Below are positions 1-39,104 of a stretch of 39,104 bases of DNA, in pieces; the first letter of the stretch is position 1, and each line of letters begins with the position of its first letter. Both the position numbers and the translations under genes were made by a program. The notes under the pieces were generated by a model. The model searched no databases. It was not told the DNA's origin and saw only the letters and a list, made by a program, of their open reading frames with translations. Origin of the DNA: a virus; IMG/VR virus record IMGVR_UViG_3300046001_005960, positions 1 through 39,104 of that record; one strand, written 5' to 3'.

Positions 1-345
1 CACCACAGCACACCCACGAACACACAGCACAGCACAGGCACAGCACAGCGCACCCACACACACCCCACACAGGCACAGCACAGGCAACGCACGAAGCACA
101 GGGTGTGCACAGCACAGGCAACGCAACGCAACGCAACGCACAGCACACACCCGCACAGGCAACGCACAGCACACACAGCGAAGCACAGCACAGGCAACGC
201 AGCACAGCACAGCACACCCTTGCCTTGTCTGTGTGTGTGCCTGTGTGCCTGTGCCTGTGTGTGACTCTGTTTACTTATTAACACAGCAAGTGCGTTTGCC
301 TGTGTTTATTGCTGTGTTTCGTGTGTGTGTGCTGTTTTATGAGAA
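1..345. repeat. CA-rich then TG-rich low-complexity region
   Basis: Bases 1 to about 218 are almost free of T and are built from CACA, GCACAG and CCCACA words. From about 220 to 345 the same words appear as their complement (TGTG, GCCTGTG), so the plus strand switches from CA-rich to TG-rich. The two arms could pair imperfectly as a long hairpin or cruciform, and alternating CA/TG can adopt Z-DNA. No convincing gene lies here. It ends in more AT-rich DNA near 265-285 and 335-360. An origin or packaging region is possible because the replication arm begins to the right and, if the genome is circular, the small terminase gene lies to the left; that is inference. Confidence 0.85.
78..201 (+). 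repeat. Four iteron-like 14-bp direct repeats
   Basis: GCACAGGCAACGCA occurs exactly at 78-91, 112-125, 153-166 and 188-201, with start-to-start spacings of 34, 41 and 35 bp. The second copy runs into a tandem array of four ACGCA units (121-140). Such spaced direct repeats resemble iterons bound by replication initiators, but low-complexity DNA can produce repeats by slippage, so the role is inferred. Confidence 0.7.
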
Positions 346-354
346 TTTTAATTA

Positions 355-410
355 GTCACCGTTTCAACGCTTTGTGTAATACTTTGCACAGCGTGCAATA
401 TTATTGGTGA
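355..410 (+). other. Nested inverted repeat, possible RNA structure
   Basis: GTCACC at 355-360 pairs with GGTGAC at 405-410. Inside it, ACGCT-tt-GTG pairs with CACAGCGT around a TAATACTTTG loop. This gives a two-level stem just upstream of the first small gene at 475. It may be a leader RNA structure or an operator; no known family is recognised. Confidence 0.4.
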
Positions 411-474
411 CAAGATGCTCGATATGTGTTCTATCTGTTTTCGCACTGATTCACCCACACACACACACCCACAC

Positions 475-603
475 ATGAAACGCACCCGCACACAGCACAC
501 ACCCGCACCCGCACAGCATCGCACGTTAGCACGCACAGTCTTTGAATCCGTATTATGCGGACTTATCGGCATCGCGTTTGTCTGCCTCTTTTGGTTCGCA
601 TAA
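475..603 (+). CDS. Small single-TM protein
   Basis: A 42-residue ORF beginning ATGAAACGC directly after a CACACA tract, the same arrangement used by the genes at 1362 and 2044. The N-terminal half is basic and rich in Thr, His and Pro, encoded by CA-rich DNA. Residues about 24-42 form one hydrophobic segment (LCGLIGIAFVCLFWFA) ending at the C-terminus, so a small inner-membrane protein is likely. An upstream ATG at 415 in the same frame would add 20 residues, but the CA-tract context favours 475. No family is recognised. The hydrophobic segment and shared start context make it more than a chance ORF, but support is modest. Confidence 0.45.
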   Translation: MKRTRTQHTPAPAQHRTLARTVFESVLCGLIGIAFVCLFWFA

Positions 604-645
604 CACACACACACCCGCACAGCACACACACAGCACACACACCCG
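604..645 (+). promoter_or_regulatory. CA-multimer leader before the GP88-like gene
   Basis: An uninterrupted ACACAC/CCGCACAGC tract fills the gap between the stop at 603 and the start at 655. No Shine-Dalgarno sequence is present. Similar tracts precede or overlap the starts at 475, 1362 and 2044, so this may be an unstructured translation-enhancing leader. That role is inferred. Confidence 0.4.
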
Positions 646-654
646 CATAACATC

Positions 655-1365
655 ATGAAATATATTACCACCGATAACGCAAAGACTAGCAAAGGCGAAT
701 CTTCAGGCGTTTTAACAGGCATCCTTTATTTGGCACCCGCTAACGAATCCGGCAGGAACATTTGTCCGCACGCGAGCGAAGGATGCCGAATTGCGTGCCT
801 TTTTTCTGCAGGCATGGGAGCATTTGATAACGTAAAACAGGCACGCATTGCAAAGACTGAAGCTTTTCATGCTAATCCTCGGCAATTTGTCGAGGATTTG
901 GCGCACGATATTGCAGCACTGATCAGAAAAGCACATCGCGAGGGTTTATCGCCTGCAATTCGTTTAAATGGCACATCGGATTTGCCTTGGGAGAATCTGG
1001 GTGGCGATTTGAAAGTTAACCTCATGAATCGTTTCCCGGATGTGCCTTTTTACGATTACACAAAAAACCCTGCGCGTGCGCGTGCCTATGCAGAGGGGAA
1101 AATGCCTGCAAACTATTCGCTTACCTTTTCGCGCAGCGAATCCAACGAACCAATTGCGCTGCAAATGCTGCAATTGGGTGTTAACGTCGCAGCTGTGTTC
1201 GCTGTTAAAAAAGGCGATGCATTGCCTGAAACGTGGGGCGGTCGCACTGTTATTGATGGCGATTTAAACGACCTGCGTTTTTTGGATCCAAAAAACAGCG
1301 TGGTGGGTTTACGCAGCAAAGGCAAAGCAAAGAAAGACGAATCCGGTTTTGTTATTTACTCATGA
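655..1365 (+). CDS. GP88/DUF7227-like phage protein
   Basis: A 236-residue protein that resembles the phage gene product 88 family. The family hallmarks I recognise are the N-terminal TxxNxKTxKGE-like segment, a cysteine cluster at C37, C44 and C48 (CPHASEGCRIAC), and RLNGTSDLPWE at about 103-113. The function of the family is not established; the clustered cysteines suggest metal or Fe-S binding. The start at 655 follows a CA tract without an SD site. Its stop overlaps the next start as ATGA, so the genes from 655 to 1921 are probably translationally coupled. Family assignment is from memory of conserved motifs and should be confirmed by profile search. Confidence 0.7.
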   Translation: MKYITTDNAKTSKGESSGVLTGILYLAPANESGRNICPHASEGCRIACLFSAGMGAFDNVKQARIAKTEAFHANPRQFVEDLAHDIAALIRKAHREGLSPAIRLNGTSDLPWENLGGDLKVNLMNRFPDVPFYDYTKNPARARAYAEGKMPANYSLTFSRSESNEPIALQMLQLGVNVAAVFAVKKGDALPETWGGRTVIDGDLNDLRFLDPKNSVVGLRSKGKAKKDESGFVIYS

Positions 1366-1616
1366 AACACACCACACACACACCGGGCCCTTGGGTTTTA
1401 CAAAAAACACCCTCGCGAATTGAAGTTAGGCAAGACGCACAGTCTTCGCTTGCGTTCACTTTAGGCGATGAAGCAAATGCGCGCCTAATCGCCTGCGCGC
1501 CTGAATTGCTGCAAATTGCAGAGGATTTTCTGCTTTTGTCTCAATTGCATGATTGGGAAGGCGCAGCAATTGATAATGCGAAAACTGTGCTTTTAAAAGT
1601 AAAAGGAAAAGCATGA
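1362..1616 (+). CDS. HTPGPW-family phage hypothetical protein
   Basis: 84 residues with the N-terminal HTPGPW motif (residues 6-11) and a central NARLIACAPELLQ segment. This combination is typical of a widespread small phage protein family of unknown function, usually found in early gene clusters. The gene starts ATGAAACACACC, so its first codons continue the CA-repeat theme. It overlaps the upstream gene by ATGA and the downstream gene by ATGA, which indicates coupled translation. The length matches the family, about 70-110 residues. Confidence 0.8.
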   Translation: MKHTTHTPGPWVLQKTPSRIEVRQDAQSSLAFTLGDEANARLIACAPELLQIAEDFLLLSQLHDWEGAAIDNAKTVLLKVKGKA

Positions 1617-1921
1617 GCGCACCCACACCCACGCAGGATTTGGAGCGAATCAAATTTGCTTTGATTCATGCTGCAACGCGATTTGATGCGAAAGAAGCAA
1701 AAAAAGCACATCATAACAAATGGGCGTTGCCTCAGTACTTTGCGCGAATAACTGAGATTTGCGCTGATATTGAGAAAGGCGCAAATGTGCGCGATGCTGT
1801 GATTGCAGCATTCAATGGGCGTTTGCTTCGCGATTGTTTAAAACAATTGAATTTGCCTGAATTGAAAGAAGGCGAACACATAAAGCGCAATTGGTTTTAT
1901 GTGCCTGCGTCTGAAAAATAA
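1613..1921 (+). CDS. Hypothetical early phage protein
   Basis: A 102-residue, mostly helical, charged protein with no motif I can name. A basic, His-containing segment (KKAHHNKWALPQYFARI, about 31-47) precedes an acidic helix (CADIEKGANVRDAVIAAF), a layout I have seen in other phage hypothetical proteins. The first codons (SAPTPTQ) are again CA-rich. Coupled to the previous gene through ATGA. A strong intrinsic terminator lies 26 bp after its stop, so it is the last gene of the first early transcript. Confidence 0.7.
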   Translation: MSAPTPTQDLERIKFALIHAATRFDAKEAKKAHHNKWALPQYFARITEICADIEKGANVRDAVIAAFNGRLLRDCLKQLNLPELKEGEHIKRNWFYVPASEK

Positions 1922-1946
1922 ACAAAGCACAGCACAGCACACAGCA

Positions 1947-1975
1947 CCCTGCCCACATTTGGGCAGGGTTTTTTT
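1947..1975 (+). terminator. Rho-independent terminator
   Basis: An 8-bp perfect stem CCCTGCCC / GGGCAGGG with a 6-nt loop (ACATTT), followed by seven T. Ends the 475-1921 early gene group. Confidence 0.92.
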
Positions 1976-1980
1976 GAACG

Positions 1981-2036
1981 TGCACACAGCACACCCACAC
2001 ACCCACACAGCACAGCACAGCATTCACACACACCCG
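1981..2036 (+). promoter_or_regulatory. CA-multimer leader before gene 2044
   Basis: CACAC/CCCACA/GCACAG words fill the space between the terminator and the start at 2044 and continue into the coding sequence. No SD-like sequence is visible. A promoter must lie between the terminator and 2044 if the gene is expressed separately, but I cannot point to clear -35/-10 boxes in this tract. Confidence 0.35.
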
Positions 2037-2043
2037 TAACAGC

Positions 2044-2271
2044 ATGAAACACAGCACACACACCCACACACACCCACACCCGCAAATTGACACCCCAATT
2101 GATCGCCTTGCCTTGGCTCTTTTTTTGGCAATTTCAGCACCCACGCAGGAAAAGAGCGATCAGGCGTTAGCGTTGGCTAATGAATTTGGGCAGGATTTGG
2201 CACCCTCTGCGATTCGCGAGGCTAAGAAAAAGGCGAAGCTTTTATATATTCACTCACTGGCAAGCACATAA
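2044..2271 (+). CDS. Small early phage protein with CA-encoded N-terminus
   Basis: 75 residues. The first 14 residues (MKHSTHTHTHPHPQ) are encoded by CA repeats and are probably disordered. The rest, DRLALALFLAISAPTQEKSDQALALANEFG and onward, is a helical hairpin-like segment resembling other small phage hypothetical proteins with an ALxLAxxAPTxxxSxQAxxLA pattern. Function unknown. It is a single-gene unit between two intrinsic terminators (1947-1975 and 2311-2342). The repeat-encoded N-terminus could vary in length between relatives. Confidence 0.6.
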   Translation: MKHSTHTHTHPHPQIDTPIDRLALALFLAISAPTQEKSDQALALANEFGQDLAPSAIREAKKKAKLLYIHSLAST

Positions 2272-2310
2272 GCTAGCACATAAGGAACAAAACAACTTAA
2301 GACACCCTTA

Positions 2311-2342
2311 AAACCTGCCTTGAATAAAAGGCGGGTTTTTTT
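2311..2342 (+). terminator. Rho-independent terminator
   Basis: AAACCTGCCTT pairs with AAGGCGGGTTT (one G-T wobble) around a GAATAA loop, with a run of T to 2342. It lies just upstream of the translocase start at 2356, which argues against starting that gene at the TTG at 2320 inside the stem. Confidence 0.88.
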
Positions 2343-2355
2343 GGTGCGAATATTT

Positions 2356-3693
2356 ATGCACACACAAAACCGTTTAGACAAATTAACGGGGGCACTTGCT
2401 TTGCTTGGTGTCCCCTGCGTTGGCGTTGGCGTAACAGAGGGTGCAAACGTCACCCGATTTGAGTTGCAACCTAGCACAGGCTTTCAACTTGAAAAGTTGC
2501 TGCGCGTGGAGCGCAGCGTTGCCTTTTCCCTTGGAGTTTCATCGGTGCGAATAGTTGCGCCGATACCCGACACGTCACTTGTTGGCATAGAGGTGCCACA
2601 AAAGGAGCGCATAAAGGTGCCTTTAGCGGACGTTATGGCAGGGGAAAGTTACAGGGGGGGTGGGGGTGCCTTGCCTTTTTGCCTAGGTGCGCGAATAGGG
2701 GGGGCTTTTCAGGTTGCGGACGTTGCAGAGTTTCCGCATTTGCTGATTGCGGGGGCAACAGGCACAGGAAAAAGCGTTTGCCTTAATTCGCTGATACTTT
2801 CCCTAGTTTGTGGCAGGACGCCTGCACAGTTGCGGCTGGTGCTGATTGACCCCAAGAAAGTGGAGTTTGCGGCCTATGCAAGCCTGCCTCATTTGTTGGT
2901 GCCAGTCATAAAGGACGTGCATAAGGTGCCTTCTTTGCTGAATTGGTTAGTCACTGAAATGCAAAAGCGTTACGACGCATTTGTAATTTCCAAGAGCAGA
3001 AGCATAATTTCCCATAACGAAAAAATAGGGGGGGGTGAAAAGTTGCCGTATATTGTCGTAATTATCGACGAACTTGCTGACCTTATGCTGGCACACAAAA
3101 AGGAGATCGAGGAAAGCATATCACGGCTTGCTTCCTTGGCTCGTGCGGCTGGGATTCACCTCGTATTTGCTACGCAGCGTCCGTCTGTTGGTGTGGTTAC
3201 AGGCGTCATAAAGGCCAACTTCCCTGTACGCATTGCGTTTCGGTGTGCTTCACAGGTCGATGCACGCACCATTTTAGATCGTAAAGGAGCAGAAACGCTG
3301 GCAGGCAAAGGCGATTTTCTATTTCAAGATGGGAGGGGGGGTGACATTTTACGGCTGCAAGGGGCATTTGTCAGTGATGCAGAGGTGGAAAGCATGGTTG
3401 CCAGCGTTTCAACGGTTGCACCCGTCTTCAGCAAGGGGGCAGAAAAGGCTATTGCGTGCGATTTAAGCCAATCGGACAGCAAAGGTGACACAACACCCGT
3501 ATGGTACGATTTGAGTGAAGTTAGGTATGTTATGCGTGAATACGGCTACGCATCTACTGAACTACTTCGCAAAGCGTGCAAATATCCCCTTGAGGTTTCG
3601 CAAGCCTGCATAGATGAAATGACGAGGCGGGGCATAATTGCAGAGGGTGAACCCCTCGCAGCTCGGCAAGTATTACTTAACCTGAACTTCTAA
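2356..3693 (+). CDS. Soluble FtsK/SpoIIIE-type DNA translocase
   Basis: 445 residues from the ATG at 2356. The motor carries Walker A GATGTGKS at about 133-140 and a Walker B strand VVIIDELADL at about 234-243, with FtsK family signatures such as LVLIDPKKVEF and FATQRPSVGVVTGVIKANFP. The C-terminus (about 390-432) resembles the winged-helix gamma domain that reads polar sequences in FtsK. There is no N-terminal membrane domain, so it is cytosolic, unlike host FtsK. The likely role is ATP-driven movement along phage or host DNA, for example resolving concatemers, assisting recombination or clearing proteins; the exact role is unknown. The gene contains several unusual runs of G. It is followed 1 bp later by a Cro-like regulator. 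Confidence 0.9.
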   Translation: MHTQNRLDKLTGALALLGVPCVGVGVTEGANVTRFELQPSTGFQLEKLLRVERSVAFSLGVSSVRIVAPIPDTSLVGIEVPQKERIKVPLADVMAGESYRGGGGALPFCLGARIGGAFQVADVAEFPHLLIAGATGTGKSVCLNSLILSLVCGRTPAQLRLVLIDPKKVEFAAYASLPHLLVPVIKDVHKVPSLLNWLVTEMQKRYDAFVISKSRSIISHNEKIGGGEKLPYIVVIIDELADLMLAHKKEIEESISRLASLARAAGIHLVFATQRPSVGVVTGVIKANFPVRIAFRCASQVDARTILDRKGAETLAGKGDFLFQDGRGGDILRLQGAFVSDAEVESMVASVSTVAPVFSKGAEKAIACDLSQSDSKGDTTPVWYDLSEVRYVMREYGYASTELLRKACKYPLEVSQACIDEMTRRGIIAEGEPLAARQVLLNLNF

Positions 3694-3694
3694 A

Positions 3695-3949
3695 ATGGAA
3701 AACTATAACAAAACACTGCCCCAAAGCGCACTTGAGTTTGGGCAATCACTACGCACTTACCGCAAAACTGCCAAACTATCACAGCAAAAAGCTGCTGATT
3801 TGCTGGGTGTTAGTCCACGTTTTCTGTGGAACGTGGAAATGGGTGATGCCAAGTTGCCGTCGCATGGTGACATACTCACCAAGGAATTAGCAGTTGAAAA
3901 GCTACTGAAGGCAGTCAGTGACAAGCAAAACGAATCACCCCTTAAATGA
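3695..3949 (+). CDS. XRE/Cro-like helix-turn-helix protein
   Basis: 84 residues with a helix-turn-helix at about 25-55: SLRTYRKTAKLSQQKAADLLGV then SPRFLWNVEMGDAKLP. This matches Cro/C1-type DNA-binding domains, with the QxxxAxxLGVS core. It is probably a transcriptional regulator of the early region, as no other repressor is evident. It starts 1 nt after the translocase stop and overlaps the next gene by ATGA, so the three genes form one operon. No integrase is present, so this need not mean lysogeny. Confidence 0.8.
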   Translation: MENYNKTLPQSALEFGQSLRTYRKTAKLSQQKAADLLGVSPRFLWNVEMGDAKLPSHGDILTKELAVEKLLKAVSDKQNESPLK

Positions 3950-4215
3950 GCCTCAAACGTACTCCACTGCGTAGAATATCCGACAAGCGTGCTATTGAGC
4001 TACGCATTTACAGCAAAAAGCGCAAAGACTACCTTGAGAAAAACCCCACCTGCGAGTGTTGCCATGTCAGGCCAGCGCAAGACATACACCACCGAGCCAA
4101 ACGGACAGGGGGCAACTTTTTGAAAGAAGAAACGTGGATGGGGGTTTGTCGCCACTGCCACGAGTGGATACACAACCACGCCACGATAGCACGGGCACAA
4201 GGCTACTTGATTTAA
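3946..4215 (+). CDS. HNH-like nuclease-fold protein
   Basis: 89 residues. A basic N-terminus (KRTPLRRISDKRA) is followed by C36-x2-C39, an IHHR segment (H48, H49), an Asn at about 57, and C68-x2-C71-H72 with H76. This is the layout of small HNH (beta-beta-alpha-metal) proteins with zinc-binding cysteines. Short phage HNH proteins act as nicking or cleaving enzymes in packaging or recombination, or as inactive DNA binders. Coupled to the XRE gene by ATGA and followed by a strong terminator. Confidence 0.72.
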   Translation: MSLKRTPLRRISDKRAIELRIYSKKRKDYLEKNPTCECCHVRPAQDIHHRAKRTGGNFLKEETWMGVCRHCHEWIHNHATIARAQGYLI

Positions 4216-4227
4216 CCAACACCCCAC

Positions 4228-4262
4228 AAAAAACCCCCACTTTTAACGGTGGGGGTTTTTTT
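4228..4262. terminator. Bidirectional intrinsic terminator
   Basis: A 13-bp perfect stem AAAAAACCCCCAC / GTGGGGGTTTTTT with an 8-nt loop. It carries a T run on the plus strand and, by symmetry, a T run on the minus strand. It separates the plus-strand HNH gene from the converging Dps-like gene. Confidence 0.93.
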
Positions 4263-4265
4263 GCG

Positions 4266-4673
4266 TTACGCCTTGATGCGTTGCTTGAGTTTGTATTGGC
4301 GGGCTTCGCTCTTGTCGCATAAGTCAGCCAACAGGTTTGCTGTGCCTAGGGTTGACCCCGGGGTGTAAGTTTTGCACCACACGCAAATGCTTTCTTCCAT
4401 GCTTTGCAGCGTGGAGAACATTTCATCACAGGACATAGTTTCGGCTGAAAAGGCATTTGCCCGTTCAGCCGCTTGGTTTGTAATATCACGAAGGTCGATA
4501 GGCTTGTTAGAACCGATTGTGCGTTCAACTAAGCTATCATACGCTTCCTCATAAGTGGCATAAAGGCCGCCAAGAAATTCGTGGTCTGCAAAGAACGAGT
4601 AGCCCTTAGCAAAGTTGTGGAAATTATGTGCCGTGAATTGAGCACACCGGAAAGTGATAATGAGTTCGTTCAT
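4266..4673 (-). CDS. Dps/ferritin-like protein
   Basis: 135 residues from the ATG at 4673. The segment TAHNFHNFAKGYSFFADHEF followed by YEEAYDSLVERTIG matches the Dps pattern. Aligned to the E. coli Dps ferroxidase ligands (H51, H63, D67, D78, E82), H19, H31, D46 and E50 fall at exactly the right spacings, but the D67 position is Gly35, so iron oxidation may be altered. Dps proteins bind iron and DNA and protect against peroxide. The protein may also fall in a phage ferritin-like family such as DUF5856. An in-frame upstream ATG (4724) would add 17 residues, but the Dps homology begins at 4673. It is transcribed against the neighbouring early genes. Confidence 0.72.
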   Translation of the reverse strand: MNELIITFRCAQFTAHNFHNFAKGYSFFADHEFLGGLYATYEEAYDSLVERTIGSNKPIDLRDITNQAAERANAFSAETMSCDEMFSTLQSMEESICVWCKTYTPGSTLGTANLLADLCDKSEARQYKLKQRIKA

Positions 4674-4726
4674 AATTGCCGAATAAACGTACAAATACTT
4701 TCGGCGCAAACTTAAATTGTGCAACC

Positions 4727-4767
4727 GTCCAATTGCAGGTTGAGTGTGCGTCCAATTGCAACCTGTA
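4727..4767. promoter_or_regulatory. Repeated GTCCAATTGCA operator-like sites
   Basis: GTCCAATTGCA occurs at 4727-4737 and 4750-4760, 23 bp apart, about two helical turns. The bases that follow form an inverted pair (CAGGTTG and CAACCTG). The sites lie just upstream of the Dps-like gene on the minus strand, so they are candidate regulator binding sites for it, possibly for the XRE protein. Confidence 0.45.
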
Positions 4768-4820
4768 ACAAAAACTAGGCTAAGTTTATGACAATAGCTT
4801 CACCGCCGCCACCTCACACT

Positions 4821-5042
4821 TTACCCCAATGCCCCACAAACGCTGTCCTGTGCGTTTTGCGGGCCACAACTGCGCTGTTGCGTGTCTTGCGCTCCACCAA
4901 TGCCAACAGCCGTGCCATTGTCACAGGCCCAGCTTGTAAATCCAGCAAAGGTGCATTTTCCAATTTGGCATTGGTAGGGGGGGGTATCAAATTGCTGCTG
5001 TGTGCCGTAGTCTGGCTCAGTTTGGTCGTATTCGTTACGCAT
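4821..5042 (-). CDS. Small Cys-containing hypothetical protein
   Basis: A 73-residue ORF, acidic at the N-terminus (RNEYDQTEPDYGTQQQ), then with spaced cysteines (QCQIGKC, WACDNG, RSCGPQNAQDSVCG) and two glycine-rich turns. No family is recognised. The hydrophilic composition and spaced cysteines look more protein-like than the overlapping plus-strand frame at 4788-5063. It points in the same direction as the Dps-like gene, and the repeated operator-like sites lie between the two. Coding status is uncertain. Confidence 0.4.
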   Translation of the reverse strand: MRNEYDQTEPDYGTQQQFDTPPYQCQIGKCTFAGFTSWACDNGTAVGIGGAQDTQQRSCGPQNAQDSVCGALG

Positions 5043-5451
5043 GGTATAGTTTGCTTAAAGTAAGCATAAGGTAAGTTAAAGCCTGCTTTGGTAGGTATAG
5101 CCTGTGTGGAGTGAGTGAGCAGAGCACAATGCCCCCTATCCCCAGAGGATAGGAGGTGGAAGGAACAGCCCGTTTGTGTCGGTCGTTTCGCATCGCTACC
5201 AAGGTTCTTTGTCGCGGGTGGTATGACTGGTTTTTCCGCTACCTTGGCAAAGCCCCGAATGTTGAGTGCTAGTCAAATTCGCGTCATTTGCTGCCACGCT
5301 TCAGGAGTTGCACCTCTAGCCGTGGCACCGTTCTCTCTCGTGCCGTACTAGAGCAGGAGCAGTATTCGCAGGGGTTATCACGGGCTGCGGGCCTCGTATC
5401 CTCTTCTCTTAGGATGAGCCAGCAAAAGATGCTTTCTGCTATCTGTGCAAG

Positions 5452-5486
5452 TAAAAAGAAAACCCCCGCTGTTTAAGGCGAGGGCT
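5452..5486 (-). terminator. Minus-strand intrinsic terminator
   Basis: Read on the minus strand, CCCTCGC pairs with GCGGGGG (one wobble) around a CTTAAACA loop, followed by TTTTCTTTTT. No ORF lies between it and the terminator at 5553-5589, so it may end a short RNA of roughly 70-100 nt. Confidence 0.65.
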
Positions 5487-5552
5487 TTCAATAGAAGAGG
5501 ACACGATGGATTAGCGTTTGTTTGATGGTAATTCTACAAACAAGGCACAAGC

Positions 5553-5589
5553 AAAAAAAGTGGCACCACCGTAAAAGGGTGATGCCACT
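5553..5589 (-). terminator. Minus-strand intrinsic terminator
   Basis: On the minus strand, AGTGGCATCACC pairs with GGTGGTGCCACT (one G-U wobble, 12 bp) around a 7-nt loop, followed by seven T. On the plus strand the wobble becomes a C-A mismatch, so it is oriented for minus-strand transcription. No confident minus-strand gene lies just upstream of it. Confidence 0.82.
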
Positions 5590-5756
5590 TAATCCAGCTT
5601 TTCACACACAAACGACCCGCAAAGAACATTTGTTGTGCAGTGCATCTCTGCACTAGCCGTAAAAACACATGGTAATTTACGTTCGGTTACGCAACACCCG
5701 AAAGTCTTTTAGATTTTAAGCAGCAAGAGCTGGTGACACTTACACAAAGACATAAA

Positions 5757-5793
5757 GTTATTAACAGAATAAGTTGGACACGCAGTTAATAAC
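5757..5793. promoter_or_regulatory. GTTAWTAAC dyad, candidate operator
   Basis: GTTATTAAC (5757-5765) and GTTAATAAC (5785-5793) are exact reverse complements of each other, and each is itself a near-palindrome. Their centres are 28 bp apart, about 80 bp upstream of the first replication-operon gene at 5874. The arrangement suggests a repressor or activator operator for the 5874-11661 operon. Confidence 0.5.
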
Positions 5794-5873
5794 CTTCCAT
5801 CAGCTTTTACATCGAGTTGAACGTCATCCAGCCGTTCAGCGACAGTGAAACAAATCCTGCAAAATAAATTAAC

Positions 5874-6053
5874 ATGAAACGTGGCGTTAAACATACGTCA
5901 GTTAAAACCGAGGGCAAAGTAGCCCTGCGTGATATGCGGTTAGATCGTAGAACTAAGCCCCTTGATAAATCCGAATTGTTAAAGCTAGGGGGGGAGTACG
6001 AACAAGAGCGTCGTGGTAATGTAAAACAACGCATCAATTTCCACGACCTGTGA
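5874..6053 (+). CDS. Small basic hypothetical protein
   Basis: A 59-residue, highly charged ORF (MKRGVKHTSVKTEGKVALR at the start, then DMRLDRRTKPLDKSELLKLGGEYEQERRGNVKQ). It is the first gene of the replication operon. The stop overlaps a GTG start at 6050 (GTGA), which supports both being real. The leader AAATAAATTAAC has no SD site. No family is recognised; the charge pattern suggests a nucleic-acid-binding or adaptor peptide. Confidence 0.6.
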   Translation: MKRGVKHTSVKTEGKVALRDMRLDRRTKPLDKSELLKLGGEYEQERRGNVKQRINFHDL

Positions 6054-6211
6054 AACTTTTCATTTACCAAAAGATTCAGGCTAGTGCTGAATTGGTGATC
6101 GCAGGGTTTGATCGCATCGCAGCGTGGGTTCGCCTCATCCAGCTTTGGGCTTGGTCTAAAGCGGTTGAAGAGAATCTGAAACAGGTGATGCGTAGCAAGA
6201 CCTTGATGTGA
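6050..6211 (+). CDS. Small amphipathic helical protein (GTG start)
   Basis: A 53-residue ORF starting at a GTG that overlaps the previous stop by GTGA. Its sequence is an uninterrupted helix-forming run (IYQKIQASAELVIAGFDRIA, then AWVRLIQLWAWSKAVEENLKQVMRSK), amphipathic and Trp-rich in the middle. It could be a coiled-coil or membrane-surface helix. The reading frame continues after the TGA for another 26 protein-like codons to 6292, so either read-through or a fusion broken by the TGA is possible. No family is recognised. Confidence 0.5.
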   Translation: MKLFIYQKIQASAELVIAGFDRIAAWVRLIQLWAWSKAVEENLKQVMRSKTLM

Positions 6212-6340
6212 TTTGTCCCCGGTAAGGACGTAAACCAGTACCCTCCGACGCTGCTGGCAGCGGTGCGAAAATATACCAGCAACTCTTTCTGACGGCATTG
6301 TGCCACAGATAAAACAACAACAACCCAAACTGATAAAAAC

Positions 6341-6760
6341 ATGGCTAACATTAACGATGCGTTCCCTAGCAAGTACCTGAGTGCTTCCGATCTCGGAGGT
6401 CGTTCAGCGACAGTAACGATTGCCAATGCTCGTATTGAGCAGATTGGCAAAGGTGCAGAGGCAGGCCCAAAGATTGTGCTGCAATTTGTGGGTAAACAAA
6501 AGCTGTTTGTCTGTAACAAGACTAACGCTAAAACCATTGCCTCGCTGCATGGTGAGGACACTGATGGTTGGCTTGGCAAAGCCATTACGATTGCTCCTCG
6601 TGAGGTAGAGTTCCAAGGCAACATGGTCTGGAGCATTCGTGTATCGCTGCAACGTCCTGTTGAGGCTGAACCTGTCCAAGTGGCACCTAAAGCTGTTAAA
6701 GCAGTTCGTGCGGCTGCTGCACCTGCGCCACAAGCCGACCACGACGACATCCCGTTCTAA
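6341..6760 (+). CDS. SSB-like OB-fold phage protein
   Basis: 139 residues. The N-terminus (MANINDAFPSKYLSASDL) and the central KTNAKTIASLHGEDTDGWLGKAI segment match a common phage family found beside replication genes and often left unannotated. The protein ends in an Ala/Pro-rich linker and DHDDIPF, the acidic tip used by bacterial SSBs to recruit partners. I therefore infer a single-strand DNA-binding role. It starts after an A/C-rich leader (ACAACAACAACCC) without an SD. The stop overlaps the next start by one base (TAATG). Confidence 0.75.
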   Translation: MANINDAFPSKYLSASDLGGRSATVTIANARIEQIGKGAEAGPKIVLQFVGKQKLFVCNKTNAKTIASLHGEDTDGWLGKAITIAPREVEFQGNMVWSIRVSLQRPVEAEPVQVAPKAVKAVRAAAAPAPQADHDDIPF

Positions 6761-7563
6761 TGAACATCATCGAAATTGACGGCATTGATACCGTCAGCAT
6801 CAGCAGCACAGCGGAAGCACGAGCAAATCGTGACAGGCTGATTGGGTTGGCAGGTACGGTGGCATTGGTGTCTGACCAGACCCAAGCTACTGTTGCTGCT
6901 AACGTGCTGAAGGAAATCAAAGGCATGACACGCTTGATCGAGGCTGCACGCACTACGGTGAAGGCACCTGTGTTGGAGCAGGGTAAGAAGATTGATGCTC
7001 TAGCTAAAGAACTCACGTTCAAGCTAGAGGCTGAAGCTACCCGCATTGGCATGGTGCTAGGCACCTACCAAGCCGAACAAGAGCGCATTGCTGAAGAAAT
7101 CCGACGCAAAGCATGGGATGAGGAGCAACGCATCCTGCGTGCTGCACAAGAGGCAGAAGAAAAGGCTGCTGCTGAAGCCCGTGCAAAGGCTGCTGCGTTG
7201 GCCCTAAAAGAGTCACGAGCACGGTCTGAGGCAAAGGCTGCTGATTATGCTGCACAAGCTGAGGCTGCACAGCTTATGGCTGACGCTGAAGCTGAGGCAC
7301 GTCAGAAGCAGGTGGAGCAAGAAATGTTGGCAAATCGTGTAAACGCTTTGTCCAAGATTGCTGCGAAGCCTGAAGGCATTGCTACTCGTAAGGAGATCAA
7401 GTTTGAGATCATGGATATTGTGGCACTTTACGAAGCTGCCCCGTATCTGGTGACGCTCACTCCTAACAATGCTGCGCTCAAGAGTGCCTTAAAAGGGCTG
7501 CAAAAGGGGCAATCACTACCGGGTGTTAAACACTGGGAAGAAGCTGCCGTAACCGTTCGATAA
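6760..7563 (+). CDS. Coiled-coil phage protein adjacent to SSB-like gene
   Basis: 267 residues. Residues about 85-205 form a long Ala/Glu/Lys/Arg-rich helix (for example EEIRRKAWDEEQRILRAAQ), a clear coiled coil. It is flanked by an N-terminal helical domain (GMTRLIEAARTTVKAPVLEQGKKIDALAKEL) and a compact C-terminal domain that ends in LPGVKHWEEAAVTVR. I recognise this architecture from phage early regions next to recombination or SSB genes (DUF1351-like), but its function is not known. The one-base overlap with the SSB-like gene suggests coupled expression. Confidence 0.65.
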   Translation: MNIIEIDGIDTVSISSTAEARANRDRLIGLAGTVALVSDQTQATVAANVLKEIKGMTRLIEAARTTVKAPVLEQGKKIDALAKELTFKLEAEATRIGMVLGTYQAEQERIAEEIRRKAWDEEQRILRAAQEAEEKAAAEARAKAAALALKESRARSEAKAADYAAQAEAAQLMADAEAEARQKQVEQEMLANRVNALSKIAAKPEGIATRKEIKFEIMDIVALYEAAPYLVTLTPNNAALKSALKGLQKGQSLPGVKHWEEAAVTVR

Positions 7564-7573
7564 CACACAAACT

Positions 7574-8143
7574 ATGTCCGACAAACCTAAGATCATTGTA
7601 ATTGAGTCTGTGAGCCGCACCCGCCGCCACATCGTCATTGAATACACGCAAGGGGATGAAACCCGTAGTGTGAAAAGCAACGAGAACCCGTTGCCTGAGT
7701 TTAATGCCGCTTTGGATGCGCTGATGCCATTGCTGACTCGCATCATTGAGGCAGGTGATGGCTACGATACAAACCTGAAGATTGCTGGTATTACGATGGG
7801 TACTTTGCGTGATGTACGCACGGTACGCATCCATGCCAAAAAGTCTTTAGCTTTGTGTGGTAAAATGCTGTCCCTCGATACGCCGCCTGTGCTTTTAAGC
7901 ACACCGACAACTGAGGGGGGTATCACTGAACCAATCGAAGCCAGTGAAGCTGAGTTGATTGAGGCTGCGTTAGAAGAAGCCAAGCGTTACGTCTTAGGTG
8001 AGCGTGCCCAAGGTACGCTTGATTTGGACGATGATGAGGATGAGGAGGAGTACGACCACGACCCTCTATCTGACAACACCGAGCCGTTACCAATGGGTGA
8101 CGTAGGTAAACCTGCTAAGAAGAAGAAAACCAAAAGCGAATAA
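7574..8143 (+). CDS. Phage hypothetical protein with acidic tail
   Basis: 189 residues. A folded N-terminal domain of about 110 residues has a beta-rich start (KIIVIESVSRTRRHIVIEYTQ) followed by FNAALDALMPLLTRIIEA and a predicted strand (LKIAGITMGT). It resembles a phage family of unknown function found in replication regions. The C-terminus (about 145-189) has a very acidic stretch (LDLDDDEDEEEYDHDP), then a Lys-rich end, and is probably disordered. It starts after TAACACACAAACT, an A/C-rich leader with no SD. Confidence 0.65.
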   Translation: MSDKPKIIVIESVSRTRRHIVIEYTQGDETRSVKSNENPLPEFNAALDALMPLLTRIIEAGDGYDTNLKIAGITMGTLRDVRTVRIHAKKSLALCGKMLSLDTPPVLLSTPTTEGGITEPIEASEAELIEAALEEAKRYVLGERAQGTLDLDDDEDEEEYDHDPLSDNTEPLPMGDVGKPAKKKKTKSE

Positions 8144-8166
8144 GTTCGCCCCTAGCCTGCGGGGTT

Positions 8167-8406
8167 ATGCAGGCACAATTTACTATGAGAATACGAGGAG
8201 TAGCCGCACGTCGGCCTGATGTTTACATCAAGCGAGATCACCGAGCTGAGGAAAACAAACGTCAGCTTAAAATTAACCAGTCATCTGTCATTGTGAACGG
8301 TGTACGAGTAGATTTTCGAGGTCGCTTTGTTGGGTATGGCGACATTGACCGTGGGTTGGAGTATTTCAACCGCCGCCGCATGATGAAGCACGAGGATGCC
8401 GTATGA
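8167..8406 (+). CDS. Small basic hypothetical protein
   Basis: 79 residues from the ATG at 8167, or 73 from the ATG at 8185 (MRIRGVAARRPD), which I consider equally likely. It is strongly basic, with Arg-rich patches (RGVAARRPDVYIKRDHRAEE; NRRRMMKH) and a beta segment (SSVIVNGVRVDFRGRFVGYG), which suggests nucleic-acid binding. A short CCCC/GGGG hairpin precedes the 8167 start. It overlaps the next gene by ATGA. No family is recognised. Confidence 0.55.
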   Translation: MQAQFTMRIRGVAARRPDVYIKRDHRAEENKRQLKINQSSVIVNGVRVDFRGRFVGYGDIDRGLEYFNRRRMMKHEDAV

Positions 8407-8810
8407 GCATTAACCTTGAAGAAACACTGGGACAAATTTGTGCCCGTGTCATTCAGCAGCAACGCACCGATATGCTGGCACAAGGTCAGGTGTTTACCCT
8501 GAAGCACGTCGCACAGATCATAGACCAGACCAAGAAGCAGATTGATTTGGAGCACACGGGTAAGGATGTGCCACCTCCGCCTGATGCGGTTACAGCATAT
8601 TCTGCCAGCATTGGCTACCCGTTGGATGGGCAGAAGTGGTGCGATGCCTACGAGCTGAAAGGCTGGTTGGTGTCAGGTAAGACCAAGATGAAGGACTGGA
8701 AGGCTGCTGTGCGTAATTGGAAGGCATCTGGCTACGGACAGGGCACAATTACCATAGCGGGCTTCAAAACGGCTGTAAACGAACAGAAAAGAGACTACAC
8801 AACGATTTAA
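8403..8810 (+). CDS. Replication-protein C-terminal-domain-like protein
   Basis: 135 residues. The second half contains YPLDGQKWCDAYELKGW, VSGKTKMKDWKAAVRNW and KASGYG. The motif FxxYxxxxGWxxGKxxMKDWKAAVRNW is common at the C-termini of phage replication initiators and DnaD-like proteins, usually after a winged-helix domain. Here the N-terminal part is only a helical segment, so this may be a trimmed version acting with the nearby DnaA-like and DnaC-like proteins. Overlaps the previous gene by ATGA. Confidence 0.62.
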   Translation: MSINLEETLGQICARVIQQQRTDMLAQGQVFTLKHVAQIIDQTKKQIDLEHTGKDVPPPPDAVTAYSASIGYPLDGQKWCDAYELKGWLVSGKTKMKDWKAAVRNWKASGYGQGTITIAGFKTAVNEQKRDYTTI

Positions 8811-8823
8811 TACACACACAACA

Positions 8824-8991
8824 ATGACACGCGCAGACATCCTAATTAAACTACCACGTCGCCAATTGGCTGACATGGTTATCGAGCTTGAGCATCAACT
8901 AAACAATTCAGAGGAGCGATCTTTTGATTACGCCGCACGATTGATTCGAGTAGAATCAACGCTTGAGGCACACAAGGAGGCCAGCAAATGA
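8824..8991 (+). CDS. Small helical hypothetical protein
   Basis: A 55-residue ORF (MTRADILIKLPRRQLADMVI, then ELEHQLNNSEERSFDYAARL and so on) that fills the gap between two replication genes. It starts after TACACACACAACA, again an A/C-rich leader. Its stop overlaps the DnaC-like start by ATGA. The sequence predicts a two-helix peptide with heptad-like hydrophobics, so it may dimerise or bind a partner such as the helicase loader. No family is recognised. Confidence 0.6.
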   Translation: MTRADILIKLPRRQLADMVIELEHQLNNSEERSFDYAARLIRVESTLEAHKEASK

Positions 8992-9806
8992 GCACCGCCC
9001 GAGTAACTTCAGCCCCCACATTGTTTAGCTTATCTCTAGGTGCTGACTTGGGTGATTTAACCCTAGCCCAGCTTGCCCAAGCACACGGTAAAGCTGACCA
9101 CGAGTTCAACCGCATGGTATCCTGCAAATGCACCCGCTGCCAGACAGACCTTGAAGCACCGCAATTGTCGGCTGCTATTGGGGTAGCGTGTGATGAGTGC
9201 CGTAAGAAAGCCAAGATTGCTGACTCAATGGAACGCTCACGCATTTATTGGGAAACGCTGTGCCCACCATCGTATCAAGACACTGACAAGAACCACCTTG
9301 ATTTTCCCAAGCTGCAATACGGTGCAACCCAAGACTACGCAGGTGAAGAAAGCCTGTTCTTCTATGGGCCATCACGCAGCGGTAAGACCCGCATTGCCAT
9401 GTTGCTCCTCAAACGCTGCCTAGTGCGTTATAACAAGCACGTTGGCGTGTTGTGGCCTGAAGTGCTCAAGAGCGTAAACCACAGCAGGGATGTCCTAGAA
9501 ATGGTCAAGGCATGGGGCAGGTACGATGTGCTGCTGATGGATGATTCGTTGCTGTCGGGTGCCCACGATGAGCGTGTCACATCCTTCCTCAAGGATTTGC
9601 TTGACTACCGTATGCGTTACAAACGGCACAACATCATCACATCACAGATTGGCGGTGATGATTACAAGGCACAGTCAGACAAGTTCAAGAACAGTACCAA
9701 GGCTGACATGGAGCGCATCGAGGCACTTCTAAAGCGCATCAAAGAGGTGTGCCGTGTCGTGCCTTTTGTTGAAGCCGTACCAAGCCAAGGTGAACAAAAC
9801 TTTTAA
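8988..9806 (+). CDS. DnaC-like AAA+ helicase loader
   Basis: 272 residues. An N-terminal zinc-finger-like region has C48-x2-C51 and C68-x2-C71. The ATPase domain has Walker A GPSRSGKT at 127-134, Walker B YDVLLMDD at about 179-186, and a sensor-like ITSQIGG segment. This fits phage DnaC/IstB-type loaders that place the host replicative helicase at the origin or at forks. Part of a coupled chain: ATGA with the upstream small ORF and TAATG with the downstream gene. No phage helicase is encoded, so it presumably loads the host DnaB. Confidence 0.87.
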   Translation: MSTARVTSAPTLFSLSLGADLGDLTLAQLAQAHGKADHEFNRMVSCKCTRCQTDLEAPQLSAAIGVACDECRKKAKIADSMERSRIYWETLCPPSYQDTDKNHLDFPKLQYGATQDYAGEESLFFYGPSRSGKTRIAMLLLKRCLVRYNKHVGVLWPEVLKSVNHSRDVLEMVKAWGRYDVLLMDDSLLSGAHDERVTSFLKDLLDYRMRYKRHNIITSQIGGDDYKAQSDKFKNSTKADMERIEALLKRIKEVCRVVPFVEAVPSQGEQNF

Positions 9807-10060
9807 TGTCACATGAACAACCAACCAAACAACTCAACGACCCACACCCAACCAAAGATCGCTTTGTCGGAAGAACCGTCAGCTTTGACTACCTCGTTAG
9901 GGGAACTATTCGCAGGCTTATCGGCACAGTCGAAAAACAAACCTTCATCGGTTACACAGAGCAAGGGCACATCCCTGACTACCACCTCATCGTTAGAGGC
10001 AACAGCGGTAAAGCTGTCACAATAAGCCTAGTCGAAAATTACACGCTATTCTCTCCATGA
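9806..10060 (+). CDS. Small beta-rich hypothetical protein
   Basis: 84 residues. A Pro/Asn-rich start (EQPTKQLNDPHPTKDRF) leads into a beta-strand-rich domain (RTVSFDYLVRGTIRRLIGTV and later YHLIVRGNSGKAVTISLVENYTLF), possibly a small SH3-like or OB-like barrel. No named family. It lies between the helicase loader and the DnaA-domain protein, joined to both by overlapping stop/start codons, so a role in replication is plausible but unproven. Confidence 0.6.
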   Translation: MSHEQPTKQLNDPHPTKDRFVGRTVSFDYLVRGTIRRLIGTVEKQTFIGYTEQGHIPDYHLIVRGNSGKAVTISLVENYTLFSP

Positions 10061-10491
10061 AACAACTCACCACCAATGAAGCTAAACTCAAACGCATTGT
10101 CCAAATTCGTACTGAGCTGACCAATCTTGAACAAGAACTGTTCAACTCATTCAAAACCGAAGGAAATGAGTTAGATTTTGCCCCACCAGCCGTACGCATC
10201 TGCCAAGAGATCGTATGCCATCATTTTCATCTGCCATTGAATGCCATGACATCGCCCATCCGTACCGCTTCCTTTAGCCGTGCTAGGCAGATTGCCATGA
10301 CGATTTGTTCAGAGCTGACCAAATATACCCTAACTGAGATCGGGGATGCGTTTAATCGAGATCATGGCACGGTAATACACGCACAGAAAGCTGTCTCTAA
10401 CTGGTGCGCTACCGACACCATGTTTGCTGAACAATACAAGAACCTCAAAAAAGTAACCAGTCAGCAGTACGCTGAGAAGTTAAATAAATGA
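10057..10491 (+). CDS. Stand-alone DnaA domain IV-like DNA-binding protein
   Basis: 144 residues. Residues about 44-114 match the DnaA C-terminal domain: VRICQEIVCHHFHLPLNAM, SFSRARQIAMTICSELTKY and the signature FNRDHGTVIHAQKAV. In host DnaA this signature (RDHxTVxxA) contacts the DnaA box; here Gly replaces the usual Ser/Thr after DH. The AAA+ and helicase-recruiting domains are missing, and a short N-terminal helix takes their place. It probably binds DnaA-box-like sites, to direct or block host initiation, with the nearby loader providing helicase delivery. Coupled on both sides by ATGA. Confidence 0.82.
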   Translation: MKQLTTNEAKLKRIVQIRTELTNLEQELFNSFKTEGNELDFAPPAVRICQEIVCHHFHLPLNAMTSPIRTASFSRARQIAMTICSELTKYTLTEIGDAFNRDHGTVIHAQKAVSNWCATDTMFAEQYKNLKKVTSQQYAEKLNK

Positions 10492-10751
10492 GCAATGAAG
10501 TCATCGAATCCGAAGGTGAGTCTTTCGTGTACCAAGTTGCCTCTCGCAGCAAAGCAGGTCGCCGTTACCGTGTGGACATCACAGCCAACAAAGGAGCCAT
10601 GTGGTGTGCCTGCACCGATTGGAGTACCCGCCGCCAACCTGCCCTAGACCGTGGTGAACCACGTTTAACCCGCAACACCACCTGCAAGCACGCTCGTGCT
10701 GCGCTACGGTATTTCTGCCTGCAAATCCTGCCTAAACTCGACAAACAATGA
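10488..10751 (+). CDS. SWIM-type zinc-finger small protein
   Basis: 87 residues with C40-x-C42 and C66-x-H68 (CAC ... TCKHARAALRYF), the CxCx(n)CxH layout of SWIM zinc fingers. The preceding strands (VYQVASRSKAGRRYRVDITA) fit the SWIM beta-hairpin. SWIM domains mediate DNA or protein contacts; this one is free-standing and sits directly before the RuvC-like resolvase, so a recombination accessory role is possible. Overlaps both neighbours by ATGA. Confidence 0.7.
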   Translation: MSNEVIESEGESFVYQVASRSKAGRRYRVDITANKGAMWCACTDWSTRRQPALDRGEPRLTRNTTCKHARAALRYFCLQILPKLDKQ

Positions 10752-11230
10752 ACCTACGACCTATCCGCATCCTTGCCCTTGATATGGCTACCACCACAGG
10801 GTACGCCATCCTAGCCAGCGATGTGCTGACATCCGGTAGCCAATGCTTCGCCAAGCAAACTGCCACCAAAACCCGTGCTGCTGCCCATGTGGGTGCCAGT
10901 CATGCCATGTTTGATAACTGGCTAACTGAAATGCTGCATGGCCCACGTTACGATGAGATCGTGTATGAAATGGCTGGCTTCTTCAAATCTGCCGCTGCTG
11001 TGCAGGTGTGCGTTGGCTTCCGTGGCATCCTCCTAGCCCATGCCGCCAAACACAACATCCCGCTTTACAGCTACTCACCCTCAGCCGTTAAGAAGTTCTG
11101 GACAGGTAAAGGTACAGCCAAAAAGCCTGAAATGATTGCCAGAACCAAACGCGAATACCCCAACCTCGACATCACCGATGACAACGAGTGCGATGCGATA
11201 GCCCTACTCAACCTACACTTGACCCAATGA
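10748..11230 (+). CDS. RuvC-like Holliday junction resolvase
   Basis: 160 residues with an RNase H-fold resolvase pattern: ILALDMATTTGYA with D12, IVYEMA with E74, and the C-terminal acidic cluster DDNECDAIAL with D145, E147 and D149. These correspond to the metal-binding acids of RuvC. GTAKKPEMI resembles the nucleic-acid contact loop. It would cut branched DNA during recombination-dependent replication or before packaging. The length, 160 residues, is usual for phage RuvC-like enzymes. It overlaps the next gene by ATGA. Confidence 0.8.
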   Translation: MNLRPIRILALDMATTTGYAILASDVLTSGSQCFAKQTATKTRAAAHVGASHAMFDNWLTEMLHGPRYDEIVYEMAGFFKSAAAVQVCVGFRGILLAHAAKHNIPLYSYSPSAVKKFWTGKGTAKKPEMIARTKREYPNLDITDDNECDAIALLNLHLTQ

Positions 11231-11661
11231 TTGTTTACCCGCCACCACCCATGCAACCACCCGCAGAACACCGTACAGTTGATTTTAAGGAGGATATTAT
11301 TGCCAAGGCAGGCATAGACCTAGATGTGCTGTTAAATTGCCTAGAAATGGTCGAGAACGGCAAATCAAACAACCCCGGCGGTGTGTTGTGCTGGACTAAG
11401 AAAGCATGGGTTGAAGATGCTGGTAAATTTATCCCTTACAATTTAACCGCAAACAACGAAACCTCACGATTGTTTGCCCGTGCTCGATTGCGCCGATTGG
11501 CTGGTATGCTTTGTAGAACCCAAAACATCAGCCCATACAGCCTAGCTTTGCTTTGGAACAAGGGCTTTGTTGGCACCCTGCGCGTACTTGATTCATACGG
11601 TGCGTTGAAAAATGACTACGGCATCCGAGTGTCTAACCTTTACTACGACACCCAAAAGTAG
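11227..11661 (+). CDS. Putative lysozyme/transglycosylase-like protein
   Basis: 144 residues from the ATG at 11227, which overlaps the RuvC stop. The segment LLNCLEMVENGKSNNPGG (36-52) resembles the start of SLT/goose-type lysozyme domains, with E43 in the position of the catalytic Glu. PYSLALLWNKGF (103-114) and YGIRVSNLYYD match the later parts of that fold as seen in phage transglycosylase-like proteins. No signal peptide is visible. It is the last gene of the plus-strand operon, facing the lysis module. Since I see no classical endolysin next to the holins, this is the best muralytic candidate. Moderate confidence only. Confidence 0.55.
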   Translation: MIVYPPPPMQPPAEHRTVDFKEDIIAKAGIDLDVLLNCLEMVENGKSNNPGGVLCWTKKAWVEDAGKFIPYNLTANNETSRLFARARLRRLAGMLCRTQNISPYSLALLWNKGFVGTLRVLDSYGALKNDYGIRVSNLYYDTQK

Positions 11662-11666
11662 GGCAT

Positions 11667-11709
11667 AAAAAAGCCAAGGAGGGTTAGTTGGTTCCCGCAT
11701 CCTTGGCTT
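11667..11709 (-). terminator. Intrinsic terminator in the convergent gap
   Basis: A 10-bp perfect stem AAGCCAAGGA / TCCTTGGCTT with a 19-nt loop. The T run (complement of 11667-11672) lies on the minus strand, so it is a second stop for late transcripts. The plus-strand operon ends 6 bp before it; the stem may also slow plus-strand transcription although no T run follows it there. Confidence 0.75.
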
Positions 11710-11741
11710 AGTTCAAACAGTTTGATCGCGCTCGCTTATGC

Positions 11742-11765
11742 AAAAGTTAGCACACACTGCTAACT
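11742..11765 (-). terminator. Intrinsic terminator after last late gene
   Basis: An 8-bp perfect stem AGTTAGCA / TGCTAACT with a 5-nt loop. On the minus strand it is followed by TTTTGC. It lies 10 bp beyond the stop of the last late gene. Confidence 0.65.
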
Positions 11766-11774
11766 GGTCAATAA

Positions 11775-12047
11775 TTATTTACCCTTACCCTTCAAAGGAC
11801 GATACCACGTTTGTGTGCGGATTAAATTGCCAAATAGCATTGTTCCAGTGAACCGCTCTATCTTGCCCAAAGCTATACCTTTTCTCAGGTAACGCAATCC
11901 CGTACCCTGTGACACATTCAGTGATGCACAGAATTTATCCGTAGTCATCCAGCCTTTGCCTATGGGTTCTCTTGTCTTTGCTACTAGCATCGACCGCATC
12001 TCAACTGCCCAGTTAGGCGTGGTAAGTTTGGATTTGCGATGCTGCAT
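11775..12047 (-). CDS. Small winged-helix-like protein
   Basis: 90 residues from the ATG at 12047, which overlaps the phosphoesterase end by about 35 bp; a start at 11999 just after that stop is an alternative. GWMTTDKFCASLNVSQGTGLRYLRK reads as a helix-turn-helix with a recognition helix, followed by a wing-like GKIERFTGT and a closing TWYRP. This pattern occurs in many small phage proteins. It is the last gene of the late strand and could be a regulator or a DNA-binding accessory protein. Basic overall. Confidence 0.6.
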   Translation of the reverse strand: MQHRKSKLTTPNWAVEMRSMLVAKTREPIGKGWMTTDKFCASLNVSQGTGLRYLRKGIALGKIERFTGTMLFGNLIRTQTWYRPLKGKGK

Positions 12048-12762
12048 AAAAGTTACCGTTGATGTTGCGAGTTTGGAAAAGCTGGTAGGTGCCATCGGAA
12101 AACAACAAACCATACGCCCACCCTTGTCCCCACCTTAGCTTGCCTGTCTTTTTGTTTACATAATCCATGTCTCTTCGACAAAGGCATCCGATGCTGCGTG
12201 CCTCAGTAGGCTCAAGAGATGCCACGCTTGATACCTCGATGGCGTGCACATGACCAAATAAAACGTTTTTATAAATCTGAGCGTGTAACCTACACGCAGA
12301 TAAACCTGCATGATAACCATGAACTACATTCAGCTTGCCTAGCTCAAGCACCCCAAAATCGCTGTCGTAGGGCTGCATCTTGGCTTTGCACCGTTTTACC
12401 GTAGTTTCCAACTGCTTAATTCCATCGGTAGCGTAATCACGAATCATGCCCGTGCAACTGTTACGAAAGTCATAGATACGCTCATCGTGGTTGCCTCTCA
12501 AAAAGTGGTTGCTCTTACCACCCTCAAAGAACTTACGCATGAAGTCATTACCCATATCCCAGTCTTCAGATAACGACGCTGCTTTCTCCTCATCAGATGC
12601 ACCTTTCCTAAGATTCCTAAAATCAAAATTGTCGCCTGCGTGTATGCGTATCTCAGGCTTCCAATCACGCATAAACGACCACAGCGCACCAACACTAGCT
12701 GCATCTGCCATGTCGCCGTGGTTATCGCTAACAACCACGAAACGCTGGGCGTGCTTGGACAT
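12013..12762 (-). CDS. Calcineurin-like metallophosphoesterase
   Basis: 249 residues from the ATG at 12762, which lies 1 nt after the upstream stop and behind an AGGAAA sequence. All family motifs are present: VVSDNHGD (D13, H15), HAGDNFDF (D44), LRGNHDE (N91, H92), VVHGYHAG and FGHVHA. These bind two metals for hydrolysis of phosphoesters. Substrates vary widely (nucleotides, DNA ends, phosphoproteins). Its place after the holins is unusual; it may be a late accessory that acts on host nucleic acid or a second messenger, but nothing in the sequence decides this. Confidence 0.85.
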   Translation of the reverse strand: MSKHAQRFVVVSDNHGDMADAASVGALWSFMRDWKPEIRIHAGDNFDFRNLRKGASDEEKAASLSEDWDMGNDFMRKFFEGGKSNHFLRGNHDERIYDFRNSCTGMIRDYATDGIKQLETTVKRCKAKMQPYDSDFGVLELGKLNVVHGYHAGLSACRLHAQIYKNVLFGHVHAIEVSSVASLEPTEARSIGCLCRRDMDYVNKKTGKLRWGQGWAYGLLFSDGTYQLFQTRNINGNFYAASQIQTYHA

Positions 12763-12763
12763 T

Positions 12764-13372
12764 TTATTTCCTATTCTTTTTCTTACTAACTTTTGATCTG
12801 CCACCAATCCACGGTGCCACTGCAAACACAATACCCAGTCCAGCCGCTACGCTGGCAAAACGCTCAAATGTAAGCAAAGCCGAGTCTGCTGCATTTTTGT
12901 GTGTACGGGATATGGATAGCTTACCCAAAAGCAGTTTGTTAATTAACTCAGTCATGGGGTCGATTACCCCATAAAGTTCTGCTGTCATGGCTGGTGAGTT
13001 TAACGTGTCTATTTGCCCTTTATCACACGCTTCCCGTGTCTTCTGCAAATAGGCTTTAACCAACTTGTGCTGGGCTACAATTTCTGAAGGATGACCAAAT
13101 TCGGCAATCAATCGCTCTGCTTCTAATTCCAGTTTGGTCAAAGAATCACAAAACTCTTTTGAGTTAATTAAACCCTTACTTGCCTTGGCCTGACCATCAA
13201 CGATTGCCAAACCGTAGATGTCAAAAAGCGGACTCAGCACATTGCTTGTCAGCGCAAACTCTCGGTCACTTGCCGCAATGTTCTCCGATACCTTTTGCAC
13301 CGTCATCACTCCTACGCCTGCAAAACAGATAACAGTTGCGGCCAACGCAGCGGTAATGACTTTCGGGTTCAT
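12764..13372 (-). CDS. Two-TM protein with four-helix-bundle-like outer domain
   Basis: 202 residues. Residues 5-25 are a hydrophobic N-terminal segment and 172-190 a second one (SVAAGLGIVFAVAPWIGG), followed by a very basic C-terminus (RSKVSKKKNRK). The 140 residues between are helical and charged, and would be periplasmic. The layout matches the sensor half of chemoreceptor-type proteins (4HB_MCP-like), without HAMP or signalling domains. It lies between the LydA-like holin and the phosphoesterase with overlapping ends, so a lysis-control or spanin-like role is possible. No family match is certain. Confidence 0.6.
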   Translation of the reverse strand: MNPKVITAALAATVICFAGVGVMTVQKVSENIAASDREFALTSNVLSPLFDIYGLAIVDGQAKASKGLINSKEFCDSLTKLELEAERLIAEFGHPSEIVAQHKLVKAYLQKTREACDKGQIDTLNSPAMTAELYGVIDPMTELINKLLLGKLSISRTHKNAADSALLTFERFASVAAGLGIVFAVAPWIGGRSKVSKKKNRK

Positions 13373-13695
13373 TTCTTCAAGAGCTTGCTTGGATTCTTGG
13401 AATACCGTTTCGCCAGAGTTGTTAGCCCGTCAATAATCTCAGGTGAGATAACGCCTGCTACGCCATAGGTAATTGCTTTAACAAATGAGCTAACCTCAAT
13501 TTGCTCGACGACAAACCACGCGATGCTGCTAACGATAGCAGCCATGAAGATGCGCCGAACACTGTTCCAAGCTGTGCCCCCAATAGGGTTGGCAAGCAGC
13601 CTTGCAGTCATGCCAGCCCCACCAATGACAGCGGTAAGCCACCCCGTCTCTTTCCAGAGTTTTGCCACTTCCATGAGGTCTTTGGGTTCGTTCAT
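13369..13695 (-). CDS. Holin, superfamily III (LydA-like)
   Basis: 108 residues. A short soluble N-terminus precedes two to three hydrophobic segments: LTAVIGGAGMTARLLANPIGG, then RRIFMAAIVSSIAWFVVEQI and a C-terminal AITYGVAGVISPEIIDGL. The protein ends in a basic tail (KRYSKNPSKLLKK). This matches LydA/holin superfamily III proteins, which make membrane lesions at the end of infection. It overlaps its neighbours by ATGA-type junctions and follows a second holin-like gene. Confidence 0.75.
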   Translation of the reverse strand: MNEPKDLMEVAKLWKETGWLTAVIGGAGMTARLLANPIGGTAWNSVRRIFMAAIVSSIAWFVVEQIEVSSFVKAITYGVAGVISPEIIDGLTTLAKRYSKNPSKLLKK

Positions 13696-14102
13696 TTTTT
13701 AGACCTCATCTCCATGATTTTCTCAAGAGTTCTGCCCCCAAAATAGAACGACATTACCAGCATCCCCCATTGACCGAGGAGTTCCACAAACGCATCTCCA
13801 ATGTCGATTGCCGTACCGTCAAGAATGGCGAGCAGAAGATACGCCGTGAGAATGTAAGCCAGCGTGATTGGGCGAATGTTTTTTGCCAGCCACGAATCAG
13901 ATTCCATATCCGACTTTGCGCGTTCCGTGAGATTGTTTTGCTCGGTCTTGTACGCTTCAAGGTCAGCGTTCATCTTTGCCAACTCGCCATTCTGTGCCAG
14001 CGTCGCAAGTTCTAGCTGCGCCTTGGCCTTCGCTTCTGGGTCAGGAATGAGCTTATCGATCAGCTTCGTGCCGATGCCTAGAATTTCAGCGAGTGGAAAC
14101 AT
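13692..14102 (-). CDS. 3TM-type holin (GTA_holin-like)
   Basis: 136 residues from the ATG at 14102, located 2 nt after the upstream stop. It starts MFPLAEILGIGTKLIDKLIPD, then a charged helix of 45 residues (EAKAKAQLELATLAQNGELA and on), then two hydrophobic segments (ITLAYILTAYLLLAILDG and GQWGMLVMSFYFGG) and a basic end. The segment DSWLAKNIRP before the first membrane span is typical of this holin group. Together with the next gene it gives two holin-like proteins, one of which may be an antiholin. Confidence 0.78.
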   Translation of the reverse strand: MFPLAEILGIGTKLIDKLIPDPEAKAKAQLELATLAQNGELAKMNADLEAYKTEQNNLTERAKSDMESDSWLAKNIRPITLAYILTAYLLLAILDGTAIDIGDAFVELLGQWGMLVMSFYFGGRTLEKIMEMRSKK

Positions 14103-14104
14103 GG

Positions 14105-14635
14105 TTAAACGGCTTTGGGGTTGGTGAGACGACGGAATAGGAAATAAGGCAACCAAACCCACTTTGGTATCTTGGTGATTTTTACATTGGTATTCTGTAC
14201 CAGCGGAGCGTCAGCGTCCCAGAGCTTCACGCGAATCGGCTCGCCATCCGGTGAGCAGCAGTTGAGCAAAGAAACATTGCGTGTAGGAGCGCGGCCCTTA
14301 GTCCAATAGTTGTCGTATTGCCCTAGCTCCACCGTGCCCGAAATAACGCAGTTCTTGAGCTTAAGCCCGTCAATGGCTCCCTTCACCGTTGTTGAGCCTT
14401 GAATGACGCAGGATTGGAAGGAATAGGCGTTTCCGCGCACACAATCAATACTATCCTCACGGCTAGCAGGAATGACCAGCCCAGTAGCCGTTAGGTTGCT
14501 CACGTTTGAGCACTTAAACAAGTCGTCCCACTCGCGTGGGTTGCTTGGAGCTTGCCAGTCCTCAGACGTCACCAGCTTGCCGTTGTCCGCAGGGCCAACG
14601 TAGCTGCGCCAGTTTACGTCTTTTATTCCGGCCAT
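14105..14635 (-). CDS. Right-handed beta-helix phage protein
   Basis: 176 residues. Repeated short strands (NLTATGLVIPAS, SFQSCVIQGSTTVKGAIDG, LKLKNCVISGTVELGQYDNYW, NVSLLNCC) give the ladder expected of a single-stranded beta helix. The EDSIDCVRG and VELGQYDNYWTKG segments resemble a phage family linked to tail or lysis regions and usually unannotated. A C-terminal hydrophobic and basic stretch (IPKWVWLPYFLFRRL) could touch the membrane. It may modify or bind cell-wall or capsule sugars, or be a small tail accessory; enzymatic activity is not shown. Confidence 0.65.
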   Translation of the reverse strand: MAGIKDVNWRSYVGPADNGKLVTSEDWQAPSNPREWDDLFKCSNVSNLTATGLVIPASREDSIDCVRGNAYSFQSCVIQGSTTVKGAIDGLKLKNCVISGTVELGQYDNYWTKGRAPTRNVSLLNCCSPDGEPIRVKLWDADAPLVQNTNVKITKIPKWVWLPYFLFRRLTNPKAV

Positions 14636-14636
14636 T

Positions 14637-14828
14637 TTATTCAGCTTTCGGAGCCTCAGGCGCAGGCTGATTGGCTTTCACGATCTCGGTGAGCTTCGTG
14701 CGAAGTCCGCCGACGGTGGCGAGTTCTTCACCACGAAACGCGCCGCGAGTGGAGCAAACGTCGATGAGCTGAACTACGGAGGCGATGTCGTTAATGTCGA
14801 TGGTGGGTTTTTGTTGTTCGGTTTCCAT
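14637..14828 (-). CDS. Small conserved phage hypothetical protein
   Basis: 63 residues: TIDINDIASVVQLIDVCSTR and GAFRGEELATVGGLRTKLTE, then a Pro/Ala-rich end. I recognise the RGAFRGEEL-VG-LR pattern from small phage proteins located after tail fibre genes; the function is unknown. It lies 5 bp downstream of the fibre gene and 1 bp before the beta-helix gene. Confidence 0.62.
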   Translation of the reverse strand: METEQQKPTIDINDIASVVQLIDVCSTRGAFRGEELATVGGLRTKLTEIVKANQPAPEAPKAE

Positions 14829-14833
14829 GTGTT

Positions 14834-17800
14834 TTAGTTGGATTTTTCGAGGGCCGCGACACGTTGGCGAAGTGCTTTCAATTCCGCAACCAGAATAGGA
14901 ATGAGTGCCGAGTCACTGCGCTGCCATTGTTTCGTAATGGTTTCTGTGTCTTCGTCACCTACGCTCACTGCACCGATATGAGCAAACATTGGGTCTGCGG
15001 CGTGTTCTTCTTGAGCAATAAACCCTACGACGTTCTTGCCGTTCTCATCGCTGTTCTTCCAGTCAAACACGCGAGGTTTAAGACTATCAATTAAACGGCC
15101 AGAATCCGTGAAGTCGCGGAGGTTTTCTTTGAGGCGACCGTCTGAGGTGGTGTTGTAAACAACAGCGTTGGTCGTGGTGACGCGGGTGATGGAGCCGATG
15201 CCCGCCCCGTCTGATTTCCGAAAAGCGGCGAACACTGCGTTTGATTGATCGGCGGAATCCTTGAGCGAAATGCCGTCGATTGTGTTGCCCGTGAACGTGG
15301 TGCGGATGCTGGCTGCTTCGGTCGCTCCGCCGACCGCGAGTTGACCCGTCACCGCGAGGCCTCCACCTCCGGGCATGGACACTGCACCCGTACCGCTGAT
15401 AACTAAGTCATTCCTGCCGTCAGTGGTGTTACGGATTGCAAAGTCACCAAATGACAAGAAGTCCGTACCAATTGAATAGCTATCCGTACTTGAACCTGTG
15501 CCGGTAAATGCTATGCGCGGAGTCTGTTTGGTGATTTCTAGGTTTCCACTAAACGTCCCAGTCCCTGTAACAGCGAGTCCGGTGGAGGAGAAGGTGCCAA
15601 CCGTTGTGCCATTTGGAACCTGAACATTTACTGAAGTTGCACCTTTAACATAAAGGTTGGTTCCGTTGCCGCCAATAATTGTTGTACCGCTTATACGATA
15701 ACCATTATCAGCCGCAGTTGCGTTAAAATAATCACCAGCGGTAACAATTCCCGTCGCGCTCAACGCGCCAGTGACGGCGACTGAACTTGCAATAAGTGAA
15801 ATTGGATTTGCTCCAGCGTTAATCTGAAGGCCCGTAGATGTTTCTGTGGTAAAGAAATAAGTGCGACTATTTGTAGTGTCGCGAAGCGAGAAGCCTTGTC
15901 CCGCTGCTCCGCTAAAACCAACTCCCACTCCCTGCGCCCCAGCGGCACCTTGAAAAAGAAAAGTGAAATTGCCTTGTGCTGGCGTCGTCGCGCCCACCGT
16001 GCCGTTGATGTTGATGCTGGCCGTGCCTGTTAGGTTCGTGACCGTGCCACTTGTAGGCGTGCCCAGCGCACCATTAAACAGCACCGGAGCACCCGCGCTG
16101 CCAGTATTAACCGCCAGTGCCGTAGCGATGCCCGTGCCGAGACCTGAGACGCCCGTGCTGATGGGCAGACCTGTGCAGCTCGATAGCGTGCCGCTGGATG
16201 GTGTGCCCAATGGGCCGCCAGAATAAAGCAACGTTGAAGATGCGTCTGGCAGCGTGAACGTGCGTTCTGCGGTCGTAGGGCCAGAGAACTTCGTGAAGCC
16301 GTTTCCGGTGCCGCCATTCGATGAAGCAATGATGCCAGTGATACCCACCGTCACCGAAGCGTTGCCGTTCGTTACTGCGATGTTCGTACCAGCCGTAAGC
16401 GTAGCAGCTTTCCAAAGACTGTTAGTCGCATCGTAAACGAGCAACGCACCAGCAGCAGGCGGCGTGGTGATCTGCACGTCATGCAGTTCGTTTAGCTCAT
16501 AGCCATTCTGCACGCGCACATATAACTCGCCGTTGCCGTTGTTCGCCTTCTCGACGATGCCGACATACACGAGATGATTAGGAGCGTAAGGCTTGACGTT
16601 CGTTAGCGACCCAGCCGTTGCACCGAGATAGAGTTGGTCGCCTTCTGTGTAGCTTCCGAGCGTCAGACCATCAACGACGCCGACTAGCGTGATCGTTCCG
16701 GTGCCGTTGGCCGCGATGCTTGCGTCGCTCACGATGCCGACCGTTTTGGCCGAGGTCGCGTCTCCCGTATTATACGCGAGTTTTACGCTCATGCGATTGC
16801 CCGTGGCACCAAACGCATATACGACTTGCCCTCTGGTGATGCTTATCGACTCGGCGTTCGTAACCGTAGCAACTAGCGTCTCCGCTGTCTGCGCGCCAGT
16901 CGTGGCAATCGAGATGCCGCCCGACGAGTTCGTGATCGTGACGCCCGTGCCAGCCGTAAGGTTTGCAACCGTGTATCCGGTGCCGTTACCGATTAGGAGC
17001 TGACCGTTGGCAGGCGTGGTCGAAACGCCCGTGCCACCGTCCGCAACCGCGAGATCGGTTATGCCAGTGATGCTGCCACCCGTAATGGATACGTTGTTAG
17101 AGTTTTGGGTGCTCATCGTGCCCAAACCAGTGATGTCGGTGTTGGGGATGGTGCTAGATGCCGTCAGAGCTGCCGTTCCGCTGCCATAAACGTAACCTGT
17201 CAGCGTGGAGGCACCAGTGCCGCCATCTGCCACCAAAAGGTCTGTAATGCCCGTTATATTGCCTCCGGTGATGGCAACCGTGTTGGCATTCTGGGTACTC
17301 ATGCTGCCAAGCCCAGTAATGTCCGTGTTGGGAATAGTACCTGATGCAGTAAATGCTAAGGTGCCATTGCCTTTGATGTAGCCAGTTAAAGTCGATGCAC
17401 CCGTACCACCATCAGCAACCGCTAAATCAGTAATGCCCGCAACTGAGCCACCAGTAATGGATACGTTGTTGGAGTTTTGCACGCTCATCGTGCCTAACTG
17501 AAGGTTATCACGAGCGGTAGATGGAGATACCAAGTCAGCCAAGTTAGCAGCCTTAGTCAGTTTCTCACTGTCCAGCTCATCAATTGCAGCCTGCACGTTG
17601 GTAGCTGCCACGTTGCCCGTAGCCGTGTAGGTAATCTGCACAGCAGAGTAATCACCGCTTGCTGCCGTAACCACACCGAGGCGACCAAACACCGAGGCCA
17701 CAGCATCCGTGTTATCAACCTTTTCCCATGCGGTGCCGTTGCTGATAATCCAGTCACCCACCTCAAAGCTAATGGAAAACTGCGTACCTGCTACCGACAC

Positions 17801-19234
17801 AACGTAGTAATCACCTTGGGTTGTGGATGCAGGTGGGTTAGCCAATGCGGGGTTGTTGGTGCTGGCATTCCATGTGCCCATGTAAGACAACTGACCAAGC
17901 ACGCTATCTGGAATTTGCGTCAGTGGCACTTTACCACCTGCATCAAGCGTAGCCACACCGTTAGCGTTGGCTTTCTCAATTGCAGGTATCTTAGCCGCAA
18001 GGTCAGTAACAAGATTGGTTACTTGAGACTGAGCAATCTGGATGTTGTTAGCCGAAATGCTCGTAACACGACCTTTGCTATCAACCGTGGTGGTAGAGGA
18101 GCTGGATACGCTGCCATAGGTGCCAGCAGCTACGTTGGTGGTGGTAAGTGTCGGGTTGGGGTAAGTGCCCGTTAAATCGCCACCAGCAGCACCCGTAGGG
18201 GTACGCGAATCAGTAAAGCGTGGGTCATCACCAGCCGCAACCGTGTTGGCAGTAGTGCCTACGTTAAGCGTAGAGGAATTGCCCAAGCCCGTAATGTCTG
18301 TGTTGGGTATGGTGCCCAAAGCAGTAAAAGCCAAGGTGCCGCTACCTTTGATGTACCCAGTCAACGTGGATGCACCTGTACCACCGTCTGCCACAGCCAG
18401 ATCGGTGATGCCAGTGATGTTACCACCCGTGATGGATACCGTGTTGGAGTTCTGCGTAGCAATTGTACCAAGACCCAAGTTGGTGCGGGCATCGGGTGCG
18501 GTAGAGGCACCCGTACCACCGTCTGCAATGGCAAGGTCAGTGATACCCGTAATGTTACCACCCGTGATCGAGATGGTACTAGCATTCTGAGTGCTCATCG
18601 TACCAAGGCCCGTAATGTCGGTATTTGGTATTGTACCTGATGCCGTCAATGCTGAGGTGCCGTTACCCTTCACATACCCCGTAAGCGTAGATGCGCCAGT
18701 ACCACCATCAGACACAGCTAAGTCAGTAATGCCAGTAATGTTACCGCCCGTAATGGCGACAGCGTTAGCATTCTGAGTCGCAATTGTACCCAAGCCCGTA
18801 ATGTCGGTGTTGGGTATGGTAGCCGATGCGGTCAAAGCAGAGGTACCATTACCTTTAACATACCCCGTAAGGGTTGAAGCACCTGTGCCACCATCAGCCA
18901 CTGCTAGATCAGTGATACCCGTAATGTTGCCACCCGTAATTGCTACGGTGTTGGCATTCTGCACACTCATCGTACCCAGCCCCGTAATGTCCGTGCTAGG
19001 CACCGTAGGTGATGCCGTAAAGGTAGCTGCACCGTTACCCTTAACATACCCAGTAAGGCTAGTAGCATTTGTACCACCTTTGCTGACTGGCAACGTACCA
19101 TTAACAAACCCAACACCATTTGCGATGGTGTTAAGGTTGTCCGTGTTGGTGAGGAAATTCATAGGGGCAACTAATGCCCCATTGCTGGTGGTAGCCGTAA
19201 CAGATTGATTAAGAGGAGTAGATGGGATGCTCAT
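14834..19234 (-). CDS. Giant repetitive tail fibre with S74 chaperone domain
   Basis: 1466 residues from the ATG at 19234, 1 nt after the upstream stop. Residues about 50-360 and 600-800 hold repeats of a 62-residue unit built around [19 protein letters not shown] and [15 protein letters not shown]. Between them is a non-repeated region ([12 protein letters not shown]-like, [16 protein letters not shown]) typical of fibre shafts. The C-terminal 105 residues are a peptidase S74 intramolecular chaperone ([10 protein letters not shown] near 1364, [15 protein letters not shown]) ending in a coiled coil. S74 domains trimerise and then cut themselves off mature fibres. This is the main receptor-binding candidate. 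Confidence 0.92.
17000..17500 (-). repeat. Tail fibre repeat block 2
   Basis: Three more copies of the roughly 186-bp coding repeat (GGTGAST / PNTDITGLG units), separated from block 1 by non-repeated coding sequence. The DNA copies are similar but diverged. Confidence 0.7.
18270..19085 (-). repeat. Tail fibre repeat block 1
   Basis: About five tandem copies of a roughly 186-bp unit encoding the 62-residue repeat; one copy is shortened ([19 protein letters not shown]). The similarity at DNA level could allow recombination that changes fibre length. Confidence 0.75.
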
Positions 19235-19235
19235 G

Positions 19236-20402
19236 TTAAGAAGGTAGAGAGAAGCCAATTTGATCGGAGGCAACAGAGATAGCGTTGGTGTTGCCCACGG
19301 TGACAATGTAAGTCCAAGAACCCGTTGTCGTATCGTAGGTAGCAGGCACGCCTTGTTTGGTCACGGTATCCAACACCCATTGATACGGGTTGGTTGAAGC
19401 GTTGTAATCGTAAGGACGCACCACAAACGGCACGTTCTGAGCAACTGTGGATGATTTACGGATGAAGTTAGCCACAACGTCATTGGGAAACTGACATTGT
19501 ACCGTACAACCCACAGGATAGGTATCACTACTCGTGGTAAGACCACCAAGCAATGTCGTGCTCACCGCATTTGATGCCAACCCAACAATCAAAGGCCGAG
19601 CAAAGAAGTATTGGGTAAATGCAACCACTGGTGGGATAGGAGTAAGGCTTTCCAAGCTGTAATTCAACGCACGCAACAGCACAGGCGATTGATAGAAAGG
19701 CATGACGTTGCCATTGGTATCAATGATTTCTACGTTAATCACGCTCTGGCATTCAAGAAAATTACCACGCTTAACACCGTTCATGCGTATCAATTCCATT
19801 GCCGTAGATGAGATAAGCCGCAAGTAGCCTTGATAACCAGCATACGGTGATACAATCGCTGTAAAGGTCGTGGTCTGCAATGGCACCACGCGAGCAATCG
19901 TAACCATCAAGAACTGCCGTGCCGTAGATGTGCCTTCCGTAAGCACCAAGGAAGTAATGGTGCAGTCTGGCACTAGTAATTTACCATTAAAGATGATGGT
20001 CGCAACTGCCCCAACTGCACGGTAGGCAATCAAGAACTGCCCATCACCCTGCCTGCTGACATCCACACCACCGCTTGCAATGATGCTAGAATTGGAATTA
20101 AGGGCATTTTGAAGACCCGGGGCATCAATGTCCCACCGCAAGGTAATCGGGTCTGTGGCTCCAACCGTTAGGCTAAAGACACCGTTGGTTTGGGCTGATG
20201 ACACATCACCAATCGTTACCCGTAGGACGTTGGTTGTTGGGTCAATGTTGGTATCAATAGCCCCATTGGTGGTAAAAAAGAATTTATGCTCAGTTTGTGA
20301 ACCTACCGTCAGCACCGGAAACGGCGCAGGTAAAGTGTTCAGCAGGCTAACCGTGCGGGCACGGGCAAGATCAGTGGCAGATGTGTTGATGAAATGGTTC
20401 AT
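19236..20402 (-). CDS. Tail-tip or fibre-attachment structural protein
   Basis: 388 residues, rich in Thr, Ser, Val and Asn and almost free of helix-forming charged runs, as expected for a beta-rich virion protein. Segments include [20 protein letters not shown] at the N-terminus and repeated [21 protein letters not shown]-like strands. It lies directly before the tail fibre gene, so it may connect the fibre to the tail tip. No named family is recognised. Confidence 0.55.
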
Positions 20403-20719
20403 GGTTTTTCAGATGGGGTTATTCCAAGGTCAGGAATGAATTTATTCAAGGCTTCCCTTCGTTTAGCGCAAGGTTCACAGCCTACCAGATTTGTCTTAAA
20501 AATAGCATCACTAGCACGAGCAATCGGTTGTGCTACGCTAGATACCAAATCACCAAGCCCATACATACACCTGCCGTATTGTCGCCACTTAGGACTAGGC
20601 AAAGGACAAATGCTGCATTTATCCCCATAATGATTCATGTTATGCTGTTGAACACATGGGGTTAAACATTTTTTACAAATATCACGCCTTATCAAATAAA
20701 GCCCTTTAGGTATGTTCAT
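20399..20719 (-). CDS. Cysteine-rich tail-region protein
   Basis: 106 residues with CxxC pairs: DICKKCLTPC, KCSICPLP and GCEPCAKRRE, plus GLGDLVSSVAQPIARASDAIF. The GLGDLV-QPIAR-C-x2-C-x-RR-ALN pattern recurs in phage tail regions, generally uncharacterised. It probably binds one or two zinc ions. Overlaps both neighbours by a few bases, so it belongs to the tail operon. Confidence 0.65.
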   Translation of the reverse strand: MNIPKGLYLIRRDICKKCLTPCVQQHNMNHYGDKCSICPLPSPKWRQYGRCMYGLGDLVSSVAQPIARASDAIFKTNLVGCEPCAKRREALNKFIPDLGITPSEKP

Positions 20720-22029
20720 GTTCCAGATGGTTCTACATCAGTAATTACAATTGAACCGTTTGTTGATGGTTCAAGAACGGTGTAAACAGGAGTTTCAGTA
20801 TCAACATGGTTCCAAGTATATGTTCTTGGCGTACTTCCTTCCATCCAAGTTATCTGAAAAGTTGTAAATCCTGTAAGATTAGGAAGGGTAAATTTATACT
20901 TAAACCGCATGATGGAATAAGTAAGTTCGTCAGATTCCAAATCTCTAAAAGCCATGCAAGTTCCATCCCATGTGTTAGGATAAGAAGGCAGTATGGCTAT
21001 GGTTGCAGCAAAAAGATCATCAGTTGTGTATTCCTCGGACAATGTAGCGACAACCGTTCCAGCATATTTGAAGCTAGGGTATTCCGAATAACAGATTTCA
21101 TCTCCAACAAATGTTTCGGTTGTTGATGTAACAACAGGGACACATTCGGCTGCATAACAAGGCACCAATGCTTCGCTCCATCCCGCAACATAAGTTCCAT
21201 TAACAGTTATTGAATCAACTATCAATGAACCGTAATAATCGTATTGTTGCGACCCGCCGAAAGCATTTTCGCCAGTATATTCAACATCACCTGAACAATC
21301 CGTGCTAGTAGAAGAATAACTGTATTCATACATTGTTCCAGTTGGAGCCAATTTACGATAAATTTTAGGAGGAGAAGAAACGTGGCCGGGCCATTCAACA
21401 AATCCATATTTGTAGCCAACCGCTGAAATTGAATCACAAAGTAATTGTGGCTGATTTGCCGAATAAAGAACAACCGAACCTGTTCCAGTTCCACAAGAAT
21501 TTGTGGCAAAAAGTTCTATATTGTAATCAATATCACTTCCAACAGTTCCATATATTTGACCAGTGGTATTATTAAATGACGCCCAAGAAGGCAAATTAAT
21601 ACAAGCAAAAGAAGTAGGCGAATTTGTAGCCGTTATGTAATAAGAAAAATAATCACCAACAAAAACAATGACTTTGCTGGCACTTGTTATTGATGGCGAT
21701 GGGCCAGTAACAACAAAAGAAACGCCTTTGTTTGGGCTAGTTCCACAGGAATTAGTTGCCGTAATTCCTATATTTACAGTTCCACACGAGGTTATTGCAC
21801 CACTGATAAGACCAGTTGATGTGTTTATTGTTAATCCTGTTGGCAAACCCGTAGCCGCAAAACTGGTTGGATTACCAGATGCAGTTATTTGATATTCAAA
21901 ATAAACATTTATCGTTTCAGCTATTGGCCCTAATTCACTCGTTATCGCTGGTGCTGGACAAGGCACATCAGCAGCACAACTATCACACGTTGGGCATCCT
22001 TTGGCTGGGGCTTTAATGTAAATAGCCAT
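20716..22029 (-). CDS. Ig-like domain (putative Ig, He_PIG type) tail protein
   Basis: 437 residues. An N-terminal Cys-rich stretch (GCPTCDSCAADVPCPAP) is followed by two Ig-like repeats with the FEYQITASGNPTSFAATGLP / TGLTINTSTGLISG pattern and its second copy (FSYYITATNSPTSFACINLP ... FNNTTGQIYG). The rest is a beta-rich Tyr- and Ser-rich region. Such Ig-like domains bind surface carbohydrates weakly and occur on phage tails. Codons are A/T-richer than those of the neighbouring genes. Confidence 0.75.
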   Translation of the reverse strand: MAIYIKAPAKGCPTCDSCAADVPCPAPAITSELGPIAETINVYFEYQITASGNPTSFAATGLPTGLTINTSTGLISGAITSCGTVNIGITATNSCGTSPNKGVSFVVTGPSPSITSASKVIVFVGDYFSYYITATNSPTSFACINLPSWASFNNTTGQIYGTVGSDIDYNIELFATNSCGTGTGSVVLYSANQPQLLCDSISAVGYKYGFVEWPGHVSSPPKIYRKLAPTGTMYEYSYSSTSTDCSGDVEYTGENAFGGSQQYDYYGSLIVDSITVNGTYVAGWSEALVPCYAAECVPVVTSTTETFVGDEICYSEYPSFKYAGTVVATLSEEYTTDDLFAATIAILPSYPNTWDGTCMAFRDLESDELTYSIMRFKYKFTLPNLTGFTTFQITWMEGSTPRTYTWNHVDTETPVYTVLEPSTNGSIVITDVEPSGT

Positions 22030-22514
22030 TAGTACGGGTCACTAGCTAAAATAAGCATTTTTTTGGCTACTCCACTGGAACACACATCAATTTCTTTTAT
22101 GCCCATGTTTTGAGTAATGTTATTAAAATTCATAACAATTTTTTTACTTAAAACATTATTGGTAAAAGACACACTGTTTGTATTATCAATATCTACTGAT
22201 TTCAAAAGAGTAGAATTAGGGTCGCTTTGATCTAAATAATACCTAAAATGAAGTTCGTTAAGTTGCGTAGTTAAATTTTGACCATTTGCAGCAGGTTGAA
22301 TCCCAATTCGTATTCTGCCTCTTGGCTTTCTTGATATGGTGGTACTGGTGCCCGGCACTTTGAGTTTCTTTTCAGGGCTGCTAACCATTTTGATATTGAT
22401 GCCTGAAGCTGCTTCAATCGAGGCAATCAACTGCACCAATTCATTATGTTTCTCTGCCATTTCAGCAAAGGCAGAAGGTACTTTACCTATTCTGAGATGA
22501 CTTAGATCGGGCAT
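22029..22514 (-). CDS. Tail-region hypothetical protein
   Basis: 161 residues. A helical N-terminus (AFAEMAEKHNELVQLIASIE) leads into a Lys/Arg-rich middle (EKKLKVPG, RKPRGRIRIG) and a beta-rich C-terminus. The HNELVQL-SI pattern at the start occurs in short phage tail-tip or chaperone proteins near fibre genes. A/T-rich codon usage like its downstream neighbour suggests the two were acquired together. Function unknown. Confidence 0.55.
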   Translation of the reverse strand: MPDLSHLRIGKVPSAFAEMAEKHNELVQLIASIEAASGINIKMVSSPEKKLKVPGTSTTISRKPRGRIRIGIQPAANGQNLTTQLNELHFRYYLDQSDPNSTLLKSVDIDNTNSVSFTNNVLSKKIVMNFNNITQNMGIKEIDVCSSGVAKKMLILASDPY

Positions 22515-22517
22515 AAA

Positions 22518-23795
22518 TTAAATGGCTTTAACAAACCTGCGTTGCCGTTCCCAAATGCTGCCATACCAAAGACTCAGAACTGAATCTTGTGATTCAATGG
22601 AATAAGAATTAACATTACCTGAATCTGTTGTAACATTACTTTTGTAAGCTGCTAAAGTAGGTGAAGTAGCCACTATACCAAACCCACCATCGCTAAGGTA
22701 CTCAGCAACAAATTGACCTGACGTGGTTGTGCTTCCATAACCCCACGGTGTTTGGTAAAGGTAACGTGTGCCAAACTTAACTGGAATTTGGTCAACTTGG
22801 GTAATGGGATAACTCGTTGTGCCGTCACCAGCCGTGGTGGGTGGCACCGTGGCATAAGGAGCGGTGTTTCCTGCCACTAATTGAGCACGCCAAGCATAAA
22901 GGCTGGTAGATGTCCCTGCGTAGGTCGGATTGCCTGTAACGCCAAGCAAACGTACCTGTAATTGATTTGGGGAGGATGCTGCCGTGCCAGTCACATTGAT
23001 GCGCCACCAACCATCACCCACGCTGGCAATACCCCAGCCGTTGCCGTAGATGTATTGGTCAGACAGTGGTTGGCCGATAGCCAAATCAACAGACACGTTG
23101 GCAAAGGTGCCTTGACCCCCGTTGTAAAGGCCAACGTCAACTCGGCTATTGTCCCCTGCTTTGACGAACACGCTGCCAGTAATTAAACCCGTTGCCGTGT
23201 TAGCACTTTGGCTAACGTAATGCTGACTGTTGCCCGTGGTATCGGTAATGCGGGCTGCTGATTGAGTAGCCCCAGCGCAAACGGGAATTGTGGCATAATT
23301 TCCCGTTGAAGTAGCACCCGACAAAGACCAAGGTGAAGCATTGAGGTTGTCGTAACTGGTCAACAAATTGGAAAAAGCTACGGTGTTGCCCACCATGTAG
23401 TAATCTTTGGTTTCCTTGGTGGTAACGATGTGGCTGTAAGGGTTGCGGCCCAACACCAACAGCGTGCCTTGATAACCGGGGTAGTTGTAAACATCCGATG
23501 AGAAATCATTCCATGACGTAGGCAACGTGGTGTAAACCCGTGTCCACTCTACCAGCCCACCTAGACGATCTTGGAAATCTACGTCATCTGCAAAGTAAAC
23601 CTGTGGTAAATTGGGGTGTGGGGTGTTGGCGTCAGGCCGACTGTAATATGCCCGCAACTGCATAAAGCGGGTACGGTATACAATGATCTGACTGTTTTGC
23701 GGGTATGGGCGGGTTTGCTCAAACGCACGAGTAGGCGTCTCAACCGAGAACGCTGGTTGATCTGCCGCTGTTTTGTAGCCAAAGATGGTAGCCAT
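22518..23795 (-). CDS. Tail protein with inserted carbohydrate-binding-like domain
   Basis: 425 residues. The N-terminal part (to about 135) and C-terminal part (from about 320) look like halves of one tail protein: YRTRFMQLRAYYSRPDANTP, then PGYQGTLLVLGRNPYSHIV, and later GTRYLYQTPWGYGS with a final WYGSIWERQRRFVKAI. Between them sits a jelly-roll-like module (NASPWSLSGATSTGNYATIP, HYVSQSANTATGLITGSVFV, GWWRINVTGTAAS, YAWRAQLVAG). That module matches the sugar-binding-type domains often found in phage fibres. The nested arrangement suggests insertion into a pre-existing protein. It follows the tape measure gene. Confidence 0.68.
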   Translation of the reverse strand: MATIFGYKTAADQPAFSVETPTRAFEQTRPYPQNSQIIVYRTRFMQLRAYYSRPDANTPHPNLPQVYFADDVDFQDRLGGLVEWTRVYTTLPTSWNDFSSDVYNYPGYQGTLLVLGRNPYSHIVTTKETKDYYMVGNTVAFSNLLTSYDNLNASPWSLSGATSTGNYATIPVCAGATQSAARITDTTGNSQHYVSQSANTATGLITGSVFVKAGDNSRVDVGLYNGGQGTFANVSVDLAIGQPLSDQYIYGNGWGIASVGDGWWRINVTGTAASSPNQLQVRLLGVTGNPTYAGTSTSLYAWRAQLVAGNTAPYATVPPTTAGDGTTSYPITQVDQIPVKFGTRYLYQTPWGYGSTTTSGQFVAEYLSDGGFGIVATSPTLAAYKSNVTTDSGNVNSYSIESQDSVLSLWYGSIWERQRRFVKAI

Positions 23796-23796
23796 G

Positions 23797-25692
23797 TTAG
23801 TTTACGGTGGGTGTTAAACTGTTCTTAATTGCCTCAAGCAACTGGTTAGAGGTCGTGATCTCAGCAGCAATTGAACTAGAATCAGGTGTAATGCGTTGTT
23901 GCATCCCAGAGCTACCAAAAGATAAGCGATCAGCTACGCTTGTTTCCAATCCTAGGGCACGTTGTTGCTGGTAGGCTGCTTCACCCGGGGCACCTGTTAA
24001 AACAGCGTCACGGGCTTGCTGACGAGCTTTGGCAGCTTGTCTAGCCAACCGTTCAGTTTCAGATAGCGGACGTGGGCGACCATTGGCAAAGGTACGACCT
24101 GCACCAGCAACCTGCTCACTAAGCGACTGCGACACGTCAATCTGACGCTGCTGCATATTTATTTGAGATGCACGATAGCTTCCTTCAGCTTGTATTTGAT
24201 TTGCTCTAGCACTAGCTTGTTCAAGTTTTGTACCATACATTTCAGCAACTCTAACTGCTTCTTTTGCAATGTTTAATTGGACTTTTGCTAGTGAAATTGC
24301 ATTAGCTCCACCAGTTTCTTGAAGGTAATTTATCTTAATAATCCCTTGTTCCTTTGAACTAATATTAAGAGATTCAGCTTCAATAGTATTTTGTGCTGCT
24401 TGTAAGGCAATTTGCTTTTGGATTAAATTGTTTTCAGCAGATGCTATTTGTAATTTTGTACCACCATTTGTTTTAATATCCTGAAGCTGTTTTGTCGCTG
24501 CGTCTTGTTCGATTTGAGCAATATCAATAATATCAACTTTACGTTGCGACTGGATTTCTTGAATAGCAGTTAAACTGTTTTTATTGGTTTGAAGATTTGC
24601 CGTTTCAATTGCATTAGCACGCTTTGCTGCAAAAACTTCAATTTCAGCTTGTTTAACCGCAAGTTCAGATTGTTTAATTTCAGCGGGATTTTTTTGCGCT
24701 AAAGCTATTCTATTTCTTTCTTTACGAGCATCTATCAATTTTTGTTCAGCTACGGCAACTGCGGTTAATTGACTGATTTCCTGCAATGAAGAAATGTTTT
24801 TTAATGATTCAGCTTTGATTGCAAGAGTAGCATTTTCTTTAACTAATGCACGCTGAGTTAATTCACTAGCATTGGCATATTCAGTTTCTTTTACTTTAGC
24901 ATCTTCTACTCTTTGTTTTAATTCAGCATAGGTACTTGCATACGCGCTGCTAATTAACATCGCAGTTTGATGATATGCCTTGCCCAAAAATGATGTGCCT
25001 TCTAAATCTGCAATATCCTTTTTTGCCGTTTTTACAAATTCAACTGCATCTCTAGCCCTACGTTTAGCAATGGTGGCTTCAGCAGTTAAGCCATATTTGG
25101 AAATTGCAGTCTGTTCTGTCGAAGCCAATTGAGCTTCTCCTGTTTTTTCTTCAGAAACAGCTTCAGTTGCTTTCCGTTGAAAATAATTTGGTACAGCTTG
25201 AATAAGCGATGTCATTATCGCGCCAGCACCCATGAACAACAAACGTTTGAACATACCACCACCAACCAAGGATGCAACGGAAGTCCCTACTTCTGCTGCG
25301 CCTTCACCGCCACGAACTGCACCACCACCACCACTTTGTGCAGCACTTTCCTTGGCTTCTTTTCGGATTAAAGATTGAAGTTGAGATTGTTTTTTAATGA
25401 TAGCCAATTGCGCTTCTAAATGAGCTTGTGAACCTTGTTCATAAGCCTGTTTTGTCTTAGATAATTCAGTTATTTGCGTAGCTACGCTCTTGATTTTATC
25501 AATAGTGCTTAATTGCTTAAACATTTCTTGATTTATAGCTTCGGTAACTTTTTTAGTACCGTTCAAACCACTAAAAGCAGCATCAGTCTTTTGACCAACC
25601 TGCTGCATAACCCCTGTCAGCTTTTGGGCCTGAGCTTCTGCCTTGGAGGTATCAAGGGATATTTTAAGGGCGACTTCTTGGGAAAATGACAT
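23797..25692 (-). CDS. Tail tape measure protein
   Basis: 631 residues, mostly long helices with Ala, Gln, Lys and Glu (for example QLQSLIRKEAKESAAQSG, AEIKQSELAVKQAEIEVFAA). A Gly-rich hydrophobic stretch (GGGMFKRLLFMGAGAIMTSL, about 145-165) is the kind of segment found in tape measures. At about 1.5 A per residue this implies a tail near 95 nm, as an estimate. The gene lies downstream of the tail tube and the chaperone candidate, the usual order. The middle of the gene is noticeably A/T-rich. The start has AAGGA 9-10 nt upstream, one of few SD-like sites here. Confidence 0.88.
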   Translation of the reverse strand: MSFSQEVALKISLDTSKAEAQAQKLTGVMQQVGQKTDAAFSGLNGTKKVTEAINQEMFKQLSTIDKIKSVATQITELSKTKQAYEQGSQAHLEAQLAIIKKQSQLQSLIRKEAKESAAQSGGGGAVRGGEGAAEVGTSVASLVGGGMFKRLLFMGAGAIMTSLIQAVPNYFQRKATEAVSEEKTGEAQLASTEQTAISKYGLTAEATIAKRRARDAVEFVKTAKKDIADLEGTSFLGKAYHQTAMLISSAYASTYAELKQRVEDAKVKETEYANASELTQRALVKENATLAIKAESLKNISSLQEISQLTAVAVAEQKLIDARKERNRIALAQKNPAEIKQSELAVKQAEIEVFAAKRANAIETANLQTNKNSLTAIQEIQSQRKVDIIDIAQIEQDAATKQLQDIKTNGGTKLQIASAENNLIQKQIALQAAQNTIEAESLNISSKEQGIIKINYLQETGGANAISLAKVQLNIAKEAVRVAEMYGTKLEQASARANQIQAEGSYRASQINMQQRQIDVSQSLSEQVAGAGRTFANGRPRPLSETERLARQAAKARQQARDAVLTGAPGEAAYQQQRALGLETSVADRLSFGSSGMQQRITPDSSSIAAEITTSNQLLEAIKNSLTPTVN

Positions 25693-25698
25693 GGTTGG

Positions 25699-26454
25699 TT
25701 ATCCTTTTTTAGACTCTGCCATGATTCGGTTCATTTCTTCAATACATTGTGAACGCATTGAGTCAAAATTACCGTAGTTCTCTTTGCCAGAGGTACGCTT
25801 GTCAGCAGCCCGCTGGTATTGAATTAGACGAGGAATTGGGGTATCCCCTAGCAGTTTACCGCTCATGGGGTCAATTGGCCCTAAACTCGACGCAACGGCT
25901 ACTAGAAGGGGTGCTACGGAATGCACCGTAGGTGGCTTACCCATGTGCTTTTTTTCTTCAGGCGTAGGTTCACCACCTGATGGTAGGTCGATAAACACTC
26001 TATCCATAAAGGAAAATATCTCGCTCACGCACTCATCGTACCCGTGTGCGATGACGTACCGAAACACCCGATTACGAAACTTACCCAACCTGTAGGCATT
26101 CCTTAATGGTTGGCTGGGGTTGTTTTTCTGGTTCAATTGCCACAAGAAAAACTCAACATCCTTCATCATTGGCGCACTTTGCCATACCACGAATGCGTTG
26201 TCCGTACCATCGAGGTACAACAGGTCTTTGGGGGTAATTAGACGAATGTCCTCACCGCATACCTTAAACGTCACATCATCGGCAAACGCATCGGCACGAC
26301 GCGAGGCTTCTTCTGCTAATGACACACCAATGGATGGTGCGTATTTGGTGTTCCACAAGTATTCGTAAAGCGTCTCTGGCCCAGCAAGAATGGCTGCTTT
26401 AAGTTGTTCCTCTGGTGTTGGAGCAGGTGCGGGTGCTGGATTGTCTTCTTGCAT
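25699..26454 (-). CDS. Tail assembly chaperone candidate
   Basis: 251 residues with a Pro/Ala-rich start (NPAPAPAPTPEEQ), then a mostly helical, acidic protein with basic patches. The position between the tail tube gene and the tape measure gene is where siphoviruses encode the G/GT-type chaperones that coat the tape measure. I do not see a slippery heptamer near its end, so if a frameshift product exists it is not obvious. No specific family motif is recognised; the call rests on position. Confidence 0.5.
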   Translation of the reverse strand: MQEDNPAPAPAPTPEEQLKAAILAGPETLYEYLWNTKYAPSIGVSLAEEASRRADAFADDVTFKVCGEDIRLITPKDLLYLDGTDNAFVVWQSAPMMKDVEFFLWQLNQKNNPSQPLRNAYRLGKFRNRVFRYVIAHGYDECVSEIFSFMDRVFIDLPSGGEPTPEEKKHMGKPPTVHSVAPLLVAVASSLGPIDPMSGKLLGDTPIPRLIQYQRAADKRTSGKENYGNFDSMRSQCIEEMNRIMAESKKG

Positions 26455-26464
26455 GGTTTGTAAA

Positions 26465-26500
26465 TAGAAAAGCCCGCCCGTGCATGACGGTGCGGGCTTT
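26465..26500 (-). terminator. Intrinsic terminator after tail tube gene
   Basis: AAAGCCCGC pairs with GCGGGCTTT, extended by CCGT/ACGG after a one-base bulge, with a 5-nt loop; TTTTC follows on the minus strand. It lies between the tail tube gene and the next tail gene, so it likely lets the abundant tube protein be made in excess while some transcripts read through. Confidence 0.85.
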
Positions 26501-26523
26501 CATGTGCCGTATGTGGTTAGGCG

Positions 26524-26904
26524 TTAGATTTTCTGCATAGCCTGAATATCGCAGACCCAGAAATCACGAGGACGTTCTGGCATACCGATTTCAGACACAA
26601 CGTAGGTGATGTTCGTGGTAGCACCGTTGGTGGTACGACGAGTCACAATAAACTCATCAGAGTTATTTGGAACGTTGGTGGTGTTGGTAGCGAATTGGAG
26701 CTGACCACGCAGGGTGTTGCGCTCTTGGAACAACACGAAGCCGTTAGGAGCACCGAGTTCAGTCGTGCGACTGGTGGATGCGGTGGGTTCAGTTGGGCTG
26801 TATTCGTTGCAGATGAAACTCACACCATTAGCGTTGCCAGTGGTGAAAGTGAGGATGCGCGAGCCATAGCCTACGCCAGTGGTGGATGAGTATGGAAGTG
26901 CCAT
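26524..26904 (-). CDS. Major tail tube protein candidate
   Basis: 126 residues, beta-rich (SRILTFTTGNANGVSFICNE; TLRGQLQFATNT; DEFIVTRRTTNGATTNITYV) with a C-terminal helix. The size, order (after neck genes, before chaperone and tape measure) and the terminator right after it fit a tail tube subunit, which is made in many copies. The leader CAACCCAACCTTATTTT has no SD. Sequence similarity to a named tube family cannot be claimed. Confidence 0.62.
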   Translation of the reverse strand: MALPYSSTTGVGYGSRILTFTTGNANGVSFICNEYSPTEPTASTSRTTELGAPNGFVLFQERNTLRGQLQFATNTTNVPNNSDEFIVTRRTTNGATTNITYVVSEIGMPERPRDFWVCDIQAMQKI

Positions 26905-26922
26905 AAAATAAGGTTGGGTTGT

Positions 26923-27426
26923 TTAACTGTCCAAGTAGTTAGCAGGTGGAATTACTAAATCAATCTGAAAACGTAATTCTGTGCGATCTGTTTCTGTGGC
27001 TTCATCGGCACGATAATTATCACCTTGGTCAATGATGTCCAACATACCGTAGCCACCGATGATATTAGCGGTCATTTTCTGTGCTCCACGAGACAAAAGG
27101 TAACGCACTCGGCCTACCATAGCCCCATGTTGTGAAGTAACACCCGTGTTAATTTGGCTATGACGTTGAGTAATAACGGTAACGGACAAAGTACCGCGAC
27201 GGTAATTGTAGTATGCCGTACCCGTGGAGGTAAAATTCATCAAATCATTGGCTCGGATAAACCCACCAGACTGCACTTCTATGCGGTTTTTAGGCATTTG
27301 TAAGGGCATTCTAGGCCCAAATGCTGCCAAGGTGGTGCCAGCGGTATCTTGAGTTAAAACAGTCACAAAACCAGCAGCAATGTTGTCACCGATGTTTTCA
27401 GATTGGCTGGCAGTTGGGGCACTCAT
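26923..27426 (-). CDS. Tail completion/terminator-like neck protein
   Basis: 167 residues with alternating strands: GFVTVLTQDTAGTTLAAFGP, YYNYRRGTLSVTVITQRH and ELRFQIDLVIPPANYL. The central RRGTLSVTVITQR and the late TELRFQIDLVIP resemble tail terminator proteins (gpU-like fold), which cap the tail tube and join the head. Position directly upstream of the tail tube gene agrees. Family assignment is tentative. Confidence 0.55.
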   Translation of the reverse strand: MSAPTASQSENIGDNIAAGFVTVLTQDTAGTTLAAFGPRMPLQMPKNRIEVQSGGFIRANDLMNFTSTGTAYYNYRRGTLSVTVITQRHSQINTGVTSQHGAMVGRVRYLLSRGAQKMTANIIGGYGMLDIIDQGDNYRADEATETDRTELRFQIDLVIPPANYLDS

Positions 27427-28217
27427 TTGAATTGTAAATAGGGATAGGCTTGCTGGAGCTTCTTGAAATCCTTGTTCAGCAGCAAACCAAAAGTTGCGGC
27501 TTGGTATGCTATGCGTTGATTAACCACTTCGTTCAAAGCCACATCAATTCGTGATTCGCGTATGCGCGGGTATCGGTTGATTAACGTAAGGCTAAAATTG
27601 CCGTTAGATTTAGCTTTGATGGAATAACCGTTTAGGTGGTACTTACCATCAGACGCTCGTGCGCTTCGTATTTTGGATAAATCCTCAGTGGTAAAGCTGC
27701 CGCCGCCACCACCTGCTGACTCAATGCTTGTACCGAGGGAATCGGAGATTTGCAGGATGGATTGCCGAGCTAAACCAATGGCACCTTGAGCTGCTTTGAT
27801 AATACCGGGCAAGATGCTGCCGTATTCGTTAGCGTGTTTGTTAATGGTATTCCACGTCCTTGTTTTGTAATGCTTGTTGTCAGGCGTAAAGGCACCCGCA
27901 TCATTCACATTGCCCACAATCTGGAATTTGCCGTTGCTGGTTTTACGCCAAATACGACCAACCTGACCACCTTTACGTCCGGTGTTAGCAGTCATGCCAA
28001 ATGCCGTTAGCGTGGACATACGGGCTTGTCTGGTAGCTCGGCTACGACTGCCCAACAAAACCTTAGCAGGGTTAGCAATTGGCGTGTGTGCCATCCATTG
28101 CTTGCAAATGATGGATGCCTCGCCCATCGCCCAGTTTTCAAAAGTGCTGCCTGCGCTAGTAGCAATAGCGTTACCAATAGCGGAAAATTTGCTTAACTCG
28201 GCAGGTTCAAAAGGCAT
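27423..28217 (-). CDS. Neck/minor tail protein (gpZ-like position)
   Basis: 264 residues from the ATG at 28217 (TGATG junction with the upstream stop); an ATG at 28238 adds 7 residues with a larger overlap. Basic, with many Ser, Arg and Lys. A Gly-rich linker (SAGGGGGSF, about 170) separates two parts. Segments such as IICKQWMAHTPIANPAKVLL and RIAYQAATFGLLLNKDFKKL suggest a helical adaptor. In siphoviruses this slot holds a tail completion protein; no sequence family is certain. Confidence 0.5.
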   Translation of the reverse strand: MPFEPAELSKFSAIGNAIATSAGSTFENWAMGEASIICKQWMAHTPIANPAKVLLGSRSRATRQARMSTLTAFGMTANTGRKGGQVGRIWRKTSNGKFQIVGNVNDAGAFTPDNKHYKTRTWNTINKHANEYGSILPGIIKAAQGAIGLARQSILQISDSLGTSIESAGGGGGSFTTEDLSKIRSARASDGKYHLNGYSIKAKSNGNFSLTLINRYPRIRESRIDVALNEVVNQRIAYQAATFGLLLNKDFKKLQQAYPYLQFK

Positions 28218-28543
28218 CAGAGGTCGCTTGGACGGCAAGTGAAGATGTAATGCGCCAAATCAGTGTTCACAGCCTGTACAACCCACTGACCTTGCTGTGG
28301 CCCACCATCAACCTGAAGGATTTCACGAATGTATTTTAATGGGTCGTTGGCAAATTGAATACGAGGAGCGTAAATCACAATTTCATTTTCGGATTCATAC
28401 CCCGGCTCCCTCAAATGCATCATGGATGCCGTGGATTGCACGACACCCGTGTAGTTCTCGTTCGTTAAACGGAATGGTATGGGCATCCCGGTTGTGGATA
28501 CCTCTAAGAACGCTTCATTAACTTCTTTTTCAAATCCGTCCAT
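28217..28543 (-). CDS. Head-tail joining/head completion protein
   Basis: 108 residues: a helical start (MDGFEKEVNEAFLEVSTTG), then a beta-barrel-like body (RLTNENYTGVVQS, NEIVIYAPRIQFAN, GQWVVQAVNTDLAHYIFTCRP). The motif order of short strands with an ending like VxAVNxD resembles the gpFII/ATS-like head-tail joining proteins. It is the first gene after the modification cassette terminator, consistent with the start of a neck and tail transcription unit. Confidence 0.55.
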   Translation of the reverse strand: MDGFEKEVNEAFLEVSTTGMPIPFRLTNENYTGVVQSTASMMHLREPGYESENEIVIYAPRIQFANDPLKYIREILQVDGGPQQGQWVVQAVNTDLAHYIFTCRPSDL

Positions 28544-28565
28544 AGAGGCACATTCCTACAACTGT

Positions 28566-28587
28566 AAAAGCAGGTCAATCCTGCTTT
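28566..28587 (-). terminator. Intrinsic terminator ending the modification cassette
   Basis: AAAGCAGG pairs with CCTGCTTT around a 5-nt loop, followed by TTTTAC on the minus strand. The stem overlaps the stop codon of the glycosyltransferase-methyltransferase gene, so the cassette is separated from the neck genes. Confidence 0.8.
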
Positions 28588-29984
28588 TCAGCGGCTAACT
28601 TGGGGGCTAGACGACGGTTAATGAATTTCATCATACCCTGACTAGGCTTGTTTTTGTCACCGTAGTAGCGTTGGTGGCAATGCAAGTAGTGGGTTTCGGA
28701 TAACAGCGTGTTAAGGAAAAACACATCCATGTCGTCGTGATAACGTACCAAAATGGCATCCAATTTCTCAAGTTTGTTATGAGCTTGGAAGGATGCGATA
28801 AGGTCGCGCTCATTCCCGCCAGAGTCCAATTTGAGGATTTGTGCGTCTGGCAGTTCTGGCACGTCGTTGGGTGTGACTTCTTTTTCATAAGCCACAAGTT
28901 TTTGGTCTTCGTTATCCTTCGCAATGCTCTTTAACGTGTCTTCAAGGTATTTTACCACCGTTGAATCGCCATCGTAGCAATGCACGGAAGCCCCTTTCCA
29001 TCGCTTTACAGCCCATCTTGGGAAGGCACCCACACCAGCACCTATGTCGATGATGGAAAGTGGCTGATTTGGCCCGTAATTGAACAGTGGCACGTCGTAG
29101 GAGCCGTTGAGCACGTCACCATCATGCAAATCGTCGATTGGGTAGTCTTTCGGCCACAAACGGACAAAACGCTCACGATGCCCACCCATTAGCCCCGGGA
29201 TGCGTGGGCCTGAAGCCATAAAAGTACGGATATGGTCATGGGGCATACCGTAACGCTGTGCCATCATGTCCACCATCTCGTCATCGCTAATGGTAAATTG
29301 CAGAGGGTACACGATCTTGCCCACATGACGTAATTGGCAACGGGTGTCTGCGTAAATCTCGCCACCATCCTCAAGCACTCGGTTACAGAATGCCCAATCC
29401 TCGGACAAGTAAGTGCCATCTACGGCACGCATGGGGAAGAAATCGTACCGGATGCTGGTTTGGTCAGGGTCGCCACGATAAACCATTTCAGGGTGCTTAG
29501 AAATCATGTCCTCAAGGGCTTTGCGCGTGATGAGCAACGCACCCGTACCAGCGTGTTTGATTTTAAGGTAGCCATTTTCATCTACCTTTTCACCGGGGAT
29601 GTAATTCACCACCCAATCCAACGATGGCTGTTTCTTGGGATACAACCCGCACACGATGTCCTTGTTGGCATTCAGCAACCGTTGGAACTGCCGTGGCTCA
29701 ATGATAATGTCTGAATCAAGGAAGAACAAATGCGTGCAATCAGTCTGAAGGAATGAGTACGCGAGGTTGTTACGGGCACGAGCAACACCATCGTTCATCA
29801 TGTAGCGAACCTGCGTCTCGCATTTGCACGAGGACGCAATGATGCGAATAGATTCAGAAGTGTGCAGCTCCAATTTCCAATCTGAGGTAGCAACGGCAAT
29901 AAATACCTTGGGAAGTTTTGGCACCTCAACCAATGCGGTTTCGGATGGAGCTGGGAAAGTGAGTTCAGGAGGATTAGTTGACAT
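28575..29984 (-). CDS. Fused GT-A glycosyltransferase and FkbM-type methyltransferase
   Basis: 469 residues from the ATG at 29984, 4 nt after the upstream stop; an in-frame ATG at 30059 overlaps that gene. N-terminal domain (about 25-230): KVFIAVATSD, a DxD motif in FFLDSDI (D90, D92), CGLYPKK, and SEDWAFCNRV, all typical of GT-A glycosyltransferases using nucleotide sugars. C-terminal domain (about 308-450): SIIDIGAGVGAFPRW is the SAM-binding motif I, followed by VHCYDGD and KLDSGGNE, as in FkbM-type O-methyltransferases. One polypeptide could therefore add a sugar and methylate it. It sits in the late operon, so virion proteins or host surface glycans are the likely targets. Confidence 0.8.
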   Translation of the reverse strand: MSTNPPELTFPAPSETALVEVPKLPKVFIAVATSDWKLELHTSESIRIIASSCKCETQVRYMMNDGVARARNNLAYSFLQTDCTHLFFLDSDIIIEPRQFQRLLNANKDIVCGLYPKKQPSLDWVVNYIPGEKVDENGYLKIKHAGTGALLITRKALEDMISKHPEMVYRGDPDQTSIRYDFFPMRAVDGTYLSEDWAFCNRVLEDGGEIYADTRCQLRHVGKIVYPLQFTISDDEMVDMMAQRYGMPHDHIRTFMASGPRIPGLMGGHRERFVRLWPKDYPIDDLHDGDVLNGSYDVPLFNYGPNQPLSIIDIGAGVGAFPRWAVKRWKGASVHCYDGDSTVVKYLEDTLKSIAKDNEDQKLVAYEKEVTPNDVPELPDAQILKLDSGGNERDLIASFQAHNKLEKLDAILVRYHDDMDVFFLNTLLSETHYLHCHQRYYGDKNKPSQGMMKFINRRLAPKLAAEKQD

Positions 29985-29988
29985 AAAA

Positions 29989-30720
29989 TTATTTAGCGTA
30001 GGTTGCAGAGTAACGAGCGATTTCACCGGGGATGATTTCCATGTGTTGAAGTTCACCATTCATTCGGAACATCCCAAATTCAGCGGTAAGGTTGTCCTCA
30101 ATGTGGAAACCACCTTTCTCCAACGATGCTGCTACCAGACTCTCAGGATGAAATGAGCAACCAGCAGAAAGCAAAGCAGGGACATTCTCGTAGGTTTCAA
30201 AATAAGCCTTGGCTGCTTTGACACCTAGCACAGCAAAACGGTCATTAACCCCACCGTAGGTGCCCCACCAAGGAGTGTATGCGTCATCCTCATACACGGG
30301 TACATCAAATTTGAACTTGTGGAAATGCAGATCAGGACGGCAGCGAATCACCGTATCAAATGCTTCCAAGTCTCCCGTGCGTTCGTTGGTAAACTTCCAT
30401 GCACGACTAAGGTGCCACAGTTGGCGCATGATGCCTTGCAAGGGTGATACCCCCGGCGTCTTTGTCGGAGTAATGCTGTACGGTGCGTGCTCTGTGAACG
30501 ATTTGTCAGGCAACGTCAGTTCAGGTGGCGTAACTTTCTCAATGTGTACGTTAGCCCAATCTTTCTTCAACAATTCTGCTGACTCGGCTTGTTCGTCATC
30601 GGCGCATGACACAAAGAAATGCGGATTATCGAACTTTCGATACACTGCCCATTTTTGCGATGGGTAGCAGCGTGCAAATGTACGCATTTGGCCTGACAGG
30701 ATGATAGCGGTGTTACTCAT
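29989..30720 (-). CDS. Glycosyltransferase-like protein (SGQMRTF type)
   Basis: 243 residues. It opens TAIILSGQMRTFARCYPSQK, a signature of a group of polysaccharide glycosyltransferase-like proteins, with FDTVIRCRPDLHF (D in the RxD position used for sugar-nucleotide binding) near the middle. HPESLVAASLEKGGFHIEDN is probably the acceptor-side region. It is joined upstream by an ATGA overlap and followed 4 nt later by the fused enzyme, so they likely act in one pathway. Substrate unknown. Confidence 0.68.
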   Translation of the reverse strand: MSNTAIILSGQMRTFARCYPSQKWAVYRKFDNPHFFVSCADDEQAESAELLKKDWANVHIEKVTPPELTLPDKSFTEHAPYSITPTKTPGVSPLQGIMRQLWHLSRAWKFTNERTGDLEAFDTVIRCRPDLHFHKFKFDVPVYEDDAYTPWWGTYGGVNDRFAVLGVKAAKAYFETYENVPALLSAGCSFHPESLVAASLEKGGFHIEDNLTAEFGMFRMNGELQHMEIIPGEIARYSATYAK

Positions 30721-31046
30721 GGTTGTTTTGTGTGTGGCTGGAAAATCTTACGATCAGAATTGTTTGGGATATAAAAGGTCAGGTTGTAATCGGCAAAATA
30801 TTGACCGGGCTTCAAAACACCCTGTGTGCAAATCCAATCCCAAAAGGTCGCTTTTTTACGAAGTATCAGCAGCAAGGCATCTTTTTGTTCAAAATTAACG
30901 TAGAAGAATCGCCCGTGGTAATCACGCAGGTACAACCAATCATTGCCTGACTGCACCCAATCAAAACCTTCAGGTGCTTTGCGTAGGCTAGTGTAAATAC
31001 CCCAGCCTAAAGCAGAGTAATTCAAATATGGAGGGGTGTCGGTCAT
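30717..31046 (-). CDS. Hypothetical protein in modification cassette
   Basis: 109 residues, aromatic-rich (YLNYSALGWGIYTSLRKAPE, GFDWVQSGNDWLYLRDYHGR) with a central hydrophobic strand (ALLLILRKKATFWDWICTQG). No family recognised. Both ends overlap neighbours by ATGA, so it is translated with the sugar- and methyl-transfer enzymes and may be a partner or acceptor-recognition protein. Confidence 0.6.
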   Translation of the reverse strand: MTDTPPYLNYSALGWGIYTSLRKAPEGFDWVQSGNDWLYLRDYHGRFFYVNFEQKDALLLILRKKATFWDWICTQGVLKPGQYFADYNLTFYIPNNSDRKIFQPHTKQP

Positions 31047-31600
31047 GTGCGTTTTAAAATACGGCTAAGACCAAGCAAGCCGTTGTTGTTGTCCCAATGA
31101 CGCATCACCTGCCATTGGTCGTTGTTGGCAAGAAACTCGTAAATCGCACGAGTAATACCCGTCTGACCATTCTCACCATTGTCACCAAAAATAACGGTAT
31201 CGTGCAAAAAGATAAAGTGATCTACCCTGTGAGCAAATTTCAATTCAGCCCGCACTTGGTCAGCCGTGTGCAGGGTGTCGATAAACAACAAGTCGCAGAT
31301 TGGAATGTCCTCAAGCGTTTTGGTGTCAGCTTTGGTGAACTTCCAAGTGGTACGCAGGTTCTCAGGTGGGGTGTACGGTGTATCGTTAATGTCAAAGCTG
31401 TGTAGAATGCCTCCCCCGTTCGATTCTAGGCCATGTAACAGGGCAACCGTACTGTTACCAGTCCTAGTGCCAAATTCCACGATAGAACCGCACAGATAGG
31501 CATAGCCTGACAATGTGCTGAGGTGTTCGTTGATGTCTTTGTGCGTACCGTTACGACAAGCCATACGTTCTTGGTAATCTTTTTCTAGGTCTTGGTTCAT
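31043..31600 (-). CDS. Class I SAM-dependent methyltransferase
   Basis: 185 residues from the ATG at 31600. Motif I GSIVEFGTRTGNSTVAL, then HSFDIND and CDLLFIDTLHTADQV, and LHDTVIFG later in the fold. These match Rossmann-fold methyltransferases of the CmcI/Methyltransf_24 type, which modify sugars and small molecules. First enzyme of the cassette; it starts 4 nt after the stop of a small basic protein gene. Together with the fused FkbM domain this gives two methyltransferases in one transcript. Confidence 0.8.
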   Translation of the reverse strand: MNQDLEKDYQERMACRNGTHKDINEHLSTLSGYAYLCGSIVEFGTRTGNSTVALLHGLESNGGGILHSFDINDTPYTPPENLRTTWKFTKADTKTLEDIPICDLLFIDTLHTADQVRAELKFAHRVDHFIFLHDTVIFGDNGENGQTGITRAIYEFLANNDQWQVMRHWDNNNGLLGLSRILKRT

Positions 31601-31604
31601 AGAA

Positions 31605-31727
31605 TTATTTCCACTTAGGAGGACGACCACCCAACAGTCCGTTTCTACGGGCTGCTGCTGTTTTGGCGCGTGATTTCACACTGCCAGCTTTGGCAAAGCG
31701 TGATGGCACAGTTTTCTTCTTTTTCAT
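31605..31727 (-). CDS. Small basic AT-hook-like protein
   Basis: 40 residues from the ATG at 31727: MKKKKTVPSRFAKAGSVKSR then AKTAAARRNGLLGGRPPKWK. The ending GGRPPK resembles the AT-hook core GRP and a common small phage protein. A longer ORF to 31799 with a hydrophobic start would overlap the terminator at 31789-31819, so I prefer the short form. First gene of the cassette transcript. Confidence 0.55.
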   Translation of the reverse strand: MKKKKTVPSRFAKAGSVKSRAKTAAARRNGLLGGRPPKWK

Positions 31728-31788
31728 GCGGGATAAATAACCGATGAATAACCCAACAACTACCTGCAAGCATAAACCCAACAAAAGC

Positions 31789-31819
31789 AAAAACCCCACC
31801 CGAATTAACGGATGGGGTT
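31789..31819 (-). terminator. Intrinsic terminator after the capsid operon
   Basis: On the minus strand AACCCCATCCG pairs with CGGGTGGGGTT (one T-G wobble) around a TTAATT loop, followed by TTTTTGCTTTT. It lies 29 bp after the stop of the small capsid-associated gene and marks the upstream border of the modification cassette. Confidence 0.88.
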
Positions 31820-31847
31820 CTTACTATTAAAACAGACCTAAGGGAAA

Positions 31848-32228
31848 TTAGGCTTGGGTGTATTGTTTCTGGCTGAAACCAACAACGCTAACGGGGAACG
31901 AAGGCGAGTTCGTGCCACCGATAACACGGTCAATGCGGCCATAACGGTAAACTTCGCGGGTGTCCACAGAGACAACTTGCGAGGTAGCACCCGTGATCTG
32001 CGTGAAGGCAACATTGGCATTGCTCCAATTGGAGTTGTCCGACGATTGCTTGAACACGAGGTCAAGGGTGGGGCTGGTGCCAGCCGTAGCGTTGCCAGCG
32101 TCCACACGAAACAGCACGTTACCGATATAACCGTTCATATCGTATGGCGTGCCGTTGGCGGTTGCGGCAACCGCTGCCACAGGGAGGGCAGCGATTGGAG
32201 TGACGTAATTAGGGAGATCGTAGATCAT
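31848..32228 (-). CDS. Capsid decoration/stabilisation protein candidate
   Basis: 126 residues, beta-rich with few charged residues (IGNVLFRVDAGNATAGTSPT, DLVFKQSSDNSNWSNANVAF, ITGATSQVVSVDTREVYRYG). It directly follows the capsid gene and is separated from the next gene by a terminator, which suits a protein needed in capsid-like amounts. I do not recognise a named family. A head fibre or minor head protein is an alternative. Confidence 0.55.
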   Translation of the reverse strand: MIYDLPNYVTPIAALPVAAVAATANGTPYDMNGYIGNVLFRVDAGNATAGTSPTLDLVFKQSSDNSNWSNANVAFTQITGATSQVVSVDTREVYRYGRIDRVIGGTNSPSFPVSVVGFSQKQYTQA

Positions 32229-32267
32229 GGTAATTTATTCCTTTAATTAAGGGTTGATAGGTTCGGA

Positions 32268-34193
32268 TTACTGAGCAGCCGAATCCGTGGAAACACAGAA
32301 CGAAGGCCAGTGACGGACACCGAAATCGGTGAACAGGTTGACGGTAACGACAACTTGGTTGTTCGCCGCTTGGGTGTATGGGTCAACGACGACATCGTAA
32401 CCAGCCCAGTCGAAGAACATAGCCTGACCCCACGCACCGAAGATCGCTTTGTTGGCGTTGCTGCCAGTGGTAGCGATTTGGTTCGTGATGTTCACGGGAT
32501 AACCGTTGGTCATGTTGTCATCACCCGAGAGGAACACAGGGTAATTCGGGACTTTGACGGTGGTCTTCCACTTGGCGCGAACCGTGGGGTTCGTGAGCCA
32601 TTGCATCGTGCCGAGGTCAGCGTTCGCAGACTGAATCTGCTGTTCAAACTTAACGACGTTCGCCCAAGTAGGAGCGGTGCCGAAAGTGACGCTGGTGATG
32701 TTGTTGCCGCCGCCCGTAGAATCGGTGGTAGGCCCATTGAGGATGCCCATAGGCTGCGAACCACCCGTGCCTTGGATACCAGCCAAATCTTTAGCGATAG
32801 CGATAATGCGAACATGGTCGTCACGCACAAGGGCTTCCGCATCGAGGGAGGACTGGGCCAGCAATTGCTTGCTGTAAGCCGTGCGAGCAGCAAGACGGCG
32901 AGGAGTAGCCGCGAGCTGTGCAAACGACTGCTTGGTGTCGGTAACAGCGTCACCTTCAGCCAGCCAGTAAGCGGTAGCCGCACCGGACTGACGTGGGATG
33001 GCGATGTTGCCAACCAGACCGCTCATCGTACCAACGCCGAGTTGGGTGAGGAGGGTGCGGTTACGAAGCAGCTCGATGAAGGAACCACCAAGGAAGTCCG
33101 TCGCAACAAGAGCACCCGCTTGGGAGAAGTTGTTGGTTTGGAGCTGACGTTGGAGGTTTTGACCGTAACGGCTGTTGGCGAGGCTAGGCGAAACGCGAAG
33201 CATCGCTGCCGTCATCTCAGGGTCAGCGTATTCAGCCATATCATGCGGCATGATGAAACCGCCAGCATGGGCTTCACGACGGTATTGCTTAGAAGCAGCG
33301 TCGGAGGCTTCTTTTTCCAGACCATCAAGAGGACGGTTTTGGGAGAGAAGGTTGATAGCGCGGGTCAGGCTGTACCGACGCTTTTCTTTCTTGTTCATGC
33401 CAATGACAGCGGGCTGGCTGACAGCGGTAGCCTTAAGGTGATCTTCCACGACGAATTTGCGGAAGCTATCGAGGGATTCGCCATTCACGATGGCGTCCAT
33501 AACACGCTCGGAGGAGACTTTGAAGTTCTCACCGATAGCGCGGATATTGGCAACTTCATCCTTGCGGGTGACGTTGGCGTTGGAGGGAGCAGGAGCACGC
33601 TCGGCAACCGTAACGGCTGGAGCAGCAGGAGTATTTTCAGCGGACATATTAGTTTTTGGTTTCTCTAAAGGTTGTGGTTGGGAACGACCCACGCCAACGG
33701 AAGCGTCGGCTGGGATGCTGACGAGGCTAATTTCATACGGTTCCCACGAGTCCACACGGTAGCTGTCCCCAGCATCGGTGTTTTTCTCCGCGAGTACCAT
33801 ATTCTTCACACGGTAGCCTACGCTGACCAAGCTACGGATACCGTCTTGCACGTCCTGAAAGATGTCTAAGCCATGCTTGGAGCGGTTCTTTGAGAACCGG
33901 ACAACCGCACGAGCTTTGCCGCCTTTGATTTGGCAGCTTTCCACGACGCCGATCTGGTCTTCAGGGTCGTGGTTAAGGAGGAGAGGAGCTTGTTGACGAA
34001 GACGCGAGAGGTCGCACGCCTTATCGGTACACTCCAAAATTTCATTACCAAAGAAGCGTTCAACCGGAGCTTCAGAAGCAAACGATAGCTCAACGGTACG
34101 TTTGTCGGCATCCATCGACCCACGTTCAACATTGAACTCGCGGGACATGGCTTTTAAGCGACTGTCGCTTAGATCAATTGGTTTTTTATCCAT
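32268..34193 (-). CDS. Prohead protease fused to major capsid protein (HK97 fold)
   Basis: 641 residues. The first 170 form an S78-type protease: LLLNHDPEDQIG (H75), LVSVGY (S124) and EISLVSIPADA (about 154-164). A Pro/Ala-rich, low-complexity linker (about 183-215) and a helical scaffold-like segment follow, then the HK97-fold capsid (from about 340: LVATDFLGGSFIELLRNRTL, IPRQSGAATAYWLAEGDA, GQAMFFDWAGYDVVVDPY). The protease would cut the linker and scaffold and release mature capsid protein. The linker begins at a Met (M183, codon at 33645-33647), so free capsid protein could also come from internal initiation. Confidence 0.92.
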   Translation of the reverse strand: MDKKPIDLSDSRLKAMSREFNVERGSMDADKRTVELSFASEAPVERFFGNEILECTDKACDLSRLRQQAPLLLNHDPEDQIGVVESCQIKGGKARAVVRFSKNRSKHGLDIFQDVQDGIRSLVSVGYRVKNMVLAEKNTDAGDSYRVDSWEPYEISLVSIPADASVGVGRSQPQPLEKPKTNMSAENTPAAPAVTVAERAPAPSNANVTRKDEVANIRAIGENFKVSSERVMDAIVNGESLDSFRKFVVEDHLKATAVSQPAVIGMNKKEKRRYSLTRAINLLSQNRPLDGLEKEASDAASKQYRREAHAGGFIMPHDMAEYADPEMTAAMLRVSPSLANSRYGQNLQRQLQTNNFSQAGALVATDFLGGSFIELLRNRTLLTQLGVGTMSGLVGNIAIPRQSGAATAYWLAEGDAVTDTKQSFAQLAATPRRLAARTAYSKQLLAQSSLDAEALVRDDHVRIIAIAKDLAGIQGTGGSQPMGILNGPTTDSTGGGNNITSVTFGTAPTWANVVKFEQQIQSANADLGTMQWLTNPTVRAKWKTTVKVPNYPVFLSGDDNMTNGYPVNITNQIATTGSNANKAIFGAWGQAMFFDWAGYDVVVDPYTQAANNQVVVTVNLFTDFGVRHWPSFCVSTDSAAQ

Positions 34194-34240
34194 ATAGGGT
34201 AATTTGTTAAGTATTGTTTCCGTATTTTTTGATACACGGT

Positions 34241-34257
34241 CAAGATAGATTATATAG
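34241..34257 (-). promoter_or_regulatory. Late-region repeat TATATAATCTATCTTGA
   Basis: On the minus strand this 17-mer lies 2 bp after the portal stop codon and matches 16 of 17 bases of a second site at 36549-36565. It contains TATAAT. It may be a promoter, regulator site or RNA-processing site ahead of the capsid gene. Confidence 0.5.
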
Positions 34258-34259
34258 GC

Positions 34260-35873
34260 TTACTTGTCTTCCTCTTTGGTTTTCTTTGTAGAGGCTTTGT
34301 CTTCACCGGGTCTTGGCGAGGGGAAGTTAGGATTAGGGTCAGGCAGAATAACGCCCGCTTGGTCAGCGAGCTTTTGCTCCATAGCTTGTTCCTGCATGAT
34401 GTCTTCAAACGTCTCTTGGCTGGTTTCTTCAACCACAGAGGTACGAGACTTGATACGATTGTTGATAGCTTCGACAGAAGCAGCGACATCCTTTTGTGGG
34501 TCAACCCACGACCAACGACGGGGACGGAACTTGTGGTTCTTGAATTTGGCGAGCTTGGTAAATGGGAGGGCTTTACCAGTGTAGGGGTCTTTGATGGTTC
34601 CATTGAGTAATCCAATTTCCAGCCATTTTAAGAACACGGGGGCTTCAAATTTATCAATCCACCACGTTTGTAGGGCTTTGAAGTGTTCACGATCTTCAAG
34701 CAAACCAGCACGAATAGAACTGAAGTTTACTTCAGTGAGATCGTTGGCGATGGCGTAGTAACTCATGTCCAGACCTGCGCCAATTCGACGTAGGCGGGTT
34801 TTGACGAACTCACCATACTGTTCATGCGGGTAGGCTGGGTCGTAGGTCTTAAAGTCCAAGCCGGGAGTTTGGCTCAAATCTTCAATCAAGCCCGGTTCGG
34901 CATCCATGCTTTTGTCGCCTTCGTTGATTTCCTGACCTTCGTAAGCTGGGCCGGGGTCGTTGTAGGCACGAGTGATAAAACCCATCTTAGCTGCACCAGT
35001 ACGGGCTGCAACAATAGCTGCTTCATCATAACCATCGAGCATCTTCAAGTCTCGCATGATACCGCACAGCCAAGTTGTATCACGAACTTGTGTGATACGG
35101 GTACGACGGAAAGGATGAAGGAAGCCAGAGGCATCCATGCGTTCAGACCAGTAACCCTCTGCGTGCCACCATTGTTGATCGCCGGGGTATTCTTTGAGGA
35201 TGTAGTAAGCCGTGGATTTGAAGTAACGATCTACCTCGACGCCCATACGCACTTGCACATCGACCTGACCACCGGGCTGACGAGTTAGTTCGTTACGGTA
35301 GTCATCAATGATGTCGCCTTCAAATAGCTGAAGGGCAAAACCGAATTTGTTAATGTTTGGGTCAACAACCCACTTCACAAGAGTATCACCGTCACGAGCA
35401 GTAGAACGTAGCGCAAGACGACCACCTTCGTTGAGCGTCATGTCACCCGTAACAAACGGGTTCTTCTTCCACTCCATGTAAGCGTTTTCAATTACCTTTG
35501 CGTCGTTGGAATCCACTTGGAACTCCAATTTCTTCAAGGCATTCATGCGCCATTCACCAGCCAAGGAATTGAAAATTATACCGTGGTGGTCGTAAATGTT
35601 GTCTTCCAGCCGAGAGAGGAATCGGCGGGTGTAGGGTTCATTTCTTTCCAGCTCACGGGCACGACCTCGTAAGGTGCGTAGGCGTGTCTTTAATTCTGCG
35701 TCACCAGTGGTGAGGGGTGCTAAGAAGTCTTCAGTAAGACGGTTCCATTCAGCACCAGCATAAGAGCGTTTACCGATGATCTTGTGCATCGGTTTTTGTT
35801 GTCCGCTAAAAGCATTTTTACCTGCTTTCAGTCCAGCCGTAATACGCTGAAGAAAAGGAATGTTGGAAGCCAT
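34260..35873 (-). CDS. Portal protein, lambda family
   Basis: 537 residues. The N-terminus (RLTEDFLAPLTTGDAELKTR, LRTLRGRARELERNEPYTRR) and the later RFRRTRITQVRDTTWLCGIM-type and SSIRAGLLEDREHF segments match phage portal proteins of the lambda gpB type (Phage_portal_2). The portal is the 12-fold head vertex channel for DNA. The C-terminus is charged and Pro-rich (DPNPNFPSPRPGEDKAS). It lies between the gpW-like gene and the protease-capsid gene as in lambda. Confidence 0.9.
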   Translation of the reverse strand: MASNIPFLQRITAGLKAGKNAFSGQQKPMHKIIGKRSYAGAEWNRLTEDFLAPLTTGDAELKTRLRTLRGRARELERNEPYTRRFLSRLEDNIYDHHGIIFNSLAGEWRMNALKKLEFQVDSNDAKVIENAYMEWKKNPFVTGDMTLNEGGRLALRSTARDGDTLVKWVVDPNINKFGFALQLFEGDIIDDYRNELTRQPGGQVDVQVRMGVEVDRYFKSTAYYILKEYPGDQQWWHAEGYWSERMDASGFLHPFRRTRITQVRDTTWLCGIMRDLKMLDGYDEAAIVAARTGAAKMGFITRAYNDPGPAYEGQEINEGDKSMDAEPGLIEDLSQTPGLDFKTYDPAYPHEQYGEFVKTRLRRIGAGLDMSYYAIANDLTEVNFSSIRAGLLEDREHFKALQTWWIDKFEAPVFLKWLEIGLLNGTIKDPYTGKALPFTKLAKFKNHKFRPRRWSWVDPQKDVAASVEAINNRIKSRTSVVEETSQETFEDIMQEQAMEQKLADQAGVILPDPNPNFPSPRPGEDKASTKKTKEEDK

Positions 35874-35884
35874 AGTTCAGGAGG

Positions 35885-36511
35885 TTACTGCCACGGTACA
35901 CGCTGCTGCCAAGGGTAGGCACGGATGTTGAGCGGACGAAAACGGATACCAATTTTGTTGGAGCCACCAAGACCTGCATTAAGCCGAGCCTTAGCTTCTT
36001 CACGACGAACTTCAGATGCGAAGCGTTCACGCATTTTCCAAAGTTCAGAGAGATTTGCCAGAGTGTAAGCCTGACCGTTTACTTGTGCAGTGGTGACACT
36101 CTTGGAGGTAAGTTTTGCAATGGTCGTTTCAATCTCGACCAACATCTTGCTGGCAAACGAGCGAGGGTCTGAACCATTAGGAGTTGCTGCAAGGTTGGCT
36201 GTAACCTCTAGCTGTTGAAAGAAAGTATGAATCTGAAACTGTTGAGTGCCGCTCGTGACATACGCCCCGATGGAATATAATGCAGGTTCCCATGTAGCAG
36301 TGGTAGCAGTTGTAAGCGTAACCTGAAATAACACGTCACTAGCCGATGCTTGCACAGCATCAAACTTGTAAATGTTTTTTGTAGAACGGATGACATAATG
36401 CAGCGTCCAGATGGTTGCTGGATAGTCGTCAATCTGTCGAATCCACGAGACATTATCGCCTGCTGCAATCGTCTGTGGTTCGCGTAATAGAGTTGGGATT
36501 GTTGCGCTCAA
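35885..36511 (-). CDS. gpW-like head-tail joiner with N-terminal beta domain
   Basis: 208 residues from a TTG start at 36511; no ATG fits upstream or near it. The C-terminal part (about 115-185: MLVEIETTIAKLTSKSVTTA, QVNGQAYTLANLSELWKMRE, RFASEVRREEA) matches the gpW family, in which lambda gpW is a 68-residue protein that closes the filled head. An N-terminal beta-rich region of about 110 residues (IAAGDNVSWIRQIDDYPATI, WTLHYVIRSTKNIYKF) is fused to it. The slot between large terminase and portal is the gpW slot. Confidence 0.75.
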   Translation of the reverse strand: MSATIPTLLREPQTIAAGDNVSWIRQIDDYPATIWTLHYVIRSTKNIYKFDAVQASASDVLFQVTLTTATTATWEPALYSIGAYVTSGTQQFQIHTFFQQLEVTANLAATPNGSDPRSFASKMLVEIETTIAKLTSKSVTTAQVNGQAYTLANLSELWKMRERFASEVRREEAKARLNAGLGGSNKIGIRFRPLNIRAYPWQQRVPWQ

Positions 36512-36548
36512 GGTGGTATTTCACTGCATATTCTGTAATCTTATGGGG

Positions 36549-36565
36549 AAATCAAGATAGATTAC
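36549..36565 (-). promoter_or_regulatory. Late-region repeat TATGTAATCTATCTTGA
   Basis: Second copy of the 17-mer found at 34241-34257, here overlapping the large terminase stop codon region and about 40 bp before the gpW-like start. Confidence 0.5.
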
Positions 36566-38583
36566 ATACGCCAACGACCAACAAATCCACCTCGCCCTAT
36601 TCTGCGGGTTGCTCGTGCCTGTTGGCTGCGTGCAACTGCTGGTGAGTCTAGCTTGGGTTGGTCGGGTGTCTGAACAGGTTGCTGCAATGGCTCAATAGGG
36701 TGGTTTCCTTCGTTTTTAAGCTGTTTTACTTCCTCAACCGTATGTTTGGGCGGGACGTACTCACGAGGCACCTGTTTCTTTAAGTTATCAGCCAAACGCT
36801 GCCATGCGATAGGAAACAAGCTATGCACCGCTGCAACTGCGTACACGTTCAAGTCCAATGCTTCGTTGCGTACACTGTTGTTCTCCTTTTCAAAAATGTA
36901 GTACGGCTGACCGTAGCTATACTTCAGAAACCGTTTCTCAGATGCGAACTGTGCAAAGTAATCGGCATCGTAGCCGTATTCAGGTGATGCAAAGTGCATT
37001 GAGCGTGCCCCCGGTGTTGGCAATGCGATGCGGTCATGCAACGTCGATTTGGTAACAGTAACACCAACATTCCAATGCGGTATGCGTGCTCGGTTGTTGC
37101 GGCTGGGCTTTGCTGGCAAGATGGGCGGGATATTTGTACCAACACGATTGATACCCTTGCACGGATACACACCACGACCAATGCGAGGAGCGCAGAATGA
37201 TAGCACCCGCTTGTCTTTGTACCCCATGTCAATGAAGGCACGTTGTATCTTAAGCGGTACACCATCCTCACGGGTGAAGTCTTCCAGCAACAGTAAATCT
37301 AATCGGTTCCAAACATCGTCTAATTCAGTGTCGCCATCGAGTACGACACGTTTGATGCCCCACGATTCCTCGTCTTTGCCAAAGCCTTTAACTTCGCACT
37401 CGATGCGGTTTCTTTGTACGTCTGCTGCTGCCACAAGCGTAAGCACTCCTTCTGGAATTGTGTAGGGTGTGTATTCTTCTCCACGGTCTTCCAGTGATTT
37501 AGCGTCAATTTTGGTAGCATCTTCTTCAAAAGTTTCTGCAAGGAAGGTGTTTATCCAAACCCGCATGGTTTGACCACCACCATCTTTGGCTTTCAAGAAC
37601 TCCATCGCAAACTCATGTAAGCGGTTCTTGTACCCCTTGTGCTGCCTGAACAGCGTGTTCATGCCGTTCAGCCAATACCCACGCACACCATTGAACGGAC
37701 GTGTAGCCACCCAACGTCCTTTCTTAATCATGCCAATGCGGTCAGCGTCGTTCAGGTGCGCTTTGCAAGCTGGGCACTCCAGATACGCATTGATTGGCTC
37801 ATTCTCAGGCCATTTCACCTGACTCCACAACAACGTGTGCTCAAATGCACACTTAGGGCATTTGACCATCCAATGCCGTTTATCAGAGTTGTCGTATAGT
37901 TTCTCGATCTTGCTGATGCCTTTCACCGTAGGCGTGCTGGTTTTCACCTTTACCGCATTTGGGAAACTCTCAGCACGCTTGTCAGCCAACGCACAAGGGT
38001 CGCCTTCGCTACCTGCACTTGCTGGGTAACGGTCAATCTCGTCTTGCATCACAACACGTCTAGGACGCCCTGCAAGGCCAGCAGGAGCGTTTGCCCCTGT
38101 CATGGCTAGGCTTCCACCGGGGAACTGCTTAAAAGCGGTTGTATTGCCGCTATTGCGGCTTCTGGCATCCTTCACCAGCTTCCGCAACACAGGCGTATCA
38201 CGAATCATCGGAGCAATACGTTCTTTGCTGTATGCCTCATACAACTCAACCGTAGGCTGCACCAACAACATAGGTGATGGGTCAGCGTGCGTAAAAAAAC
38301 CAATAAGACAGTTAAGTGTTTCACTCTTACCAGTTTGCGCTGCAAGCATCATCACCGTCTCGGATACATCAGGCTCCAACGGTGCATCCATCAGTTCCTT
38401 CTGGTACGGCAAGCACTTGAACTTGCCAGACTCCGCTGCCGCATCACGCGACAACACACGGTACTGGTTAGCCCACTCGCTCGGTCTCTGTTTCGGTAAT
38501 GGCGGGATAGCATCAAAGATCGCCCGCCACAACCGCTCAACTGGCGGGAGTTGGGGTTTCGGTAATTGGGTCTTCTTCGTCAT
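36562..38583 (-). CDS. terL: Terminase large subunit, GpA type
   Basis: 673 residues. ATPase motifs: AAQTGKSE (about 81-88) as Walker A and VVMQDEID (177-184) as Walker B. A zinc-ribbon-like region CPKC ... CPAC (about 240-275) follows, then the nuclease domain with VAAADVQRNRIECEVKGFG and AFIDMGYKDKRVL. This architecture is that of lambda gpA and relatives that cut at cos sites and pump DNA into heads. The length agrees with the family (about 640-680). Its start overlaps the small terminase gene by about 47 bp. Confidence 0.95.
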   Translation of the reverse strand: MTKKTQLPKPQLPPVERLWRAIFDAIPPLPKQRPSEWANQYRVLSRDAAAESGKFKCLPYQKELMDAPLEPDVSETVMMLAAQTGKSETLNCLIGFFTHADPSPMLLVQPTVELYEAYSKERIAPMIRDTPVLRKLVKDARSRNSGNTTAFKQFPGGSLAMTGANAPAGLAGRPRRVVMQDEIDRYPASAGSEGDPCALADKRAESFPNAVKVKTSTPTVKGISKIEKLYDNSDKRHWMVKCPKCAFEHTLLWSQVKWPENEPINAYLECPACKAHLNDADRIGMIKKGRWVATRPFNGVRGYWLNGMNTLFRQHKGYKNRLHEFAMEFLKAKDGGGQTMRVWINTFLAETFEEDATKIDAKSLEDRGEEYTPYTIPEGVLTLVAAADVQRNRIECEVKGFGKDEESWGIKRVVLDGDTELDDVWNRLDLLLLEDFTREDGVPLKIQRAFIDMGYKDKRVLSFCAPRIGRGVYPCKGINRVGTNIPPILPAKPSRNNRARIPHWNVGVTVTKSTLHDRIALPTPGARSMHFASPEYGYDADYFAQFASEKRFLKYSYGQPYYIFEKENNSVRNEALDLNVYAVAAVHSLFPIAWQRLADNLKKQVPREYVPPKHTVEEVKQLKNEGNHPIEPLQQPVQTPDQPKLDSPAVARSQQARATRRIGRGGFVGRWRM

Positions 38584-39031
38584 CCGTAAATTCTGCGTCT
38601 TTGATGTCCTCCATGCGTATGTTGCCTAGCGCATGAATCTCCTCAAGTAGCTTTGATTTGTCATCCACGCTCAACGGCGAGTTCACGATCTTCTGCCGTA
38701 TTGCCACTGCTGCTTTCTGCACAGCCGTAATCACCAAGTCCAACGGCAGCAAGTTGCCTTTGCGCTCCTCATTCTTTAGCCGTGCGTTCTCCGCTTGTTC
38801 ACGAGCCAAGTTTGCACGCTCGTCGCTCAGGTTGAATGACCCCGCCGCCGCCTGCTCACGCTTAATCATCCAGCGTATCACCTCCGCTGTGTTGTATTCA
38901 TTTGATTTCCCGTTCTCCGCTATCTTGAAGGGCAAACCTTCCCCTTGCCAAATCACAATGGATTTTGGCCCTACGCCCAAGATACCCGAAAGTTCGGATT
39001 TACCCACGATTTTACCGCCTGTTGGCCTCAT
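38537..39031 (-). CDS. terS: Terminase small subunit, Nu1 type
   Basis: 164 residues. An N-terminal winged-helix domain (KIVGKSELSGILGVGPKSIV, then WQGEGLPFKI and YNTAEVIRWMIKRE) is followed by a helical coiled coil (DERANLAREQAENARLKNEE) and an acidic tail that contacts the large subunit. This is the Nu1 pattern for cos recognition. It is the first gene of the late strand; 73 bp remain to the window end, where promoter and cos elements would be expected. Confidence 0.87.
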   Translation of the reverse strand: MRPTGGKIVGKSELSGILGVGPKSIVIWQGEGLPFKIAENGKSNEYNTAEVIRWMIKREQAAAGSFNLSDERANLAREQAENARLKNEERKGNLLPLDLVITAVQKAAVAIRQKIVNSPLSVDDKSKLLEEIHALGNIRMEDIKDAEFTDDEEDPITETPTPAS

Positions 39032-39104
39032 AAGTTCGCATGATTTGCTGGATTTACCTGTTATGGCATATAGGAAACTTTATGGCTAGCTTTAAGTTGG
39101 GTTC
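39032..39104. other. Non-coding right end, upstream of terminase
   Basis: No gene is seen in the last 73 bp. In lambda-like phages cos lies just upstream of the small terminase gene, so a cos-like site could lie here or continue across a circular junction into 1-345. No terminal repeat shared with the left end was found by eye. Confidence 0.35.

Follow-up and report, generated by a model that had tools for sequence, protein, structure and literature searches.

The window, which is the entire 39,104-base virus record, belongs to a tailed phage. Genes for a phrog_15 (gpA-type) terminase, the portal and the capsid lie on the minus strand, and the early genes are on the plus strand. No named phage is close to the window phage, and its terminase is less than 60% identical to those of named phages. 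In about 690 sampled genomes from three phyla, the best terminase match was about 49% identical and consisted of short pieces only, and a search for GP88 in genome contigs yielded no close host. FtsK was rejected as a host indicator because it is too universal to discriminate. Among IMG/VR contigs, near relatives (L075-L082) cover the right arm, and two others (L083 and L084) extend over the left arm as far as about 4.4 kb. No close relative among these contigs reaches into the left 4.4 kb; the rest has relatives that are 79-100% identical. Two unique left-end anchors, together with the protein encoded at 1613 and the FtsK protein, had no matches in viral contigs. An 18-mer of the CA block matched only L085, where the match lies in a tail gene and is due to chance, and L085 was discarded as a left-end relative.

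The left end begins with a CA(G)-rich spacer block (positions 1-215, plus strand, like the features up to 2271 and the leaders at 6341, 7574 and 8824 described below) with an A+C content of 0.78 and imperfect repeats such as CACAGGCAACGCA. We found no plausible gene start in this block on either strand. It is followed by a TG-rich block (222-345) that is partly complementary to it. A CA tract (446-474) then precedes the ATG at 475, which opens a small ORF (475-603) of 42 aa. The tract is either a leader or, given that the frame is open back to an in-frame ATG at 415, possibly coding, in which case the ORF has 62 aa. After its CA-encoded N-terminus come hydrophobic residues resembling a membrane helix, and the ORF has no family match. 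A 51-nt CA-rich spacer or leader (604-654; C 0.49, A 0.39, G 0.08) separates this ORF from a GP88-family gene (PF17338; 655-1365), downstream of whose start the CA fraction is 0.00. Two contigs, L003 and L004, carry GP88-family genes 90% identical to this one at the protein level. Their terminase is different, so it is likely that the GP88 gene has been exchanged between phages.

The next gene (1362-1616) belongs to phrog_1273, and its start overlaps the preceding stop as ATGA. It is followed by a gene without family assignment (1613-1921), which likewise overlaps the previous stop and is preceded by an SD-like AAGGA (AAAAGGAAAAGC). A CA-rich spacer (1922-2043) flanks an intrinsic terminator (1946-1975) on both sides and leads to a 75-aa ORF (2044-2271) with a CA-encoded N-terminus, MKHSTHTHTHPHPQ. 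A scan of positions 1-2500 for sigma-70 promoters found none. Beyond this region, 2356-3693 encodes a phage-borne ATPase of the FtsK/SpoIIIE type that contains an FtsK alpha domain and whose best matches, in phages and bacterial chromosomes, are about 40-50% identical, with no close viral relative. Much farther along, a gene for a 1466-aa protein (14834-19234) contains a 186-nt tandem repeat, present in three copies at 18501-19078 with 76% matches.

The first-pass annotation had read the CA tracts at the starts at 475, 655, 1362 and 2044 as taking the place of Shine-Dalgarno (SD) sites. The tracts are present, and all four starts indeed lack an SD site. However, the tract at 475 may be part of a coding sequence, as noted above, and the start at 1362 has no CA tract upstream, where the sequence is gaatccggttttgttatttactcATG. 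Its CA run lies inside the gene and encodes HTPGPW. The protein matches the phrog_1273 profile with E=1.5e-9 over residues 1-83, that is, over the whole protein including the N-terminal TPGPW motif, and related proteins in L149, L148 and L150 have TKHTPGPW, YTPGPW and FTKGPW at this position. A motif conserved in this family of phage proteins, [H/Y]TPGPW, accounts for the CA run at 1362.

The tracts themselves are real and far beyond chance, but they do not extend past the left ~2.3 kb. CACA words accumulate there, with 43 in the first 500 bases compared with about 2 per 500 bases elsewhere. A/C-only or CA-rich tracts occur at 452-475, 602-616 (and on to ~654), 1365-1384, 1620-1632, 1990-2009 and 2055-2081. 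Counted per 40 nt on each side, the five left starts have 7.4 CACA/ACAC words, against 0.3 for other ATGs.

To separate starts from their surroundings, we split the left 2.3 kb by category and measured the fraction of bases lying within CACA/ACAC. In the 40 nt that precede the left starts the fraction is 0.53, and it is also 0.53 in the 1-215 block, which has no gene start. It is 0.44 in 1922-2003, a stretch located mostly past a stop codon and around the terminator, and 0.30 in the first 15 codons. In gene bodies it is 0.03, the same as in the rest of the window. Because CA is dense in spacers and some N-termini and at background level in gene bodies, it marks lightly constrained sequence. 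The left-end CA is therefore a mark of noncoding DNA generally, not of gene starts, and the expected enrichment of starts over the CA-richness of the left 2.2 kb is largely absent.

This distribution bears on the idea that the tracts are true translation enhancers of the CA-multimer or ACA-motif type, selected at the starts of early genes. They could be, for instance, loading sites for the ribosome or S1 that help the phage to outcompete host mRNAs. CA multimers downstream of starts boost expression in E. coli, to a degree that grows with repeat number (PMC4611024), and ACA motifs close to the start increase translation (PMC3879156). Moreover, CA occurs on both sides of the 475 and 2044 starts, and after position 440 it is always on the sense strand. 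We nevertheless consider selected enhancers unlikely, given that start-free spacers are equally CA-dense, a protein motif accounts for the CA run at 1362, the other 46 starts have no CACA excess and the tract is missing in all 23 compared GP88 orthologues.

The A/C bias is also not limited to leaders, since the spacers between stop codons and terminators at 1922-1975, 2272-2345 and 4216-4263 are A/C-rich and G-poor before the hairpin. C-rich, G-poor untranslated spacers might load Rho and in this way keep transcription units apart, and C is far above G in the untranslated stretches 604-654 and 1922-2043, the latter with an intrinsic terminator. Rho, however, prefers pyrimidine-C, which differs from CA, and 604-654 directly precedes a gene that must be transcribed, making this role hardly credible. 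A separate peculiarity of the early arm is that poly-G runs of 6-8 occur, on its plus strand only, at 2654, 2698, 3028, 3335, 4977, 5988 and 7915. Their contexts are alike (TAGGGGGGG, GAGGGGGG), and runs of 6 or more Cs are absent. The run length is the same in L083/L084 at 5988 and 7915, and is 8 versus 7 at 4977. In total, the runs are near chance for one strand (7 vs 6.3), and only their clustering is notable.

The CA of the 1-215 block raises the question of a function in DNA. Together with the TG-rich block at 222-345, this block can pair into a long but imperfect hairpin (MFE -141.7 kcal/mol; z -3.9 vs dinucleotide shuffles). At the opposite end (39095-39104), the window and the contigs L075, L081 and L079 all stop beyond the terminase small-subunit gene, at points only about 6 bases apart, and their last 3-4 bases differ. 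Given that these stops nearly coincide, the CA block would be at a genome end or an assembly break, and the coinciding ends suggest either a physical end of the genome or that assembly broke off in all of them at the CA block. Random ends like those of Mu were rejected, as there is no transposase among the proteins checked. The CA/TG block could thus be a DNA-level element, such as a terminus, a packaging site or a replication site, from which the CA of the downstream spacers expanded. The repeats and the strong hairpin would fit such an element, as would the near-coincident contig stops on the other side and, if the ends join, the position of the block, which would then have the terminase small-subunit gene on one side and the early genes on the other. 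On the other hand, no shared end repeat was seen, the contig ends may be mere assembly breaks at low-complexity sequence, and we found no relative that carries the block. We regard a DNA-level element as possible but rather unlikely.

A more trivial origin of the left 2.3 to 4.4 kb would be a chimera or an error in assembling the contig end. Such an error would account for a left region without close relatives beside a remainder with relatives 79-100% identical, and the contig end is of low complexity. However, a terminase adjoining GP88 recurs in L003, the GP88 and phrog_1273 genes are intact with a codon usage that a window-trained model accepts, and there is no perfect inverted copy of the amplification-chimera type. 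Misassembly is accordingly highly improbable.

The start regions of the remaining genome follow a different and quieter pattern. Gene starts were called with a simple codon model, and 46 of them lie outside the left 2.3 kb. Defining an SD word as AGGA, GGAG or GAGG at -18..-5, we found one at 9 of 46 starts (20%), as compared to 6% of random positions, and none at the other 37. SD use is therefore low but not nil, as 20% is still above the chance level. In positions -5..-1, G makes up 7% rather than 24%. Per 40 nt, G is depleted both upstream (7.3 vs 10.1, a value that none of 2000 controls reached) and downstream (7.4 vs 9.8) of the 46 starts, while A is elevated (13.2 vs 10.1). The mean MFE of the -30..+30 region is -6.4 kcal/mol for starts and -12.1 kcal/mol for other ATGs (p=8e-14). 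The genome-wide rule is few SD sites together with weakly folded start regions that are depleted of G and rich in A. With MFEs of 0.0, -0.8 and -0.7 kcal/mol, the starts at 655, 475 and 2044 are the extreme of the genome and show essentially no folding.

CACA words, by contrast, are not part of this rule. Upstream of the 46 starts there are 22, where mononucleotide-shuffled leaders lead one to expect 24 (p=0.66), and downstream there are 25, with 32 expected from mononucleotide-shuffled controls (p=0.87). The proposal of a genome-wide CA design of the early genes is refuted, because the number of CACA words at other starts does not exceed what their A/C composition leads one to expect. The three leaders thought to be weaker instances of that design, at 6341 (6301-6340; acaacaacaacccaaactgataaaaac), 7574 (7564-7573, between the stop at 7563 and the ATG) and 8824 (8811-8823; tacacacacaaca), are A/C-rich and SD-less, but they reflect G-depletion and not a CA motif. 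L083 and L084 have the leaders at 7574 and 8824 in unchanged form, and the one at 6341 is one ACA unit shorter in L083 with its A/C-richness kept.

Leaders of related GP88 genes lead to the same conclusion. In the 40 nt upstream of the start, the GP88 gene of the window has 14 CACA words, whereas 23 relatives have 0-4 (mean 0.6), so the CA tract is not conserved at these orthologous starts. In the L003 gene that is 90% identical to the one at 655, the leader is gaaacaaagaaacaaaaaaacaaaATG, and the GP88-gene leaders of both L003 and L004 are A/C-rich with the CA tract absent. The mean MFE at the 23 orthologue starts is -2.7, versus -9.7 at other ATGs. To judge from these sequences, what is conserved across GP88-gene starts is predicted openness, not CA. 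We also considered that the CA-rich unstructured spacers of the left early module form a coordinated translation device for an SD-poor host, unlike the A-rich leaders of the relatives, which seems to us very unlikely.

We think it probable that the phage relies on ordinary SD-independent initiation through unstructured leaders, which here runs over locally CA-rich spacer DNA. Most initiation would then be independent of SD sites, with G-depleted, A-rich start regions expected to be unfolded on both sides of the ATG. In such regions, the 30S subunit could load on the single-stranded leader and find the start codon, and ribosomes may use the unfolded leaders with the help of protein S1. The CA tracts before 475, 655 and 2044 represent the extreme of unfoldedness, since RNA made only of C and A cannot pair with itself. 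CA would then be a local noncoding property of the left 2.3 kb that spills into the N-termini of genes, rather than a dedicated start signal, and its simplest origin would be repeat expansion in lightly constrained spacer. Two observations count against this explanation. SD words are still above chance, and downstream of ~440, the CA spacers always have CA on the sense strand, never TG, which pure drift would not require.

What survives of the reading of CA as a substitute for SD sites is thus a weaker and more general statement, in that most starts are SD-less, G-poor and unfolded, but CA is not specific to them. Two easily confused things are set apart here, a conspicuous spacer repeat and a quieter real rule of G-poor, unfolded starts. 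Anyone who took the repeat for a start signal would be misled in gene calling and in expression design, while start folding can serve as a guide when SD-poor phages are annotated.

Several known systems are relevant. In E. coli, downstream CA multimers have a stimulating effect on expression (Martin-Farmer and Janssen 1999, reviewed in PMC4611024), and by analogy the CA leaders at 475, 655 and 2044 are probably good for translation, although CA itself is not established as the signal. The phage resembles the E. coli case in having CA repeats just after the starts at 475, 1362 and 2044. It differs in that the repeats at 1362 encode a protein motif, 655 has no downstream CA and start-free spacers are equally CA-rich.

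Bacteria in which SD sites are scarce despite an intact anti-SD include some Verrucomicrobia and most Bacteroidota (PMC10783764). The low SD usage of the phage would fit such a host, but the phage is less extreme than these bacteria, with SD 4-mers at 20% of starts, or 24% by the method of our phylum comparison. In that comparison, whose crude start calls make it indicative only, the sampled Verrucomicrobiota have 32%, Pseudomonadota 36% and Bacteroidota 21%.

In non-SD genes, matching base biases upstream and downstream of the start prevent folding (Nakagawa et al. 2017, PMC5397173). This bias was described for cellular genomes, and here it concerns a phage, which has the same A-up, G-down bias on both sides of the ATG. 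Finally, unfolded start regions were reported to be necessary and sufficient for SD-independent initiation (Scharff et al. 2011, PMC3121790). The phage differs from that system in that three of its leaders are CA repeats. As in that system, its starts mostly lack an SD word and have low folding, while internal ATGs fold normally.
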